From Methanolinea sp. (GTDB lineage: Archaea > Halobacteriota > Methanomicrobia > Methanomicrobiales > Methanospirillaceae), in contig JADFDO010000014.1 of the NCBI GenBank assembly GCA_018262855.1, positions 1-52,134 of the forward strand: a stretch of 52,134 nucleotides of DNA. Direction: 5' to 3'. Made by a program: the position numbers and the translations under genes. Below, piece after piece: positions 1-52,134 of the stretch (the stretch's first letter is position 1; the number at the start of each line of letters is the position of its first letter). The notes beneath the pieces were generated by a model, which saw only the letters and a program-made list of their open reading frames with translations, ran no database searches and had not been told where the DNA came from.

Positions 1-717
1 CAGGAGCTTGAGGGCATACATCGAAAATGCCGTCCCCGTCAGGGCTATGAGGTGCGATCCCACGACGTGGACCTCCACGTAATGGAGAGGATGCAGGTCG
101 ATTCCATAGCTCGTGGCACTCGCATCGAGGAGCTGGCCGAAGATGAGGGCAAGGTAGAGAGGGTCCCGCACGTAGTCCCATGAGAGCAGCCACCGCATGA
201 CTGCATAGACCGCTGCGGTGGTTGCGAGGGCCATCGCAAGGATGATTGCAAGCACGTCCCAGGCGATGATGCCATTTCCTATCCCGAACCAGAGCAGGAT
301 ACTGGCGACAATAACAGCCCCTGCAATGCCAAGGGCGAGGTATCCCCTGTGGTAATCACGGATGATCCCCGCCTTCTGGAGTGTTGCGGTGATGAGGAGC
401 GATCCCGCGGTATAGATGAACATCACGAAGTAAATGAGAGGCGTGATCAGCAGGAACTGCCAGTCGGATTGGATCATCCCGGTATCCTGCACAACCCGGA
501 GAAGCCCTCCCATCACGACAAACGGAAGGGTGCAGAGGACGAAATCCCGGTCAATCCGGATGATCTCGGACCTGGAGAGCCATCGATAAATGATATATAT
601 GGCAAGGATCAGAACCAGAGCGTACGTGGTAGTGTCCACTACGTTATAGGGCTGACCGTATCGTATTGGATCGATGTAATATTTCTGTATGAAATCCCAG
701 ATCATTTCCTGATTCAT
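1..717 (-). CDS. DUF63 family integral membrane protein (C-terminus beyond the left edge)
   Basis: The minus strand is open from an ATG at 717 to the window edge, giving at least 239 residues with no stop. The N-terminus (MNQEMIWDFIQKYYIDPI, then RYGQPYNVVDTTTYAL) matches what I remember of the archaeal DUF63 membrane family. At least five hydrophobic segments follow, for example around LVLILAIYIIY, LLITPLIYFVMFIY and AVIVASILLWFGIG. Function is unknown; a multi-pass cytoplasmic-membrane protein is the safe statement. The gene is divergent from egsA, and the two ATGs form the palindrome CATATG at 715-720, so there is no intergenic space. Met5 is an alternative start. The assignment rests on recalled family sequence plus hydrophobicity. 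Confidence 0.8.
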   Translation of the reverse strand, partial: MNQEMIWDFIQKYYIDPIRYGQPYNVVDTTTYALVLILAIYIIYRWLSRSEIIRIDRDFVLCTLPFVVMGGLLRVVQDTGMIQSDWQFLLITPLIYFVMFIYTAGSLLITATLQKAGIIRDYHRGYLALGIAGAVIVASILLWFGIGNGIIAWDVLAIILAMALATTAAVYAVMRWLLSWDYVRDPLYLALIFGQLLDASATSYGIDLHPLHYVEVHVVGSHLIALTGTAFSMYALKLL

Positions 718-1797
718 ATGAGCGCGGACCCAATAAAAGTACTCAAGACCAAGGTTTTTGACAAGTCCAGGTGGATGCAGCTCCCGAGAGACGTGGTCAT
801 AGGCCATGATGTCCTCCCCCAGGTACCCGCGGTCTGCGCCGATCTCTGCCTCGATGATCCCGTGGTGGTCTTCTCGGGAACCCATACAAGGGACTTTGCC
901 GGGGAGAGAGTGGCAACACTTCTCAGGGAGCACTACGAGGTCTCGACATTCACCGTAAAAGAGATCAGCATGGAGACCATAAGGGAGGCGGAAGATCACT
1001 GTAAAGGAGCCGGGTTCCTGGTCGGGGTGGGAGGCGGACGGGTGATCGACTGCGCAAAGATCGTCTCCTACAACCTGGACCGCCAGTTCATCAGCATCCC
1101 GACCGCCGCTTCGCACGACGGGATAGCGTCCGCGAGGGCATCGGTCCCTATGGAGAACGGGAGCGTCTCCCTCGAGGCACACCCTCCCCTTGCGATCGTG
1201 GCCGATACCGGGCTGATTGCTGCCGCTCCCCACAGGCTTCTCGCGGCCGGGTGCGCCGACGTGATCTCCAATTCGACCGCGGTGCTCGACTGGGAGCTCG
1301 CCCACCGGCTGAAACACGAGGAGGTGAGCGAGTACGCGATCGCCCTCTCCCGCATGACAGCGGACCTGCTGATGAAGAACGCCCGGAGCATCAAGCCCCA
1401 CAGCGAGGAATCTGCCTGGATGGTGACAAAAGCCCTGGTCTCTTCGGGGGTTGCGATGAGCATCGCGGGGTCTTCCCGGCCCGGGTCTGGCGGTGAACAC
1501 AAGTTCGGGCACGCTCTCGAGAAGCTTGCCCCGGGGACCGCACTCCACGGGGAGGCGTGCGGGATCGGCACCATCATCGCGATGTACCTCCACGGGGGTG
1601 ACTGGAGGGCGATCCGTGACGCGCTCAGGACAATCGGGGCACCGATCACCCCGGGAGACCTGGGGATCGATGACAGCGTTGCCGCAGAAGCCCTCCTGAT
1701 GGCAAGGACGATCAGGCCCGAACGGTTCACCATCCTCGACATGGGGCTGAACCAGAGATCCGCAACCGAACTTGTGAAGATGCTGTACCAGGAGTGA
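718..1797 (+). CDS. egsA: sn-glycerol-1-phosphate dehydrogenase
   Basis: This enzyme reduces dihydroxyacetone phosphate to sn-glycerol-1-phosphate with NAD(P)H, the first committed step of archaeal ether lipid synthesis. The 359-residue product has the usual length. It shows the dinucleotide-binding segment GVGGGRVIDCAKI and the PTAASHDGIASARAS stretch. The metal-ligand neighbourhoods GGEHKFGHAL and HGEACGIGTI fit the Zn-dependent iron-alcohol-dehydrogenase/G1PDH superfamily. The frame stays open upstream to 349, but the upstream residues do not look like G1PDH and lie opposite the DUF63 gene. ATG 718 places the MQLPRDVVIGHD start motif at about residue 21, as expected. No convincing Shine-Dalgarno precedes it, so the transcript may be leaderless. 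The UPF0179 gene follows after 6 nt. Confidence 0.95.
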   Translation: MSADPIKVLKTKVFDKSRWMQLPRDVVIGHDVLPQVPAVCADLCLDDPVVVFSGTHTRDFAGERVATLLREHYEVSTFTVKEISMETIREAEDHCKGAGFLVGVGGGRVIDCAKIVSYNLDRQFISIPTAASHDGIASARASVPMENGSVSLEAHPPLAIVADTGLIAAAPHRLLAAGCADVISNSTAVLDWELAHRLKHEEVSEYAIALSRMTADLLMKNARSIKPHSEESAWMVTKALVSSGVAMSIAGSSRPGSGGEHKFGHALEKLAPGTALHGEACGIGTIIAMYLHGGDWRAIRDALRTIGAPITPGDLGIDDSVAAEALLMARTIRPERFTILDMGLNQRSATELVKMLYQE

Positions 1798-1803
1798 AAG
1801 AAC

Positions 1804-2250
1804 ATGGCCGACGTAAAACCAAAAGTGACCCTGATCGGGACCGGTATGGCCGTCCGAGACCTCGAGTTCATCTACGAGGGTGAGGCAGAGGGATGCAAAA
1901 GCTGCCAGGTCAGGAAAGCCTGCCACAATTTAAAACACGGCAGGAAGTACCGGATCGTCGCGGTCAGGAAGACCCATCATCCCTGCACCGTGCACCTTGG
2001 GGGGGCGACCGCGGTCGAGGTGGTCGAATCCCCCGTCGCTGTCTTTATCAGCGCGGATATGGCGATCAAGAACACCAGGATCGTCTTCGAGCGCTCCTGC
2101 ACACGGGAAAGCTGCGAACACTATGCATGCTGTAATCCCGAGGGGCTCATCCCGGGCGAGAAATACGTGGTCACAGAAATTCTCGGGAGCGCTCCCCCAG
2201 GATGCGAGAAGGGGCGGAACCTGCAGAGGGTGGAACTGAAAGGGGCATAA
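1804..2250 (+). CDS. UPF0179 family cysteine-rich protein
   Basis: The 148-residue archaeal protein resembles family UPF0179. The start (VTLIGTGMAVRDLEFIYEG) and the two cysteine clusters CKSCQVRKAC and CTRESCEHYACC are diagnostic in my memory of the family. The clusters suggest metal or Fe-S binding, but no activity is established. It starts 6 nt after the egsA stop and probably shares its transcript. Its 3' end is convergent with the ADP-ribosylglycohydrolase gene, with a 5-nt gap. Confidence 0.85.
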   Translation: MADVKPKVTLIGTGMAVRDLEFIYEGEAEGCKSCQVRKACHNLKHGRKYRIVAVRKTHHPCTVHLGGATAVEVVESPVAVFISADMAIKNTRIVFERSCTRESCEHYACCNPEGLIPGEKYVVTEILGSAPPGCEKGRNLQRVELKGA

Positions 2251-2255
2251 CGGTC

Positions 2256-3143
2256 TCATCCGGGGATGGCACACCAGAGCCTGTACGCCGCACGCCAGAT
2301 TCTTTCGCTCCCCGAAAGGCCTGAGAGCCAGCGCTCGGGGATGGTGTGAACCCCGTAGGAGGATCCCGCCAGCGCCCCTGTGATCGCTGCCACGGTGTCA
2401 GTGTCCCCGCCCAGGCTCACGGCCACCGGGACTGCCTCCCTGAATGATTCCGTCTCCATGAACACGGAAACGGCTGCATGGGTCGCAAGGAGCGCATCGA
2501 GGCCCGCGACCTGCGGATACGCCCCGAAGTGCCCGAGAACCGATGCCACTTCTTCGATCCGGCACTTCTGCAGCGCCCTCGCCCATGCCCTCCGTTTCGG
2601 GACCCCTCGGCACATGTCGCTCACCATGCGGTTGACAAAGGACGAACACGCTCCCGCGACGGGGTCCCGGTGAGTGAGCGCCGAGCAGGCGAACGAGCAG
2701 GCCTCCACCTCGGGCCCCGAATAGAACACCCCTATTGGTGCCCCCCGCATCACGCTCCCGTTGCTCCGGCTCCCGCCCCGTTCTTCGTGCACGATCCGGG
2801 CCGCAGCATGGAGCGGCACCCCCGCCCGCACACGCTGAAAGACCGCCCCCGACGTCGGGCCATACCAGAAAGGGGTAAGGTCAAAATCCCTGATGAGCCT
2901 CCCCATGAAGTCCTCCGGGCAGTACCCTCCGCACGACGCAAGCGACTCCGCAAGCGCAAGGGCCTGGAGAGTATCGTCAGTGTAACTCCCGGATTTCCTG
3001 GCCATCCGTCCCCCCGGCAGGAAATTCCCGGTAAATCCGGGATGCTCCGGAGTCCCTTCAAAGGGCGCACCCATCGCGTCCCCAATTGCCAGCCCCACAA
3101 GGACTCCGGCCACATACCGAATGTCGGATATAAAGGTCACCAA
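2256..3143 (-). CDS. ADP-ribosylglycohydrolase (DraG/ARH3-like)
   Basis: The enzyme family removes ADP-ribose from proteins or small molecules using a binuclear Mg centre. The metal-binding signatures are visible: GDAMGAPFE at residues 21-29, TDDT at 55-58 and GGDTDTVAA near residue 250. The 295-residue length is normal. The start is uncertain. The longest frame begins with TTG at 3143 or GTG at 3140, but a TATA-like stretch (about 3146-3155) is too close for that. A leaderless GTG at 3113, starting just before the conserved GVLVGLAIGDAMG, would fit both the promoter and the family N-terminus. The gene is divergent from UPF0058. The physiological substrate cannot be inferred. Confidence 0.9.
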   Translation of the reverse strand: MVTFISDIRYVAGVLVGLAIGDAMGAPFEGTPEHPGFTGNFLPGGRMARKSGSYTDDTLQALALAESLASCGGYCPEDFMGRLIRDFDLTPFWYGPTSGAVFQRVRAGVPLHAAARIVHEERGGSRSNGSVMRGAPIGVFYSGPEVEACSFACSALTHRDPVAGACSSFVNRMVSDMCRGVPKRRAWARALQKCRIEEVASVLGHFGAYPQVAGLDALLATHAAVSVFMETESFREAVPVAVSLGGDTDTVAAITGALAGSSYGVHTIPERWLSGLSGSERIWRAAYRLWCAIPG

Positions 3144-3145
3144 TA

Positions 3146-3155
3146 AACTATATGG
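3146..3155. promoter_or_regulatory. TATA-like element between divergent genes
   Basis: An A/T-rich core, AACTATATGG, lies between the ADP-ribosylglycohydrolase and UPF0058 starts and reads similarly on both strands. It is about 40 nt upstream of the UPF0058 GTG. It could also serve a leaderless transcript of the opposite gene if that gene starts at 3113. Called by eye only. Confidence 0.4.
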
Positions 3156-3193
3156 TATCAGGAAAATAGTCTTGATTCTAAGAAGGTGATTGT

Positions 3194-3460
3194 GTGCAAA
3201 AGGAAGAACTTCTCCATCTCCACATGCTGATGATTCACATCAAGAAATACTACGAAACCATCACCAACCAGGAAATTCCCACCAACCGCTACAATTCACT
3301 TGAAATCTCTCCTGTGCATATCCACAAGAATAAAAAATGCCACAAGGATGCCATCCTTGCCCTTGGCGACGAGATCGTCAACCACATAAGGGGCGACCAG
3401 ATGGTTCCAGTCGGATATTCCTCCGATGCGGTATCTGAGACGGTAGCAGCCGAACACTAA
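3194..3460 (+). CDS. UPF0058 family protein
   Basis: The 88-residue protein starts with MQKEELLHLHMLMIHIKKYYE and contains the SPVHIHKNKKCHKDAILALGDEI segment that I associate with archaeal family UPF0058. Function is unknown; the His/Cys-rich centre could bind metal. The GTG start is supported by an AAGGTG ribosome-binding site at 3183-3188. The elp3 gene follows after 6 nt, so the two are probably co-transcribed. Confidence 0.85.
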   Translation: MQKEELLHLHMLMIHIKKYYETITNQEIPTNRYNSLEISPVHIHKNKKCHKDAILALGDEIVNHIRGDQMVPVGYSSDAVSETVAAEH

Positions 3461-3466
3461 TCTTTT

Positions 3467-5041
3467 ATGCACGACCCCGATATCTCCCGCGAGATACTCG
3501 AGGTCCTGTGCTCCCGGGTGGTGCTCCCGGGAGACGTCACACGGATAAAGATAGAGATCTGCAGGAAACACGGCGCTCCAGGGGTGCCGAAGAACTCGGC
3601 ACTCCTTGCCGCGGCACTGCCTGAAGAACGCGAACGGCTCATTGAACTCCTGCGTGTCAAGCCAACAAGGACCCTTTCCGGCGTTGCGCCCGTGGCAGTG
3701 ATGACCTCACCCTTCCCGTGCCCGCACGGAAAGTGCCTCCCCTGCCCAGGCGGCCCGGATCACCCCTTCCAGTCACCGCAGAGCTATACCGGCGAGGAGC
3801 CAGCCGCACTCCGTGCACGGGAACACGGGTATGATCCCTATGCACAGGTCAGGGCACGGCTGGAGCAGTTCGAATTGCTGGGCCACCACGTCGATAAGGT
3901 GGAGCTCATCGTCATGGGAGGGACCATGACCGCGAGACCCGCTGACTACCAGGAATGGTTCGTCTCATCCTGTATCCGGGCTATGAACGAATACAGGGGG
4001 CACCACCCGGGGACTGCCGCGGACCAGATCTCGATCTTCAGGCAGAACGAGTACTCCCCGGTCCGGTGCGTGGCAACAACCTTCGAGACGAGGCCCGACT
4101 GGGCGCAAAGAGAGCATATCGACCGGATGCTTGCGCTCGGCGTCACCAAGGTCGAACTCGGTGTCCAGCACCTTGATGACCGTATCCTCGCGTTCAACCG
4201 GAGAGGCTGCACCGTGGCCGACACGATTGAGGCCAACCGGATGCTCCGGGACGCAGGGATCAAGGTGGGATTCCATATGATGCCGAACCTCCCGGGGAGC
4301 AGTATTGAGTCTGACAGGTGGATGTTCCGCGAACTGTGGGAGAACCCCTCCTTCAGGCCCGATTTCCTCAAGATATACCCGACCCTGGTCACGCCGGGAT
4401 CCGAGATCGAATCGCTCTGGAAGAAGGGCGAATACGCTCCCTACGATGAGGACGATCTCATCGATCTCGTCGCATACGGCAAATCGCTTCTCCCTGAGTA
4501 TGTCCGCCTCCAGAGGATCCAGCGGGACATCCCGGCAAAGCTGATCGTCGCAGGTTCGCGCCACAGCAATTTCCGGCAGCTCTGCAGGGAGCGCCTTCAT
4601 GCTCTCGGGAAGCGATGCCGGTGCATCCGCTGCCGGGAGGCAGGGAGATCACCTGGTGGCGGGGAGATCACGTTCAGGAACGAGCGCTACTCGTGCACGG
4701 GGGGAACCGAGTACTTCCTCTCCGCCGTATCCGGGGACTCCCTTGTGGGATTCGCCCGCCTGCGGTGCGGGGGAACACGGTGGCGTGAAGAGATCCTGGA
4801 TGCGGCTCTTCTCAGGGAACTCCACGTGTACGGGAGTATCGTCCCCCTCGGGAGCTCCCCCGCCCCGGACCAGCGCCAGCACAGGCGGTTCGGCCGGATG
4901 CTGCTGTCACGTGCGGAAGAGACGGCACGTGCTGAAGGATACCGCGAGATCGCGGTCATGAGCGGGATCGGGGTGAGGCCGTACTACAGGCGTCATGGAT
5001 ATGAGCGGCGGGGCCCATACATGCACAGGAGACTTGCATGA
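3467..5041 (+). CDS. elp3: Elp3-type tRNA uridine(34) acetyltransferase (radical SAM + GNAT)
   Basis: Archaeal Elp3 uses acetyl-CoA and SAM to start carboxymethylation of wobble U34 in tRNA. The 524-residue product has the full two-domain architecture. The radical-SAM cluster motif CPHGKCLPC supplies C85, C90 and C93, followed by the MGGTMTARP segment and a TIM-barrel core. A C-terminal GNAT domain ends in GVRPYYRRHGYERRGPYM, with the acetyl-CoA loop near QHRRFGRMLL. The stop overlaps the priS start by 4 nt (ATGA), suggesting translational coupling. Confidence 0.95.
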   Translation: MHDPDISREILEVLCSRVVLPGDVTRIKIEICRKHGAPGVPKNSALLAAALPEERERLIELLRVKPTRTLSGVAPVAVMTSPFPCPHGKCLPCPGGPDHPFQSPQSYTGEEPAALRAREHGYDPYAQVRARLEQFELLGHHVDKVELIVMGGTMTARPADYQEWFVSSCIRAMNEYRGHHPGTAADQISIFRQNEYSPVRCVATTFETRPDWAQREHIDRMLALGVTKVELGVQHLDDRILAFNRRGCTVADTIEANRMLRDAGIKVGFHMMPNLPGSSIESDRWMFRELWENPSFRPDFLKIYPTLVTPGSEIESLWKKGEYAPYDEDDLIDLVAYGKSLLPEYVRLQRIQRDIPAKLIVAGSRHSNFRQLCRERLHALGKRCRCIRCREAGRSPGGGEITFRNERYSCTGGTEYFLSAVSGDSLVGFARLRCGGTRWREEILDAALLRELHVYGSIVPLGSSPAPDQRQHRRFGRMLLSRAEETARAEGYREIAVMSGIGVRPYYRRHGYERRGPYMHRRLA

Positions 5042-6204
5042 AGGCGGCTACCCTCGAATTCCTGCGCCAGCGGTTCGCCGAGTACTACGGGAAGGAACAA
5101 CTCCTCTCCCCTTCGTCAATCCCCCAGCGGGAATGGGCCTTCGTCTTCTTCGACCCCGAGTATCCCGATATCCGGATGCGAAGGCACCTCGGGTTCGAGA
5201 ACAGGGACGAGGTGTTCTCCTATATCAGGGGGATGGTGCCCGCGCACAGTTATTATTCCACTGCGTATTACGCGAGACCCGGTGCACCCACGATGCAGGA
5301 GAAGGAGTGGCTCGGGGCAGACCTGATCTTTGACCTTGATGCCGACCATATCATGAGAGGGCCCTACGACCTGATGCTTCTCAGGGTCCGCGAGGAGACT
5401 GAGAAACTCCTCGGGATGCTCACCGGTGAACTCGGGTTTCCGGACCGTGAGATCGAAGTCGTCTTCTCCGGGGGGAGAGGCTACCATGTCCACGTCCATG
5501 ACCTTTCGGTCAGGAACTGGGGGAGCAGCGAGCGGAGGGAACTGATCGACTACGTCTGCGGGATCGGCCTTGATCCCGCCAGGATACTCGCCCACCGGAC
5601 ACCTTCGCCCCGCGGATGGCACCACCGATATATATCTGCACTCCACGAGTACTTCCTATGGCTTTCAGGTCTCCCGGAGAAGGAGCGGCTGGCAGCGATC
5701 ACGGACCTCGAGGGGGTGGGAAAAGCGACCGGTGAGGAGTTTCTCCGACGCCTCGACGAGGTCAAATCCCTCATCGAAGAGAATCCCGGATCGCTCAACC
5801 TCCGGGACGCGGTACTTGCAAAGGTGATCCGCGGGCTTACATTGCAGAAAGAGGGCGAGTTCGCCACATCGCTCCGCAGGAAGGCTGCGCTTGCGGACGA
5901 GCCTGTAACCACCGACACCAAGAGGCTTATCCGCCTGCCATCCTCCCTCCACGGGGGAAGCGGGTTTCGGGTTACTCCCGTCGCTACTGGAGATCTTCCG
6001 GAGTTCAACCCCCTGGTTGATGCGGTCGTCTTCGGAGAGCGAGTCGTGAAGGTTGACGTATCATTTTCGCTCTCGATGCCCATTCTCGGGTCGAGCTATC
6101 GCCTGGAGAAGGGCACGGTTGCCGTCCCGGAGGCACTCGCGGTCTTCCTCTGCTGCCGTGGCGCGGCGGAGATTGCAGGAGGAGGGGCCCGTGCACCTGG
6201 ATGA
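5038..6204 (+). CDS. priS: DNA primase small (catalytic) subunit
   Basis: PriS is the catalytic subunit of the archaeal/eukaryotic-type primase that makes RNA/DNA primers. The catalytic aspartates lie in LIFDLDADH (D99, D101). The nucleotide-binding motif SGGRGYH is at 144-150. The later RLPSSLHGGSGFRV segment is also typical. At 388 residues the length is normal. Its ATG overlaps the elp3 stop, and its 3' end overlaps the GINS start by 14 nt. The large subunit priL is not in this window. Confidence 0.96.
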   Translation: MKAATLEFLRQRFAEYYGKEQLLSPSSIPQREWAFVFFDPEYPDIRMRRHLGFENRDEVFSYIRGMVPAHSYYSTAYYARPGAPTMQEKEWLGADLIFDLDADHIMRGPYDLMLLRVREETEKLLGMLTGELGFPDREIEVVFSGGRGYHVHVHDLSVRNWGSSERRELIDYVCGIGLDPARILAHRTPSPRGWHHRYISALHEYFLWLSGLPEKERLAAITDLEGVGKATGEEFLRRLDEVKSLIEENPGSLNLRDAVLAKVIRGLTLQKEGEFATSLRRKAALADEPVTTDTKRLIRLPSSLHGGSGFRVTPVATGDLPEFNPLVDAVVFGERVVKVDVSFSLSMPILGSSYRLEKGTVAVPEALAVFLCCRGAAEIAGGGARAPG

Positions 6205-6811
6205 ACTGCGGATCATTCTCCTCTCGGAGCGGGAGACGGGGCGCCTCGTACAGATCCAGAAGGACCTCTTCGTATCTGCCGGAAAGAGCCTCGGGGAACT
6301 GTATACCGGCCTTTATGCCTGCGAAGATCCCTTCTCAGACGAAGCCAGGGTCCTGATCGAACGGATCAGCGCAATCAGGGAGACCCTCTCGGACCTCTAC
6401 CGGATCCGGGCAGAGAAGATACTCTCCCTTGCCCGCACCCAGGAAGAGGGGAGTTATATCGACCGGGAGGAACTGAAAAAGATGCTGCCCGAAGAGAAGG
6501 ACATGTTCGACCAGGTGGTCCTCTCACTGGAGCAGGCACGGTGCCGGCTCGTGGAGGGTGCCATGCCAAGGGTTCCGCCCCGCCCGGGGAAGGAACGTGA
6601 GGGAGAGCCCTGCGCCGCAGTGCTTGCACAGGACGCCCAGGACCTCCCACGGTTCGTGGTCACACGGGTACTGCAGGACATGGAGCCCTTCATGGGGGTT
6701 GACGGCCGGATCTATGCACTCCGGCAGGAAGACCTCGTGACCCTCCCGGAGAGGAATGCCGAGGTTCTCTGTGAGCGCAACATAGTCTTAAATATCAACC
6801 CGGGCAAATAA
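6191..6811 (+). CDS. GINS complex protein (archaeal Gins51/15-type)
   Basis: GINS joins MCM and the RecJ/Cdc45-like protein in the archaeal replicative helicase complex. The 206-residue product has a helical N-terminal half ([17 protein letters not shown] onward) and a C-terminal small domain ([18 protein letters not shown], then [19 protein letters not shown]), the order of Gins51-type proteins. The adjacency to priS is a common archaeal arrangement. The frame is open further upstream, but GTG 6191 has a strong GGAGGAGGGG ribosome-binding site at 6179-6188 and gives the expected N-terminus. The proposed start lies inside the 3' end of priS. Confidence 0.85.
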
Positions 6812-6848
6812 TACTGATATTCGATATCCTGAATACGAGGTCAGTTCT

Positions 6849-7127
6849 ATGAAAATGCCAGTAAAATTCAAGACATACTGCCCGTTCTGCCGCAGCCATC
6901 AGGTCCATGAGGTGGAGAAGGTCAAGAAGAGCAAGACCACAGGTCTCCACTGGATCGACCGGCAGAAGGCGAGGAGGAGCAGCGTGGGCAGCATGGGGAA
7001 GTTCTCGAAGGTGCCCGGAGGGGACAAGCCCACCAAGAAGATCAACGTGAGATACCGGTGTGTCACCTGCAAGAAGGCACACCTCCGGGCAGGATTCCGG
7101 GCAGGCAAGTTCGAGCTGAAGGAGTGA
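6849..7127 (+). CDS. rpl44e: 50S ribosomal protein L44e
   Basis: The 92-residue zinc-ribbon protein of the large subunit has two CxxC pairs (YCPFCRSH and RCVTCKKAH) and the conserved [13 protein letters not shown] and GKFSKVPGG segments. The start ATG is preceded by GAGGT. The S27e gene follows after 5 nt. L44e-S27e-aIF2alpha-Nop10 is a well-known conserved archaeal gene order. Confidence 0.97.
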
Positions 7128-7132
7128 AGAGC

Positions 7133-7321
7133 ATGGTCAGACAACTTCGTGAGAACCGAAGCAAATTTTTCAGGGTCAAGTGCCCCGAATGCGACAACGA
7201 GCAGGTCGTCTTCGAGAAGGCAAGCACCGTCGTGGACTGCGTGGTCTGTGGCAAGGTCCTTGCCGAGCCTTCCGGTGGAAAGGCAGACGTAAAGGCAGAG
7301 ATCCTGGCAACGCTCGAGTGA
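7133..7321 (+). CDS. rps27e: 30S ribosomal protein S27e
   Basis: The 62-residue zinc-ribbon ribosomal protein has CPEC and CVVC pairs binding the structural zinc and the signature FRVKCPECDNEQVVFEKAS. The frame extends upstream into L44e, but ATG 7133 gives the normal N-terminus MVRQLRENRSKFF and a gap of 5 nt from the L44e stop. Confidence 0.97.
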   Translation: MVRQLRENRSKFFRVKCPECDNEQVVFEKASTVVDCVVCGKVLAEPSGGKADVKAEILATLE

Positions 7322-7330
7322 TTGAGTCTC

Positions 7331-8116
7331 ATGAGCGAGAGAGAATGGCCTGAATCGGGGGAACTCGTCGTCTGCACGGTCAAGGACGTCAAGGATTTTG
7401 CAGCCTTCGTCAACCTCGACGAGTACCCGGGAAGGGTCGGCCTTATCCCGATCTCTGAGGTCGCGACCGGGTGGATCAAGTACATCCGCGACCATATACG
7501 GGAGGGCCAGAAGGTGGTCTGCAAGGTCCTTCACGTTGAAACGCAGAGGGGGCATATCGATCTCTCGCTCAAAGACGTGAACGAGCACCAGCACAGGGAG
7601 AAGATCCGGGAATGGAAGAACGAATCGAAAGCCCGCAAGTGGATAGGGTTTGCGGCCCAGGCTGCCGGTGAAAAGCCCGAGGCCATAGAGGATGCCATCT
7701 ATTCCCATTACGGCGATCTCTACTCGGTGTTCGAGGATATCGTGAACGGCGAGCGGTCCCTCGATCCGCTCAATCTCTCACCCGGTGTTGTCTCAGCGCT
7801 GCAGCAGGTCGCAAGGGACAACGTGAAAGTGCCCAGGGTCGCGGTCGGCGGGAACATCATCCTCACCTCCACAAAACCCGACGGTGTGAACATCATCAGG
7901 AGGGCTCTCCGGAGTGCGGAGCCGAAGATCCCCGGTGTCGATATCGAGATCTCATACCTTGGAGCGCCGACCTATCGCATCAAGGTCACCGCCCGCGATT
8001 ACAAGACTGCCGAGAAGGCCGTTGAGAAGGCCGCCTCGGCCGCAATCGGTGTCGTGGAGCGGGCCGGTGGAGAAGGGAAGTTCATCAAGAAGCCCAAGTC
8101 CGGGAAGACAGTATGA
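7331..8116 (+). CDS. eif2a: Translation initiation factor aIF2 alpha subunit
   Basis: This is the alpha subunit of the heterotrimeric aIF2 that delivers initiator Met-tRNA to the small ribosomal subunit. The 261-residue chain has an N-terminal S1 domain ([19 protein letters not shown] to [10 protein letters not shown]), a helical middle domain and a C-terminal alpha/beta domain ([20 protein letters not shown]). A TTG at 7322 is in frame, but ATG 7331 gives the typical start [14 protein letters not shown]. Its stop overlaps the nop10 ATG by 4 nt. Confidence 0.97.
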
Positions 8117-8274
8117 GCGGTCGCCTGAGACGGTGCCCAGGTGACCGGACCTATACCCTCAAGCCCGTCTGTCCTGTGTGCGGAAAACCCACGGTGACAG
8201 CCCACCCTGCCCGTTTTTCACCGCAGGACCGTTACGGGAAGTACCGCCTGGAGATGAGGACATGGACGAGATAA
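8113..8274 (+). CDS. nop10: H/ACA ribonucleoprotein protein Nop10
   Basis: This is a 53-residue Nop10 homologue, a small zinc-binding subunit of the archaeal H/ACA RNP that guides pseudouridylation. The sequence begins [20 protein letters not shown] and continues with [20 protein letters not shown]. The Cys residues (CPGD, CPVCG) and the [14 protein letters not shown] tail are hallmarks. Its ATG overlaps the aIF2alpha stop, and its 3' end overlaps the PAC2 gene by 13 nt. Read directly from the bases. Confidence 0.93.
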
Positions 8275-9014
8275 CGGTCCGGTATCTCGGAGCAGGACCA
8301 GGCGAGATCTCCGCCCCGGTCCTGATCGAGGGACTTCCCGGGATCGGCCATGTGGGAAAGCTCGTCGCTGAGCACATGATCCACGAGCTCGGCGCACGCA
8401 AGGTCGCGGAGATCGAATCCATCTTCTTCCCGCCCCAGGTGATAATCCAGGAGAACGGCACGGTAAGGCTCGCAAACAACGAGATCCACTACTTCGAAGG
8501 AGAGGAGAGAAGCCTCCTCTTCCTGGTGGGAGACTACCAGAGCACATCTGCAGAGGGGCACTACCTCCTTGCTGACACCTTCCTGTCGATTGCCGAAGAC
8601 CTTGGAGTCTCGACGATCTATACCCTCGGGGGATACGGCGTCGGGCACCTCGTCGAAATCCCAAGAGTGCTCGCGGCGGTGAACCAGGAGATACTCCGCG
8701 AGCCACTCGAGGCTGCAGGGGCAGTGATCAGCCCTGATGAGCCCGGTGGCGGGATCATAGGCGCTGCAGGACTGATGCTCGGTCTCGGAAGTGCACGGGG
8801 GATCGACGGGATCTGCCTGATGGGGGAGACCTCAGGATACCTCGTGGATCCAAAAAGCGCTGCAGCAGTCCTCAACGTGCTCTGTAACCTTCTCGACCTG
8901 AATGTCGATGCGACAACCCTCCAGCAGCGGGGGATCGAGATGGAGCACATGATCGAAAAACTGGTTGACACCCAGCGGGCAACCGAGAGCGACGAGTTGC
9001 GGTACATTGTCTGA
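8262..9014 (+). CDS. PAC2 family protein (proteasome assembly chaperone-like)
   Basis: The 250-residue protein of the PAC2/PbaB family contains [20 protein letters not shown], the family's N-terminal signature, and [14 protein letters not shown] further on. Archaeal members resemble eukaryotic proteasome assembly chaperones. A role in proteasome assembly is inferred from family only. ATG 8262 lies inside the end of nop10 (13-nt overlap), continuing the translational cluster. The 3' end overlaps the next gene by 8 nt if that gene begins at TTG 9007. Confidence 0.88.
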
Positions 9015-10143
9015 TCACCCGGCACCCGCCTGCGACCTTCACCTCCATTCCTGTTTCTCCATCGCATCCTCTGCCAGGATGCTGCCATCGTTCATGATCG
9101 GTGCCGCGGAACGAAAGGGGCTTTCTGCACTGGGGAGTGCCGATGCCCTCCACCCTGGATGGAGGCGTATGTGGGCGGAGGCATCTTCATCCGCTGAAGA
9201 ACACGAAATGATCGTCGTGCCTTCCGCCGAAGAGGAGGATAAAAACCGGGTCCACCATCTCATCCTGATGGAAGAATTCGCAACCTTCTCCGAACTGCAT
9301 GCGATCCTTGAGCCCTTTGGGAAGGATCTCTCCCGTTCAGGCAGGCCGCGGATTCGCCTCGGCGCGGGGGAGATTGCACAACGGGTTCACGACCTCGGCG
9401 GGCTCATCGGCCCGGCTCACGCATTCACACCATGGACATCGCTCTATGCCAGCCACGACAGTGTAAAGGAGTGCTACGGGGAAGAACCGATCGATTTCCT
9501 GGAACTCGGCCTCTCCGCGGACAGTTCCTACGGGGCTTCCATCCCCGAACTCTACGGAATCCCGTTTCTCTCGAGTTCCGATGCCCATGGCCCCGACCCG
9601 GGGAGGCTTGGGAGGGAATTTGTCGTGCTTGAAGTCCGGGAACTCACCCCTGCGGGGATACTGGAGAGTATTGCGGGGGCACAGGTGGTCAGGAACGCAG
9701 GCCTCTTTCCGGAGGAGGGGAAGTACAACAGGACCGCGTGTTCGCGCTGCTTCCGGCAGTATACCCTCGAGGAGGCAACAGGCCTGGGATGGAAATGCCC
9801 GCAGGACAACGGGAGGATAAAAAAAGGTGTCGTCGACCGTGCCAGGGAGCTCTCCCGGGGAGCGCCACACCAGAGGCCGCCATACCTGCACCTCATCCCG
9901 CTGCCCGAGATTATCAGGCATGTGCTCTCCAGGTCATCATCTTCCTGCAGGGATGTGCGAACACTCTATGAAAGGTTCCTCTCATCATTCGGCGACGAGA
10001 TCAGCGTGCTCACGACGATCCCGGTCCCCGACCTCGCACAGGTGCATGAAGGCACCGCACGAGCGATCGATTCGCTCCGGTGCGGAAGGGTCAGCCTCTC
10101 TCCTGGAGGAGGGGGGCGCTACGGTACCTTCTCATTCTCTTGA
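9007..10143 (+). CDS. PHP-domain protein, Endonuclease Q-like
   Basis: The 378-residue protein has a PHP metal-binding domain and resembles Endonuclease Q, which nicks DNA 5' of deaminated bases (uracil, hypoxanthine) and abasic sites. PHP motifs seen are DLHLHS (10-15), GPAHAFTPW and SSSDAHGPD. A zinc-finger-like segment follows, with C245, C248 and C264, and then the helical tail PYLHLIPLPEIIRHVL. Where the fourth cysteine of a CPxC pair is expected, the sequence reads CPQDN, so that ligand appears lost. TTG 9007 gives a compact N-terminus just ahead of the first PHP motif; no ATG fits better. The activity is inferred from family. Confidence 0.8.
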   Translation: MSDHPAPACDLHLHSCFSIASSARMLPSFMIGAAERKGLSALGSADALHPGWRRMWAEASSSAEEHEMIVVPSAEEEDKNRVHHLILMEEFATFSELHAILEPFGKDLSRSGRPRIRLGAGEIAQRVHDLGGLIGPAHAFTPWTSLYASHDSVKECYGEEPIDFLELGLSADSSYGASIPELYGIPFLSSSDAHGPDPGRLGREFVVLEVRELTPAGILESIAGAQVVRNAGLFPEEGKYNRTACSRCFRQYTLEEATGLGWKCPQDNGRIKKGVVDRARELSRGAPHQRPPYLHLIPLPEIIRHVLSRSSSSCRDVRTLYERFLSSFGDEISVLTTIPVPDLAQVHEGTARAIDSLRCGRVSLSPGGGGRYGTFSFS

Positions 10144-10195
10144 TCATACCTCCCGGCTTGTTGAATCACCTGCGAATTCTCCATCGTATGGGACG

Positions 10196-10204
10196 AAAGT
10201 TTAA
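10196..10204 (+). promoter_or_regulatory. TATA-like box upstream of the ferredoxin gene
   Basis: The A/T-rich AAAGTTTAA lies about 30 nt upstream of the ferredoxin ATG at 10232, the spacing expected for a leaderless or very short-leader archaeal transcript. Assigned by eye. Confidence 0.4.
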
Positions 10205-10231
10205 GGGGGCACCGGGTGGTACAGTACCCGC

Positions 10232-10414
10232 ATGTTGGAGGTTCACCGCGATATATGCGGGTACTGCGGATGTTGCGTCTCGGTCTGCCCTGAGGGTGCC
10301 CTGGAGCTGATCGATGCCTACCTCGAAGTGGACAAAAAATGCACCGGCTGCGGTATCTGTGCCAAAGTCTGCCCTCTCGGGGCGCTGGAGGTCCTCGATG
10401 AAGTCAAAGTATGA
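10232..10414 (+). CDS. 2[4Fe-4S] ferredoxin, likely electron donor to geranylgeranyl reductase
   Basis: The 60-residue polyferredoxin-type protein carries two CxxCxxCxxxCP motifs (first: C9, C12, C15, C19; second: [12 protein letters not shown]), each ligating a [4Fe-4S] cluster. Its stop overlaps the downstream geranylgeranyl reductase gene by 17 nt. In Methanosarcina a ferredoxin gene beside the geranylgeranyl reductase gene encodes the reductase's electron donor, so the same role is inferred here from the pairing. Confidence 0.93.
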
Positions 10415-11594
10415 TCTGCTTGTCGTGGGAGGCGGTCCCGGCGGCGCCCTCGCAGCCCGGACAGCCGCGGAGAAGGGTCTCTCAGTCCTCCTCGTGGAAA
10501 AGCGCCCGGCGATTGGGGCGCCAGTACGCTGTGCGGAGGGAATCGGCAAGGAGGCCGTTGCGGAGTTTGTGAAACCGGATCCACGGTGGATCTCCGCAGA
10601 GCTGAAAGGGGCAGATATTGTCGCCCCCGACGGCACGACCATGACCCTTGCATCCGAGCAGGCCGGAAGCAAGGTCGGCTATATCCTTGATCGGAAGATC
10701 TTCGACCGTGAACTCGTGTGGCAGGCCGCCGAGGCAGGCGCAGATGTCGCGGTCAAGACTCGTGCAAGCGCCCCTCTCATCGAAGGGGGTGCGGTGAAGG
10801 GTGCGGTCCTCGAATTCTGCGGGGAAGCCCGCCGTGTCAACGCCGAGATCGTCATCGCCGCGGATGGCGTCGAATCCAAGTTCTCACGGTGGTGCGGCAT
10901 CGATACCACGGTCCCCGTGCGCGAGATCATGACCTCCGCCCAGTACCTGATGACCGATATCGATATCGATCCTGACAAGACCGTCTTCCTCCTCGGAAAC
11001 GAGGTAGCCCCCGAAGGATACCTCTGGATATTCCCGAAAGGTGACCGCACGGCAAATGTAGGAGTAGGGATCAGCGGGAAGAAGAGCGGCCAGGGCCACC
11101 GGGCCAGAGACTACCTTGACCGGTTCGTCTCAAAAAGGTTCCCAAAGGGGAAGACAATAGAACATATCGTGGGAGGAGTCTCTGTCTGCCAGCCTCTCGC
11201 CTGCACGGCCGGAGACGGCCTGATGATCGTCGGTGACGCGGCGAGGGTGGTCGATCCCCTCACGGGTGGCGGCATCTACAATGCCATGTTTACCGGGAAG
11301 CTGGCCGCTGAGAGAGCAGTGTCGGCGATCTCCGATGGGAATACCGGAAAGAGGGCGCTCATGCCCTATGATGCGGCATGGAGGAACTCCCACATGGGCA
11401 AGACCATAGCCCGCAACTGGCAGATCAAAGAGTACCTGATCAAGCTGCCTGATGAGAAACTGAACGCGATCATTCATTCCGCTGCCACACTGAAGATGAA
11501 GGAGTTTTCCACCCTCTCCCTCATCAAGGAACTGATGAAGAGGAACCCCAGGCTCGTCATGGAGCTTGCGGCACTGAAGGCATCACTCGGCTGA
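10398..11594 (+). CDS. Geranylgeranyl reductase family protein (archaeal lipid side-chain saturation)
   Basis: This FAD enzyme reduces the double bonds of digeranylgeranylglycerophospholipids to give phytanyl chains. The 398-residue sequence starts with the FAD-binding motif [14 protein letters not shown]. It contains CAEGIGKEA, the family YLWIFPKG segment and the second FAD motif [15 protein letters not shown]. The start ATG 10398 lies within the end of the ferredoxin gene. The last 12 nt overlap the convergent trkA gene on the other strand. Confidence 0.93.
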
Positions 11595-12251
11595 TCGCCG
11601 CAGCTGGCGGTTCAGGATCGCGAGGGTCTCGTCTTCCGCCTCTTTTTTTGCAAACACCGTGATCGTATCGCCGGGCCGGATCTTCACATTCCCGCTCGGG
11701 ATAATCAGTTCTCCTCCAGACCTCCTTATCGCGATGAAAACGAAATCCTTGACCTTCATCTCCCTGATCTCGTGGTCCACGATGGGGGCTCCCTTCTCCG
11801 CAACCACCTCAAAGATGGTCCCGCCGGGAATTGACGCCAGCTGCTGCATCTGCGGGTTCTCGGCCCAGTAATAGAGCCTCTGCGCCACCAGTTCGTCGGG
11901 ATTCTCGGAGATCTTCACACCCACCTCCGAGAAGAGGTCGGAGTGCTCTTTCTGGTTGACAATGGAGACCACATTCGTCACCTTGAAGCGCTTCGCAAGC
12001 CAGCATGTCATCAGGTTGACGGAATCATCGCTCGTCGTGGCCACCAGCGCGTCGGCCCGGTCGATCCCCGCATCCTCCAGGATCGACTTGTCGGTTGCAT
12101 TTCCCGTGATTGCCAGAACATCGTGGTGCTCCAGGATCTCGCTGCAGCGCTGCTCGTCTCGGTCGATGATCACCACGTTATTCCCATGCTCAACCGCCAG
12201 CTGGGTGAGGTTTCTCCCGATACCGCCGAGTCCCACGATGATGATATACAT
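11583..12251 (-). CDS. trkA: TrkA-type potassium channel/transporter regulatory subunit
   Basis: The 222-residue cytoplasmic regulator of K+ uptake contains an N-terminal RCK/TrkA_N Rossmann domain ([13 protein letters not shown], with acidic IIDRDEQRC for NAD ribose binding). A C-terminal TrkA_C domain follows ([15 protein letters not shown] to [11 protein letters not shown]). No membrane subunit (TrkH or a channel) is adjacent. The ATG at 12251 faces a short A/T-rich intergenic stretch shared with the divergent rnhB gene. Its 3' end overlaps the GGR gene by 12 nt. Confidence 0.92.
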
Positions 12252-12306
12252 GCGTTATGGGTTCAATCATGGGCCTTCAAATATTTTGCGGGCTGATACT
12301 CCTTTC

Positions 12307-12960
12307 GTGAACCTCTGCGGGATCGACGAGGCCGGAAAAGGAGCAGTGCTCGGTCCACTTGTGGTGGCGGGGGTGGTCTGCAGGAAGAAGGATGACCTCG
12401 CGGATCTCGGGGTAAAGGATTCAAAAGCACTGAGTCCAACAAGGAGGGAAGCACTCGCTGAAGCGATCAGAGGATCCTTTCCTATCGAAGTGCTTCACCT
12501 GTCACCCGCGGAGATCGACGGGAGGGGCATGTCCATGAACGCGCTCATGGCACGATCCCATGCCCGGGTGATCAACCTCCTCCACCCTTCGATCGCCATC
12601 GTGGATGCCTGCGATGTCGTGGCCTCCCGCTACGGTGCGATGGTCTCCGGCCATCTTGAGTGCCCCTGCCGGGTGATCTCCTGTCACCATGCAGACAGGG
12701 ACCACCCTGCCGTGTCAGCGGCAAGCATCATCGCCAAGGTGGAGCGCGACCGGGCCATTTCCCTTTTGAAAGAGGAGTACGGTACCATAGGTAGCGGTTA
12801 TCCCTCCGATCCGGATACTGTCAGGTTCCTTGACCAATACATGCGGAAACACTGCACCCCGCCACCCATTGCCCGAAGGAGCTGGGAGACTATCCGTGCA
12901 CTCGTAAGGGACTACGAGCAGGCAAGCCTTCTCGAGTATACCGGAAAATGCCGTGATTAA
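12307..12960 (+). CDS. rnhB: Ribonuclease HII
   Basis: RNase HII removes RNA from RNA/DNA hybrids and single ribonucleotides from DNA. The 217-residue protein has the catalytic motif GIDEAGKG (D7, E8), D100 in IAIVDACD and the conserved AASIIAKVERDRAI segment. The frame stays open far upstream through the region opposite trkA. GTG 12307 gives the family N-terminus immediately before the first catalytic motif. Confidence 0.95.
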   Translation: MNLCGIDEAGKGAVLGPLVVAGVVCRKKDDLADLGVKDSKALSPTRREALAEAIRGSFPIEVLHLSPAEIDGRGMSMNALMARSHARVINLLHPSIAIVDACDVVASRYGAMVSGHLECPCRVISCHHADRDHPAVSAASIIAKVERDRAISLLKEEYGTIGSGYPSDPDTVRFLDQYMRKHCTPPPIARRSWETIRALVRDYEQASLLEYTGKCRD

Positions 12961-13019
12961 CCCGCCGGTTTTTATCTTGTTGCACAGGTTTATCTGGATT
13001 TCTCACGAATAGTACAGGA

Positions 13020-14381
13020 ATGCACTGGCTCTTTTACGTGCTCATCGCGGTCTCTGCCTATGCACTCATAGCCGGAGCTATCTACATCAAAAAGGCTGCG
13101 TATGAACGTGAAAAGGCTGACAGAATCGCCTTCCCGGAGCATGAAGGGGACAGCCCGGCAGGAGCGATCTGGGATCTGTTCGTGTTTTATGGCCCGATCC
13201 TCGCAATAAAAACTGAAAAAGTGGGATTTTTCGACCAGTTCACCCGCTTCTCAGGCATTCTCCGGGTCTATGCGTCGTTCGGGGTGATCATGGTGGGGAT
13301 CATCTCGGTGGGAATCGCCATCATGCTCTTCATCTCGGTCCACATCACCCTGCTGTACCAGCCCGAGCCTACCGGGATTTATGCCCCCCAGAATATATTC
13401 CTGATACCCGGGCTGAATGAATATATCCCCTCAACCCTCGCAGTCTGGTGTGCCTTTGTTCTGACGATCGCAATCCACGAGTTCGGCCATGCGATCCTAT
13501 GCAGGGTTGAGAAGATCAAAGTCCGTGGGATGGGGGTGCTGGTTGCGGTGATCCCCATCGGCTTTTTCGTGGAACCCGACGAGGAGGAACTCGAGAAGGT
13601 GAAGGGTCTCCCGAAGATCCGGATGTTCGGGGCGGGGATCACCAACAACATCGTGATAGGGGCACTCTGCTTCATATTGATGTTCCTCCTCGCAGGGATG
13701 GCGGTCCCCACAGGGGGACCGGTCCTCGCGGGGGTCTACCAGAACTTCTCCGCGTACGATGCAGGAGTCCCCACACCATCGATCATCACCGGCATCAACG
13801 GGATCCCGGTGGCGACGAGGGACGATGTATCTGCGCTTTTGAATGCAACACGTCCCGGAGATGAGATTGCCCTCACCGTGGAGCATGATGGCCAGCCTTC
13901 AACATATCTTCTGACGCTCTCGGCGTGGCCGCAGGAGCTGGGCCCCCGGGAATCCGGGTTCATGGGGGTGCACTATTACGACGGCGCCATGGTCATGGAG
14001 CAGGTAGACCAGGGCATCTCCCCGGCGGGGTTCTTCCGGTTCATCACGATCCCCTTTGATATGTCGGCGGGGGGCCAGGCGTTGCGGATCCTCGCCTTTG
14101 AGACGCCCGAAACGAAGTTATACCAGGAGCCGTTCCCGGGGTTCTGGGGGATCGTGCACCTCCTGTTCTGGTGCGCCTGGATCAATATCAACGTCGGGAT
14201 CTTCAACGCCATCCCCATGGTTCCTCTCGACGGAGGATATATTCTGAAAGAAGGCCTGGAGAGGTTGTTTGACAGGAGAGGCCTCGGGAGCTACGCCCTT
14301 CCTGTCACGACGTTCATCTCGTCCCTCATGCTCGTGATGCTCTTCTCAATCATCGCGATCCCCTACCTTCTCAAACTGTAG
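13020..14381 (+). CDS. Site-2 protease family (M50) intramembrane metalloprotease with PDZ domain
   Basis: The 453-residue multi-pass membrane protease has the zinc motif HEFGH (H153, E154, H157) in a transmembrane helix and the second signature NAIPMVPLDGGYI near residue 400, whose Asp is the third ligand. A PDZ-like region (GVYQNFSAYDAGVPTP to DEIALTVEHDG) lies between them. Hydrophobic segments are at 1-25, 85-110, 138-160, 215-235, 375-395 and the C-terminus. Substrates are unknown; family members release membrane-tethered regulators. Confidence 0.93.
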   Translation: MHWLFYVLIAVSAYALIAGAIYIKKAAYEREKADRIAFPEHEGDSPAGAIWDLFVFYGPILAIKTEKVGFFDQFTRFSGILRVYASFGVIMVGIISVGIAIMLFISVHITLLYQPEPTGIYAPQNIFLIPGLNEYIPSTLAVWCAFVLTIAIHEFGHAILCRVEKIKVRGMGVLVAVIPIGFFVEPDEEELEKVKGLPKIRMFGAGITNNIVIGALCFILMFLLAGMAVPTGGPVLAGVYQNFSAYDAGVPTPSIITGINGIPVATRDDVSALLNATRPGDEIALTVEHDGQPSTYLLTLSAWPQELGPRESGFMGVHYYDGAMVMEQVDQGISPAGFFRFITIPFDMSAGGQALRILAFETPETKLYQEPFPGFWGIVHLLFWCAWININVGIFNAIPMVPLDGGYILKEGLERLFDRRGLGSYALPVTTFISSLMLVMLFSIIAIPYLLKL

Positions 14382-14495
14382 CGGGCAGGAGGGAACCGGC
14401 TCCCGCCCCTTCGCCGTCAGAACCTATATGTGGCATTCTTCCAAAACTCTGAACCTGCAGCAAAAATCCCCGGCATGCCAATGGAGCCCTGATCC

Positions 14496-15710
14496 ATGAT
14501 CCTCGCACCCTGCAAGAAGATATACAAGAACGAGACCCAGCGCACCACCTCACCGGAGGACACGCTAGCCAGGGTTGAAAAAGCCCTCCCCGCAGCGGGT
14601 ATCACGAGAGTTGCAGATATCACGAGCCTTGACCGCGTGGGAATCCCGGTCTTCTCGAGCATACGCCCGACTGCCGGAAGGGGGGCGGTATCAGTGTATA
14701 ACGGGAAAGGGGCAACCCCGACAGAAGCGCGGGTTTCGGCCATCATGGAGGGGATCGAGCGGTATTCGGCAGAGGTTCCTCCCGGCAGCTCGCTCATCAC
14801 GGAGAGCTATTCCAAAATCAACAGGGAATACCCCTGCCTCGACCCGGATCTTCTTATCCTTCCTGCCCGGTCAGATCCGGTGATGCCGATCCCATGGGTC
14901 CGGGGTTTCGATCTTGTCGGGAACGAAGTGCTGATGGTTCCCGCAAGTGCGGTGTTTCACCCGCTCCCGGAAGAATATCCCCAGCTCTTCCGGACTTCGA
15001 CAAACGGCCTTGCGTCAGGCAATACCCTCGAGGAGGCGGTGTTCCACGCACTCATGGAGGTGATCGAGCGGGACGCCTGGTCCCTCGTGGAGGCACGCAG
15101 GAACACGGGGCCACGTGTCGGTGCAGTCAGTGAACCCCTCTCGCTCGACCTCCTCTCGCGTTTTTCATCAGCCGAGGTGGAGGTCGTCGTCAAGGACATC
15201 ACGAGCGATCTGAAAATCCCCACCTTCGCTGCGGTCTCTGATGACACCCGGCTCCGGGACCCTGCCCTCCTGACTATCGGCATGGGTACCCATACCAATG
15301 CAGCAATTGCCCTGCTGCGGGCACTCACCGAGGTGGCACAGAGCCGGCTGACCCAGATCCACGGTGCCAGGGAGGACACCCCCACAGCTGACATCAGGAA
15401 GAAGATCGGGTATGAACGGGTCAGGCGGATGAATAAATACTGGTTCGATGCAGAATCCGAGATACCCTTCTCATCAGTCACCTCATGTGACACCGATGAC
15501 TTCCTCACCGACATCACGATGACGATTGCCCGGCTGAAATCGGCCGGCATGGATCGCGTGATCGTCGTCGACCTCACCCGCCCCGAGCTCGGGGTACCGG
15601 TGGTCCGGGTCATCGTCCCGGGCCTGGAATCGTTCGCGATGGACCAGGAACGCATGGGAGCGCGTTGCCGTGCCGCACGAGATCGTCGTATTTCTGGGTC
15701 CAAGCTGTAG
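14496..15710 (+). CDS. ycaO: YcaO protein of the methanogen YcaO-TfuA pair (McrA thioglycine formation)
   Basis: YcaO enzymes activate backbone amides with ATP. In methanogens the YcaO-TfuA pair installs thioglycine in the McrA subunit of methyl-coenzyme M reductase. The 404-residue protein has the family start ILAPCKKIYKNETQRT and the conserved ATP-binding region including EARVSAIMEGIERYSAE. Later segments are FHALMEVIERDAW and RALTEVAQSRLTQIHGARED. The next gene, tfuA, overlaps its end by 41 nt. No mcr genes are in the window, so the substrate is assigned from family knowledge. Confidence 0.93.
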   Translation: MILAPCKKIYKNETQRTTSPEDTLARVEKALPAAGITRVADITSLDRVGIPVFSSIRPTAGRGAVSVYNGKGATPTEARVSAIMEGIERYSAEVPPGSSLITESYSKINREYPCLDPDLLILPARSDPVMPIPWVRGFDLVGNEVLMVPASAVFHPLPEEYPQLFRTSTNGLASGNTLEEAVFHALMEVIERDAWSLVEARRNTGPRVGAVSEPLSLDLLSRFSSAEVEVVVKDITSDLKIPTFAAVSDDTRLRDPALLTIGMGTHTNAAIALLRALTEVAQSRLTQIHGAREDTPTADIRKKIGYERVRRMNKYWFDAESEIPFSSVTSCDTDDFLTDITMTIARLKSAGMDRVIVVDLTRPELGVPVVRVIVPGLESFAMDQERMGARCRAARDRRISGSKL

Positions 15711-16332
15711 CCGGGATGTGGCAGAAGCCGTGCTCCGTGCACACTACATGCCCCCTGCCGCACGCGGTGACCTGACTGCGGCAGCCGCAGCCGGCGCACG
15801 CATCATCACCCTCATAGACGGTGTCTTCTTCCAGGAGAGTGCAGTGGGGCACCGGGAGGTCCTGGCAGCCCTGGCATCAGGGATTCGGGTGGTTGGCGCC
15901 TCGAGCATGGGGGCGCTTCGCGCCGCGGAGCTCGATTCGCTCGGAATGGAAGGTATCGGGGTCGTCTACCGGCTCTACCGCGAGGGCACCCTGATCTCCG
16001 ACGACGAGGTTGCACTGGTGTACGATCCCGAGACCTACCTGCCCCTCTCAGAACCCCTCGTGAATATCCGTTGCACCCTCCGGAAAGCCAGGGATGAAGG
16101 GATCCTTACGCATGATGATGCCGGTGCACTCCTCTCCATCGCCCGTTCGCTCTATTTTCCCGACCGGACCTACCCGCAGATCTGCAGGGTCGCACAGCAC
16201 AGCATCCCTCCAGCGATCCTGGATTCGTTCCTTGAGTTCACCCGTCACCATGCAGTGGACCAAAAGAGGGAGGACGCACTCGCCGCGCTCCGGCGGACGA
16301 AAGAGATCGCGGATGAGCTGGAGCGAGCGTAA
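15670..16332 (+). CDS. tfuA: TfuA family protein, partner of YcaO
   Basis: TfuA-domain proteins accompany YcaO enzymes and are thought to assist sulfur delivery in McrA thioamidation. The 220-residue product shows the family segments IVVFLGPSCSRDVAEAVL, PPAARGDLTAA, ITLIDGVFFQESAVGHREVL and GASSMGALRAAELDSLGM. The GTG start at 15670 lies inside the 3' end of ycaO (41-nt overlap), consistent with coupling. The gene is convergent with the receiver gene at 17.1 kb, across the repeat region. Confidence 0.92.
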   Translation: MPHEIVVFLGPSCSRDVAEAVLRAHYMPPAARGDLTAAAAAGARIITLIDGVFFQESAVGHREVLAALASGIRVVGASSMGALRAAELDSLGMEGIGVVYRLYREGTLISDDEVALVYDPETYLPLSEPLVNIRCTLRKARDEGILTHDDAGALLSIARSLYFPDRTYPQICRVAQHSIPPAILDSFLEFTRHHAVDQKREDALAALRRTKEIADELERA

Positions 16333-16399
16333 TTCCCCCATCCTCAGTTCATTAAATCTCCGTCTTCACGTGCATTTTCTCGCTACCCCTGCCCACAGG

Positions 16400-16522
16400 C
16401 TATCGCGTCTCGGGGGTGGTCCTGATGGGGATTCTCCCCCTCCGGTCACAATAAAACCGCACTCCCTCTCAGACGTTCTTGGGGCTGATGCCCCGCCGCT
16501 GTGGTATCCCATATTGCGATAG
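16400..16522 (+). repeat. 123-nt intergenic element, copy 1
   Basis: The unit begins CTATCGC (16400-16406) and ends GCGATAG (16516-16522), a 7-bp terminal inverted repeat. Inside are GTGGTCC, a G/C hairpin, GGTCAC, then TAAAACCGCACTCC and the small hairpin GGGGCTGATGCCCC. Copy 3 has exactly the same length and order. No reading frame is conserved. A short GCCCACAG motif precedes it. Confidence 0.85.
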
Positions 16523-16672
16523 GGCCCGTGGAGCAGGAGGGGGTTCTACACCCTCCTGCGGGGGAACAAGGGCAGGGAAATTCTCCCCCCTCTGGTCACA
16601 GTAAAACCGCACTCCCCCTCAGACGCTCTTGGGGCTGATGCCCCGCCGCTGTGGCATCCCGAATTGCGATAG
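16523..16672 (+). repeat. Repeat element copy 2, with replaced left half
   Basis: The right half, from GGTCACAGTAAAACC at about 16595 to GCGATAG ending at 16672, matches copies 1 and 3 almost exactly. The left half is different. It starts GAGCAGGAGG and folds as the hairpin GCAGGAGGG/CCCTCCTGC, then CGGGGGAACAAGGG. The same left half reappears at 27.87-27.95 kb. This looks like recombination between two repeat families. Confidence 0.75.
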
Positions 16673-16728
16673 GTTCCGTGCTGAGTATATCCTCTTCTGG
16701 CCGAATTCGAATCCCACCTGCCCACAGT

Positions 16729-16851
16729 TTATCGCGTCTCAGGCGTGGTCCGGAGGGAATTCACACCCTTCCTGTCACAGTAAAACCGCACTCCCCCTCA
16801 GACGCTCTTGGGGCTGATGCCCCGCCGCTGTGGCATCCCGAATTGCGATAG
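16729..16851 (+). repeat. 123-nt intergenic element, copy 3
   Basis: This copy is the same length and internal order as copy 1, from TTATCGC (one change from CTATCGC) to GCGATAG. It contains GTGGTCC at 16745-16751 and the GGGGCTGATGCCCC hairpin near 16810. The inner hairpin arms (GGAGGG with CCTTCC) differ from those of copy 1. Confidence 0.85.
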
Positions 16852-16908
16852 AGCCCGTGCTGAGAAAAAATTCAGGTTAAATCTCCAACAATTCACCCTG
16901 CCCACAGA

Positions 16909-16964
16909 CTATCGCGTTTCCGGGGGAGGGGACAGGGGAGGGGGATTCTCCCCCTCCCCCAATG
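16909..16964 (+). repeat. Partial repeat element, copy 4
   Basis: The GCCCACAG leader and CTATCGCG start are present, followed by a long G-run/C-run hairpin (about 16934-16961) in place of the GTGGTCC hairpin. The right half is missing. It lies about 120 nt from the 3' end of the convergent receiver gene and might act as a terminator. Confidence 0.65.
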
Positions 16965-17084
16965 ATTAGCTGATGCATCTCTTGGGAACAAGAACATGTA
17001 CTGGAGTAATCAGAGACTGGTGCAAAAAAAGGCTGAACCGGTGAAATGGGGATCTGGAAAAAGCGAGAATCCCTAAAAAAACGG

Positions 17085-17720
17085 TTACGCGGGTGGAGTG
17101 ACTGTCGAGAACTCGCCGCGCAACTGCTCCAGGCGTTCCTGCTGGAAACGGATATTCATACCCATGCTGCGGATTGCAAGCCCGATTTCGTCCCCGATCT
17201 TGACCTTCTCATCGTTGATCTTGTAGGTATTCTCGAGCAGCTTGAGCAGGCGGTTATTGATATCGATGCTCTTCCACAGCCGGCGGTATTCATCGATGGT
17301 CTTCTGGTCAATTCCTGCAGCGGTCGCATTCTGGATATCGATCTCGATCATCCTCTTCCTTTTGAGCTGGCCCTCGATCGCTTCGTACAGCTCCTTGTGG
17401 GTGATCGGCTTCATGATGTAATCCTCGATATAGATCCCGTATTCCTGCGCTTCAGAGGGGGTGAGCTGTTTTGCGGTGAGCATCATGACCGGGATCTCCT
17501 TCAGTTCGGGCGTATTTTTGAGATGCATGAGAGTCGCCCAGCCATCCATTGGTTCCATCATGATATCGAGGAGTATAAGGTCCGGTTTGACTGTCGTGAG
17601 AGTATCGAGAGCTTCCTGGCCTCCGTAGGCCGCAACCGTCTGGTATCCCCCCCGCTGGAGCATCGTGACAAAGATATCGACAATAAACGGGCTGTCGTCA
17701 ATGACCATCACAGTATACAT
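17085..17720 (-). CDS. Single-domain response regulator with helical C-terminal extension
   Basis: The 211-residue protein has an N-terminal receiver domain (1-120) with the acidic pair D8/D9 in VMVIDDSP, phospho-acceptor D52 in LILLDIMM, then MMLTAK and MKPI for the switch Thr and Lys. Residues 120-205 are helical and carry no DNA-binding motif I recognise, so output is probably protein interaction. The ATG overlaps the stop of the upstream Roadblock gene by 1 nt (TGATG), so the two are translated together. The partner kinase is not adjacent. Confidence 0.92.
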   Translation of the reverse strand: MYTVMVIDDSPFIVDIFVTMLQRGGYQTVAAYGGQEALDTLTTVKPDLILLDIMMEPMDGWATLMHLKNTPELKEIPVMMLTAKQLTPSEAQEYGIYIEDYIMKPITHKELYEAIEGQLKRKRMIEIDIQNATAAGIDQKTIDEYRRLWKSIDINNRLLKLLENTYKINDEKVKIGDEIGLAIRSMGMNIRFQQERLEQLRGEFSTVTPPA

Positions 17721-18079
17721 CAGAACGACCTCCCGATCTCCCCTGCAAGATCAGCCAGTGCCCGGAACGCTTCCGGCCGTTCGCCTGTGTCCCTGATCAC
17801 AGCCACAATGAGGAGCTTTTCCCCCGCCCCGATCACTGCGACCGATGTCCCTGCAATCATGACGGACACCGCCTCGGGAGGAGACATCTTCAGGATTCCG
17901 GATGCCGACTCGGCAGATGCAAAGAGGGTAGCACACATCGCCGCCAGCCAGGGTTCATTCAACTCGCCTTCTATCGAAGAGCCAAGCATAATCCCATCAC
18001 GCGAGATGAGGGCACACCCAAGAATCCCTTCAATTTTCCTTATTTTTTCGATGTATCCCTTGATCTTCTCTTTGAGCAT
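17720..18079 (-). CDS. Roadblock/LC7 domain protein
   Basis: The 119-residue protein matches the Roadblock/LC7 fold family: an N-terminal helix (MLKEKIKGYIEKIRKIEGI), then GCALISRDGIMLGSS, a central helix and LLIVAVIRDTG. Prokaryotic members bind small GTPases such as MglA or regulate signalling. No GTPase gene is nearby. The tight coupling to the receiver gene suggests the two act together in an unknown signalling route. Confidence 0.88.
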   Translation of the reverse strand: MLKEKIKGYIEKIRKIEGILGCALISRDGIMLGSSIEGELNEPWLAAMCATLFASAESASGILKMSPPEAVSVMIAGTSVAVIGAGEKLLIVAVIRDTGERPEAFRALADLAGEIGRSF

Positions 18080-18371
18080 CTGATCTCACCCTTAATGCCA
18101 GAGGTTTTCAAACAGTATTCATCCTTTCTATTCATATGCCTGATCAATAGGGAAACGTGAGGATTCCTGTCCCTTTATCACTTCCATTGCCCTTCTTATC
18201 CCTGACTCGATCCATGTTGCACTCTTTCGGAGCCGGCTTTTTCAGGATAACAGGATGTTTTATTACACATCCCTTCAATACATACTATAACCCAGAACCA
18301 GATTATTTGGGTCCAGAAATGCAAAAGAACAGCGATCCGGCTGTGAATGGGTTGAAACATTTTCCCTTTCC

Positions 18372-18445
18372 GGGGCCATAGGGTAGCCTGGCCATCCTAG
18401 GAGACTGGGGGTCTTCTGACCTGCGTTCAAATCGCAGTGGCCCCA
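18372..18445 (+). tRNA. tRNA-Pro (anticodon GGG)
   Basis: The 74-nt cloverleaf has acceptor stem GGGGCCA/TGGCCCC with discriminator A. The D arm is GGGT...ATCC, the anticodon stem GGAGA/TCTTC with loop CTGGGGG (anticodon GGG), and the T arm CTGCG/CGCAG with loop TTCAAAT. CCA is not encoded. No intron is visible. A DUF89 gene begins 26 nt downstream on the same strand. Confidence 0.95.
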
Positions 18446-18470
18446 TTCATTCTTGCTCTCCGGTGAATCT

Positions 18471-19325
18471 ATGAAACTCGATCAACGCTGTTTTGACTGC
18501 CTCCTCTCCCGCGTCAAACTCGAATGCGGCCTCTGTGGTGCAGATCCCACCCTTACCGGAGAGATCCGGGAAGAGTGCGCACGACTCCTGGATGAACTTC
18601 GCACGCAGCCGCTCTCCCACCCGCAGATCGCGAGCGCCATCCACAGGCATGCATATGGCAGGCTCGGGGTTGAGGATCCTTTCCTCGCGCTGAAAGAAGA
18701 GAGCACCAGGCAGGCGCTCGCGGTCTGCAGGGAGGTCCGACCCCGTCTTCGCTCGTTCCGCGACTTCGTGCTTGCCAGCGTGATTGGAAACACCTTCGAT
18801 TACGGTGTAAAATCCCACATCGTGCAACCTGATTTTTCACGCTATTTCCACGAGGAATTCCAAACCGGCCTTGCAATTGACGATTGCGATCGTATCCTTC
18901 CCCTGATCTCAAGGCTCGTGTACTTCACCGACAACTGCGGTGAGATCGTCTTCGACCGCCTTTTCCTCGAATACCTGCACGGGCACGGTGCCCGGATAAC
19001 CCTCGCTGTCCGCGAAGAGCCGATCCTGAACGATGCCACGCTCTCCGAGGCACATGCCCTCCACATGGAGCGGTATGCTGATGTTGTTACCACCACAGGG
19101 TGCGGGTGCGAAATTGGTGTGCGGCTTGACTGCATGCCAGATGATCTCTCAGAGGCCATGGAGACCTGCACGCTTGTACTCGCAAAAGGGATGGCCAACT
19201 ACGAGTCCCTCTCCGAGTACCGCGACCTGCCTCCGGTCGCCTACCTCATGGCTGCAAAGTGCGACCCTATCGCCGAGGAGGTGGGGGTTCCCCGGGGAAG
19301 CAAAATTGCCATGCTGCGGGAATAA
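18471..19325 (+). CDS. DUF89 family (damage-control phosphatase, ARMT1-like) protein
   Basis: The 284-residue archaeal DUF89 protein belongs to a family of metal-dependent phosphatases that clear damaged or surplus phospho-metabolites. Visible motifs are the N-terminal RCFDCLLSR, the metal/phosphate motif YFTDNCGEIVFDRL and LAKGMANYESLSE. The substrate is not predictable. ATG 18471 follows a GGTGA ribosome-binding site at 18462-18466. The start is only 26 nt behind tRNA-Pro, so a shared primary transcript cut by tRNA 3' processing is likely. Confidence 0.9.
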   Translation: MKLDQRCFDCLLSRVKLECGLCGADPTLTGEIREECARLLDELRTQPLSHPQIASAIHRHAYGRLGVEDPFLALKEESTRQALAVCREVRPRLRSFRDFVLASVIGNTFDYGVKSHIVQPDFSRYFHEEFQTGLAIDDCDRILPLISRLVYFTDNCGEIVFDRLFLEYLHGHGARITLAVREEPILNDATLSEAHALHMERYADVVTTTGCGCEIGVRLDCMPDDLSEAMETCTLVLAKGMANYESLSEYRDLPPVAYLMAAKCDPIAEEVGVPRGSKIAMLRE

Positions 19326-19363
19326 CCGCTGACTTTTCCGTGCGTATCGCGGGAAGTTGCTGA

Positions 19364-19954
19364 TTATTCGGTCATTGGAAGTGACGAGAGCACCGCGACA
19401 AGCAGCGCTCCGAGTGCAATGACAACAATGACCACGAAGAATACGATAGCGAGGACCACTGCCAGTGCCGACTTGGTGGTATCAAGCCCGTGCAGCTCCT
19501 TGATACCGATAACATTGATGATAACAGTCCACACGATTCCGACCAGCGTGCCTATGACAGGGATCCATGCGAGAATGAGCGAAGGGGTCGCCGAATAGAA
19601 GACACTCTTGAAGGTCTGCCAGATACCCTTCCTTCCGCCGAGTAAGAAGACCCAGAGATGCAGCCATACCCCATAGATGACCAGGGTGAGAATTGTGCTG
19701 ACAACAATGGAGAATATATCGATGATGATCCTGACCGGATCGAGTACCGGGATGCCGGGGCTTGAGAATTCGCTGGAAAATGGATGCGGGAAGACCTGGA
19801 GTATGGTCATGACGGTGGCCATTCCTGCGTAAAAGAACACGAGGATTACCAGGTACTTGAAGGTATCAGCTGCCGGTTCTTCCTTTACCCCGCGAAACGC
19901 GTGGGTGGGATTGAACATGAACTCCTTGGTCTTCTCAAGGACAGGCATCCCCAT
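19364..19954 (-). CDS. YIP1 family membrane protein
   Basis: The 196-residue protein has about five hydrophobic segments and the YIP1-type order: amphipathic start (VLEKTKEFMFNPTHAFRGVK), then YGVWLHLWVFLLGGRKG, ATPSLILAWIPVIG and a hydrophobic C-terminus. Prokaryotic function is unknown. A paralogue with the same WLHLxVxLLGGRKG and STPxxxxxWIPxIG pattern is at 38.2-38.8 kb. Met3 is an alternative start. Confidence 0.85.
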   Translation of the reverse strand: MGMPVLEKTKEFMFNPTHAFRGVKEEPAADTFKYLVILVFFYAGMATVMTILQVFPHPFSSEFSSPGIPVLDPVRIIIDIFSIVVSTILTLVIYGVWLHLWVFLLGGRKGIWQTFKSVFYSATPSLILAWIPVIGTLVGIVWTVIINVIGIKELHGLDTTKSALAVVLAIVFFVVIVVIALGALLVAVLSSLPMTE

Positions 19955-20133
19955 GGTACCTAGCTCTTCTTGCGGGATTTCTTGTTAATATTCCGGAACA
20001 GGAAGCAGCCTACTTCCCAAAAAACCGCAACGAGGACAGGAATCAGCCATGTATGGTCGGGGAGCGGGGGCCATCCCGCATCCCTCTTCCGAACCTCGGG
20101 AGGGTTTTTCTCTCTGCCGGTCTATACCCTGAT

Positions 20134-20595
20134 ATGGCTGAACTGGCTGGCCTCTCATTTGGCTGGATGCTTGTGGTACTTGGGACTATCCTCCTGGTGA
20201 TTGAGGCTGCGAGCCCCGGTTTTTTCATCGCGGTGCCCGGGACAGTGATGATCATCCTTGGGATACTCCTTCTCCTGGGCGTGGATATCTTCAGCGGTCC
20301 CGTCGGTCTTGTGGTGGGTGTGGCAGCCGCGATCGCCGTATCCATCCTCACCATTCTGCTGTACCGCAGGATCAATCCAGGTGAAGAGGCTCCCACCACC
20401 ATCAGCCGTGACTCGCTGGTGGGAAAGGAAGGCCGGGTTGTAAAAAAAGTAATTCCCGGATCGCTCTCCGGCAAGGTCCTCATCGCAGGTCAGGAATGGA
20501 GCGCGAGAAGTCTGAAGGCAGAGATCCCCGAAGGGCTCACTGTCAGGGTGACCTCGTCGGAAGGAGTTCATATTGTTGTAGAAGAGGTGAAATGA
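20134..20595 (+). CDS. NfeD family membrane protein (short form)
   Basis: The 153-residue short NfeD-type protein has about three transmembrane helices (MLVVLGTILLVIEAASPGFF, IILGILLLLGVDIF, VGVAAAIAVSILTILLY) and a C-terminal OB-fold domain (DSLVGKEGRVVKKVIPGSLS to GLTVRVTSSEG). These proteins partner with SPFH/stomatin proteins, and the stomatin gene follows after 4 nt. Upstream in-frame sequence does not look like family sequence, and ATG 20134 gives the expected N-terminus. Confidence 0.92.
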   Translation: MAELAGLSFGWMLVVLGTILLVIEAASPGFFIAVPGTVMIILGILLLLGVDIFSGPVGLVVGVAAAIAVSILTILLYRRINPGEEAPTTISRDSLVGKEGRVVKKVIPGSLSGKVLIAGQEWSARSLKAEIPEGLTVRVTSSEGVHIVVEEVK

Positions 20596-20599
20596 GGAT

Positions 20600-21718
20600 A
20601 TGGCTGTTATTGAGACACTGGTAACGATATTCCTGATAATCGCAATCGTGATCATCTTCGCCAGGGGGGTGGTGATCGTCCAGCCCTACGAACAGGGGCT
20701 GGCCATCCGCCTGGGCAGGTACACTGGCAGGATGAATCCTGGGTTCCGCTGGATTGTTCCGCTCGTGACCAACGTGATCAAGATGGATCTCCGCACCCAG
20801 GTGATGGATGTCCCCTCACAGGAGGTGATCACGAAGGATAACTCGCCCACAAACGTGGATGCTATCGTGTATATCCGGGTCATCGACCCCGAGAAGGCCT
20901 TTTTCGAGGTGGTGAACTACCGGATGGCGACCGTAGCCCTTGCCCAGACCAGCCTGAGAGGGATCATCGGTGACATGGAGCTTGACGAGATCCTCTATAA
21001 CCGTGATATCATCAATACCAAGCTCCGGGACATCCTCGACCGCGAGACCGACCAGTGGGGTGTCAAGGTAGAGCGGGTCGAGATCAAAGAGGTGGACCCG
21101 GTGGGAGCGGTTAAGCAGGCGATGACCGAGCAGACTGCGGCGGAGAGGGCACGCCGAGCTGCCATCCTCAGGGCTGACGGGGACAAGCGATCCGCCATCC
21201 TTAAAGCTGAAGGTACCAAGCGGAGCATGATCCTGGAGGCGGAGGGTGAGCGCCAGAGCAAGGTGCTCCGGTCTGAAGGGGAGAGGATATCGCGTATCCT
21301 CCAGTCCCAGGGAGAAGCCCAGGCGCTCCGCATCCTCTCTGTCGGCGCCCAGCCGCTTGATCGTCGGGCGATCACAGTTCTCTCCCTTGACGCCCTGAAA
21401 GAGATGGCGAACGGGCAGGCCACCAAGATCATCTTCCCGTTCGAGGTCTCAAGCCTCATGAAGCAGGCAGCGCGGTTCATAGGCGCAAGCGACGAGGTTC
21501 CTGAAGAGCCTGCAGTGGCCGGTGTTCCTGATACATCCATCCTCGGCACAATCCCCACCACTGAAGAGGTTACAGAAATCCTCAAAGAGATGGACAAGGT
21601 CATCAGGACCGAGGTTGACGTCGATGAGCTTAAGGATATCAGCAAGGGCAGGAAGAAGACGGGATCTGAACTTGTGGAGGACATCGAGGAGACCCTCGAG
21701 ACAGATGGGAAGGTCTGA
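20600..21718 (+). CDS. SPFH domain / stomatin-like protein
   Basis: The 372-residue membrane scaffold protein has an N-terminal membrane helix (7-25) and the SPFH core with VVIVQPYEQGLAIRLGRYTG, MDVPSQEVITKDN and TSLRGIIGDMELDEIL. A long Ala/Glu/Arg-rich coiled coil follows (about 180-260, repeated LKAEGTKRSMILEAEGERQS-like heptads). After a hydrophobic-poor linker comes an acidic helical tail. Stomatins oligomerise into membrane microdomains and pair with NfeD proteins; the 4-nt gap to nfeD supports that pairing here. Confidence 0.94.
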   Translation: MAVIETLVTIFLIIAIVIIFARGVVIVQPYEQGLAIRLGRYTGRMNPGFRWIVPLVTNVIKMDLRTQVMDVPSQEVITKDNSPTNVDAIVYIRVIDPEKAFFEVVNYRMATVALAQTSLRGIIGDMELDEILYNRDIINTKLRDILDRETDQWGVKVERVEIKEVDPVGAVKQAMTEQTAAERARRAAILRADGDKRSAILKAEGTKRSMILEAEGERQSKVLRSEGERISRILQSQGEAQALRILSVGAQPLDRRAITVLSLDALKEMANGQATKIIFPFEVSSLMKQAARFIGASDEVPEEPAVAGVPDTSILGTIPTTEEVTEILKEMDKVIRTEVDVDELKDISKGRKKTGSELVEDIEETLETDGKV

Positions 21719-21752
21719 CCGGCATTCCTGCATTCACCCTTTCGCTTTTTTT

Positions 21753-21778
21753 ATGAACATGGCTTTTACCATGTTCAT
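21753..21778. repeat. ATGAACATGG hairpin, copy a
   Basis: A perfect 10-bp stem ATGAACATGG/CCATGTTCAT with a 6-nt loop, 35 nt after the SPFH stop and preceded by a T run. It could be a transcription terminator; it belongs to a five-copy family in this window. Confidence 0.8.
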
Positions 21779-21820
21779 TCGGGATATCCGTATCCCAACT
21801 GGAGGATGGTGTTGTCTTAC

Positions 21821-21847
21821 AATGAAAATGGCTTCGCCATGTTCATT
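21821..21847. repeat. ATGAAAATGGC hairpin, copy b
   Basis: Arms AATGAAAATGGC and GCCATGTTCATT pair with one mismatch around loop TTC. Both this copy and copy a are followed by ATTCGGGAT and a related sequence of about 45 nt, so they form an imperfect direct repeat of about 68 nt between two convergent genes. Confidence 0.8.
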
Positions 21848-21945
21848 CGGGATGCGTGTCTCTTGACCGGAGAATCGTGTTGTTTTTGAGTAGTCCTGAA
21901 GAAGGATTATGCGGAAAGAATTTCATCCCGCGCTTTCTTGGAACC

Positions 21946-22167
21946 TTAAATCTTCTCGATGGTGACCCTCACGCGGTCGCCGGCCTTGATACCGTGCCCT
22001 TTCGGGACATCGATGTTGAACCACAGAATCCCGGGCTGGTCCTGGGTCTTGTCCTGGGACAACAAGCAGTCCTTCTGTTCGTTGATACTGGCCACGAACT
22101 CGATCACCGATTCAATCTCTGCAATCTTTGTCATGGGAAAAAGGTTCGAGGGGTCAAACCCCTTCAT
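21946..22167 (-). CDS. Small uncharacterised protein coupled to the DUF7123 gene
   Basis: This is a 73-residue protein that I do not assign to a family. It has an amphipathic helical middle (KIAEIESVIEFVASINEQKD) and ends DVPKGHGIKAGDRVRVTIEKI, a beta-rich segment of the kind seen in small OB/TRAM-like or nucleic-acid-binding folds. The frame is open to 22215, but ATG 22167 overlaps the upstream DUF7123 stop as ATGA, which decides the start. It is translationally coupled, so it probably acts with that HTH protein. Confidence 0.65.
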   Translation of the reverse strand: MKGFDPSNLFPMTKIAEIESVIEFVASINEQKDCLLSQDKTQDQPGILWFNIDVPKGHGIKAGDRVRVTIEKI

Positions 22168-22415
22168 GCCGGCCTGGATGTGACCATCCAGGTGGTACTG
22201 TTTGAATAGCTCCACTTGATGATTGCCAGGTCGTGGCAGATCTCGGAAAGGATCGCCATGTTGGTCCCCACCTCTTTCGGGGAGAGTCCAAGCTCCTTGG
22301 CGATATATTTTGATTTGAAGTAGTGTTTTCCTTTCTCGAGACCTCCCTTGAGGTACTGGACAATCCGGGTCTGGGTCTCGTTATACTTATCACGTATATT
22401 TTGTGAAGTGTTCAC
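22164..22415 (-). CDS. DUF7123-type small HTH protein
   Basis: The 83-residue protein starts MNTSQNIRDKYNETQTRIVQ and continues with YFKSKYIAKELGLSPKEVG, TNMAILSEICHDLAI and WSYSNSTTWMV. This is a conserved archaeal winged-helix-like small protein that I recall as DUF7123. It is probably a DNA-binding regulator; targets are unknown. A TATA-like TATTTATTTATAG stretch lies on the minus strand at about 22455-22470. Confidence 0.75.
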   Translation of the reverse strand: MNTSQNIRDKYNETQTRIVQYLKGGLEKGKHYFKSKYIAKELGLSPKEVGTNMAILSEICHDLAIIKWSYSNSTTWMVTSRPA

Positions 22416-22600
22416 GTTCGATCACCTCAGCGGTAGAGATTGGTACACCTATGCATCTATAAATAAATACCTATCCTTCCATTGCAGCAGAAAGGGTTTA
22501 TATTCGTAATTTCAGTGATTTCGGCGTTTTCCAAAGGATTTCTCGACACTTACCTTAGGGAAAGACGGATCGAGAAGAGAAACGGAGAGTGATCCGGGGA

Positions 22601-24445
22601 TTATTGAGAGATTCCTGCCGGGACAATCGATATTTTGTCGATAAGCCCCTTGAGAACTTCTTCCCGCATCCCTTCCACAAACTTGATGCTTCCCACCACC
22701 AGGTGCCCTCCACCAGAGATCCCGCCACCAGGTATCTCATCCCGCAGCTCCCGCACCATCTTCGGGATGTTCATCATCACCCCGCGCGAGCGGAGCACGG
22801 CAAAATCTGGGCCGAACCCGATGGTCACGACAGGCGATCCCGAATGTTCCTGGCAGAGGCGGTCGTGCACCTCCCCCGAGGTCTTTCCGGGCGGCGGGAA
22901 CGTGAACTTGTGGGCATGGATCTCCACATCGATCAGGAAGAGTTCTGCACCGTTGGAAAGGGTCTGGTGGCGGACGTGCGGCATGCACGCGCTCATCTGG
23001 TCCTTGATTGCCAGGTTTGCTCCCTCAACCTGGTAGCTGACCATCTTCCTGTGCCGCTCCGGATCCCCGGCAAGGTTGAGCACATCCTTGACGATCTCCC
23101 GGCCATCGTTGAACCGGAGCCAGAACTGGAGGTAATCCAGCGCAAGCGCAATATCCTTGCAGTCCTGCTCGCTGTAGGTGTCCTTCACAAGCGCCAGGAA
23201 CCGGGCACGCTCGGGGGCTTCGCTCCTGTCCCCCACCCCTGCAACCGCAGGGAGGTGTCTGATCTGTTGCTCAACCGCGGGATTGATCAGCCTCGCGACT
23301 TCCGTCCCGAGCATCCCTGCGGTGATCCCGTAGTCTCCCCCGACATGGTACGGGTTCACATGCCCCACGAGATACTGGTCCACGATAGCATCGGGATGAT
23401 GGTGATCGACCACCGCGATGGGAAGATCGTACACCTTCGCGATCTTCATCGAAGGCAGGTCTTCTTCGGTGGAACCGTTGTCGGTCAGGATCACGAGCGG
23501 CAACTTCTGCCCGTACCGGATGTGATCCTTGGTCGCGTAGTCAAGGTCACGGATGATATCCTCGATCTCATAAAAGGGTGCCTTTGAAGGCGCCCGCTTG
23601 ATGAGGAAGTAGTCTGCATCATAATCACCGCCCGACTCCCGGATCAGGGATATAACAGCCTGCTCGATCGCAACCCCCGAGCAGATGCCGTCCGCGTCTG
23701 CGTGGTGCCTGAGTATGATGGGCTGCGATGAGAAGACTGCCCTCCGGATGATCTTGGCAACCTTTCGCATCTCCGGCTTTAAGCGCTCCAGCACTTCGCT
23801 CTCTATCAGGAGGGGGATCTCGGGTGGCTCGGCACGCTGGTCAAGAGCCCGGTCGATCCTGTCCCTGACCGCCTCGGCTTCCTCGCCTGCAAGGAGGATC
23901 AGGTTCTCGACCTCGATCTGGAGCTGGTTCTGCCTCATCATGACCTCGCCGACGATCCTGACAATATCCCCGAGCTCTGCCTCGGGATATGCTCTCACAC
24001 CGGCCTCGACGAATGCAGCCGCGTTCTCGGTGCCTGACTCGTCGACGATCGTGAAGATCGTGGGTCCGCTGGTCTGCTTGACCTGGGCGATCTCCCCCTC
24101 GATCCTGACCGTCCGCCCGACCTTCCCGCCGAGCTCCGAGAGCCGTACCGCAGTGGATTTCTTCTCCACCATCTCGACCGTGTAGACAGGGATCGTGACC
24201 TCTTCGAGGTCGATATTCCCGTTATTCCTGATATTCAGCACTTTCACAAGGATACTCTCACGTTCACGATGGGTCGTCCGGGCGTTGCTCTTGTGCACAA
24301 GCCCCTTCACCCGGTCGTTCAGCTGCACGAATGTGCCGAAATTTGCAAAACCCTGGACGCGCCCGATATAGGTCTTTCCAACCTCCACATCGCCGAGGTC
24401 GCACCCCTGCCCCATGCGGTATACTATGATATTCGTGTCACTCAT
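22601..24445 (-). CDS. S1-OB-DHH/DHHA1 protein (archaeal RecJ-like nuclease/phosphoesterase)
   Basis: The 614-residue protein has three regions. An N-terminal S1 RNA-binding domain covers about 20-85 (VGKTYIGRVQGFANFGTFVQ). An OB-fold/tRNA-anticodon-type nucleic-acid-binding domain covers about 110-190 (GRTVRIEGEIAQVKQTSGP). A DHH phosphoesterase core shows HADADGICSG at 248-257 and VVDHHHPDA around 346-354. The DHHA1 end reads GGGISGGGHLVVGS. Archaeal members are RecJ/GAN-like exonucleases acting on RNA or single-stranded DNA; the S1 domain favours an RNA link. Exact polarity and substrate cannot be read from sequence. Confidence 0.92.
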   Translation of the reverse strand: MSDTNIIVYRMGQGCDLGDVEVGKTYIGRVQGFANFGTFVQLNDRVKGLVHKSNARTTHRERESILVKVLNIRNNGNIDLEEVTIPVYTVEMVEKKSTAVRLSELGGKVGRTVRIEGEIAQVKQTSGPTIFTIVDESGTENAAAFVEAGVRAYPEAELGDIVRIVGEVMMRQNQLQIEVENLILLAGEEAEAVRDRIDRALDQRAEPPEIPLLIESEVLERLKPEMRKVAKIIRRAVFSSQPIILRHHADADGICSGVAIEQAVISLIRESGGDYDADYFLIKRAPSKAPFYEIEDIIRDLDYATKDHIRYGQKLPLVILTDNGSTEEDLPSMKIAKVYDLPIAVVDHHHPDAIVDQYLVGHVNPYHVGGDYGITAGMLGTEVARLINPAVEQQIRHLPAVAGVGDRSEAPERARFLALVKDTYSEQDCKDIALALDYLQFWLRFNDGREIVKDVLNLAGDPERHRKMVSYQVEGANLAIKDQMSACMPHVRHQTLSNGAELFLIDVEIHAHKFTFPPPGKTSGEVHDRLCQEHSGSPVVTIGFGPDFAVLRSRGVMMNIPKMVRELRDEIPGGGISGGGHLVVGSIKFVEGMREEVLKGLIDKISIVPAGISQ

Positions 24446-24548
24446 TTTTTCACCACGGAAAGGACATCATCTCGTATGAAAGGAGAATAGGTTCAGCGTT
24501 CTTATGTAAGTATGGAAACACACCGGGGCGGAATCCGGGTCTCTCTCT

Positions 24549-24781
24549 TCTGACTCGCGGAAATGGATCTCCACTCTTCATTCTGACTCGCGGAAATGGA
24601 TCTCCACTCTTCATTCTGATTCGCGGAAATGGATCTCCACTCTTCATTCTGATTCGCGGAAATGGATCTCCACTCTTCATCCTGACTCGCGGAAATGGAT
24701 CTCCACTCTTCATTCTGACTCGCGGAAATGGATCTCCACTCTTCATTCTGACTCGCGGAAATGGATCTCCACTCTTCATTC
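24549..24781 (-). repeat. 33-nt tandem repeat array growing from the 3' end of rnz
   Basis: Seven tandem copies share the core CGCGGAAATGGATCTCCA, with exact 33-nt period (cores start at 24556, 24589, 24622, 24655, 24688, 24721 and 24754). The eighth core at 24787 is the last coding stretch of rnz. Units differ by only a few T/C changes. Read on the minus strand, the array is open in frame (unit MKSGDPFPRVR) and its first ATG overlaps the rnz stop as ATGA. I regard that reading as a by-product of the duplication. Confidence 0.93.
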
Positions 24782-25720
24782 TGACTCGCGGAAATGGATC
24801 TCCATCATATCAAGGTCGGAGGGGATCACGATCTCGCCGCTGAACCGTGCAGAAGCGTCCTTCTGGTGGCCGGCAACGGTGGTATATCTCGAGCTGATGT
24901 GGACAAGCGCGAGGATCCGGGCAGAGAGGTACTCCGCCGCGCAGCCTGCCTCTCCTGCCGTGGAATGGAGCACCTCCTTTGCACGATCGATTGCCTCATC
25001 ATCGTAGGTTGCATCGTGGATCAGGAGATCAGGGTGATGTGCGATTTCCAGTATCTTCGTATGGACCGGGCGGGTGTCGCCCGTGTAGACGATCTTCCGG
25101 CCGGGCCGGGCCCTGCCCATGACCTCGTCGGGGCTCACCTCAACGCTCCTGCCATCCGTTTCGATGCAGACAGTCTCACCCCTCTGCAGCCTCCCGAAGA
25201 GGGGGCCGGGCGGGACCCCGAGTTCGATCGCACGCTGCCGGTTGAACTTGCCGGGCCTTGCATCCTCCTCGAGTACGTACCCGAGCGCCGACATGCCATG
25301 GGCAGTCTCGAATGCCCTGATACAATACCCGGCATATTCCACGATAGATCCATGCCGGAGCTCGACTGACCGGATGGGAAACTTCACGTTATACCGTGCG
25401 AGGGTCCTTACCGATGCCGCAATCTCGTGGACCCACTCCGGGCCATAAATGGTGAGGGGCTCGGTCCTGCCCATGAACGAGAGGGTCTGGCAGAGTCCGA
25501 ACAGCCCAAGGAAGTGATCGGCATGCCAGTGGGTGATGAAGATCGCGTCGACCAAAAACCCTGTCCTCGCCCTCATCATCTGCTGCTGGGCGCCCTCACC
25601 GCAGTCGAAGAGGAGGGTATCGTGTCCCCGTTTGATCATGATACAGGGAGGGTTCCGCATCGGCGTGGGCAGCGCCGCCGCCGTCCCGAGGAAATAGACG
25701 TGGAGGGTCTCCCCGCTCAT
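24776..25720 (-). CDS. rnz: Ribonuclease Z (tRNA 3'-end processing)
   Basis: RNase Z cleaves the 3' trailer of pre-tRNA, essential where CCA is not encoded, as in the two tRNA genes here. The 314-residue metallo-beta-lactamase protein has the motif THWHADH (H64, H66, D68, H69), FLGTAAALPT at the start and VYTGDTRP. The C-terminal HISSRYT motif is also present. The ATG at 25720 overlaps the upstream stop as ATGA and is preferred over an in-frame ATG 9 nt upstream. Its final codons seed the downstream 33-nt array. Confidence 0.95.
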   Translation of the reverse strand: MSGETLHVYFLGTAAALPTPMRNPPCIMIKRGHDTLLFDCGEGAQQQMMRARTGFLVDAIFITHWHADHFLGLFGLCQTLSFMGRTEPLTIYGPEWVHEIAASVRTLARYNVKFPIRSVELRHGSIVEYAGYCIRAFETAHGMSALGYVLEEDARPGKFNRQRAIELGVPPGPLFGRLQRGETVCIETDGRSVEVSPDEVMGRARPGRKIVYTGDTRPVHTKILEIAHHPDLLIHDATYDDEAIDRAKEVLHSTAGEAGCAAEYLSARILALVHISSRYTTVAGHQKDASARFSGEIVIPSDLDMMEIHFRESE

Positions 25721-26490
25721 GCCAGCCACTCCCTCACGACCCGGAGGCTTTCGCTCCCCTCATCGATGCTCCTCCCCTCAACGACAAGAGTCCCCGAATA
25801 CTCACGTGCGATTGCGGGGCCTACCAGCGCCCAGTCGATATTTCCCTTGCCGATCGCCAGATGATCGTCATGGTCACCGAAGTTGTCATGGACATGCATG
25901 TGGGAGGCCTTCGGGATAAATGGGAGGAATTCCTTTACCAGGCCTGTCGTATTGGCATGCCCTATGTCGATCGTGACCCCGATCCCCGCAATGCCTCCGG
26001 TCATGCCGAAGAGCTCGCCGGGATCACGGCACAGGAACTCCTTTATCGAGATCATATTCTCGAGGCATGCGAGTACCCCGTGATCCTCCGCGACCATTCC
26101 TATCTCGCGGAGTGCATCTTTCTGCTGCTGCCAGGTACGTTCTGGCATCATCTTTCCGACGGGGCTTAAGTACCCGGGATGGAAGGTCACCCGGTCGGTC
26201 CATCGGGATGCCTGGACAATGCATGTGCAGATCTGCCTGATCGATTCGCGCCAGATGGGATAGTTGAGGGTTGCAAGGTTCAGGTCAGAATAGGGCGCAT
26301 GCACCGTGATCGAGAGGTTCGTCGAGGCAATGGCCTCGTCAATGATTCTTACCCGTTCGGGAGAGTCAAGGCGATAGTTGCCGTCCGCCACGATCTCCCA
26401 GCCCTGGTAGCCTGCATCCTCGATCCCGTGGATCCAGGATATGTCGTCCCAGACTTTCGAAGATGAGGAGAAAGAGAGGATGATTGTCAT
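25717..26490 (-). CDS. Sugar phosphate isomerase/epimerase-type TIM-barrel protein
   Basis: The 257-residue protein of the AP endonuclease 2/xylose isomerase-like TIM-barrel superfamily shows characteristic metal-ligand segments: VTFHPGYLSP, LACLENMISI, GVTIDIGHANTTG, HMHVHDNFGDHDDHLAIGKG and LVVEGRS. This could be a sugar isomerase or an endonuclease IV-like enzyme; the sequence alone does not decide. It sits in a coupled minus-strand string, overlapping UPF0200 upstream and rnz downstream by 4 nt each. Confidence 0.85.
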   Translation of the reverse strand: MTIILSFSSSSKVWDDISWIHGIEDAGYQGWEIVADGNYRLDSPERVRIIDEAIASTNLSITVHAPYSDLNLATLNYPIWRESIRQICTCIVQASRWTDRVTFHPGYLSPVGKMMPERTWQQQKDALREIGMVAEDHGVLACLENMISIKEFLCRDPGELFGMTGGIAGIGVTIDIGHANTTGLVKEFLPFIPKASHMHVHDNFGDHDDHLAIGKGNIDWALVGPAIAREYSGTLVVEGRSIDEGSESLRVVREWLA

Positions 26491-27035
26491 GGGTCCTCCA
26501 TGAGAGTATGGAGGAGATGCCGCGAGGCGCAGGTGAATTCCTCGAGCGTCCCGGAGTTGTAGATAGTATGATCCGCCGAAGAGAGTGCCCTGCCGAGGCC
26601 CCAGCTGATCTCCCTCTTATCCCGTTCGAGGAGCTGTTCGGGATGTGAGAAATCATCCTCTCTTCCCCTCCGGGAGAGTCGCTCAAGCCGATCACTGAAG
26701 GGAGCGTCGATCCCGACCAGGAAAAAATGGCTGAATTCCCCGCGGAACACGCTGACCTCCGCATCCCCCCTGATACCGTCAACAAGGACCAGGGGAGCGT
26801 TGCAGGCACGGATCCTGGGAACTGACCTTCGAGCAATCGCCGCCATCCCCTCCTCGCGACGGAGCCTGTTTGCCACCGCTCCAAGGTTTGCATCGGTCAC
26901 GGGGAGCCCGGATTCCCGCACTGCCTCCCGGATGACGTCCCCCATCACCACAATGGGTATCCCCATCTCCCCGGCTATTCGCGAGAATTCACCTTTGCCA
27001 CTGGCTGGCAACCCAACGACCCCGATCACCTTCAT
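26487..27035 (-). CDS. UPF0200 P-loop kinase-like protein (dephospho-CoA kinase-related)
   Basis: The 182-residue nucleoside-kinase-like protein has the Walker A motif GLPASGKGEF near residues 8-17, VVMGDVIREAVR, a lid-like RRGREDDFSHPEQLLERD segment and VDGIRGDAEV. It matches archaeal UPF0200, related to dephospho-CoA kinase and adenylate kinase folds. The substrate is unproven. Its start lies 47 nt inside the end of the NrdG-like gene. Confidence 0.87.
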   Translation of the reverse strand: MKVIGVVGLPASGKGEFSRIAGEMGIPIVVMGDVIREAVRESGLPVTDANLGAVANRLRREEGMAAIARRSVPRIRACNAPLVLVDGIRGDAEVSVFRGEFSHFFLVGIDAPFSDRLERLSRRGREDDFSHPEQLLERDKREISWGLGRALSSADHTIYNSGTLEEFTCASRHLLHTLMEDP

Positions 27036-27831
27036 ACATCACCTCCCCGCGGTCCCTGGTCCGTATCTTAATCGTCCTTCCCACCCGGACCATCTTCGCG
27101 GCAAGTGCCGCCAGTTCCTCGAAGGTAAGCGGAGCACGATCCCCCTTCACTTCCTCCTCAGTGCGGTAGGCCTTTCCATGGACCTCCTGCGAAAGCGACC
27201 AGTCCTTCCAGAACCGCTTGAAGACTCCCTGCTGGAGCACGATGGTCCCCCGGGGAAGCTCCTTCTCTATCGCCAGAATCTCCTTCTCGTTTCCCCAGAA
27301 AATGGTGAGAACGACTTCGTATTCCCTGAGTCGCCCGGCAAGATGGGCGTCCTGGCAGAGCGCCATGGATCGTTTCACCTGGGCCTGATAGTCGTCAGTG
27401 CAGATGTTGGCATAGCCCTCCCACCGCTTCGCGAAGCCTTCCCACCGGCTCTTGAAATCGAGGGCTACGCGGTCGAGGACTCCTTCGCGGATGAGCGCAT
27501 CGATGGTATCAGGGAAGTACCCGTTGGTCTGGATCCCTACATCGAGGCCCCGCTCTTTTGCGGCCCGGGCGAGTGCGAGGAGTGATTCGCGCTGGAGGGT
27601 GGGTTCCCCTCCGGAGAAGATCACTCCCGAGATGAGCGGCCGTGCAGCGTCGATCTTCGCGACCACCTCCTCGATCTCTCTCATGTCGCTGCCCACCTGG
27701 ATGGCGGCATTGTGGCAGTACGAGCACCGGAGCGGGCAGCCGCGGAGGAATACCGTGCATACCGCCCTCCCCGGCCAGTCGATCGTGCTCAGGTCCACGA
27801 AACCGCCGAAATTCACCTTCACCCGGATCAC
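26989..27831 (-). CDS. Anaerobic ribonucleotide reductase-activating radical SAM protein (NrdG-like)
   Basis: This activase is expected to generate the glycyl radical of class III ribonucleotide reductase. The 280-residue protein has the radical SAM motif CPLRCSYC (C32, C36, C39), FVDLSTIDWPG near the start and the GVIFSGGEPTLQ SAM-binding motif. No class III reductase gene is adjacent, so a different glycyl-radical or SAM substrate cannot be excluded. Its last 47 nt overlap the UPF0200 gene. Confidence 0.87.
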   Translation of the reverse strand: MIRVKVNFGGFVDLSTIDWPGRAVCTVFLRGCPLRCSYCHNAAIQVGSDMREIEEVVAKIDAARPLISGVIFSGGEPTLQRESLLALARAAKERGLDVGIQTNGYFPDTIDALIREGVLDRVALDFKSRWEGFAKRWEGYANICTDDYQAQVKRSMALCQDAHLAGRLREYEVVLTIFWGNEKEILAIEKELPRGTIVLQQGVFKRFWKDWSLSQEVHGKAYRTEEEVKGDRAPLTFEELAALAAKMVRVGRTIKIRTRDRGEVMYEGDRGRWVASQWQR

Positions 27832-27875
27832 CGTGCTACATTATTGCGCCGGGAAGTTTCTTCAAGGTATGGGGA

Positions 27876-27902
27876 GCAGGAGTGGTCCTGGACCACTCCT
27901 GC
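27876..27902. repeat. REP-like hairpin 1 (GCAGGAG family)
   Basis: A perfect 13-bp inverted repeat, GCAGGAGTGGTCC/GGACCACTCCTGC, separated by one T. It is followed by GGGGAACCAAGGGG, as in the repeat at 16.53 kb, where the stem arms have different but still complementary bases. Confidence 0.85.
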
Positions 27903-27920
27903 GGGGAACCAAGGGGTGGT

Positions 27921-27944
27921 CCGGAGGGGTGCATACCCCTCCGG
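27921..27944. repeat. REP-like hairpin 2 (GTGGTCC family)
   Basis: A perfect 10-bp stem, CCGGAGGGGT/ACCCCTCCGG, with loop GCAT. It is flanked by GTGGTCC and GGTCA, the flanks shared with the elements at 16416-16448 and 16745-16777. Confidence 0.85.
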
Positions 27945-28169
27945 TCAGAGGAATTCCTGGTTCGTTGTTAGTTATTCTCCATCTTCTGCGTGGAGGTTGA
28001 GCAATACCTAAAAAAATGGGGAGATCATTCAATCATCAGGGTATTGAGAGCTAATCCCCAGCGCGTCTCTCGATACGATTCAATCCATCATCCCCTCTCC
28101 CGAAACCCCCCATGATGCTTCGCAATCCAGTTCAGCGTTTGATTTTCAATTCAAGTTGTTTCAACGCAA

Positions 28170-28185
28170 CTCAAATTTACTTGAG
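28170..28185. promoter_or_regulatory. Inverted repeat upstream of thiC, possible operator
   Basis: CTCAA-ATTTAC-TTGAG lies about 75-90 nt before the thiC ATG and about 45-55 nt upstream of its TATA-like box. A GTTG-TTT-CAAC inverted repeat lies just before it. Archaeal thiamine genes are often controlled by ThiR-type repressors, but I cannot match this site to a known motif. Confidence 0.35.
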
Positions 28186-28226
28186 AAGAGAACAAGCATA
28201 ATTTAGTCTCGATTTGGAGAAACAAC

Positions 28227-28236
28227 CATTTATCTT
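28227..28236 (+). promoter_or_regulatory. TATA-like box of thiC
   Basis: CATTTATCTT centred about 27 nt before the thiC ATG predicts transcription starting at or beside the start codon. That fits the lack of a Shine-Dalgarno sequence and suggests a leaderless mRNA. Confidence 0.5.
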
Positions 28237-28258
28237 GTCTTTCCTCACACAAGTACTT

Positions 28259-29533
28259 ATGAGTCTTGTTGACGACGCCCGGGCAGGGATCATCACAGAT
28301 GAGATGAAACAGGTGGCCCGGCAGGAAGAGGTGACCGAGGAGTTCGTCCGAAGGGGGGTTGCCGGAGGGCATATCGTGATCCCCGTCTCCCCCTACAGGG
28401 ATGTAAGGATATGCGGGATCGGGGAAGGACTCCGAACCAAGGTGAACGCCTCTATCGGCACCTCATCGGATATCGTCGATATCGATATGGAGGTTGAGAA
28501 GACCCGCCAGGCGGAGCTCGCCGGCGCCGATACCCTCATGGAGCTCTCGACAGGCGGCGATTTTGTCGAGATCCGGAAGAGGGTTGTTGCCGCAACCACC
28601 CTCTCGGTCGGGAGCGTGCCGCTCTACCAGGCCTTCATCGAGGCAGCCAGGAAGGATGGCGCAGTGGTGCACATGAAGGAGGATGACCTTTTCCGGATCA
28701 CCGCCGAGCAGGCGAAACTCGGCACCAACTTCATGGCCATCCATACCGGGATCAACTGGGAGACCGTAAAAAGGCTCCAGCACCAGGGCCGCCACGGCGG
28801 ACTTGTCTCCCGCGGCGGTGCGTTCATGACCGCGTGGATGCTCCACAATGAGAAAGAGAACCCACTCTACTCCGAATTCGACTATCTCCTCGAGATCATG
28901 AAGGAGCACGAGGTCACCCTCTCAATGGGCAACGGGATGAGGGCCGGTGCGGTGCATGACGCAACGGACAGGGCCCAGATCCAGGAGCTTCTCATCAATG
29001 CTGAACTGGCTGACAAGGCCCACGCTGAGGGCGTCCAGGTGATCGTCGAAGGGCCGGGGCATGTTCCCATCGATGAGATCCAGGCAAACGTGATCCTGCA
29101 GAAGAGGGTGAGCAACCGGAAGCCCTTCTACATGCTCGGGCCGCTTGTCACCGATATCGCGCCGGGCTATGATGACAGGGTGGCCGCCATCGGCGCTGCC
29201 CTCTCCTCGTCATACGGTGCTGATTTCATCTGCTACGTGACCCCCGCCGAACACCTTGCCCTCCCCACACCCGAAGAGGTGTTCGAAGGGGTCATCAGCT
29301 CCCGCATCGCCGCCCACGTGGGGGACATGATCAAGCTGAAGAAGAGGGATGCGGACCTCGAGATGGGACATGCACGCCGGGACCTCGACTGGGAACGGCA
29401 GTTCCAGGTCGCCATGAACCCTGCGAGGGCAAAAGCCATACGGGACGAGAGGATGCCTGCCGATACTGATGCCTGCACCATGTGCGGCGATTACTGTGCC
29501 CTGAAAATTGTCAACCGGCACTTCAGCTTCTGA
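28259..29533 (+). CDS. thiC: Phosphomethylpyrimidine synthase ThiC
   Basis: ThiC converts aminoimidazole ribotide to HMP-phosphate with a radical-SAM [4Fe-4S] cluster, in thiamine pyrimidine synthesis. The 424-residue product is the short form lacking the long bacterial N-terminal domain. Clear segments are [55 protein letters not shown] and [12 protein letters not shown]. The C-terminal cluster reads CTMCGDYC, i.e. C-x2-C-x3-C; the Cx2Cx4C spacing of E. coli ThiC is one residue longer. ATG 28259 is preferred over upstream in-frame sequence because of promoter spacing and the conserved start. Confidence 0.96.
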
Positions 29534-29551
29534 TACCCTCTCTTTTTAAAA

Positions 29552-29574
29552 TGAAAATGGCGTCGCCATTTTCA
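29552..29574. terminator. ATGAAAATGG hairpin, copy c, behind thiC
   Basis: TGAAAATGGC/GCCATTTTCA with loop GTC begins 19 nt after the thiC stop, preceded by a TTTTTAAAA run. Position and structure fit a terminator; it also belongs to the five-member hairpin family. Confidence 0.65.
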
Positions 29575-29768
29575 CCGGATTTGAATGTGTCTCAATAGCG
29601 ACATCATGTGGTTGGTATCAGGCATACTGAATTCATGCCCGGATTCATTGCGTCATCGTGGTAAGCGGATGATGACCGGCATCTTCCTTCACCGGTCCCG
29701 GTTGAAATGTATCCGCGATACCCGGTCGTTTCAATACGTTCATCGCTGATCCTTCAGAACCAACTCAT

Positions 29769-30185
29769 ATGAATCCGGATACTGCAGCGATCATCGAGGA
29801 GTTCCTCAGTCACTCCAGGGTGCTGACTTCAGAGATCGAACGGGATACAGAAGAGATGCTCGGCGTGACTCCCTTTATCTTTGACACCCTCAAAGAACGT
29901 CCTGACCTTTTTGTCCTGTCAGCACTGGGGGACTACTATGCCTGCCGCCCCGATAGCCTCGATGCAAAGACCGCAGAACTGATCGCACTGACCGCCGCGG
30001 CGGCATCCAATGCACCCGACTGTCTCAGGGTGCATATCGCTGCAGCAGGCAAAGAGGGAGCTTCAAGGGATGAAATCAGGGACTGCCTGATCATCGCTTC
30101 GGTGATTGGAAAGAGCGGTGTACTGGCTCGATCACTCAGGATTCTCCAGGAGAACACGTCTGAAAGGACGCAATCAGGTACATGA
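29769..30185 (+). CDS. Carboxymuconolactone decarboxylase (CMD)/AhpD-like protein
   Basis: The 138-residue helical protein has the CMD fold order: AELIALTAAAASNAPDCLRVHIAAA followed by GASRDEIRDCLIIASVI. In redox-active AhpD-like members this place has a CxxC pair and a His. Here the first Cys is Ala (APDC) while the second Cys and the His remain. A simple disulfide mechanism is therefore unlikely. The function is unknown. It is monocistronic, with a structured repeat behind it. Confidence 0.85.
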   Translation: MNPDTAAIIEEFLSHSRVLTSEIERDTEEMLGVTPFIFDTLKERPDLFVLSALGDYYACRPDSLDAKTAELIALTAAAASNAPDCLRVHIAAAGKEGASRDEIRDCLIIASVIGKSGVLARSLRILQENTSERTQSGT

Positions 30186-30349
30186 ATAGTCCCCCTTGTG
30201 AACCTGGAAATAAAAAGCGTGTAGTTGCAATCGAGCCACCAACATTTTTTCGAATTGTATGAATAATCCCATACCGTTGAGGTGGATTTCCTTGCTTTTC
30301 TGAATAAAATCTGATCATTTCGTTTTTCGAGGCCAATATGAGTATTATT

Positions 30350-30485
30350 TGAACCGCCTCCTTCTCCACGGTACGAATCCAAGGTCCGAACTCATTCTAA
30401 CATCCTCGAAGGCACCATTGGCGGCCGAAGTGCCGCCTCCAGTTTCGAAAGGTGGAACCTTCGCGGTAATTTCGGGGGCGGCGGA
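30350..30485 (+). repeat. Structured repeat of about 137 nt, copy R1 (inverted partner at 40.8-40.9 kb)
   Basis: Sequence from TGAACCGCC to GGGGGCGGCGG is matched almost base for base by the reverse complement of 40800-40938. It can fold: CGAAGGCACC (30407-30416) pairs with GGTG-GAA-CCTTCG (30451-30463, GAA bulged), enclosing the inner stem GGCGG/CCGCC. The stems are conserved in both copies. Confidence 0.88.
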
Positions 30486-30719
30486 GTTAATCACACTTGG
30501 AAATGAGACCAACAACCCTCACCTTTTCTACCAGGATTTTATTGGATGGATTTACTCGAATTTTTTGTCCTGATTTATTCGCGAGATTGGTGGTAAAAAT
30601 GATACTATACCCATAAAAAACCGGGTTGCAGGATATACGTTACTGCTCCCGACTGTTGTGGGAAAGTGCGATCGTAAAAAAAAAATCACAGGATTCCCTT
30701 CAAGCCAGACGCATACAAA

Positions 30720-30745
30720 ATGAAAATCGCAAATGCGATTTTCAT
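30720..30745 (-). terminator. ATGAAAATCGC hairpin, copy d, behind the HTH gene
   Basis: A perfect 12-bp stem, ATGAAAATCGCA/TGCGATTTTCAT, with a 2-nt loop, lies just past the 3' end of the minus-strand HTH gene. On the minus strand a T-rich tail follows, as in intrinsic-type archaeal terminators. Confidence 0.7.
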
Positions 30746-30757
30746 AGAAAAATGCAG

Positions 30758-31105
30758 TTACTGGTCAACTTCGGTGATGGCCAGCTGGTACATCCAGTCC
30801 AGGAGCCGTGCACACTCGGCGATGTGACACTCCTGGTCACACCCGATGCAGGGGATCAGCTCCTCGCCTGCCATGATGAGCATCGGTTCAACGGGCCTCC
30901 GTGTGGCCTTCAGGATAAATGTCTTGATCCCATCCTTCCTGAACTCCACCCTCTCAATAAGGCCATCATCGAGGAGTTTCTTGACAAGCCTCGAACACTT
31001 CCGGCTGTCAACCTCGAGTATCTTCCACAGGTCGCTCTGGAGGACCCCTGCGGGATGGGACTGGATCACCTTGAGCGCGTCTTCCGGGTTCTGGGTCATC
31101 GGCAT
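30758..31105 (-). CDS. Winged-helix regulator with C-terminal cysteine motif
   Basis: The 115-residue protein has an N-terminal MarR-like winged helix (LQSDLWKILEVDSRKCSRLV, KKLLDDGLIERVEFRKDGIK) and a C-terminal PCIGCDQECHIAEC segment able to bind zinc or an Fe-S cluster. A metal- or redox-responsive regulator is plausible but not shown. It begins 7 nt after the LSm gene stop, so the two are probably one transcript. The terminator hairpin at 30720-30745 lies directly behind it. Confidence 0.82.
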   Translation of the reverse strand: MPMTQNPEDALKVIQSHPAGVLQSDLWKILEVDSRKCSRLVKKLLDDGLIERVEFRKDGIKTFILKATRRPVEPMLIMAGEELIPCIGCDQECHIAECARLLDWMYQLAITEVDQ

Positions 31106-31112
31106 GGGCTCA

Positions 31113-31349
31113 TCAGATATTCGGCTGTATCGAGAGGATGTTGTTCCCCCTGATCACCACAGTCCCGAGTGAGCGGCCACGCTCGTTGTTGATGTACTCG
31201 GTGGTGTCTTCCATGTGGATGTTCAGGTATTCATCCACCGCGACGAGGCGCCCCTGGAGCTTGCGCTGGTCGTCCTTGATCTCCACCGTGACTTTTGAAT
31301 CCACCAGAGAAAAGACCTTCTTTATGGGTAATACGATACCGTTCACCAT
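31113..31349 (-). CDS. LSm (Sm-like archaeal) RNA-binding protein
   Basis: The 78-residue Sm-fold protein has Sm1 (KVTVEIKDDQRKLQGRLVAV, then DEYLNIHMEDT) and Sm2 (LGTVVIRGNNILSI) motifs. It is expected to form a heptameric ring that binds U-rich RNA. It is placed ahead of the winged-helix gene and 68 nt behind the FBP gene. The length and motif spacing are normal. Confidence 0.93.
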   Translation of the reverse strand: MVNGIVLPIKKVFSLVDSKVTVEIKDDQRKLQGRLVAVDEYLNIHMEDTTEYINNERGRSLGTVVIRGNNILSIQPNI

Positions 31350-31417
31350 CTGCCTTTTATTGGGGGGTGCCGGTATTTATTGGTTTTCAGCCATCCGCGG
31401 CAATCAGGGAAAAGGGG

Positions 31418-32515
31418 TTATTCTTTTATCGGTACCCAGCGCCCTTTGAGTGCTTTCTCGACTGCAGGAAGTGTGGTATACTCCATCTCGGAGAGCGAGA
31501 GCCTGTGAGGTTCAAAGGGTCCGTGAGCCCGCAGAATGTCTGCAAGCTCGTTGCACCGGGACCTGACCCTGTCGTACGCAGGGTCATCGAACATGTCAGC
31601 CGGGCCGATCAGCTTTCCGTTGCAGACCTGGAACCCGAGGCATATCACGCGGGGCGGACCGTCGAACCTGGTGCAGTTGGCATCGGGGAGCCCGACCGGC
31701 ATGAAGGGGCCGTGATGTGAACCCCGCATCCAGCCCGCGACGATGATCGGGATGCTGAACGGGTCGATGATCTCACCAACCGCGGGCAGGCCGCTCTGGC
31801 CGCGGATGATCATGACAGGGTCGTCTTTCCCGACGTATTTTCCTGCGATCAGGGAAAGCCTTTGCGTGCTCGTGGATGCCGCGATGACCCCATCTTTCCT
31901 CTTCACGTATTTTATCACATACCGTGAAGGGGCTCCGATATATGCGAGCAGGCTGTAGCTCTCTTCGGGGGTCTTGAACTCGATCTTCCGCTTCTCAATA
32001 ACGTCATGGACCTCAAAAATGAACCCCTCGTGCATCTGCGGGTCTATGACAAGGCCTGCGGTGTTGAATGGGTCGGCGAAGATCTTGTAGAGGTAGAAGT
32101 TCCAGGCTCCAGGTTCGGTCTTGTCAGCCATGAAGAGGAGGACCGGGTCAGAACCCCGTTCCTCGAACACCATCTCCGCAACCCCGGGCCCCATACCCTT
32201 CACATTCCCCGAGAAGGCATCCGAAAGGAGGTCCTGGCCAGCACCATACAATTTCATCTCCTTGGCGATTTTTGCGCATTCCATGAACACTTTCCATGAG
32301 AGGGCATGGATCTCGGGGTCATCTTCCCCCCGGGTATGGGTCATGATCAGCTCAAGGTCATCGCCGCAGTGGGTCACGAACGAATCGATCAGGAGCTTCC
32401 CCTCCTGCTCCTTCAGCATCTTCGCGGCTTTTTCAAGGAGCAGGGGATGGGTGCGGGAGTGTCCCGGAAAGCTCCCGATATCAGCTTTTATCAGGGAAAT
32501 CGTGGTCTTGGGCAT
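31418..32515 (-). CDS. fbp: Bifunctional fructose-1,6-bisphosphate aldolase/phosphatase
   Basis: The archaeal class V enzyme makes fructose-6-phosphate from triose phosphates in one active site, committing carbon to gluconeogenesis. The 365-residue sequence has the metal-binding start LIKADIGSFPGHSRTHP, HCGDDLELIMTHTRG, AGQDLLSDAFSGNVKGMGPG and ADKTEPGAWN. Later segments are AGWMRGSHHGPFMPV and RFDGPPRVICLGFQV. It is essentially full length and unmistakable. It stands 117 nt behind hsp20 and may have its own promoter. Confidence 0.96.
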   Translation of the reverse strand: MPKTTISLIKADIGSFPGHSRTHPLLLEKAAKMLKEQEGKLLIDSFVTHCGDDLELIMTHTRGEDDPEIHALSWKVFMECAKIAKEMKLYGAGQDLLSDAFSGNVKGMGPGVAEMVFEERGSDPVLLFMADKTEPGAWNFYLYKIFADPFNTAGLVIDPQMHEGFIFEVHDVIEKRKIEFKTPEESYSLLAYIGAPSRYVIKYVKRKDGVIAASTSTQRLSLIAGKYVGKDDPVMIIRGQSGLPAVGEIIDPFSIPIIVAGWMRGSHHGPFMPVGLPDANCTRFDGPPRVICLGFQVCNGKLIGPADMFDDPAYDRVRSRCNELADILRAHGPFEPHRLSLSEMEYTTLPAVEKALKGRWVPIKE

Positions 32516-32632
32516 GTCAGTATCCTCAGGTCAGTTCTTACATACTAATAGATACAGGAGCTAAAAAAAGATGGCTTTTTTAAAAAAATGAAGTGGCTTT
32601 ACGCCCGTTCATCCAGGACGGGGAGCATCGCC

Positions 32633-33061
32633 TTACGCATCTTCCCTGGCATTGCCCTGTTCGGGGATGTACGAGATCTCGAGGACCCCGTGGCGGAACG
32701 AGATCTCTTCTGACCCCTTCTGTGCGGGCGGGATCGTGGCACTGCCTTTGTAGTGCCTCTCCTGGTCTCTTCCCCAGACAAAGATCCGGTCGTCCCTGAA
32801 CAACAGGTGGATGTTCTCCCTGGGCATCCCGGGCATCTCGGTGACGAGTACCACGCGATCTCCCATGCGATGCACCTCAATAGCCAGATCGGTTGCATCT
32901 CCACGGCTTCCTTCTCCTGATCCAGGAGTGTCTCCCCCGGTCGGGAAGATAATCTTCATCCCGATAAAGATGGGGTGTGTATCTCCTGGCTGGATCGATT
33001 CCATCAGGCGGCGGAGCATCTCTTCGAGGGTCTTTGGGATATCTTCAGGTCTCTCTGTCAT
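32633..33061 (-). CDS. Hsp20/alpha-crystallin small heat shock protein
   Basis: The 142-residue chaperone has an alpha-crystallin domain (about 55-135) with VVLVTEMPGMPRENIHLLF and the GVLEISYIPEQG beta-strand motif. Its N-terminus is helical (LEEMLRRLMESI). It lies 41 nt behind cdc48 and probably shares the cdc48 promoter with its palindromic operator, which would link an ATP-driven unfoldase to a holdase chaperone. Confidence 0.92.
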   Translation of the reverse strand: MTERPEDIPKTLEEMLRRLMESIQPGDTHPIFIGMKIIFPTGGDTPGSGEGSRGDATDLAIEVHRMGDRVVLVTEMPGMPRENIHLLFRDDRIFVWGRDQERHYKGSATIPPAQKGSEEISFRHGVLEISYIPEQGNAREDA

Positions 33062-33102
33062 TCTCCATCACGTGAAACCCGTGGGAAAGCAGGGGATCCG
33101 GG

Positions 33103-35484
<2,382 letters not shown>

Positions 35485-35504
35485 TGGAATGGTTCTCCTT
35501 AAGT

Positions 35505-35517
35505 TTACTTAAAGTAA
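35505..35517. promoter_or_regulatory. Palindromic operator candidate of cdc48-hsp20
   Basis: TTACTT-A-AAGTAA, a perfect 6-bp inverted repeat, sits between the TATA box and the cdc48 start, where transcription should begin. A repressor bound here would block initiation. Confidence 0.5.
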
Positions 35518-35522
35518 GTGCC

Positions 35523-35536
35523 TTATAATATATAAA
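35523..35536 (-). promoter_or_regulatory. TATA box of cdc48-hsp20
   Basis: On the minus strand TTTATATATTATAA lies about 40-50 nt before the cdc48 ATG, preceded by A/T-rich BRE-like sequence. Spacing predicts a start near 35505 and a short leader carrying the Shine-Dalgarno sequence. Confidence 0.6.
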
Positions 35537-35781
35537 GAAAACACTTGCGGCAGATGACCCGCGTATGACGGTAAATTTCCCGTTTGGTGTTGTATGAAGG
35601 ATGGCGGAGTATTGAAGGAATAAGTCCTCTGCCATTGAACTTGGGCGTTCAGGAGCCCTGTTCGTCCGGTTCCACAAGTCCCGGGAGATCCTGATGACCC
35701 GCAAAGGCAATGCATATCCAGCGCACACCTAAACTGTAGAGGAGCACTGGACTGATGCGGTGAGAGGGAGGGATACAAAAA

Positions 35782-37059
35782 GTGCTTGACCTGAAATGTA
35801 TACGCGAGAACCCTGACGTGGTGAGGGAGGATCTCCGGAAACGCGGGGACGTGGAGAAGTATGCCTGGGTTGATGATCTCCTCGGCAAGGACCGCCGGTC
35901 CCGTGCATTGAAAGTGCAGGCGGATGAGCTCAGGAGGCGCAGGAACACCATCGCCCGCGAGATCAACGAGGCAAGGAAGGCGGGAGGCGATGCTGCGGCC
36001 CTGAAAGAGGAGGCATCCATGCTGCCGGCGAGGATTAAGGAGATCGAAGCCGAGCTCGAGGAGACCACCGCAGCGATCCGCCACTACCTTATGCGCCTCC
36101 CGAACATCCTCCACGAGAGTGTTCCGGTCGGGAAAGATGACACCGAGAACGTGGAGATCCGGCGGGTTGGCGATCCAATGACACCGTCTTTTCCGCTCGC
36201 CAGCCATGGCCAGCTTGCCGTTGACCGGGGCTGGGCTGACTTTGAGAGGGCGGCCCGGGCTGCAGGTGCGGGGTTCTACTTCCTGAAGGGGAACCTCGTC
36301 CTCCTCGATCTTGCACTCCAGCGGTTTGCCATAGACCGGCTGGCCGGAAAGGGGTATACCCCGGTCATTCCTCCCTACATGATCAACCGCCGATCCTACG
36401 AGGGAGTCACCGACCTTTCGGACTTCGAGAAAGTGATGTATAAGATCGAGGATGACGACGCATACCTGATTGCCACCAGCGAGCATCCCCTCGGGGCGAT
36501 GTACCAGGACGAGATCTTCGAGGAACGTGACCTTCCCCTCCGGCTCGCAGGGATATCCCCCTGCTTCCGGCGGGAGATCGGCTCGCACGGCCTCGATACG
36601 AAAGGCCTCTTCAGGGTCCACCAGTTCCACAAGGTGGAGCAGTTCGTCTTCTGCCGGCCGGAGGATTCCTGGACAATCCACGAGGAACTGCTGGCAAATG
36701 CCGAGGAGATCTACACGCTCCTCGGACTCCCCTACCGGGTCGTCAACATCTGCACCGGGGACATCGGGACCGTCGCGGCCAAGAAGTATGATATCGAGGC
36801 ATGGATGCCCCGGGAAGCGGCCTTTCGGGAAGTGGTGTCCTGCTCGAACTGCACCTCGTACCAGGCGGTGCGGGCCAATATCCGGGTCCGGGATGCGCAT
36901 GACTTCGAATCGAAGCGATATGCCCATACCCTCAATTCGACCGCGGTGGCAACATCAAGAACCATCCGCGCAATCCTGGAGAATTACCAGGAGGAAGGCG
37001 GAAAGGTAAGAGTTCCCGAAGTGCTGCGCCCCTACATGAACGGGATTGAATACCTTTAA
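35782..37059 (+). CDS. serS: Seryl-tRNA synthetase (common type)
   Basis: The 425-residue class II synthetase attaches serine to tRNA-Ser. The N-terminal 30-110 region is the long antiparallel coiled coil that grips the tRNA variable arm. The core shows ATSEHPLGAMYQDEI, the motif 2 loop FRREIGSHGLDTKGLFRVHQ, QFHKVEQFVF and motif 3 NSTAVATSRTIRAILE. It is the common type, not the rare methanogen-specific SerRS. The GTG start at 35782 precedes the family start MLDLKCIRENPD; a GAGGG stretch lies upstream. Confidence 0.96.
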   Translation: MLDLKCIRENPDVVREDLRKRGDVEKYAWVDDLLGKDRRSRALKVQADELRRRRNTIAREINEARKAGGDAAALKEEASMLPARIKEIEAELEETTAAIRHYLMRLPNILHESVPVGKDDTENVEIRRVGDPMTPSFPLASHGQLAVDRGWADFERAARAAGAGFYFLKGNLVLLDLALQRFAIDRLAGKGYTPVIPPYMINRRSYEGVTDLSDFEKVMYKIEDDDAYLIATSEHPLGAMYQDEIFEERDLPLRLAGISPCFRREIGSHGLDTKGLFRVHQFHKVEQFVFCRPEDSWTIHEELLANAEEIYTLLGLPYRVVNICTGDIGTVAAKKYDIEAWMPREAAFREVVSCSNCTSYQAVRANIRVRDAHDFESKRYAHTLNSTAVATSRTIRAILENYQEEGGKVRVPEVLRPYMNGIEYL

Positions 37060-37092
37060 TAGCGGCCTGCGGCTGATACGGACCCAGTTTCC

Positions 37093-37378
37093 CGGAACCG
37101 GGGCCTCCTGCCCCGTCTCCGGTCTCACCCGCTAATGCGGGCCTGATCGCCCACCACCGGGACTCCCGCCCCGTCTCCGGTCTCACCCGCCAATGCGGGC
37201 CTGATCGCCCACCACCGGGGCTCCCGCCCCGTCTCCGGTCTCACCCGCCAATGCGGGCCTGATCGCCCTCTCGCCGGGGCCTCCTGCCCCGTCTCCGGCC
37301 TCACCCGCTAATGCGGGCCTGATCGCCCTCTCGCCGGGGCCTCCTGCCCCGTCTCCGGCCTCACCCGCTAATGCGGGT
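37093..37378. repeat. 58/60-nt tandem array at the 3' end of the MTHFS gene
   Basis: Five copies of GGYCTCACCCGCYAATGCGGG begin at 37121, 37179, 37237, 37297 and 37357, giving periods of 58, 58, 60 and 60 nt. The last copy contains the final codons and TGA stop of the MTHFS gene. Each unit holds two hairpins, CGGGGC/GCCCCG and CCCGC/GCGGG. The array fills the gap between convergent serS and MTHFS genes. Confidence 0.93.
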
Positions 37379-37927
37379 GATCCCCTTCTCCGTCACCACG
37401 AAGTCCATGCAGATGTCATTCTCGTCGGCGGGGATGGAGTCCACCTCCTGGCAGGAGAAGGCGACACCGATCTTCTGCATGTGGGGATTCCGGGAGAGGA
37501 AACGGTCATAGTAGCCTGCCCCGTATCCGAGCCGGTGCCCTGCCGAATCGAATGCGATCATGGGGACGATCACGACATTGATCTCCTCCGGGTCCGCGGG
37601 GATCTCATGCCCGATGGGCTCCGGGACCGAGAATGTACTCGCAGACAGGAGCGAGACATTTTTGAGGTAGGAGAGCCGGAGGTTCCTATGCTCCTTCTCG
37701 ATGATCGGGACCACAACCCTCGTTCCCCGGGAGATCATCTCCTCAATGAGCGATCCTGTGTCCACTTCCGGGGGCTTGGACGCATATACGAGCACCGGGT
37801 CGGCACCATCAAGGAACGAGAGCAGGTATTCGCGGATCGCATTCGAGAGCTCCGCTCTTTTCCGGGGGGGTATGGCATCACGGGTACTTCTTGCCCTTGC
37901 CCGGAGAGTCTGTTTCCTGGAGCTCAT
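37361..37927 (-). CDS. 5-formyltetrahydrofolate cyclo-ligase family protein
   Basis: The 188-residue protein of the MTHFS family uses ATP to convert 5-formyl-THF to 5,10-methenyl-THF. It contains SRKQTLRARARSTRDAI at the start, VPEPIGHEIP, IVPMIAFDSAGHRLGYGAGYYDRFL (the signature GYGAGYYDR) and GVAFSCQE. In a methanogen that uses tetrahydromethanopterin the physiological substrate may differ. Its last codons are duplicated in the adjacent 58/60-nt array. Confidence 0.92.
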   Translation of the reverse strand: MSSRKQTLRARARSTRDAIPPRKRAELSNAIREYLLSFLDGADPVLVYASKPPEVDTGSLIEEMISRGTRVVVPIIEKEHRNLRLSYLKNVSLLSASTFSVPEPIGHEIPADPEEINVVIVPMIAFDSAGHRLGYGAGYYDRFLSRNPHMQKIGVAFSCQEVDSIPADENDICMDFVVTEKGITRISG

Positions 37928-38142
37928 ATGTGTAGTATGATATCTGCTGGTTCCGGGAATTAAGGGTGCTGTCAGGCATACATCAGCAAGGCTTCAGGAA
38001 TCCCGGATGCTTTCCATTTTCAGAGTGCCGGGATCGGAAAAGAGCGCAGGACGGTTTCGGTGTGTGCCGGAGAATCCCGGGAGATGAGTCCCGAAGGGTA
38101 AAAACCGCGTGATTCCCTGGTCGGGAAAATGTGAATGCAACA

Positions 38143-38167
38143 ATGAACATGGACGAGCCATGTTCAT
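38143..38167. terminator. ATGAACATGG hairpin, copy e, behind the YIP1 gene
   Basis: A 10-bp stem, ATGAACATGG/CCATGTTCAT, with loop ACGAG, 14 nt beyond the 3' end of the minus-strand YIP1 gene. It has the same stem as copy a at 21.75 kb. Confidence 0.65.
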
Positions 38168-38181
38168 CCAAAAAGAGTGTA

Positions 38182-38784
38182 TCAGGTCATCATCACGGGC
38201 TCTATGCTGACCAGTGAAATAATGAACCAGGCGGCAATCAGGGCGATGATGATCACGATGATAATCGCCGCGAGGATCACTGCACCGGCAGCACGGCCGG
38301 TCGAGATCTGGTGGAGCTCGCGTATCCCCAGGATCGAGAGGATCAGTGACCATATGCCGCCAAGGATAATGCCTATGAGCGGTATCCAGCCGATCAGCAT
38401 GTAGGGGGTTGACCCGAAGATGAGGGCCTTTACTGTCTCAAGGTACCCTTTCCTTCCACCGAGAAGGTACACGAACAGGTGCAGCCAGCCACCGATAATA
38501 AAGACCATGATGAGCGATACGATCACGAGCACAATTGCACCGATCACGACCCCGATCGTCTCCACGAGGAAGATCTCCCCCATGCCGAACTGGCCCATGG
38601 TCTGGTTGATCGCAGAGAGGATCGCACTTCCCATTATCAGATCGACGATCACCGTGAGGATTGCGTTGATAATGAGAAGGATGATGAAATACTTGATAGC
38701 GTCCCCAAGCTCGATCCTCCTCGCCTTCTGGAAGGCCTGGACCGGCTGCATGAGGAATCCCTTTGCAGTCTCTATGATATCCAT
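38182..38784 (-). CDS. YIP1 family membrane protein (paralogue of the 19.4-kb gene)
   Basis: The 200-residue membrane protein has five hydrophobic segments: YFIILLIINAILTVIVDLI, VIGAIVLVIVSLIMVFIIG, LHLFVYLLGGRKGYLE, STPYMLIGWIPLIGIILG and a very hydrophobic C-terminal helix (ILAAIIIVIIIALIAAWFII). It shares the WLHLFVYLLGGRKG and STPYMLIGWIPLIG signatures with the gene at 19364-19954. The role is unknown. The other strand carries the divergent wHTH gene after 146 nt. Confidence 0.85.
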   Translation of the reverse strand: MDIIETAKGFLMQPVQAFQKARRIELGDAIKYFIILLIINAILTVIVDLIMGSAILSAINQTMGQFGMGEIFLVETIGVVIGAIVLVIVSLIMVFIIGGWLHLFVYLLGGRKGYLETVKALIFGSTPYMLIGWIPLIGIILGGIWSLILSILGIRELHQISTGRAAGAVILAAIIIVIIIALIAAWFIISLVSIEPVMMT

Positions 38785-38930
38785 TCACACCACAATGGCA
38801 GGTATGATTCCACCGTATAAGAAGAATCCCAAATTTTTCTCAAAGACAGTCCCTTGTGTTTCGTAACAGGAAAGGGTAGCTGCCGGTATCAGAGTGTATT
38901 TAAGTCACACATTCTACCTGATCACCAAAA

Positions 38931-40226
38931 ATGCGTGCCAATTGGCGATCTCTCGTATTCCTGGCAGTCGTGATAGTCGCAATCCTTGTCATCCCGTCGA
39001 GCGCTGCCCATGGAAGTCCGGGGGGCGGCCCATCATCTTTGGGGGGATACGGCCAGGCAGGAAGCGCGGCCTTCGGCGGGGGTGGCGGGACTGGCTCTTC
39101 CGGAACCGGGGCCGGGGGTGCCGCAGAGGTTCATGCAGGGTACGCCGCGGCGGAGGCTTCTCTTTTACCAGGGACCACGGGGAAGGAAACGACGGCCGGG
39201 AACGGGATGAGTTCTTCACCGGGCAGCATCGGACGTGGTGTCCAGTCCGGGCCAGGAGAGAACGCCAGGGGTTCCTCACCCGAAGCTGGATACGGCCTGC
39301 AGGCAGGATTGGCAGCAGGTCCAATGTCCTCCGGGGATAGCCAGGCTTCCAGAGGGCCACGTCTCCAGGCCGGCACGCTGCAGGAACCAGAATTCGGATC
39401 GAGATACGCCTCCGGCGAACGCGGGGAAGCCATGCCCGGCCAGCACAGGGGACCTCCTGCCGCAGCCCAGCCATTCGGACCGGGATCGCAGGCGGGACGA
39501 CTCCCGTGCGGGCCGGCCCAGACCGCAGAACCCCTCGGAGGGGCCACCGGGGTCCAGGATCCCGTTTCAGGAGTTGTCCAACCCCAGAGGGGAAAGAAAG
39601 ATGGCGAGGATGAGCGTGAGGATGCCATCGATCCCGGACCATCATGGCCGGGGATTCCCTTCTCCTTTCTCACGTTCCTGGGATATCGCAGGATCGGAGG
39701 AAAGAATGTGCTTGAACACGAAGGACGGAACCGGGTGTACTCGGCGATTGTGGAACACCCCGGCATCGATATCGGCAGCCTGGAGAGGATGGTGGGGATC
39801 AACAGGAACACCCTCCGCTATCACCTCTTCACCCTCATCCGGGCCGGAAAGATCACGGTCTTCTCCCGCCCCGGGATGGCCAGGTATTTTGAGAACAGGG
39901 GCATGTACCCTCCGTTCGTCCAGTGCCTCCTGCACTACCTGCGGACCGAAACCCCCGGTGAGATCATCGGACTTCTGTGGCACACTCCGGGTATGACAAG
40001 GGCACAGCTCGCAGACGCACTCGCGCTCTCGGGCCCGACCGTGACCAGGCACATGCAGAACCTCGCATCCGAAGGGATTGTCGAGGTGCGGATCGATGGG
40101 AGGAACCATCATTATACACTCTCCTCCTCCGCACTTGCAACCCTGCCGTGGTATGGTCATCTGGTGCAGAAATCGCGTGAAATCCACGGTTCGATGCAGG
40201 CAATTGCCCATCCTTCACCTGCATGA
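38931..40226 (+). CDS. Secretory-signal protein with Gly/Pro/Ser-rich middle and two winged-helix domains
   Basis: This unusual 431-residue protein opens with a classic signal or anchor (RANWRSLVFLAVVIVAILVI, ending PSSAAHG). A low-complexity Gly/Ser/Pro/Ala region follows from about 28 to 230, then a weak hydrophobic patch (WPGIPFSFLTFLGYRRI). The first winged helix covers about 259-325 (HPGIDIGSLERMVGINRNTL, RYHLFTLIRAGKITVF) and the second about 340-410 (TPGMTRAQLADALALSGPTV, TRHMQNLASEGIVEV). Membrane-tethered winged-helix regulators with two membrane segments are known from methanogens. Here the second segment is degenerate, so topology is unclear. A TATA-like GTATTTAAG lies about 35 nt upstream. 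Confidence 0.78.
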   Translation: MRANWRSLVFLAVVIVAILVIPSSAAHGSPGGGPSSLGGYGQAGSAAFGGGGGTGSSGTGAGGAAEVHAGYAAAEASLLPGTTGKETTAGNGMSSSPGSIGRGVQSGPGENARGSSPEAGYGLQAGLAAGPMSSGDSQASRGPRLQAGTLQEPEFGSRYASGERGEAMPGQHRGPPAAAQPFGPGSQAGRLPCGPAQTAEPLGGATGVQDPVSGVVQPQRGKKDGEDEREDAIDPGPSWPGIPFSFLTFLGYRRIGGKNVLEHEGRNRVYSAIVEHPGIDIGSLERMVGINRNTLRYHLFTLIRAGKITVFSRPGMARYFENRGMYPPFVQCLLHYLRTETPGEIIGLLWHTPGMTRAQLADALALSGPTVTRHMQNLASEGIVEVRIDGRNHHYTLSSSALATLPWYGHLVQKSREIHGSMQAIAHPSPA

Positions 40227-40343
40227 GTCTTTTCGCTCCACCATGCGTAGCTTTCCGTGCGAGAGATCCCTTTATTACCGGAATCCCACGGGGTATGGTG
40301 ACCGGGGACTATCCCGGCAACATTGAACAGAGGTGAACCAAGA

Positions 40344-40685
40344 ATGAGAAAGATACTCGCAGTATGCCTTCTCCTGGGCCTCGTGTTGGTACCTGCAACA
40401 GTGATGGCGGCAGGACCCCGGGGGCAGGAAAACGGCAATGCACAGGGTGCTGCACCCGTGCTCCAGGAACAGACAGGAACACCAGGAACAGTGACAGGCC
40501 AGTACCAGTTCTGCGCAAGGCATGGGGACAGCATCTCCGGCGCGAACGGGAATGGAAAAATGCTTCAAATACGCGACTGCACCGCGGCGGGAACCCAGGC
40601 TGGAACCATGGCCCGCAACCAGACCCGGCTTCGTGACGGGTCGTGCGGGAACTGCCCCGGCAGGTCCGTAACAGCAACTTCCTGA
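40344..40685 (+). CDS. Small secreted Cys-containing protein
   Basis: The 113-residue protein has a clear signal peptide (MRKILAVCLLLGLVLVPATV, then MAAG) and a mature part rich in Gly, Gln, Asn and Thr. It carries four Cys (FCARH, RDCTAAG and GSCGNCPG). No family is recognised. ATG 40344 has a GAGGTGA ribosome-binding site at 40330-40336. It starts 117 nt behind the winged-helix gene in the same direction; whether they share a transcript is unknown. Confidence 0.75.
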   Translation: MRKILAVCLLLGLVLVPATVMAAGPRGQENGNAQGAAPVLQEQTGTPGTVTGQYQFCARHGDSISGANGNGKMLQIRDCTAAGTQAGTMARNQTRLRDGSCGNCPGRSVTATS

Positions 40686-41133
40686 ACAAGACTACCCTCA
40701 CAATTTTTTTTTGGTTCTTCGCTATATCAGGTGAGCAGTATTAACGAACCAAATGCATTCTATCGGGGTTGTCCGCCCCCACACCTCCCAAATACGATGC
40801 ACCCCGCCACCCCCGAAATTACTGCGAAGGTTCCACCTTTCGAAACTGGAGGCGGCACTTCGCCCGCCAATGGTGCCTTCGAGGAGGTAAAAATGAGTTG
40901 GGAACTATGATTCCTACCGTGGAAACGGCGGCGGTTCAGTGACTGAATTGGTATACAGATGACAAACTCAATGTAATCTTCCCTCACAAAACATCGAGGA
41001 TATGTTTTTTTCGTTTTTTATACCAGCTAACAGAAGGCACTGTGCAATGTCTCGTGACTGAGAGTATTCCATATTTCACCATTATGGGAAGCATGATGTG
41101 CACCTCAATCCCATTCTCCCGGGAGAGAGAATT
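40686..41133. other. Gene-free region containing inverted repeat copy R2
   Basis: The 448 bases hold a T run behind the secreted-protein gene (about 40700-40710, possible terminator), repeat R2 (40800-40938) and an A/T-rich stretch with a T run around 41003-41015. No coding frame is convincing. Confidence 0.65.
40800..40938 (-). repeat. Structured repeat, copy R2 (inverted relative to R1)
   Basis: The reverse complement runs TGAACCGCCGCC... to ...GGGGGTGGCGGGG and matches 30350-30485 nearly base for base. It keeps the CGAAGGCACC/GGTG-GAA-CCTTCG outer stem and the GGCGG/CCGCC inner stem. R1 and R2 bracket 10.4 kb in opposite orientation. Confidence 0.88.
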
Positions 41134-41664
41134 ATGAACATGGCACGTCTTGAAGAGATGGAGAAGGATGGGCTCTTATCCTACCTGGAATTCCTGCTCT
41201 GGCATTACCGCGTGGTGGATGCCTTCTGGTTCATTTACCTGGGAGAGGAATACGGGCAGGCCGTTGCCGAGAAGATCAACGAGCAGGTCTGGGGCCGGGT
41301 GGCTTCCATGGCGGCAAAAGACCTGAAGGAGAGGTTCAAAATCACTGAGAAAGGGCTGAAAGGATTCGTACAGGCGCTCCGGCTCTTTCCATGGGCGATC
41401 CTGGTTGGGTACCAGATAGAGGAGCGGGAGAACGAGGTGATCATCAGGGTTCCCTCATGCCCCACCCAGGAAGCCAGGTTGCGCCGGGGACTCGGGGAAT
41501 ATGTATGCCGGGAGATGCACCGGGCGGAGTTCACTGCCTTCGCCCGTGAGATTGACGAGAGAATCCTGATCGAATGTGTCTTCGCACCCCCGGATCCCCA
41601 TCCCCCGGACATGTTCTGCATGTGGCGATTTACACTTCGCGAGGCAGAAGAGCGTTCACCGTGA
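41134..41664 (+). CDS. DUF6125 family protein
   Basis: The 176-residue protein (from ATG 41134) contains [79 protein letters not shown] and [21 protein letters not shown] recognise this as the archaeal/bacterial DUF6125 type, distantly like ATC-hydrolase-domain proteins. The Cys and His residues in the C-terminal half may bind a ligand or metal. The frame is open to GTG 41098; ATG 41134 or 41140 follows a GGGAGAGAG stretch. The function is unknown. Confidence 0.8.
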
Positions 41665-41741
41665 ACCCTCCACGGTCTTCAGTATACCCGCCTTCAGCTG
41701 CCCTCTCGTTTGCGCTCAACCAGTACGCTCCCCCAATTTTT

Positions 41742-41760
41742 GAGTAATATATAAATACTC
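41742..41760 (+). promoter_or_regulatory. Inverted repeat containing a TATA box ahead of the Ig-like gene
   Basis: GAGTA-ATATATAAA-TACTC places a strong TATA-like core inside a 5-bp inverted repeat, 172 nt before the Ig-like protein ATG. If used, it produces a leader of roughly 150 nt. A second inverted repeat (GAACACGG...TGTGTTC, about 41852-41906) within that leader could fold. Confidence 0.45.
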
Positions 41761-41931
41761 TTGGGGTTTTGATCTGATTGTTGACGGGAAGGGGTGGTGC
41801 TGCCGGATACCGGATTGCTCTTTCCCGGAACAGTGCACTGAAATACCAGGGAACACGGAGAGACTGCTCCATATTTCAGGGTTCCTGAGAGAGCGCTGTC
41901 CCTGTGTTCAATAAATCAAGGTGGCATATAG

Positions 41932-44868
41932 ATGATCTCTCGAACACATACCCCCCGGCTGCTGGCAATACTTGCCATTGCAGCCATCTTTTGTCTGATT
42001 CCTTCTGCAATGGCAGCCAAGGCTGCTGTTCTTTCCATCAACACCTCGCCGGCAACGTTGACTGCGGGGGACCAGGTGGTCATTAAAGGCAACCTCACCG
42101 ACGCCGTCACCGGCGACAAGGTGCTCCTCCAGAAGATCACGCTCCAGGTATCGCAGGACACCCTCTCATGGAAGGATACCGGATCCACCATCTCGAGAAC
42201 AGGGGTCTACATGTTCTCGAAAATTTTGAGGGACCCGGGTACGTATTACTTCAGGGCCGTCTCTTCAGGAAACCGGCTGTATACCTCGGCAATAAGTCCG
42301 CCTGCGATGGTGACGGTCACTCCGCCCGCCGGTCCGCTTGCGACCAATCTGACGATCAGGGCACAACCCCAGTCCTGTAGCGTGGGCGGGACCGTGACCC
42401 TTTCAGGCACCCTCGCTGCCATCCAGGGCGGAGCAGGTATACCCGGGCAGAGGATCGTGCTCTCTTCTTCCCCTGATGGGGTCTCTTTTACGACGATTGG
42501 AACAGTCTTCACTGCCCCGAATGGCACCTATTCCACGAGCCTGTTGATGAACAGCCCGGGAAAGATCTCCTTCCGGGCAGCTTACGACGGGAACAGCACC
42601 TACTCGGGCTCGACAAGCCCCGTGGTTGCGGTCGATGTGACCGCAACGCAACAGAAAGCGACCACGCTTTCACTGAGTGCCTCAAATACATCTCTGGCCC
42701 TTGGAAAGACCCTGAACCTGACGGGAACCCTGAGAGAGACCCAGGGAAGCGCGGTCATCTCAAATGCCCTCGTCGCCATCCAGTATTCCCTTGATGGAGG
42801 AGCCTGGAGCCTGCTCGGGCAGAAGATGACCACCAGCAGTGGGACCTACACTCTTGATCATACTCCTTCGGTGGCCGGTGCCTACCAGTACCGCGCATCG
42901 TACCCGGGAGATACTCTCTACGCATCCTCCCAGAGCCCGGTCGTGAGCGTGACCGTCTCACCCCTCCCCCCGTCACCGACGACCGTCCTCTCCATCAATG
43001 TGACTCCCTCGACCCTGAAGCCCGGAGAGAGTGTGTATATCAGGGGGAACCTCACCGAGACTTCGACCGGAAAACTGGTACCTCTCCAGAGGATCACGGT
43101 CCAGATGTCGCAGGATGGCCAGTCCTGGCAGAGCGTAGGTTCTCTGCTTACAAAGACCGGTTCCTATAACTTTTCGAGGGTGATGAAGGATCCGGGTGTC
43201 TACTACTTCAGGACCCACTCCTCGGGCAACAGGTTCTATGCAGCCGCCACGAGTTCCTCGGTGATGGTGACGGTCAGTCCCGCTGATGGTCCCAAGGCAA
43301 CCAGCCTGAGCATCCTCGCGAAACCCCAGGCACTCCTCCAGGGAGAAACCGCGACCATCTCCGGTTCACTTGCGGAAGCGCAGGAAGGCAAAGCCATTCC
43401 CGGGCAGAGGATTGTGCTCTCTTCGTCACCAGATGGCGTCTCTTTCACGCCGATTGGAACAGTCTTCACCGCCCCGAACGGCACCTATTCCACGAGCCTG
43501 TTGATGAACAGCCCCGGAAAGGTGTACTTCAGGGCAGCCTACGACGGGAACAGCTCATATTCGGGTTCGACCAGTTCCGTGGTGACGGTTGACGTCACGA
43601 CCCCGCAGCAGAAGGCGACCACAGTTTCGCTGAGTGCCTCGAATACATCCCTGGCCCTTGGAAATACCCTGAACCTGAACGGAATCCTGAAAGAGGCCCA
43701 GGGAACCAAAGCGATTCCCGATACCCTGGTCTCCATTCAGTATTCCCGCAACAGCGGGGCATGGAGCCTGCTCGGGCAGAAGATGACCAATACAACGGGC
43801 GCATACTCTCTCGATCATACCCCGATCTCCGCAGGGACTTACCAGTACAGGGCTGTCTTTGCGGGGAATGCGGCATATACCTCCTCCGAGAGCCCCATCG
43901 TGAGCGTCATCGTCTCCCCCCTGCCTCCCGCATCTCCCACCAACATCACCATTAGTGCCTCCCCAACGACCCTCAAGATCAGGCAGACCCTGAACCTGAC
44001 AGGGCATCTTCGGGTGATTGCCGGAGGCCAGGGAGTTCAGGATGCCCCCGTCACCATCCAGTATTCCCGCAACAGCGGTAAGTGGAGTCCGCTGGCGATC
44101 GAGGTCACCGGGGTGAACGGAACCTACTCCGCGAGCCACACGCCGAGCATGACCGGCACGTACCATTACCGGGCACTTTACTCGGGGAATGCAACCTTTG
44201 CTTCCTGCGAGAGCCCTGAGGTCAGCGTCACTGTCTCATCGCTTGCCCCGGCACCCGCAACTACCCTTTCGATCAAGGCAACGCCTGCATCCCCCAACCG
44301 GAATGAGAGTTATACCGTCTCGGGAACACTCGCCGACTCCTCGACCGGAAAGGGCGTGAGCGGGAAGATGATAAAAGTCGAACAGTCGGAGGACGGGAGT
44401 ACGTGGACCACGCTTGGCCTTGTGACCACCAAGACCAGCGGTGAATACTCCGTCAGCCGGGCACCCTCGCCCGGAGGGACCTTCTTCTACAGGGCTGCTT
44501 TTGGCGGGGATCGCTCCTACCAGGGCTCATCAAGTACGGTCCTCCAGGTTACCGTCAAGAGATTTTCCCTGCTTGAGATGACTGCATCTCCCCAGATCAT
44601 TGCACCGGGAGGGGCCGTCACCTGCATGGGAACGCTCACGGATGAGTTGAGCGGGGAGGCTATCCCCGGCCAGACGGTGAAGGTCATGATCTCACAGGGG
44701 AACACGACCTGGAACCTCTTCGGAACTTCCATCACGGATACCAACGGAGCATGGCAGCTCTCCGGGACCATACCCTCTGCCGGATCCTACTATCTCTCAG
44801 GGAAATTCGAGGGTTCAGCCACCTATAGCGAAGACTGGAGTAACACGATAGGGATTACCGTCGCCTGA
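41932..44868 (+). CDS. Large secreted protein of nine tandem Ig-like domains
   Basis: The 978-residue protein has a signal peptide (about 1-28: LLAILAIAAIFCLIPSAMAA) and nine domains of about 100-107 residues. Domains follow the pattern xxLSIxxxPxxLxxGxxxxIxGxL...GTYxxRAxxxGNxxYxxSxSxxVxVTVxP, typical of bacterial-type Ig-like adhesin or surface modules. Domains 1-2-3 are repeated as 4-5-6; 7-9 are more diverged. There is no C-terminal transmembrane helix, PGF or LPXTG-like motif, so it is probably released or held by other proteins. An AAGGTGG ribosome-binding site at 41917-41923 supports the start. Confidence 0.92.
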   Translation: MISRTHTPRLLAILAIAAIFCLIPSAMAAKAAVLSINTSPATLTAGDQVVIKGNLTDAVTGDKVLLQKITLQVSQDTLSWKDTGSTISRTGVYMFSKILRDPGTYYFRAVSSGNRLYTSAISPPAMVTVTPPAGPLATNLTIRAQPQSCSVGGTVTLSGTLAAIQGGAGIPGQRIVLSSSPDGVSFTTIGTVFTAPNGTYSTSLLMNSPGKISFRAAYDGNSTYSGSTSPVVAVDVTATQQKATTLSLSASNTSLALGKTLNLTGTLRETQGSAVISNALVAIQYSLDGGAWSLLGQKMTTSSGTYTLDHTPSVAGAYQYRASYPGDTLYASSQSPVVSVTVSPLPPSPTTVLSINVTPSTLKPGESVYIRGNLTETSTGKLVPLQRITVQMSQDGQSWQSVGSLLTKTGSYNFSRVMKDPGVYYFRTHSSGNRFYAAATSSSVMVTVSPADGPKATSLSILAKPQALLQGETATISGSLAEAQEGKAIPGQRIVLSSSPDGVSFTPIGTVFTAPNGTYSTSLLMNSPGKVYFRAAYDGNSSYSGSTSSVVTVDVTTPQQKATTVSLSASNTSLALGNTLNLNGILKEAQGTKAIPDTLVSIQYSRNSGAWSLLGQKMTNTTGAYSLDHTPISAGTYQYRAVFAGNAAYTSSESPIVSVIVSPLPPASPTNITISASPTTLKIRQTLNLTGHLRVIAGGQGVQDAPVTIQYSRNSGKWSPLAIEVTGVNGTYSASHTPSMTGTYHYRALYSGNATFASCESPEVSVTVSSLAPAPATTLSIKATPASPNRNESYTVSGTLADSSTGKGVSGKMIKVEQSEDGSTWTTLGLVTTKTSGEYSVSRAPSPGGTFFYRAAFGGDRSYQGSSSTVLQVTVKRFSLLEMTASPQIIAPGGAVTCMGTLTDELSGEAIPGQTVKVMISQGNTTWNLFGTSITDTNGAWQLSGTIPSAGSYYLSGKFEGSATYSEDWSNTIGITVA

Positions 44869-44901
44869 TCTTCTGGCGATATATTCCCACTCTTTTTTTA
44901 G

Positions 44902-45108
44902 GTCTCTCAACGAAACAGGGGAGACCTTTTCATCCCCACCCCCACTTTTTACACGACAGAGGAGGTCGCCGACCTGCTCAAGTTGCACGTAAAGACGATC
45001 CTCGAGATGATCAAATCAAAGCGCCTGCAGGCGGTCAAGGTCTGCCAGGAATACCGGATCACCGATGACCAGATCCGGCAATACATCGAGGAGAATAAGA
45101 CAACGTGA
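44902..45108 (+). pseudogene. Excisionase-type HTH reading frame without a start codon (left copy)
   Basis: From about 44947 the frame reads FYTTEEVADLLKLHVKTI, LEMIKSKRLQAVKVCQEYRI, TDDQIRQYIEENKTT and stops with TGA at 45106. This is a complete MerR/excisionase-like DNA-binding domain (HTH_17 type). Between the preceding in-frame stop (44899-44901) and the domain there is no ATG, GTG or TTG, so it looks 5'-truncated. Use of a rare start is possible. A near-identical domain on the opposite strand ends at 51984. Confidence 0.75.
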
Positions 45109-45275
45109 CCGGAGTTACCCGGCATAAACCAGTCACATCACTGGCCCGAAGGGCATCCTTCATGATCACTGCCTTTCCCTTGGGAGAGGAGGAGGCCGTC
45201 CCATCGGGGCGAGGAGCGAAGGGGGTAGCAGTGCCCCCCTGGAAGCGACGAGAGGCCGGGAGAGTGGATACCTCG
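45109..45275. repeat. Diverged element behind the left HTH copy
   Basis: ATGATCACTGCC...GGGAGAGGAGGAGG (about 45161-45192) and the following purine-rich stretch with GGGGGTA...CCCCC and CGGGAGAGTGG match, with many changes, the reverse complement of about 51540-51665. That second copy lies downstream of the right HTH copy. A 40-codon frame across it is not conserved, so I do not call a gene. Confidence 0.6.
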
Positions 45276-46325
45276 CTACAATAGATGTTTCTGGAAAAAT
45301 CCAATCTGGTCCTGCACACTACCTTCAAATCCGCTACCAGTATAGATATCGAAGTGACCGATAGGATAGTGTTTCACTTCTGCAAGAGTCCCAAGGATCT
45401 TTGCAGTCTCTTCAAGCGATGTAAGAGAGACCAGAGTATCATGATCACAAATCTGGAGAAGGACCGGGCACTGGATATGGCGTGCATATTTGATCGGCCG
45501 GTATTTATCACCCCGGATAATGATGCGGGCGCAGGCTTCGTTCACATAACCTTCCGGCATGAGCCTTCTGAAGGCATCATACGCATCTGGGGTATTCATA
45601 AGGGCAACCGTTCCCGGTTTTCCCACAATGGGAACCTTATGGGGTGATAAACCCAACCAGGAGCGAATAAGATCCCGCTGGCCATGCATAACCATGCGGA
45701 GTGAATGAACAATTCCCATTTGTTTGAACGACTCCAGGGCAAATGCTTCACCGTCCATACCAGGACACTGGGCGGAAACACATCTTACATCCGGATCATG
45801 AGCTGCTGTTACAATCACATGGCCTCCACTGAGAGAAGTTCCCCAGAGGGCGATCCGTGCTGGATCTATCTCCATGAGTCCACGGACATAATTAAGAGCA
45901 GCAGACCAGTCTTCCAACTGCGAGGGAATCCAAATCAGATGTCTCGGTGTTCCTTCGCTCTCCCCAAAATACCGGTAATCGAATACGAAAACTGCAAAAC
46001 CAGCTTTTTGGAAACGGATAGCATAAGGCTCCAATCCGGCATCCTTTGTACCGCCCAGTCCATGGCCCATGATGATGCAGGGGAATGGACCGGGGCGTTG
46101 TTCCGGGAGATACAGCCAGGCACTGAGAGCTGTCCCGTTGACAAAGAATTGTTCATCTTTCCGGCCTGATGACGACGTTATGGGCTCTTCGCTTAAAAAT
46201 TCTGGCGCTTTCTCAAGAGTCTGAGGAGGGACCTCAAAACCGGGGAGAAGTGCAACCAGAAGGAGTTCGATTACGAACAATCCGATGAGAATACCAATCG
46301 CATAGACGATCCATATGAGTATCAT
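45276..46325 (-). CDS. Membrane-anchored alpha/beta hydrolase
   Basis: The 349-residue protein has an N-terminal membrane helix (LIWIVYAIGILIGLFVIELL) and an alpha/beta-hydrolase domain. The oxyanion-hole region is CIIMGHGLGGTKDAGLEPYA and the nucleophile elbow is WGTSLSGGH. An acid candidate is ICDHDTLVS and the catalytic His lies in HYPIGHFDIY. This resembles dienelactone-hydrolase/peptidase S9-like esterases; the substrate is unknown. The catalytic domain probably lies outside the membrane. A small zinc-ribbon frame overlaps its ATG by 4 nt. Confidence 0.88.
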   Translation of the reverse strand: MILIWIVYAIGILIGLFVIELLLVALLPGFEVPPQTLEKAPEFLSEEPITSSSGRKDEQFFVNGTALSAWLYLPEQRPGPFPCIIMGHGLGGTKDAGLEPYAIRFQKAGFAVFVFDYRYFGESEGTPRHLIWIPSQLEDWSAALNYVRGLMEIDPARIALWGTSLSGGHVIVTAAHDPDVRCVSAQCPGMDGEAFALESFKQMGIVHSLRMVMHGQRDLIRSWLGLSPHKVPIVGKPGTVALMNTPDAYDAFRRLMPEGYVNEACARIIIRGDKYRPIKYARHIQCPVLLQICDHDTLVSLTSLEETAKILGTLAEVKHYPIGHFDIYTGSGFEGSVQDQIGFFQKHLL

Positions 46326-46540
46326 TTCAGTTCCGTTCTCATCCTAGCATACCTTTGGTGAGAATAAAAGGTTCTCGGAGGGTCTGCTACCAGCGGCATC
46401 TGTCGCTCTCTTGACGAGGATACAGGAAAGGCAGCTTGGCAAAGGTGATAGTGACACTCCCACATCCTGATGTCATTCATAGGAGCTGTCAATAATGAAC
46501 CACAGCTCGGACATCTGACCATAGGTGGATCGGCACTCAT
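46322..46540 (-). CDS. Small putative zinc-ribbon protein coupled to the hydrolase
   Basis: A possible 72-residue protein with MVRCPSCGSLL and MWECHYHLC, i.e. CxxC followed by C-x3-C/His, like a degenerate zinc ribbon. The stop overlaps the hydrolase ATG (ATGA), which argues for real coupled translation. The frame continues upstream to 46639 with low-complexity Leu/Ser residues that I do not trust. No homologue is recognised. Confidence 0.45.
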   Translation of the reverse strand: MSADPPMVRCPSCGSLLTAPMNDIRMWECHYHLCQAAFPVSSSRERQMPLVADPPRTFYSHQRYARMRTELK

Positions 46541-47006
46541 ACCTCGGCGTTCCATTTTCAGAATCAACAGGCTCAGCCACAGGGAGAGTGAAAGTGAAAG
46601 GGGCCATAGCGGCCCGAGCAACCGCAGGGAGTGAGTCACTCAGCGTCACTCCGTTCTGGTGAGCAGCGACGAGCATGATGCGAAGCATGATGCGAGGAGC
46701 GGGAGGATGCAGTCGCCGGGAAGTAGGGAACAGACGAAACCGGGGGCGTCATCGGGACCAGGACCCGGAAGAGAAAACCAGGGGCATGATGCGAGAGTAG
46801 CGGAGTAGAGGAGAGAACACCGGACGAACGGAGGAGCGGAACGACGATCGAAGCGAGCATGTTGCCCCGTTATCGTGTGCCATATGGTGAATGATCACCT
46901 GTCTACTGCGATGGGATTTTTTTTAGAGGGAAGAAGATAGAAAGAGGGTTGGTGGCTTCTGAAGAGAGCCCATACTTTTATATCGCCTCTTCAATGAATC
47001 TGGTAT
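46541..47006. other. Purine-rich gene-free stretch with GCGA/ATGATGCGA motifs
   Basis: About 46660-46865 is strongly purine-biased on the plus strand and full of GCGA, GAGCG and CATGATGCGA words in irregular order. Similar bias occurs at 45180-45265 and 51700-51870. No coding frame or clean period is visible. The kinase promoter lies at its right end. Confidence 0.6.
46975..46984 (+). promoter_or_regulatory. TATA box of the hybrid kinase gene
   Basis: CTTTTATATC is centred about 27 nt before ATG 47007. There is no Shine-Dalgarno sequence, so a leaderless transcript is likely. Confidence 0.55.
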
Positions 47007-49097
47007 ATGTTCAATGTTCTGGTTGTCGATGATGATGATCAATTCCTTTCACTATTTCGTCAGAAAGCAGCCAGCTGGACAGGCGTGAAGATCGACACTG
47101 CTACGTCAATGAAAGAAGCAGAAGAATTTCTCAAGAACACTCCCTGCGATATGGTTATTTCTGAATATTCGCTGGGTGAGAAAAACGGCATCGACCTGCT
47201 GCGATATATTCGTTCACGCCATGGTGAAATCCCTTTCATCCTGCTCACCAGCAATAGTGATGGTGAAATTGCTGCCGAAGCATCACGTTTTGGGATAAGT
47301 GCGTATTTTATAAAAAAGGCGGATTTGACATCACTCTTCTCGGAGATCTATGGAAAAATCCGGGAAGAGATGAGAAAAAAGGAATTCGTTGAGAACCTCA
47401 GGGAACGGGAGTCCCGGTGCCGTACTATCCTCGAATCGCAACCGGGTCTCATCTGCCGTTTTGGGCCTGACCTCATTCTGACCTTTGTGAACCGTGCATT
47501 CACCCAACTCATGGAAACATCGCCAGAAAACCTCATTGGTACGTGTATCACGGATTATATCCAGCCTGAAGATCGCAATACCTTTTCAGACGCAATCAAG
47601 GCACTTTCTCCTGTCAGTCATTCAGCGATGCTTGATCTGAAGATTCATTCACCTTACAGCAATCCTGAAAGAAATCACCTGATCGCGTGGACATTCACCG
47701 CTGCATTCAGTGAAGGGCACACCCCTGCTCTCATCCAGGGAACAGGAATGGATGTTTCCAGGGAAAGGGAACATGTGGATGAGCAGGCACGACAGCTGGA
47801 AAATCTGGCTTTTCTCTCGCGAACCGCAATGGAGTTCGTGGATATGGAGGAATCGGACGATATTTTCCGGTTTATTGCCGAGAAAGTCTATTCCCTCCTC
47901 CCGCATTCCGCGGTTGTTGTAACGACACATGATTCGGTTGCAAAAACATTCACCATAAGGACCTTGGTGGGGGATGATGATATCCTCTCGGCTATCAGGT
48001 ATTGGCTCGGCAGGGACCTCGAAGGCCTTGTGCTTCGCTCTGACCAGTATACCTTCCCAAAAATTGGGCTTACAAAAAAAGGATTTATCGAAGGACCATC
48101 GCTTTATCATCTTTTTATCTTCATGTTTCCGGAAGAGGCATGTAAACGCATCGAAGAAAGCTGTTCTCTCGGGAAAATATATTTGATAGGCTGTTCCAGT
48201 AAGGGAGAACTTTTTGGTCATGTTACATTTGCACTACGAAAAGGCGATACAGTCAGGAACCCCGAACTCATTGAAGCCTTCGTGAACCAGGCATCGGTTG
48301 CGCTTCTCCGGTGGAAGGCCCGGAAGGCAGCCGAAGAAGAGATCACAAAGGTTCATGCAGGCCTTGAACAGGTTGTTGCCGAGAGGACTGCCGCACTCCA
48401 GGCAGCGAACAGGAATCTTGAATCATTTTCCTACTCTGTATCCCATGATCTCCGTACTCCGCTCCGGTCGATCGAAGGATTTTCAAGCATTCTTCAGAAA
48501 GAACACGGGAAGGATCTGTCACCGGACGGGACACAGATGATCGAAAAGATCCGGCAGAACACCCTCCGGATGGCGGATCTCATCGACGCAATCCTTGAAT
48601 TCTCACGGGCGGGACGGAAAGAACTCCAGCGGGAGCGGATTGATGTACAGACCATGGCTCGTGAAGTCCTTGATGAACTGGCCGCTTCCCGGCCGGAACA
48701 GCAGATTGATATCGTAATCGGCGATCTCCCCCCCTGTATGGCAGATCCCATATTGATGCATCAGGTGCTGCAGAACCTTCTCTCTAATGCTCTCAAGTTC
48801 TCCCGATGCAGGGATACATCCAAAATCGAGGTCGGCTCATATGACAATGGTGGTCGAACGGTGTATTTCGTCCGGGATAACGGTATCGGGGTTGACATGA
48901 AGTATGCAGACCGGCTTTTTCACGTGTTCGAACAGTTGCACGACGATAAAAAATATGAAGGGACAGGAATAGGCCTAGCCATCGTCGATAATATTATCCG
49001 GCGGCATGGGGGAAAGGTCTGGATAGAGTCAGAGATTGATAAGGGATTTTCGTGCTATTTTACCACCGGTGGAGGAAATGAATCCGTGAATTATTGA
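47007..49097 (+). CDS. Hybrid receiver-PAS-GAF-type histidine kinase
   Basis: The 696-residue cytoplasmic sensor kinase begins with a receiver domain (1-120) whose acidic pocket is D9-D12. The phospho-acceptor position reads ISEYSL, with Glu53 in place of Asp. A PAS domain (about 140-250, GLICRFGPDLILTFVNRAFT) and a GAF-like segment (about 265-440) follow. A coiled coil leads to the kinase: H480 in SVSHDLRTPLRS, N box NLLSNALKFS, G1 DNGIGVDM and G2 GTGIGLAIV. No membrane segment and no partner regulator lie nearby. GC content is visibly lower than in the core genes. Confidence 0.93.
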   Translation: MFNVLVVDDDDQFLSLFRQKAASWTGVKIDTATSMKEAEEFLKNTPCDMVISEYSLGEKNGIDLLRYIRSRHGEIPFILLTSNSDGEIAAEASRFGISAYFIKKADLTSLFSEIYGKIREEMRKKEFVENLRERESRCRTILESQPGLICRFGPDLILTFVNRAFTQLMETSPENLIGTCITDYIQPEDRNTFSDAIKALSPVSHSAMLDLKIHSPYSNPERNHLIAWTFTAAFSEGHTPALIQGTGMDVSREREHVDEQARQLENLAFLSRTAMEFVDMEESDDIFRFIAEKVYSLLPHSAVVVTTHDSVAKTFTIRTLVGDDDILSAIRYWLGRDLEGLVLRSDQYTFPKIGLTKKGFIEGPSLYHLFIFMFPEEACKRIEESCSLGKIYLIGCSSKGELFGHVTFALRKGDTVRNPELIEAFVNQASVALLRWKARKAAEEEITKVHAGLEQVVAERTAALQAANRNLESFSYSVSHDLRTPLRSIEGFSSILQKEHGKDLSPDGTQMIEKIRQNTLRMADLIDAILEFSRAGRKELQRERIDVQTMAREVLDELAASRPEQQIDIVIGDLPPCMADPILMHQVLQNLLSNALKFSRCRDTSKIEVGSYDNGGRTVYFVRDNGIGVDMKYADRLFHVFEQLHDDKKYEGTGIGLAIVDNIIRRHGGKVWIESEIDKGFSCYFTTGGGNESVNY

Positions 49098-49205
49098 AAA
49101 GTGAAGGAGTGTCATTGTTTATGGCGGGGTTGGGGATAGGGGTCGGTCGCAGGGGCGATGAAATGCGCGAGAAAGAAAAGAACGGTATAGAACCTCACGT
49201 TTAGA

Positions 49206-49278
49206 TACCCCCGGGCGGATTCGAACCGCCGTCGCCGGATCCAAAGTCCTGCATGATTGACCGCTACACTACGGGGGT
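49206..49278 (-). tRNA. tRNA-Gln (anticodon TTG)
   Basis: The 73-nt cloverleaf on the minus strand has acceptor stem ACCCCCG/CGGGGGT with discriminator A. The T arm is GGCGG/CCGCC with loop TTCGAAT. The anticodon loop CTTTGGA (anticodon TTG) sits on stem CAGGA/TCCGG. That stem has an A-G mismatch at its second pair (28:42). CCA is not encoded. Confidence 0.92.
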
Positions 49279-49464
49279 GGGTAATGACTTGCTCTAATAC
49301 ACTGAACAAAATTCTACCAAAATTTTTGTTCTCATAACAATGAGCGCGTGAAATATTTAATTCAATTTCAGAGGCAATTCTAAAAGAGCTCCCACACTCC
49401 CCAGCCCTTGTCGCTTCCATGGGGGATTACTACTAACCTTTTCACTCCTCGCTATAATTACGAT
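49279..49464. other. A/T-rich upstream region of tRNA-Gln
   Basis: There is no gene here. The minus-strand promoter of tRNA-Gln probably lies here; A/T-rich words such as AATATTTAATTC occur at about 49349-49360. Composition is lower in GC than in the core genes. Confidence 0.5.
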
Positions 49465-49998
49465 TCAAAAAAATTTTCCCATCAATACCAGGTCTGAATA
49501 TTCCCCGTTATTGAAAAATGCCTTCTTTTTTATCCCTTCCTGCAAATATCCCAACCTCTCATACAATCGGATTGCCCTGGAATTCATACTGGTTACCAGG
49601 CATTCCATTTTTGTATACCCACGATCCTTTGCCTCTCTTTCAAGAAAGAGAATAGCCTCTCTCCCAATTCCCATTCCCCAGTATGCTGGTTCCAGGTAAA
49701 GAAAGAAGGTCGCTACGTGGGAGATCTTGGTGCCGGGTGGTTGAACATAGAATCCGGCCCCTCCAACAATCCGGGTATTCATATGAATGCCCCAGAGTGA
49801 CACGATGCCGCTTTGCATATAGTTCCACATGGCCCGGGTTGTTTCCATAGAGATCGGCGGAATAGTCTCAAAATTATCAGCAATTTCAGGCGTATTGCAT
49901 AATTCGTTTATTCTTCCAAGTTCCGACTCCTGCACCGGGTAAAACCTGACAGAAGAGGATGATTCCTTCAAATCCACGGGAAGAATTGAGAACTTCAT
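49465..49998 (-). CDS. GNAT family N-acetyltransferase
   Basis: The 177-residue acetyltransferase is of the RimJ/RimL-like GNAT type. The acetyl-CoA-binding motif is YWGMGIGREAILFLEREAKD, followed by MECLVTSMNSRAIRLYERLG and YLQEGIKKKAFFNNG. The acceptor substrate is unknown. The ATG overlaps the upstream hypothetical gene stop as ATGA, so the two are co-translated. The region is A/T-richer than average for the window. Confidence 0.9.
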   Translation of the reverse strand: MKFSILPVDLKESSSSVRFYPVQESELGRINELCNTPEIADNFETIPPISMETTRAMWNYMQSGIVSLWGIHMNTRIVGGAGFYVQPPGTKISHVATFFLYLEPAYWGMGIGREAILFLEREAKDRGYTKMECLVTSMNSRAIRLYERLGYLQEGIKKKAFFNNGEYSDLVLMGKFF

Positions 49999-50369
49999 CG
50001 AATAATAATTATTGTTCCTTCATTCCGGCTCACTTTAATCCCAGGTTCTCTGCCATGGAACCGCTCACCACCATTGATGCTGACCTGGAACCAATCACGA
50101 GGTATGATGTATCCTGAAAAGCAGAGCACGAAGATGGGATAATGCACATATTTTTTGAAAAGAGTATGGTGCAACTCCACCAGGCACAATCTTTTGAAAA
50201 AATCTATGATCAGATCACCTCTATCCATCAAATCCACGAAGGGATCTTGTATACCGAAAATAACGAGGGAAACTTCTCTTTTTGTAAAAGTTGAGGGGAA
50301 AAGGATTGGAATCGCCTCTTTGTATAGCTGGCGCGAGAAACTCTGTCGCCTGGTAACTGGCTCTCGCAA
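49995..50369 (-). CDS. Hypothetical protein coupled to the GNAT gene
   Basis: This is an open frame of up to 124 residues that I do not recognise. Its second half (VHYPIFVLCFSGYIIPRDWF, QVSINGGERFHGREPGIKVS) looks like folded protein, and the stop overlaps the GNAT ATG (ATGA). Internal Met48 (50228) would give 77 residues. Low-GC codon use matches the GNAT gene. It may be a genuine partner or a remnant of a longer gene. Confidence 0.5.
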   Translation of the reverse strand: MREPVTRRQSFSRQLYKEAIPILFPSTFTKREVSLVIFGIQDPFVDLMDRGDLIIDFFKRLCLVELHHTLFKKYVHYPIFVLCFSGYIIPRDWFQVSINGGERFHGREPGIKVSRNEGTIIIIR

Positions 50370-50450
50370 CGCTAGGCCTCGAGCCTGACAAAAGACCTCA
50401 CTGGCACATTGACAAAACTACTACACGAATCTTTTCCTGTATTCCATGCA

Positions 50451-51224
<774 letters not shown>

Positions 51225-51237
51225 AATCACTCTTCTT

Positions 51238-51429
51238 TTACGACTGGTGCCCGGTATTTCTGAGTCCCCCGGCGAGAAGGTCTGCCGCACACCCTTCCCT
51301 GTCTTCCGGATTATAAAATTCCCGATCCAGGATATGGAAAAATGTACTGGAGCAGGTCCCACATTTCCGAAAGACTTTCTTTGTGTCAGAAAAGTCTGTA
51401 TTTACTATAGGATGCTTTTGCTCTGTCAT
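51238..51429 (-). pseudogene. Truncated N-terminal remnant of a C_GCAxxG_C_C-type protein
   Basis: The 63-codon frame starts MTEQKHPIVNTDF and includes KVFRKCGTCSSTFFHILDRE and NPEDREGCAADLLAGGLRNT, then stops after GHQS. From memory, methanogen proteins of the C_GCAxxG_C_C family begin this way but continue with a QCGMLWG-like segment and about 200 more residues. The frame ends 13 nt before the CPBP start. I infer a truncated gene; the family match needs confirmation. Confidence 0.5.
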
Positions 51430-51983
51430 TTGCTGTAAGTATCGAATCACATTAGAACAAGGTTTCGCTTCACTCCAGCGATATGATTTGCGAATCCAGA
51501 CCGTGGGTGTTCTATTGACGCGCAGTGACTTGCTTCGATCAGGCCGCTGTGGCCACCCACTCCCCCGCCCTCGTGTCGCCCCGGGGGATAGGCGAGTATC
51601 CCCCTCTTTCCACGGCCTTCGGCACGAGCTCCTCCTCTCCCCAGGGGGAGAGGCAGTGATCATGATATCCCCCCTTCGGGGCAGGGAGTGTACCCAACAG
51701 CAGCGAGGAAGCACCCGGTTACCGAGCAAAGCGAGGTCGCGGTGCTGACGAGCGTCAGAGGAACCCGAAGTAGGAAGTGGGCGGGAGAGGGCCTCATCGG
51801 AACGAGCGGGAGCGAGTCGTGGAGGCCCTGGCGGGTGGCGGGTGGCGGGTCAGCATGAGAAGAGCGATGTTCCACCGCACCCGTTCAAAAGTGTGATGAC
51901 CCAGGCCACCCTATCAGTGATCGACCGGGCCGGCCGGCGCTTGATCAGCTATTGCACATGGTGGTTCGGCGCTGGGATCCCCG
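51430..51983. other. Gene-free region with diverged repeat element and purine-rich tract
   Basis: The reverse complement of about 51540-51665 is related to 45109-45275 (ATGATCACTGCC and GGGGAGAGGAGGAG landmarks). From about 51700 to 51870 the sequence is purine-rich, with GAGCGAG-like words and a GGCGGGT triplication near 51832-51850. Frames here have no recognisable family. Confidence 0.55.
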
Positions 51984-52134
51984 GTCACGTCTTATTCTCT
52001 TCGACGTATTGCCGGATCTGGTCCTCAGTGATCCGGTACTCCTTGCCGACCCGGACCGCCTGCAGGCGCTTGTCCTTGATCATCTCCCGCACGGTCTTTG
52101 CGCTGATCTTCAGCAGCTCGGCCACTTCCTCTGT
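51984..52134 (-). CDS. Excisionase-type HTH protein (right copy, N-terminus beyond the window)
   Basis: The minus strand is open from the window edge: TEEVAELLKISAKTVREMIK, then DKRLQAVRVGKEYRITEDQI, then RQYVEENKT and a TGA at 51986-51984. This is a MerR/excisionase-like helix-turn-helix domain, very close to the start-less left copy at 44.95-45.11 kb but in opposite orientation. Such domains act in phage or plasmid excision or as small regulators. Whether this copy has a start codon cannot be seen. Confidence 0.82.

Follow-up and report, generated by a model that had tools for sequence, protein, structure and literature searches.

A tandem array in a Methanolinea genome, probably derived from a Methanoregulaceae MITE of the IS5 type or sharing its core

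A stretch of 52,134 nt from Methanolinea sp. (contig JADFDO010000014.1), analysed as a whole and referred to here as the window, harbours an array of repeats at 16388–16957, within an intergenic region of 750 nt. Here a dispersed repeat of ∼175 nt, arranged as B-loop-A and free of ORFs, is clustered in tandem; it is probably descended from an IS5-type MITE of Methanoregulaceae or has its core in common with one. The intact family is assigned to the IS5-type MITEs on the basis of its TIRs, of 8-bp target duplications, of haloarchaeal IS5 transposases located between the same ends and of a transposase found near a matching TIR in one sister-genus genome. The array is regarded as a TIR-less tandem derivative of this family because the core lies inside the sister-genus MITEs and the ends are missing from the window's own genus.

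The genes flanking the array are convergent: a YcaO-TfuA pair on the + strand to the left (PF02624, PF07812) and a response regulator on the - strand to the right (PF00072 and MetOD2). Repetition inside the array is well beyond chance, with blastn E values of 1.7e-42 and 4.5e-37. The genome to which the window belongs spans 2.29 Mb in 31 contigs, and a covariance model search recovers 10 units at four loci in it. The repeat is short, non-coding and present in multiple dispersed copies. A first-pass annotation of this DNA had left room for a purely local tandem duplication if copies were absent elsewhere; blastn places additional copies on two other contigs of the same genome.

That annotation described an array of 123-nt elements with CTATCGC and GCGATAG as their ends. 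The measurement is sound, as the interval from CTATCGC at 16400 to GCGATAG at 16522 is exactly 123 nt and the internal order of the parts agrees with the sequence. The second such interval, from 16729 to GCGATAG at 16851, has the same length but begins with TTATCGC instead of CTATCGC. A copy said to have a swapped left half does carry a different palindrome there (GGAGCAGGAGGGGGTTC..CCTCCTGCGGGG, at ∼16530–16564). The fourth copy, reported with a swapped right half, is indeed partial; it consists of a left half only, starting at 16897, and this is half A of unit 3. The 123-nt frame itself is out of phase with the conserved unit. Profiles of the two half-elements, applied to 20 regions, show that the gap from B to A is nearly fixed, mostly 32–39 nt, whereas the gaps from A to B are variable, mostly 7–14 or 32–39 nt, and that solo copies are arranged as B-gap-A. 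These three observations define B-loop-A as the true unit.

Half B comprises CCGCACTC..GACGCTC, two hairpins and a 5′ stem arm ending in GCGATAG. It is followed by an apical region of conserved length with a variable centre of ∼35 nt, and then by half A, made of the CTATCGC 3′ stem arm and a GC-rich hairpin. CTATCGC and GCGATAG are accordingly not the ends of an element: together they form one long internal stem, each supplying an arm. The features of the array are collected in Table 1. In unit 1, module X replaces the loop and the left part of half A, and covariance model R1 scores 69.6 bits over 16456–16566.

Table 1. Parts of the repeat array, in window coordinates
Feature	Position	Strand	Evidence or remark
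Half A of leading incomplete unit (own B missing; CTATCGC 3′ arm, GC-rich hairpin)	16388..16448	+	profile A, 52.2 bits
Unit 1, half B (GACGTTC, hairpin GGGGCTGATGCCCC, 5′ arm ending GCGATAG)	16456..16530	+	profile B, 63.8 bits
Palindromic module X (GGAGCAGG..CCTGCGGGG)	16530..16564		no strand; inverted repeat I5 at 16533-16559
Half A remnant, terminal hairpin part only	16574..16598	+	profile A positions 38-61, 13.0 bits
Unit 2, complete B-loop-A	16606..16777	+	CM R1 119.5 bits, E 5.0e-29 over 16606-16748
Unit 3, complete B-loop-A	16785..16957	+	CM R1 131.9 bits, E 2.5e-32 over 16785-16928
Unit 3, hairpin 1 (GGGGCTGATGCCCC)	16810..16823	+	paired in 93% of cells, 130 units; double changes at 4/5 pairs
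Unit 3, hairpin 2 (GCCGCTGTGGC)	16824..16834	+	paired in 94% of cells; double changes at 3/4 pairs
Unit 3, long stem, 5′ arm (TCCCGAATTGCGATAG)	16836..16851	+	pairs with 16909-16925; covariation
Unit 3, apical region, 57 nt between stem arms	16852..16908	+	conserved length, central ∼35 nt variable
Unit 3, long stem, 3′ arm (CTATCGCGTTTCCGGGG)	16909..16925	+	covariation
Unit 3, terminal GC-rich hairpin (GGGGAGGGGGATTCTCCCCCTCCCC)	16935..16959	+	folding; equivalent hairpin closes each unit

The intact form of the element is found in sister genera. Solo copies in genomes G019 (genus g8) and G114 (genus g16) show conservation that runs past the model to inverted ends, GGCTYTGTTGAMA. Exact matches to this TIR pattern number 25 in G019 and 89 in G114, and the reversed control pattern gives none. 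The intact sister-genus element measures ∼260–290 nt, and the core sits inside 44 of the 45 TIR-bounded elements collected from G019, G114 and G024, which represent three genera. Fifteen of these 45 are bordered by 8-bp target duplications that have one mismatch or none, where re-pairing of the flanks predicts 0.18, and exact 8-bp duplications occur in four (0.02 expected). Duplications of 9 bp are absent from the same set, and those of 7 bp occur in four against 0.55 expected. The designation of the array as MITE-like is therefore correct with regard to origin, as the core resides in true MITEs with TIRs and 8-bp duplications; the ends that had been claimed are not borne out, GGCTYTGTTGAMA being absent at the own-genus copies tested. 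One element, flanked by GGGAGAAT, is present both in G019 and in UBA467, a member of the same family as the window's genome, deposited as Methanoregulaceae archaeon. Methanoregula MAGs contain MITEs of 258–483 nt that share the TIR and have a B-like core of divergent sequence (L256 at 7231–7713, L278, L294), some of them with 8-bp duplications.

Of the features that the first-pass annotation had proposed to look for, target duplications are found in sister genera and haloarchaea, and a transposase between matching ends in haloarchaea. Haloarchaeal insertion sequences with the same TIR carry exact 8-bp duplications, and the two with transposase ORFs that were searched both belong to the IS5 family (NF033579, 216 and 208 bits; PF01609). 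These elements, with ends GGCTCTGTTGAAATCCTC (L316 at 2376–3730, L281 at 6255–7508), share with the MITE the TIR and the duplication; they differ from it in being 1.25–1.6 kb long and in containing a transposase and passenger sequence, and those examined lack the B-loop-A core. In G114, the C-terminus of an IS5 transposase truncated by the contig end (42% identity) is located 45 nt from a matching TIR. An intact autonomous IS5 element with these TIRs was found in none of the core-bearing genomes: G024 has the MITE and no PF01609 match, and the PF01609 matches of G019 have no such TIR nearby. The own genome gives no match to DDE_Tnp_1 (PF01609), PF13737, PF13610 or PF01797. The presence of PF01609 failed as a predictor of the TIR; transposase presence does not track TIR presence, as several own-genus genomes hold other PF01609 transposases. 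Further candidate enzymes were set aside. The TIR sequence pointed to an IS6 transposase (PF13610), but none was found in 14 genomes, and the IS903-type domain PF13737 appears only as fragments in G011 and G030. Elements of the IS1595 type, which make 8-bp duplications, occur three times in the own genome, but the ends examined differ (GGTGATT.., GGGTATAGT..). Viral contigs gave no exact match to the core.

In the window's own genus the picture is different from that in the sister genera. The TIR pattern has no match in the own genome (G000), in G008 or in G012; G010 and G011 have one match each, at a distance from any unit and probably within coding sequence. A profile of the full MITE, 269 positions long, finds 75 own-genus matches. 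Their alignments start at position 44–45 in 50 of the 75 and mostly end near 215–226, whereas held-out g8 copies used as a control reach the profile start in 11 of 15 cases and its end in 13 of 15. Homology in the own genus stops sharply ∼44 nt inside both MITE ends, and the terminal arms are absent from nearly all of the 75 copies. One match does extend to position 2, and the sequence there is not a TIR.

The search of relatives that had been recommended, carried out with the covariance model, recovers units in 34 of the 135 complete genomes of the order and in 11 of its 28 genera. Units occupy the site between the TfuA and response-regulator genes in G000, G007 and G012; in G003, G005, G006, G009 and G010 the site measures ∼65–100 nt and contains no units. 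One further orthologous locus has seven units in G011 and four in G008. As sites are common to species with differing unit counts, the arrays are inherited and vary in copy number. A 1.9-kb stretch (L374, L376) shows 100% identity between genomes G008 and G011 and is probably one DNA binned into two MAGs.

Taken in sequence, the events may be pictured as follows. The intact sister-genus element, with its TIRs GGCTYTGTTGAMAYCCT, two hairpins, long covarying stem with apical region and 8-bp duplications, would be mobilised in trans, presumably through recognition of the TIRs by an IS5-family (DDE) transposase. In the own genus, where both terminal arms (∼44 nt each) are missing, the copies have ceased to be recognisable substrates for transposition and pass on by inheritance at fixed intergenic positions. 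Their number presumably shifts by unequal recombination or by replication slippage at the palindromes. That ends were lost, and not a free core captured, is our inference from the comparison.

The opposite direction, in which a core independent of the MITE was captured several times between IS5-type TIRs and persists in its free form in the own genus, has to be weighed against this reading. The sequence between TIR and core differs among genera g8, g16 and g13, the 5′ boundary of the own-genus copies is sharp at CCGCACTC, as would also fit an independent core captured by MITEs, and the A-B joints are alike at different loci. Nevertheless, no ends, target duplications or enzyme are seen for a free form, and the presence of the core in 44 of 45 TIR-bounded elements is most simply explained by one MITE family, so that repeated capture is judged improbable. 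Mobilisation by a RAYT (a Y1 HUH transposase) is more doubtful still. In such a REP/BIME/REPIN-type scheme the RAYT would move the element, and B..B′ palindromes would be the REPIN. Like REP, BIME and REPIN sequences (PMC3116915, PMC3733652), the repeat is palindromic and intergenic, forms mosaics with other palindromic modules and sometimes occurs as inverted pairs (B..B′ in L024, L026 and L052). However, the Y1 transposase PF01797 is found in none of the 37 family-f1 genomes searched, which include all f1 carriers among them, and this refutes RAYT mobilisation in those genomes; the domain is confined to families in which the element is seldom or never seen. The tag that defines REP and REPIN sequences, GTAG or CGTC located 5′ of a single palindrome of 20–40 nt (PMC3733652), is missing as well: on one strand the conserved GACGCTC precedes hairpin 1 on its 5′ side, and on the other CGTC lies 3′ of the hairpin. 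With a longer unit, and with TIRs and 8-bp duplications in sister genera instead, the element has very little chance of belonging to this class. The B motif is also seen as inverted pairs without half A in other genera (L052, L024, L026, L018).

A further group of explanations starts from the structure of the core. In an alignment of 130 distinct units from several genera, double-change cells in both hairpins and the long stem number 184. Shuffles give 104 ± 8, none of 500 reaching the observed count, and controls with slid pairing collapse. The count leans towards structure, as the alignment was fitted to that structure; the same long stem is also visible in an unfitted alignment. Stem-arm spacing is 57 ± 1.5 nt in g8, 56 ± 2.6 nt in g16 and mostly 54–60 nt in the own genus (g1), and the unpaired segments GACGCTC and CCGCACTC are conserved in three genera, as is apical length. 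Covariation is evidence of maintained pairing and does not tell RNA from DNA. These features would suit a structured non-coding RNA family, or stability or termination elements of 3′-UTRs, whose genes are repeated in arrays and for which mobility of the core within a MITE is secondary. The orthologue of unit 2 in G007 could be cited to the same effect: it is 87% identical, compared with 49% at four-fold sites of TfuA and 58% at those of the response regulator, a contrast drawn from one locus. At a second locus pair, element identity (82%) is close to that of the flanks (81–87%), and the high G000/G007 value could reflect constraint, gene conversion or exchange. The wobble pairs lend the RNA reading no support, as the long stem has G.U (174) and A.C (166) mispairs in equal measure and neither strand is favoured; hairpin 2 leans to G.U (72 versus 11 A.C), mostly at one pair. 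The earlier suggestion of small structured RNAs is supported in its structural part, by covariation, and gains nothing from the strand pattern of the long stem. In addition, Rfam 15 yields no match at gathering score, the core travels within DNA bounded by TIRs and target duplications, and copies are unevenly spread, with none in own-genus genome G006 and many degenerate. An RNA family is on balance unlikely. Conservation of the core and of apical length could still point to a function beyond transposition, and there is a small likelihood that the core has been domesticated. The TIR-less B-loop-A would then be retained and amplified in the own genus for a host benefit of its structure, as RNA or as extruded or single-stranded DNA, for example at the 3′ ends of convergent genes or in nucleoid shaping. 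Convergent gene orientation was recorded at 23 of 65 element sites and 82 of 333 background sites, a survey that is given no weight, as its crude ORF caller misassigned the window itself.

The reading as a tandem derivative of a MITE has its closest parallel in the archaeal IS5-family MITEs, such as those of Methanosarcina (PMC3852290). Both are short and ORF-less, have TIRs of ∼13–18 bp matching IS5 and exist as many dispersed intergenic copies with an interior unlike that of the autonomous element; cases in archaea where a MITE resembles its autonomous IS at the ends alone are known (PMC3852290). In contrast, target duplications are 8 bp here and 0 or 3 bp in the IS5 MITEs listed in that survey, a strongly structured, covarying core is common to several genera, and in the window's genus the TIRs are missing and the core is in tandem. 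A CRISPR or guide array does not fit, as copies of the repeat are strongly divergent and their variable parts recur as types across loci and species; for this last reason the loop of 35 nt is not read as a hypervariable guide. The statement that no named family fits the repeat agrees with the sources searched, and the literature covered, itself incomplete, contains no description of it.

The comparison connects archaeal MITEs that have TIRs with tandem arrays in a neighbouring genus that contain the same core and no TIRs, and offers a case in which the loss of ends by a mobile element, its persistence and its local multiplication can be observed. The covariance model of B-loop-A (146 positions) and the TIR signature can be used in the annotation of Methanoregulaceae genomes. 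If the core is functional, the interior of a MITE would have been turned into a host element in methanogens.

Other repeats accompany the array in the window. Module X recurs at 27871, in related genomes and in the G007 array. Its ends, GGGGAGCAG/CTGCGGGG, are constant, and its arms change fully between copies yet remain complementary, a pattern of sequence that suggests a second palindromic repeat family. Next to a radical SAM gene, at 27871–27957, the module (GGGGAGCAGGAGTGGTCCTGGACCACTCCTGCGGGG) forms a composite with a single half-A hairpin (GGTGGTCCGGAGGGG..CCCCTCCGGTCA). A 33-nt tandem repeat at 24450–24804 (7.8 copies, 98%) is in frame with an ORF in which MKSGDPFPRVR is repeated seven times, and a 58-nt tandem repeat of GC-rich hairpins occupies 37097–37377 (4.8 copies, 94%).
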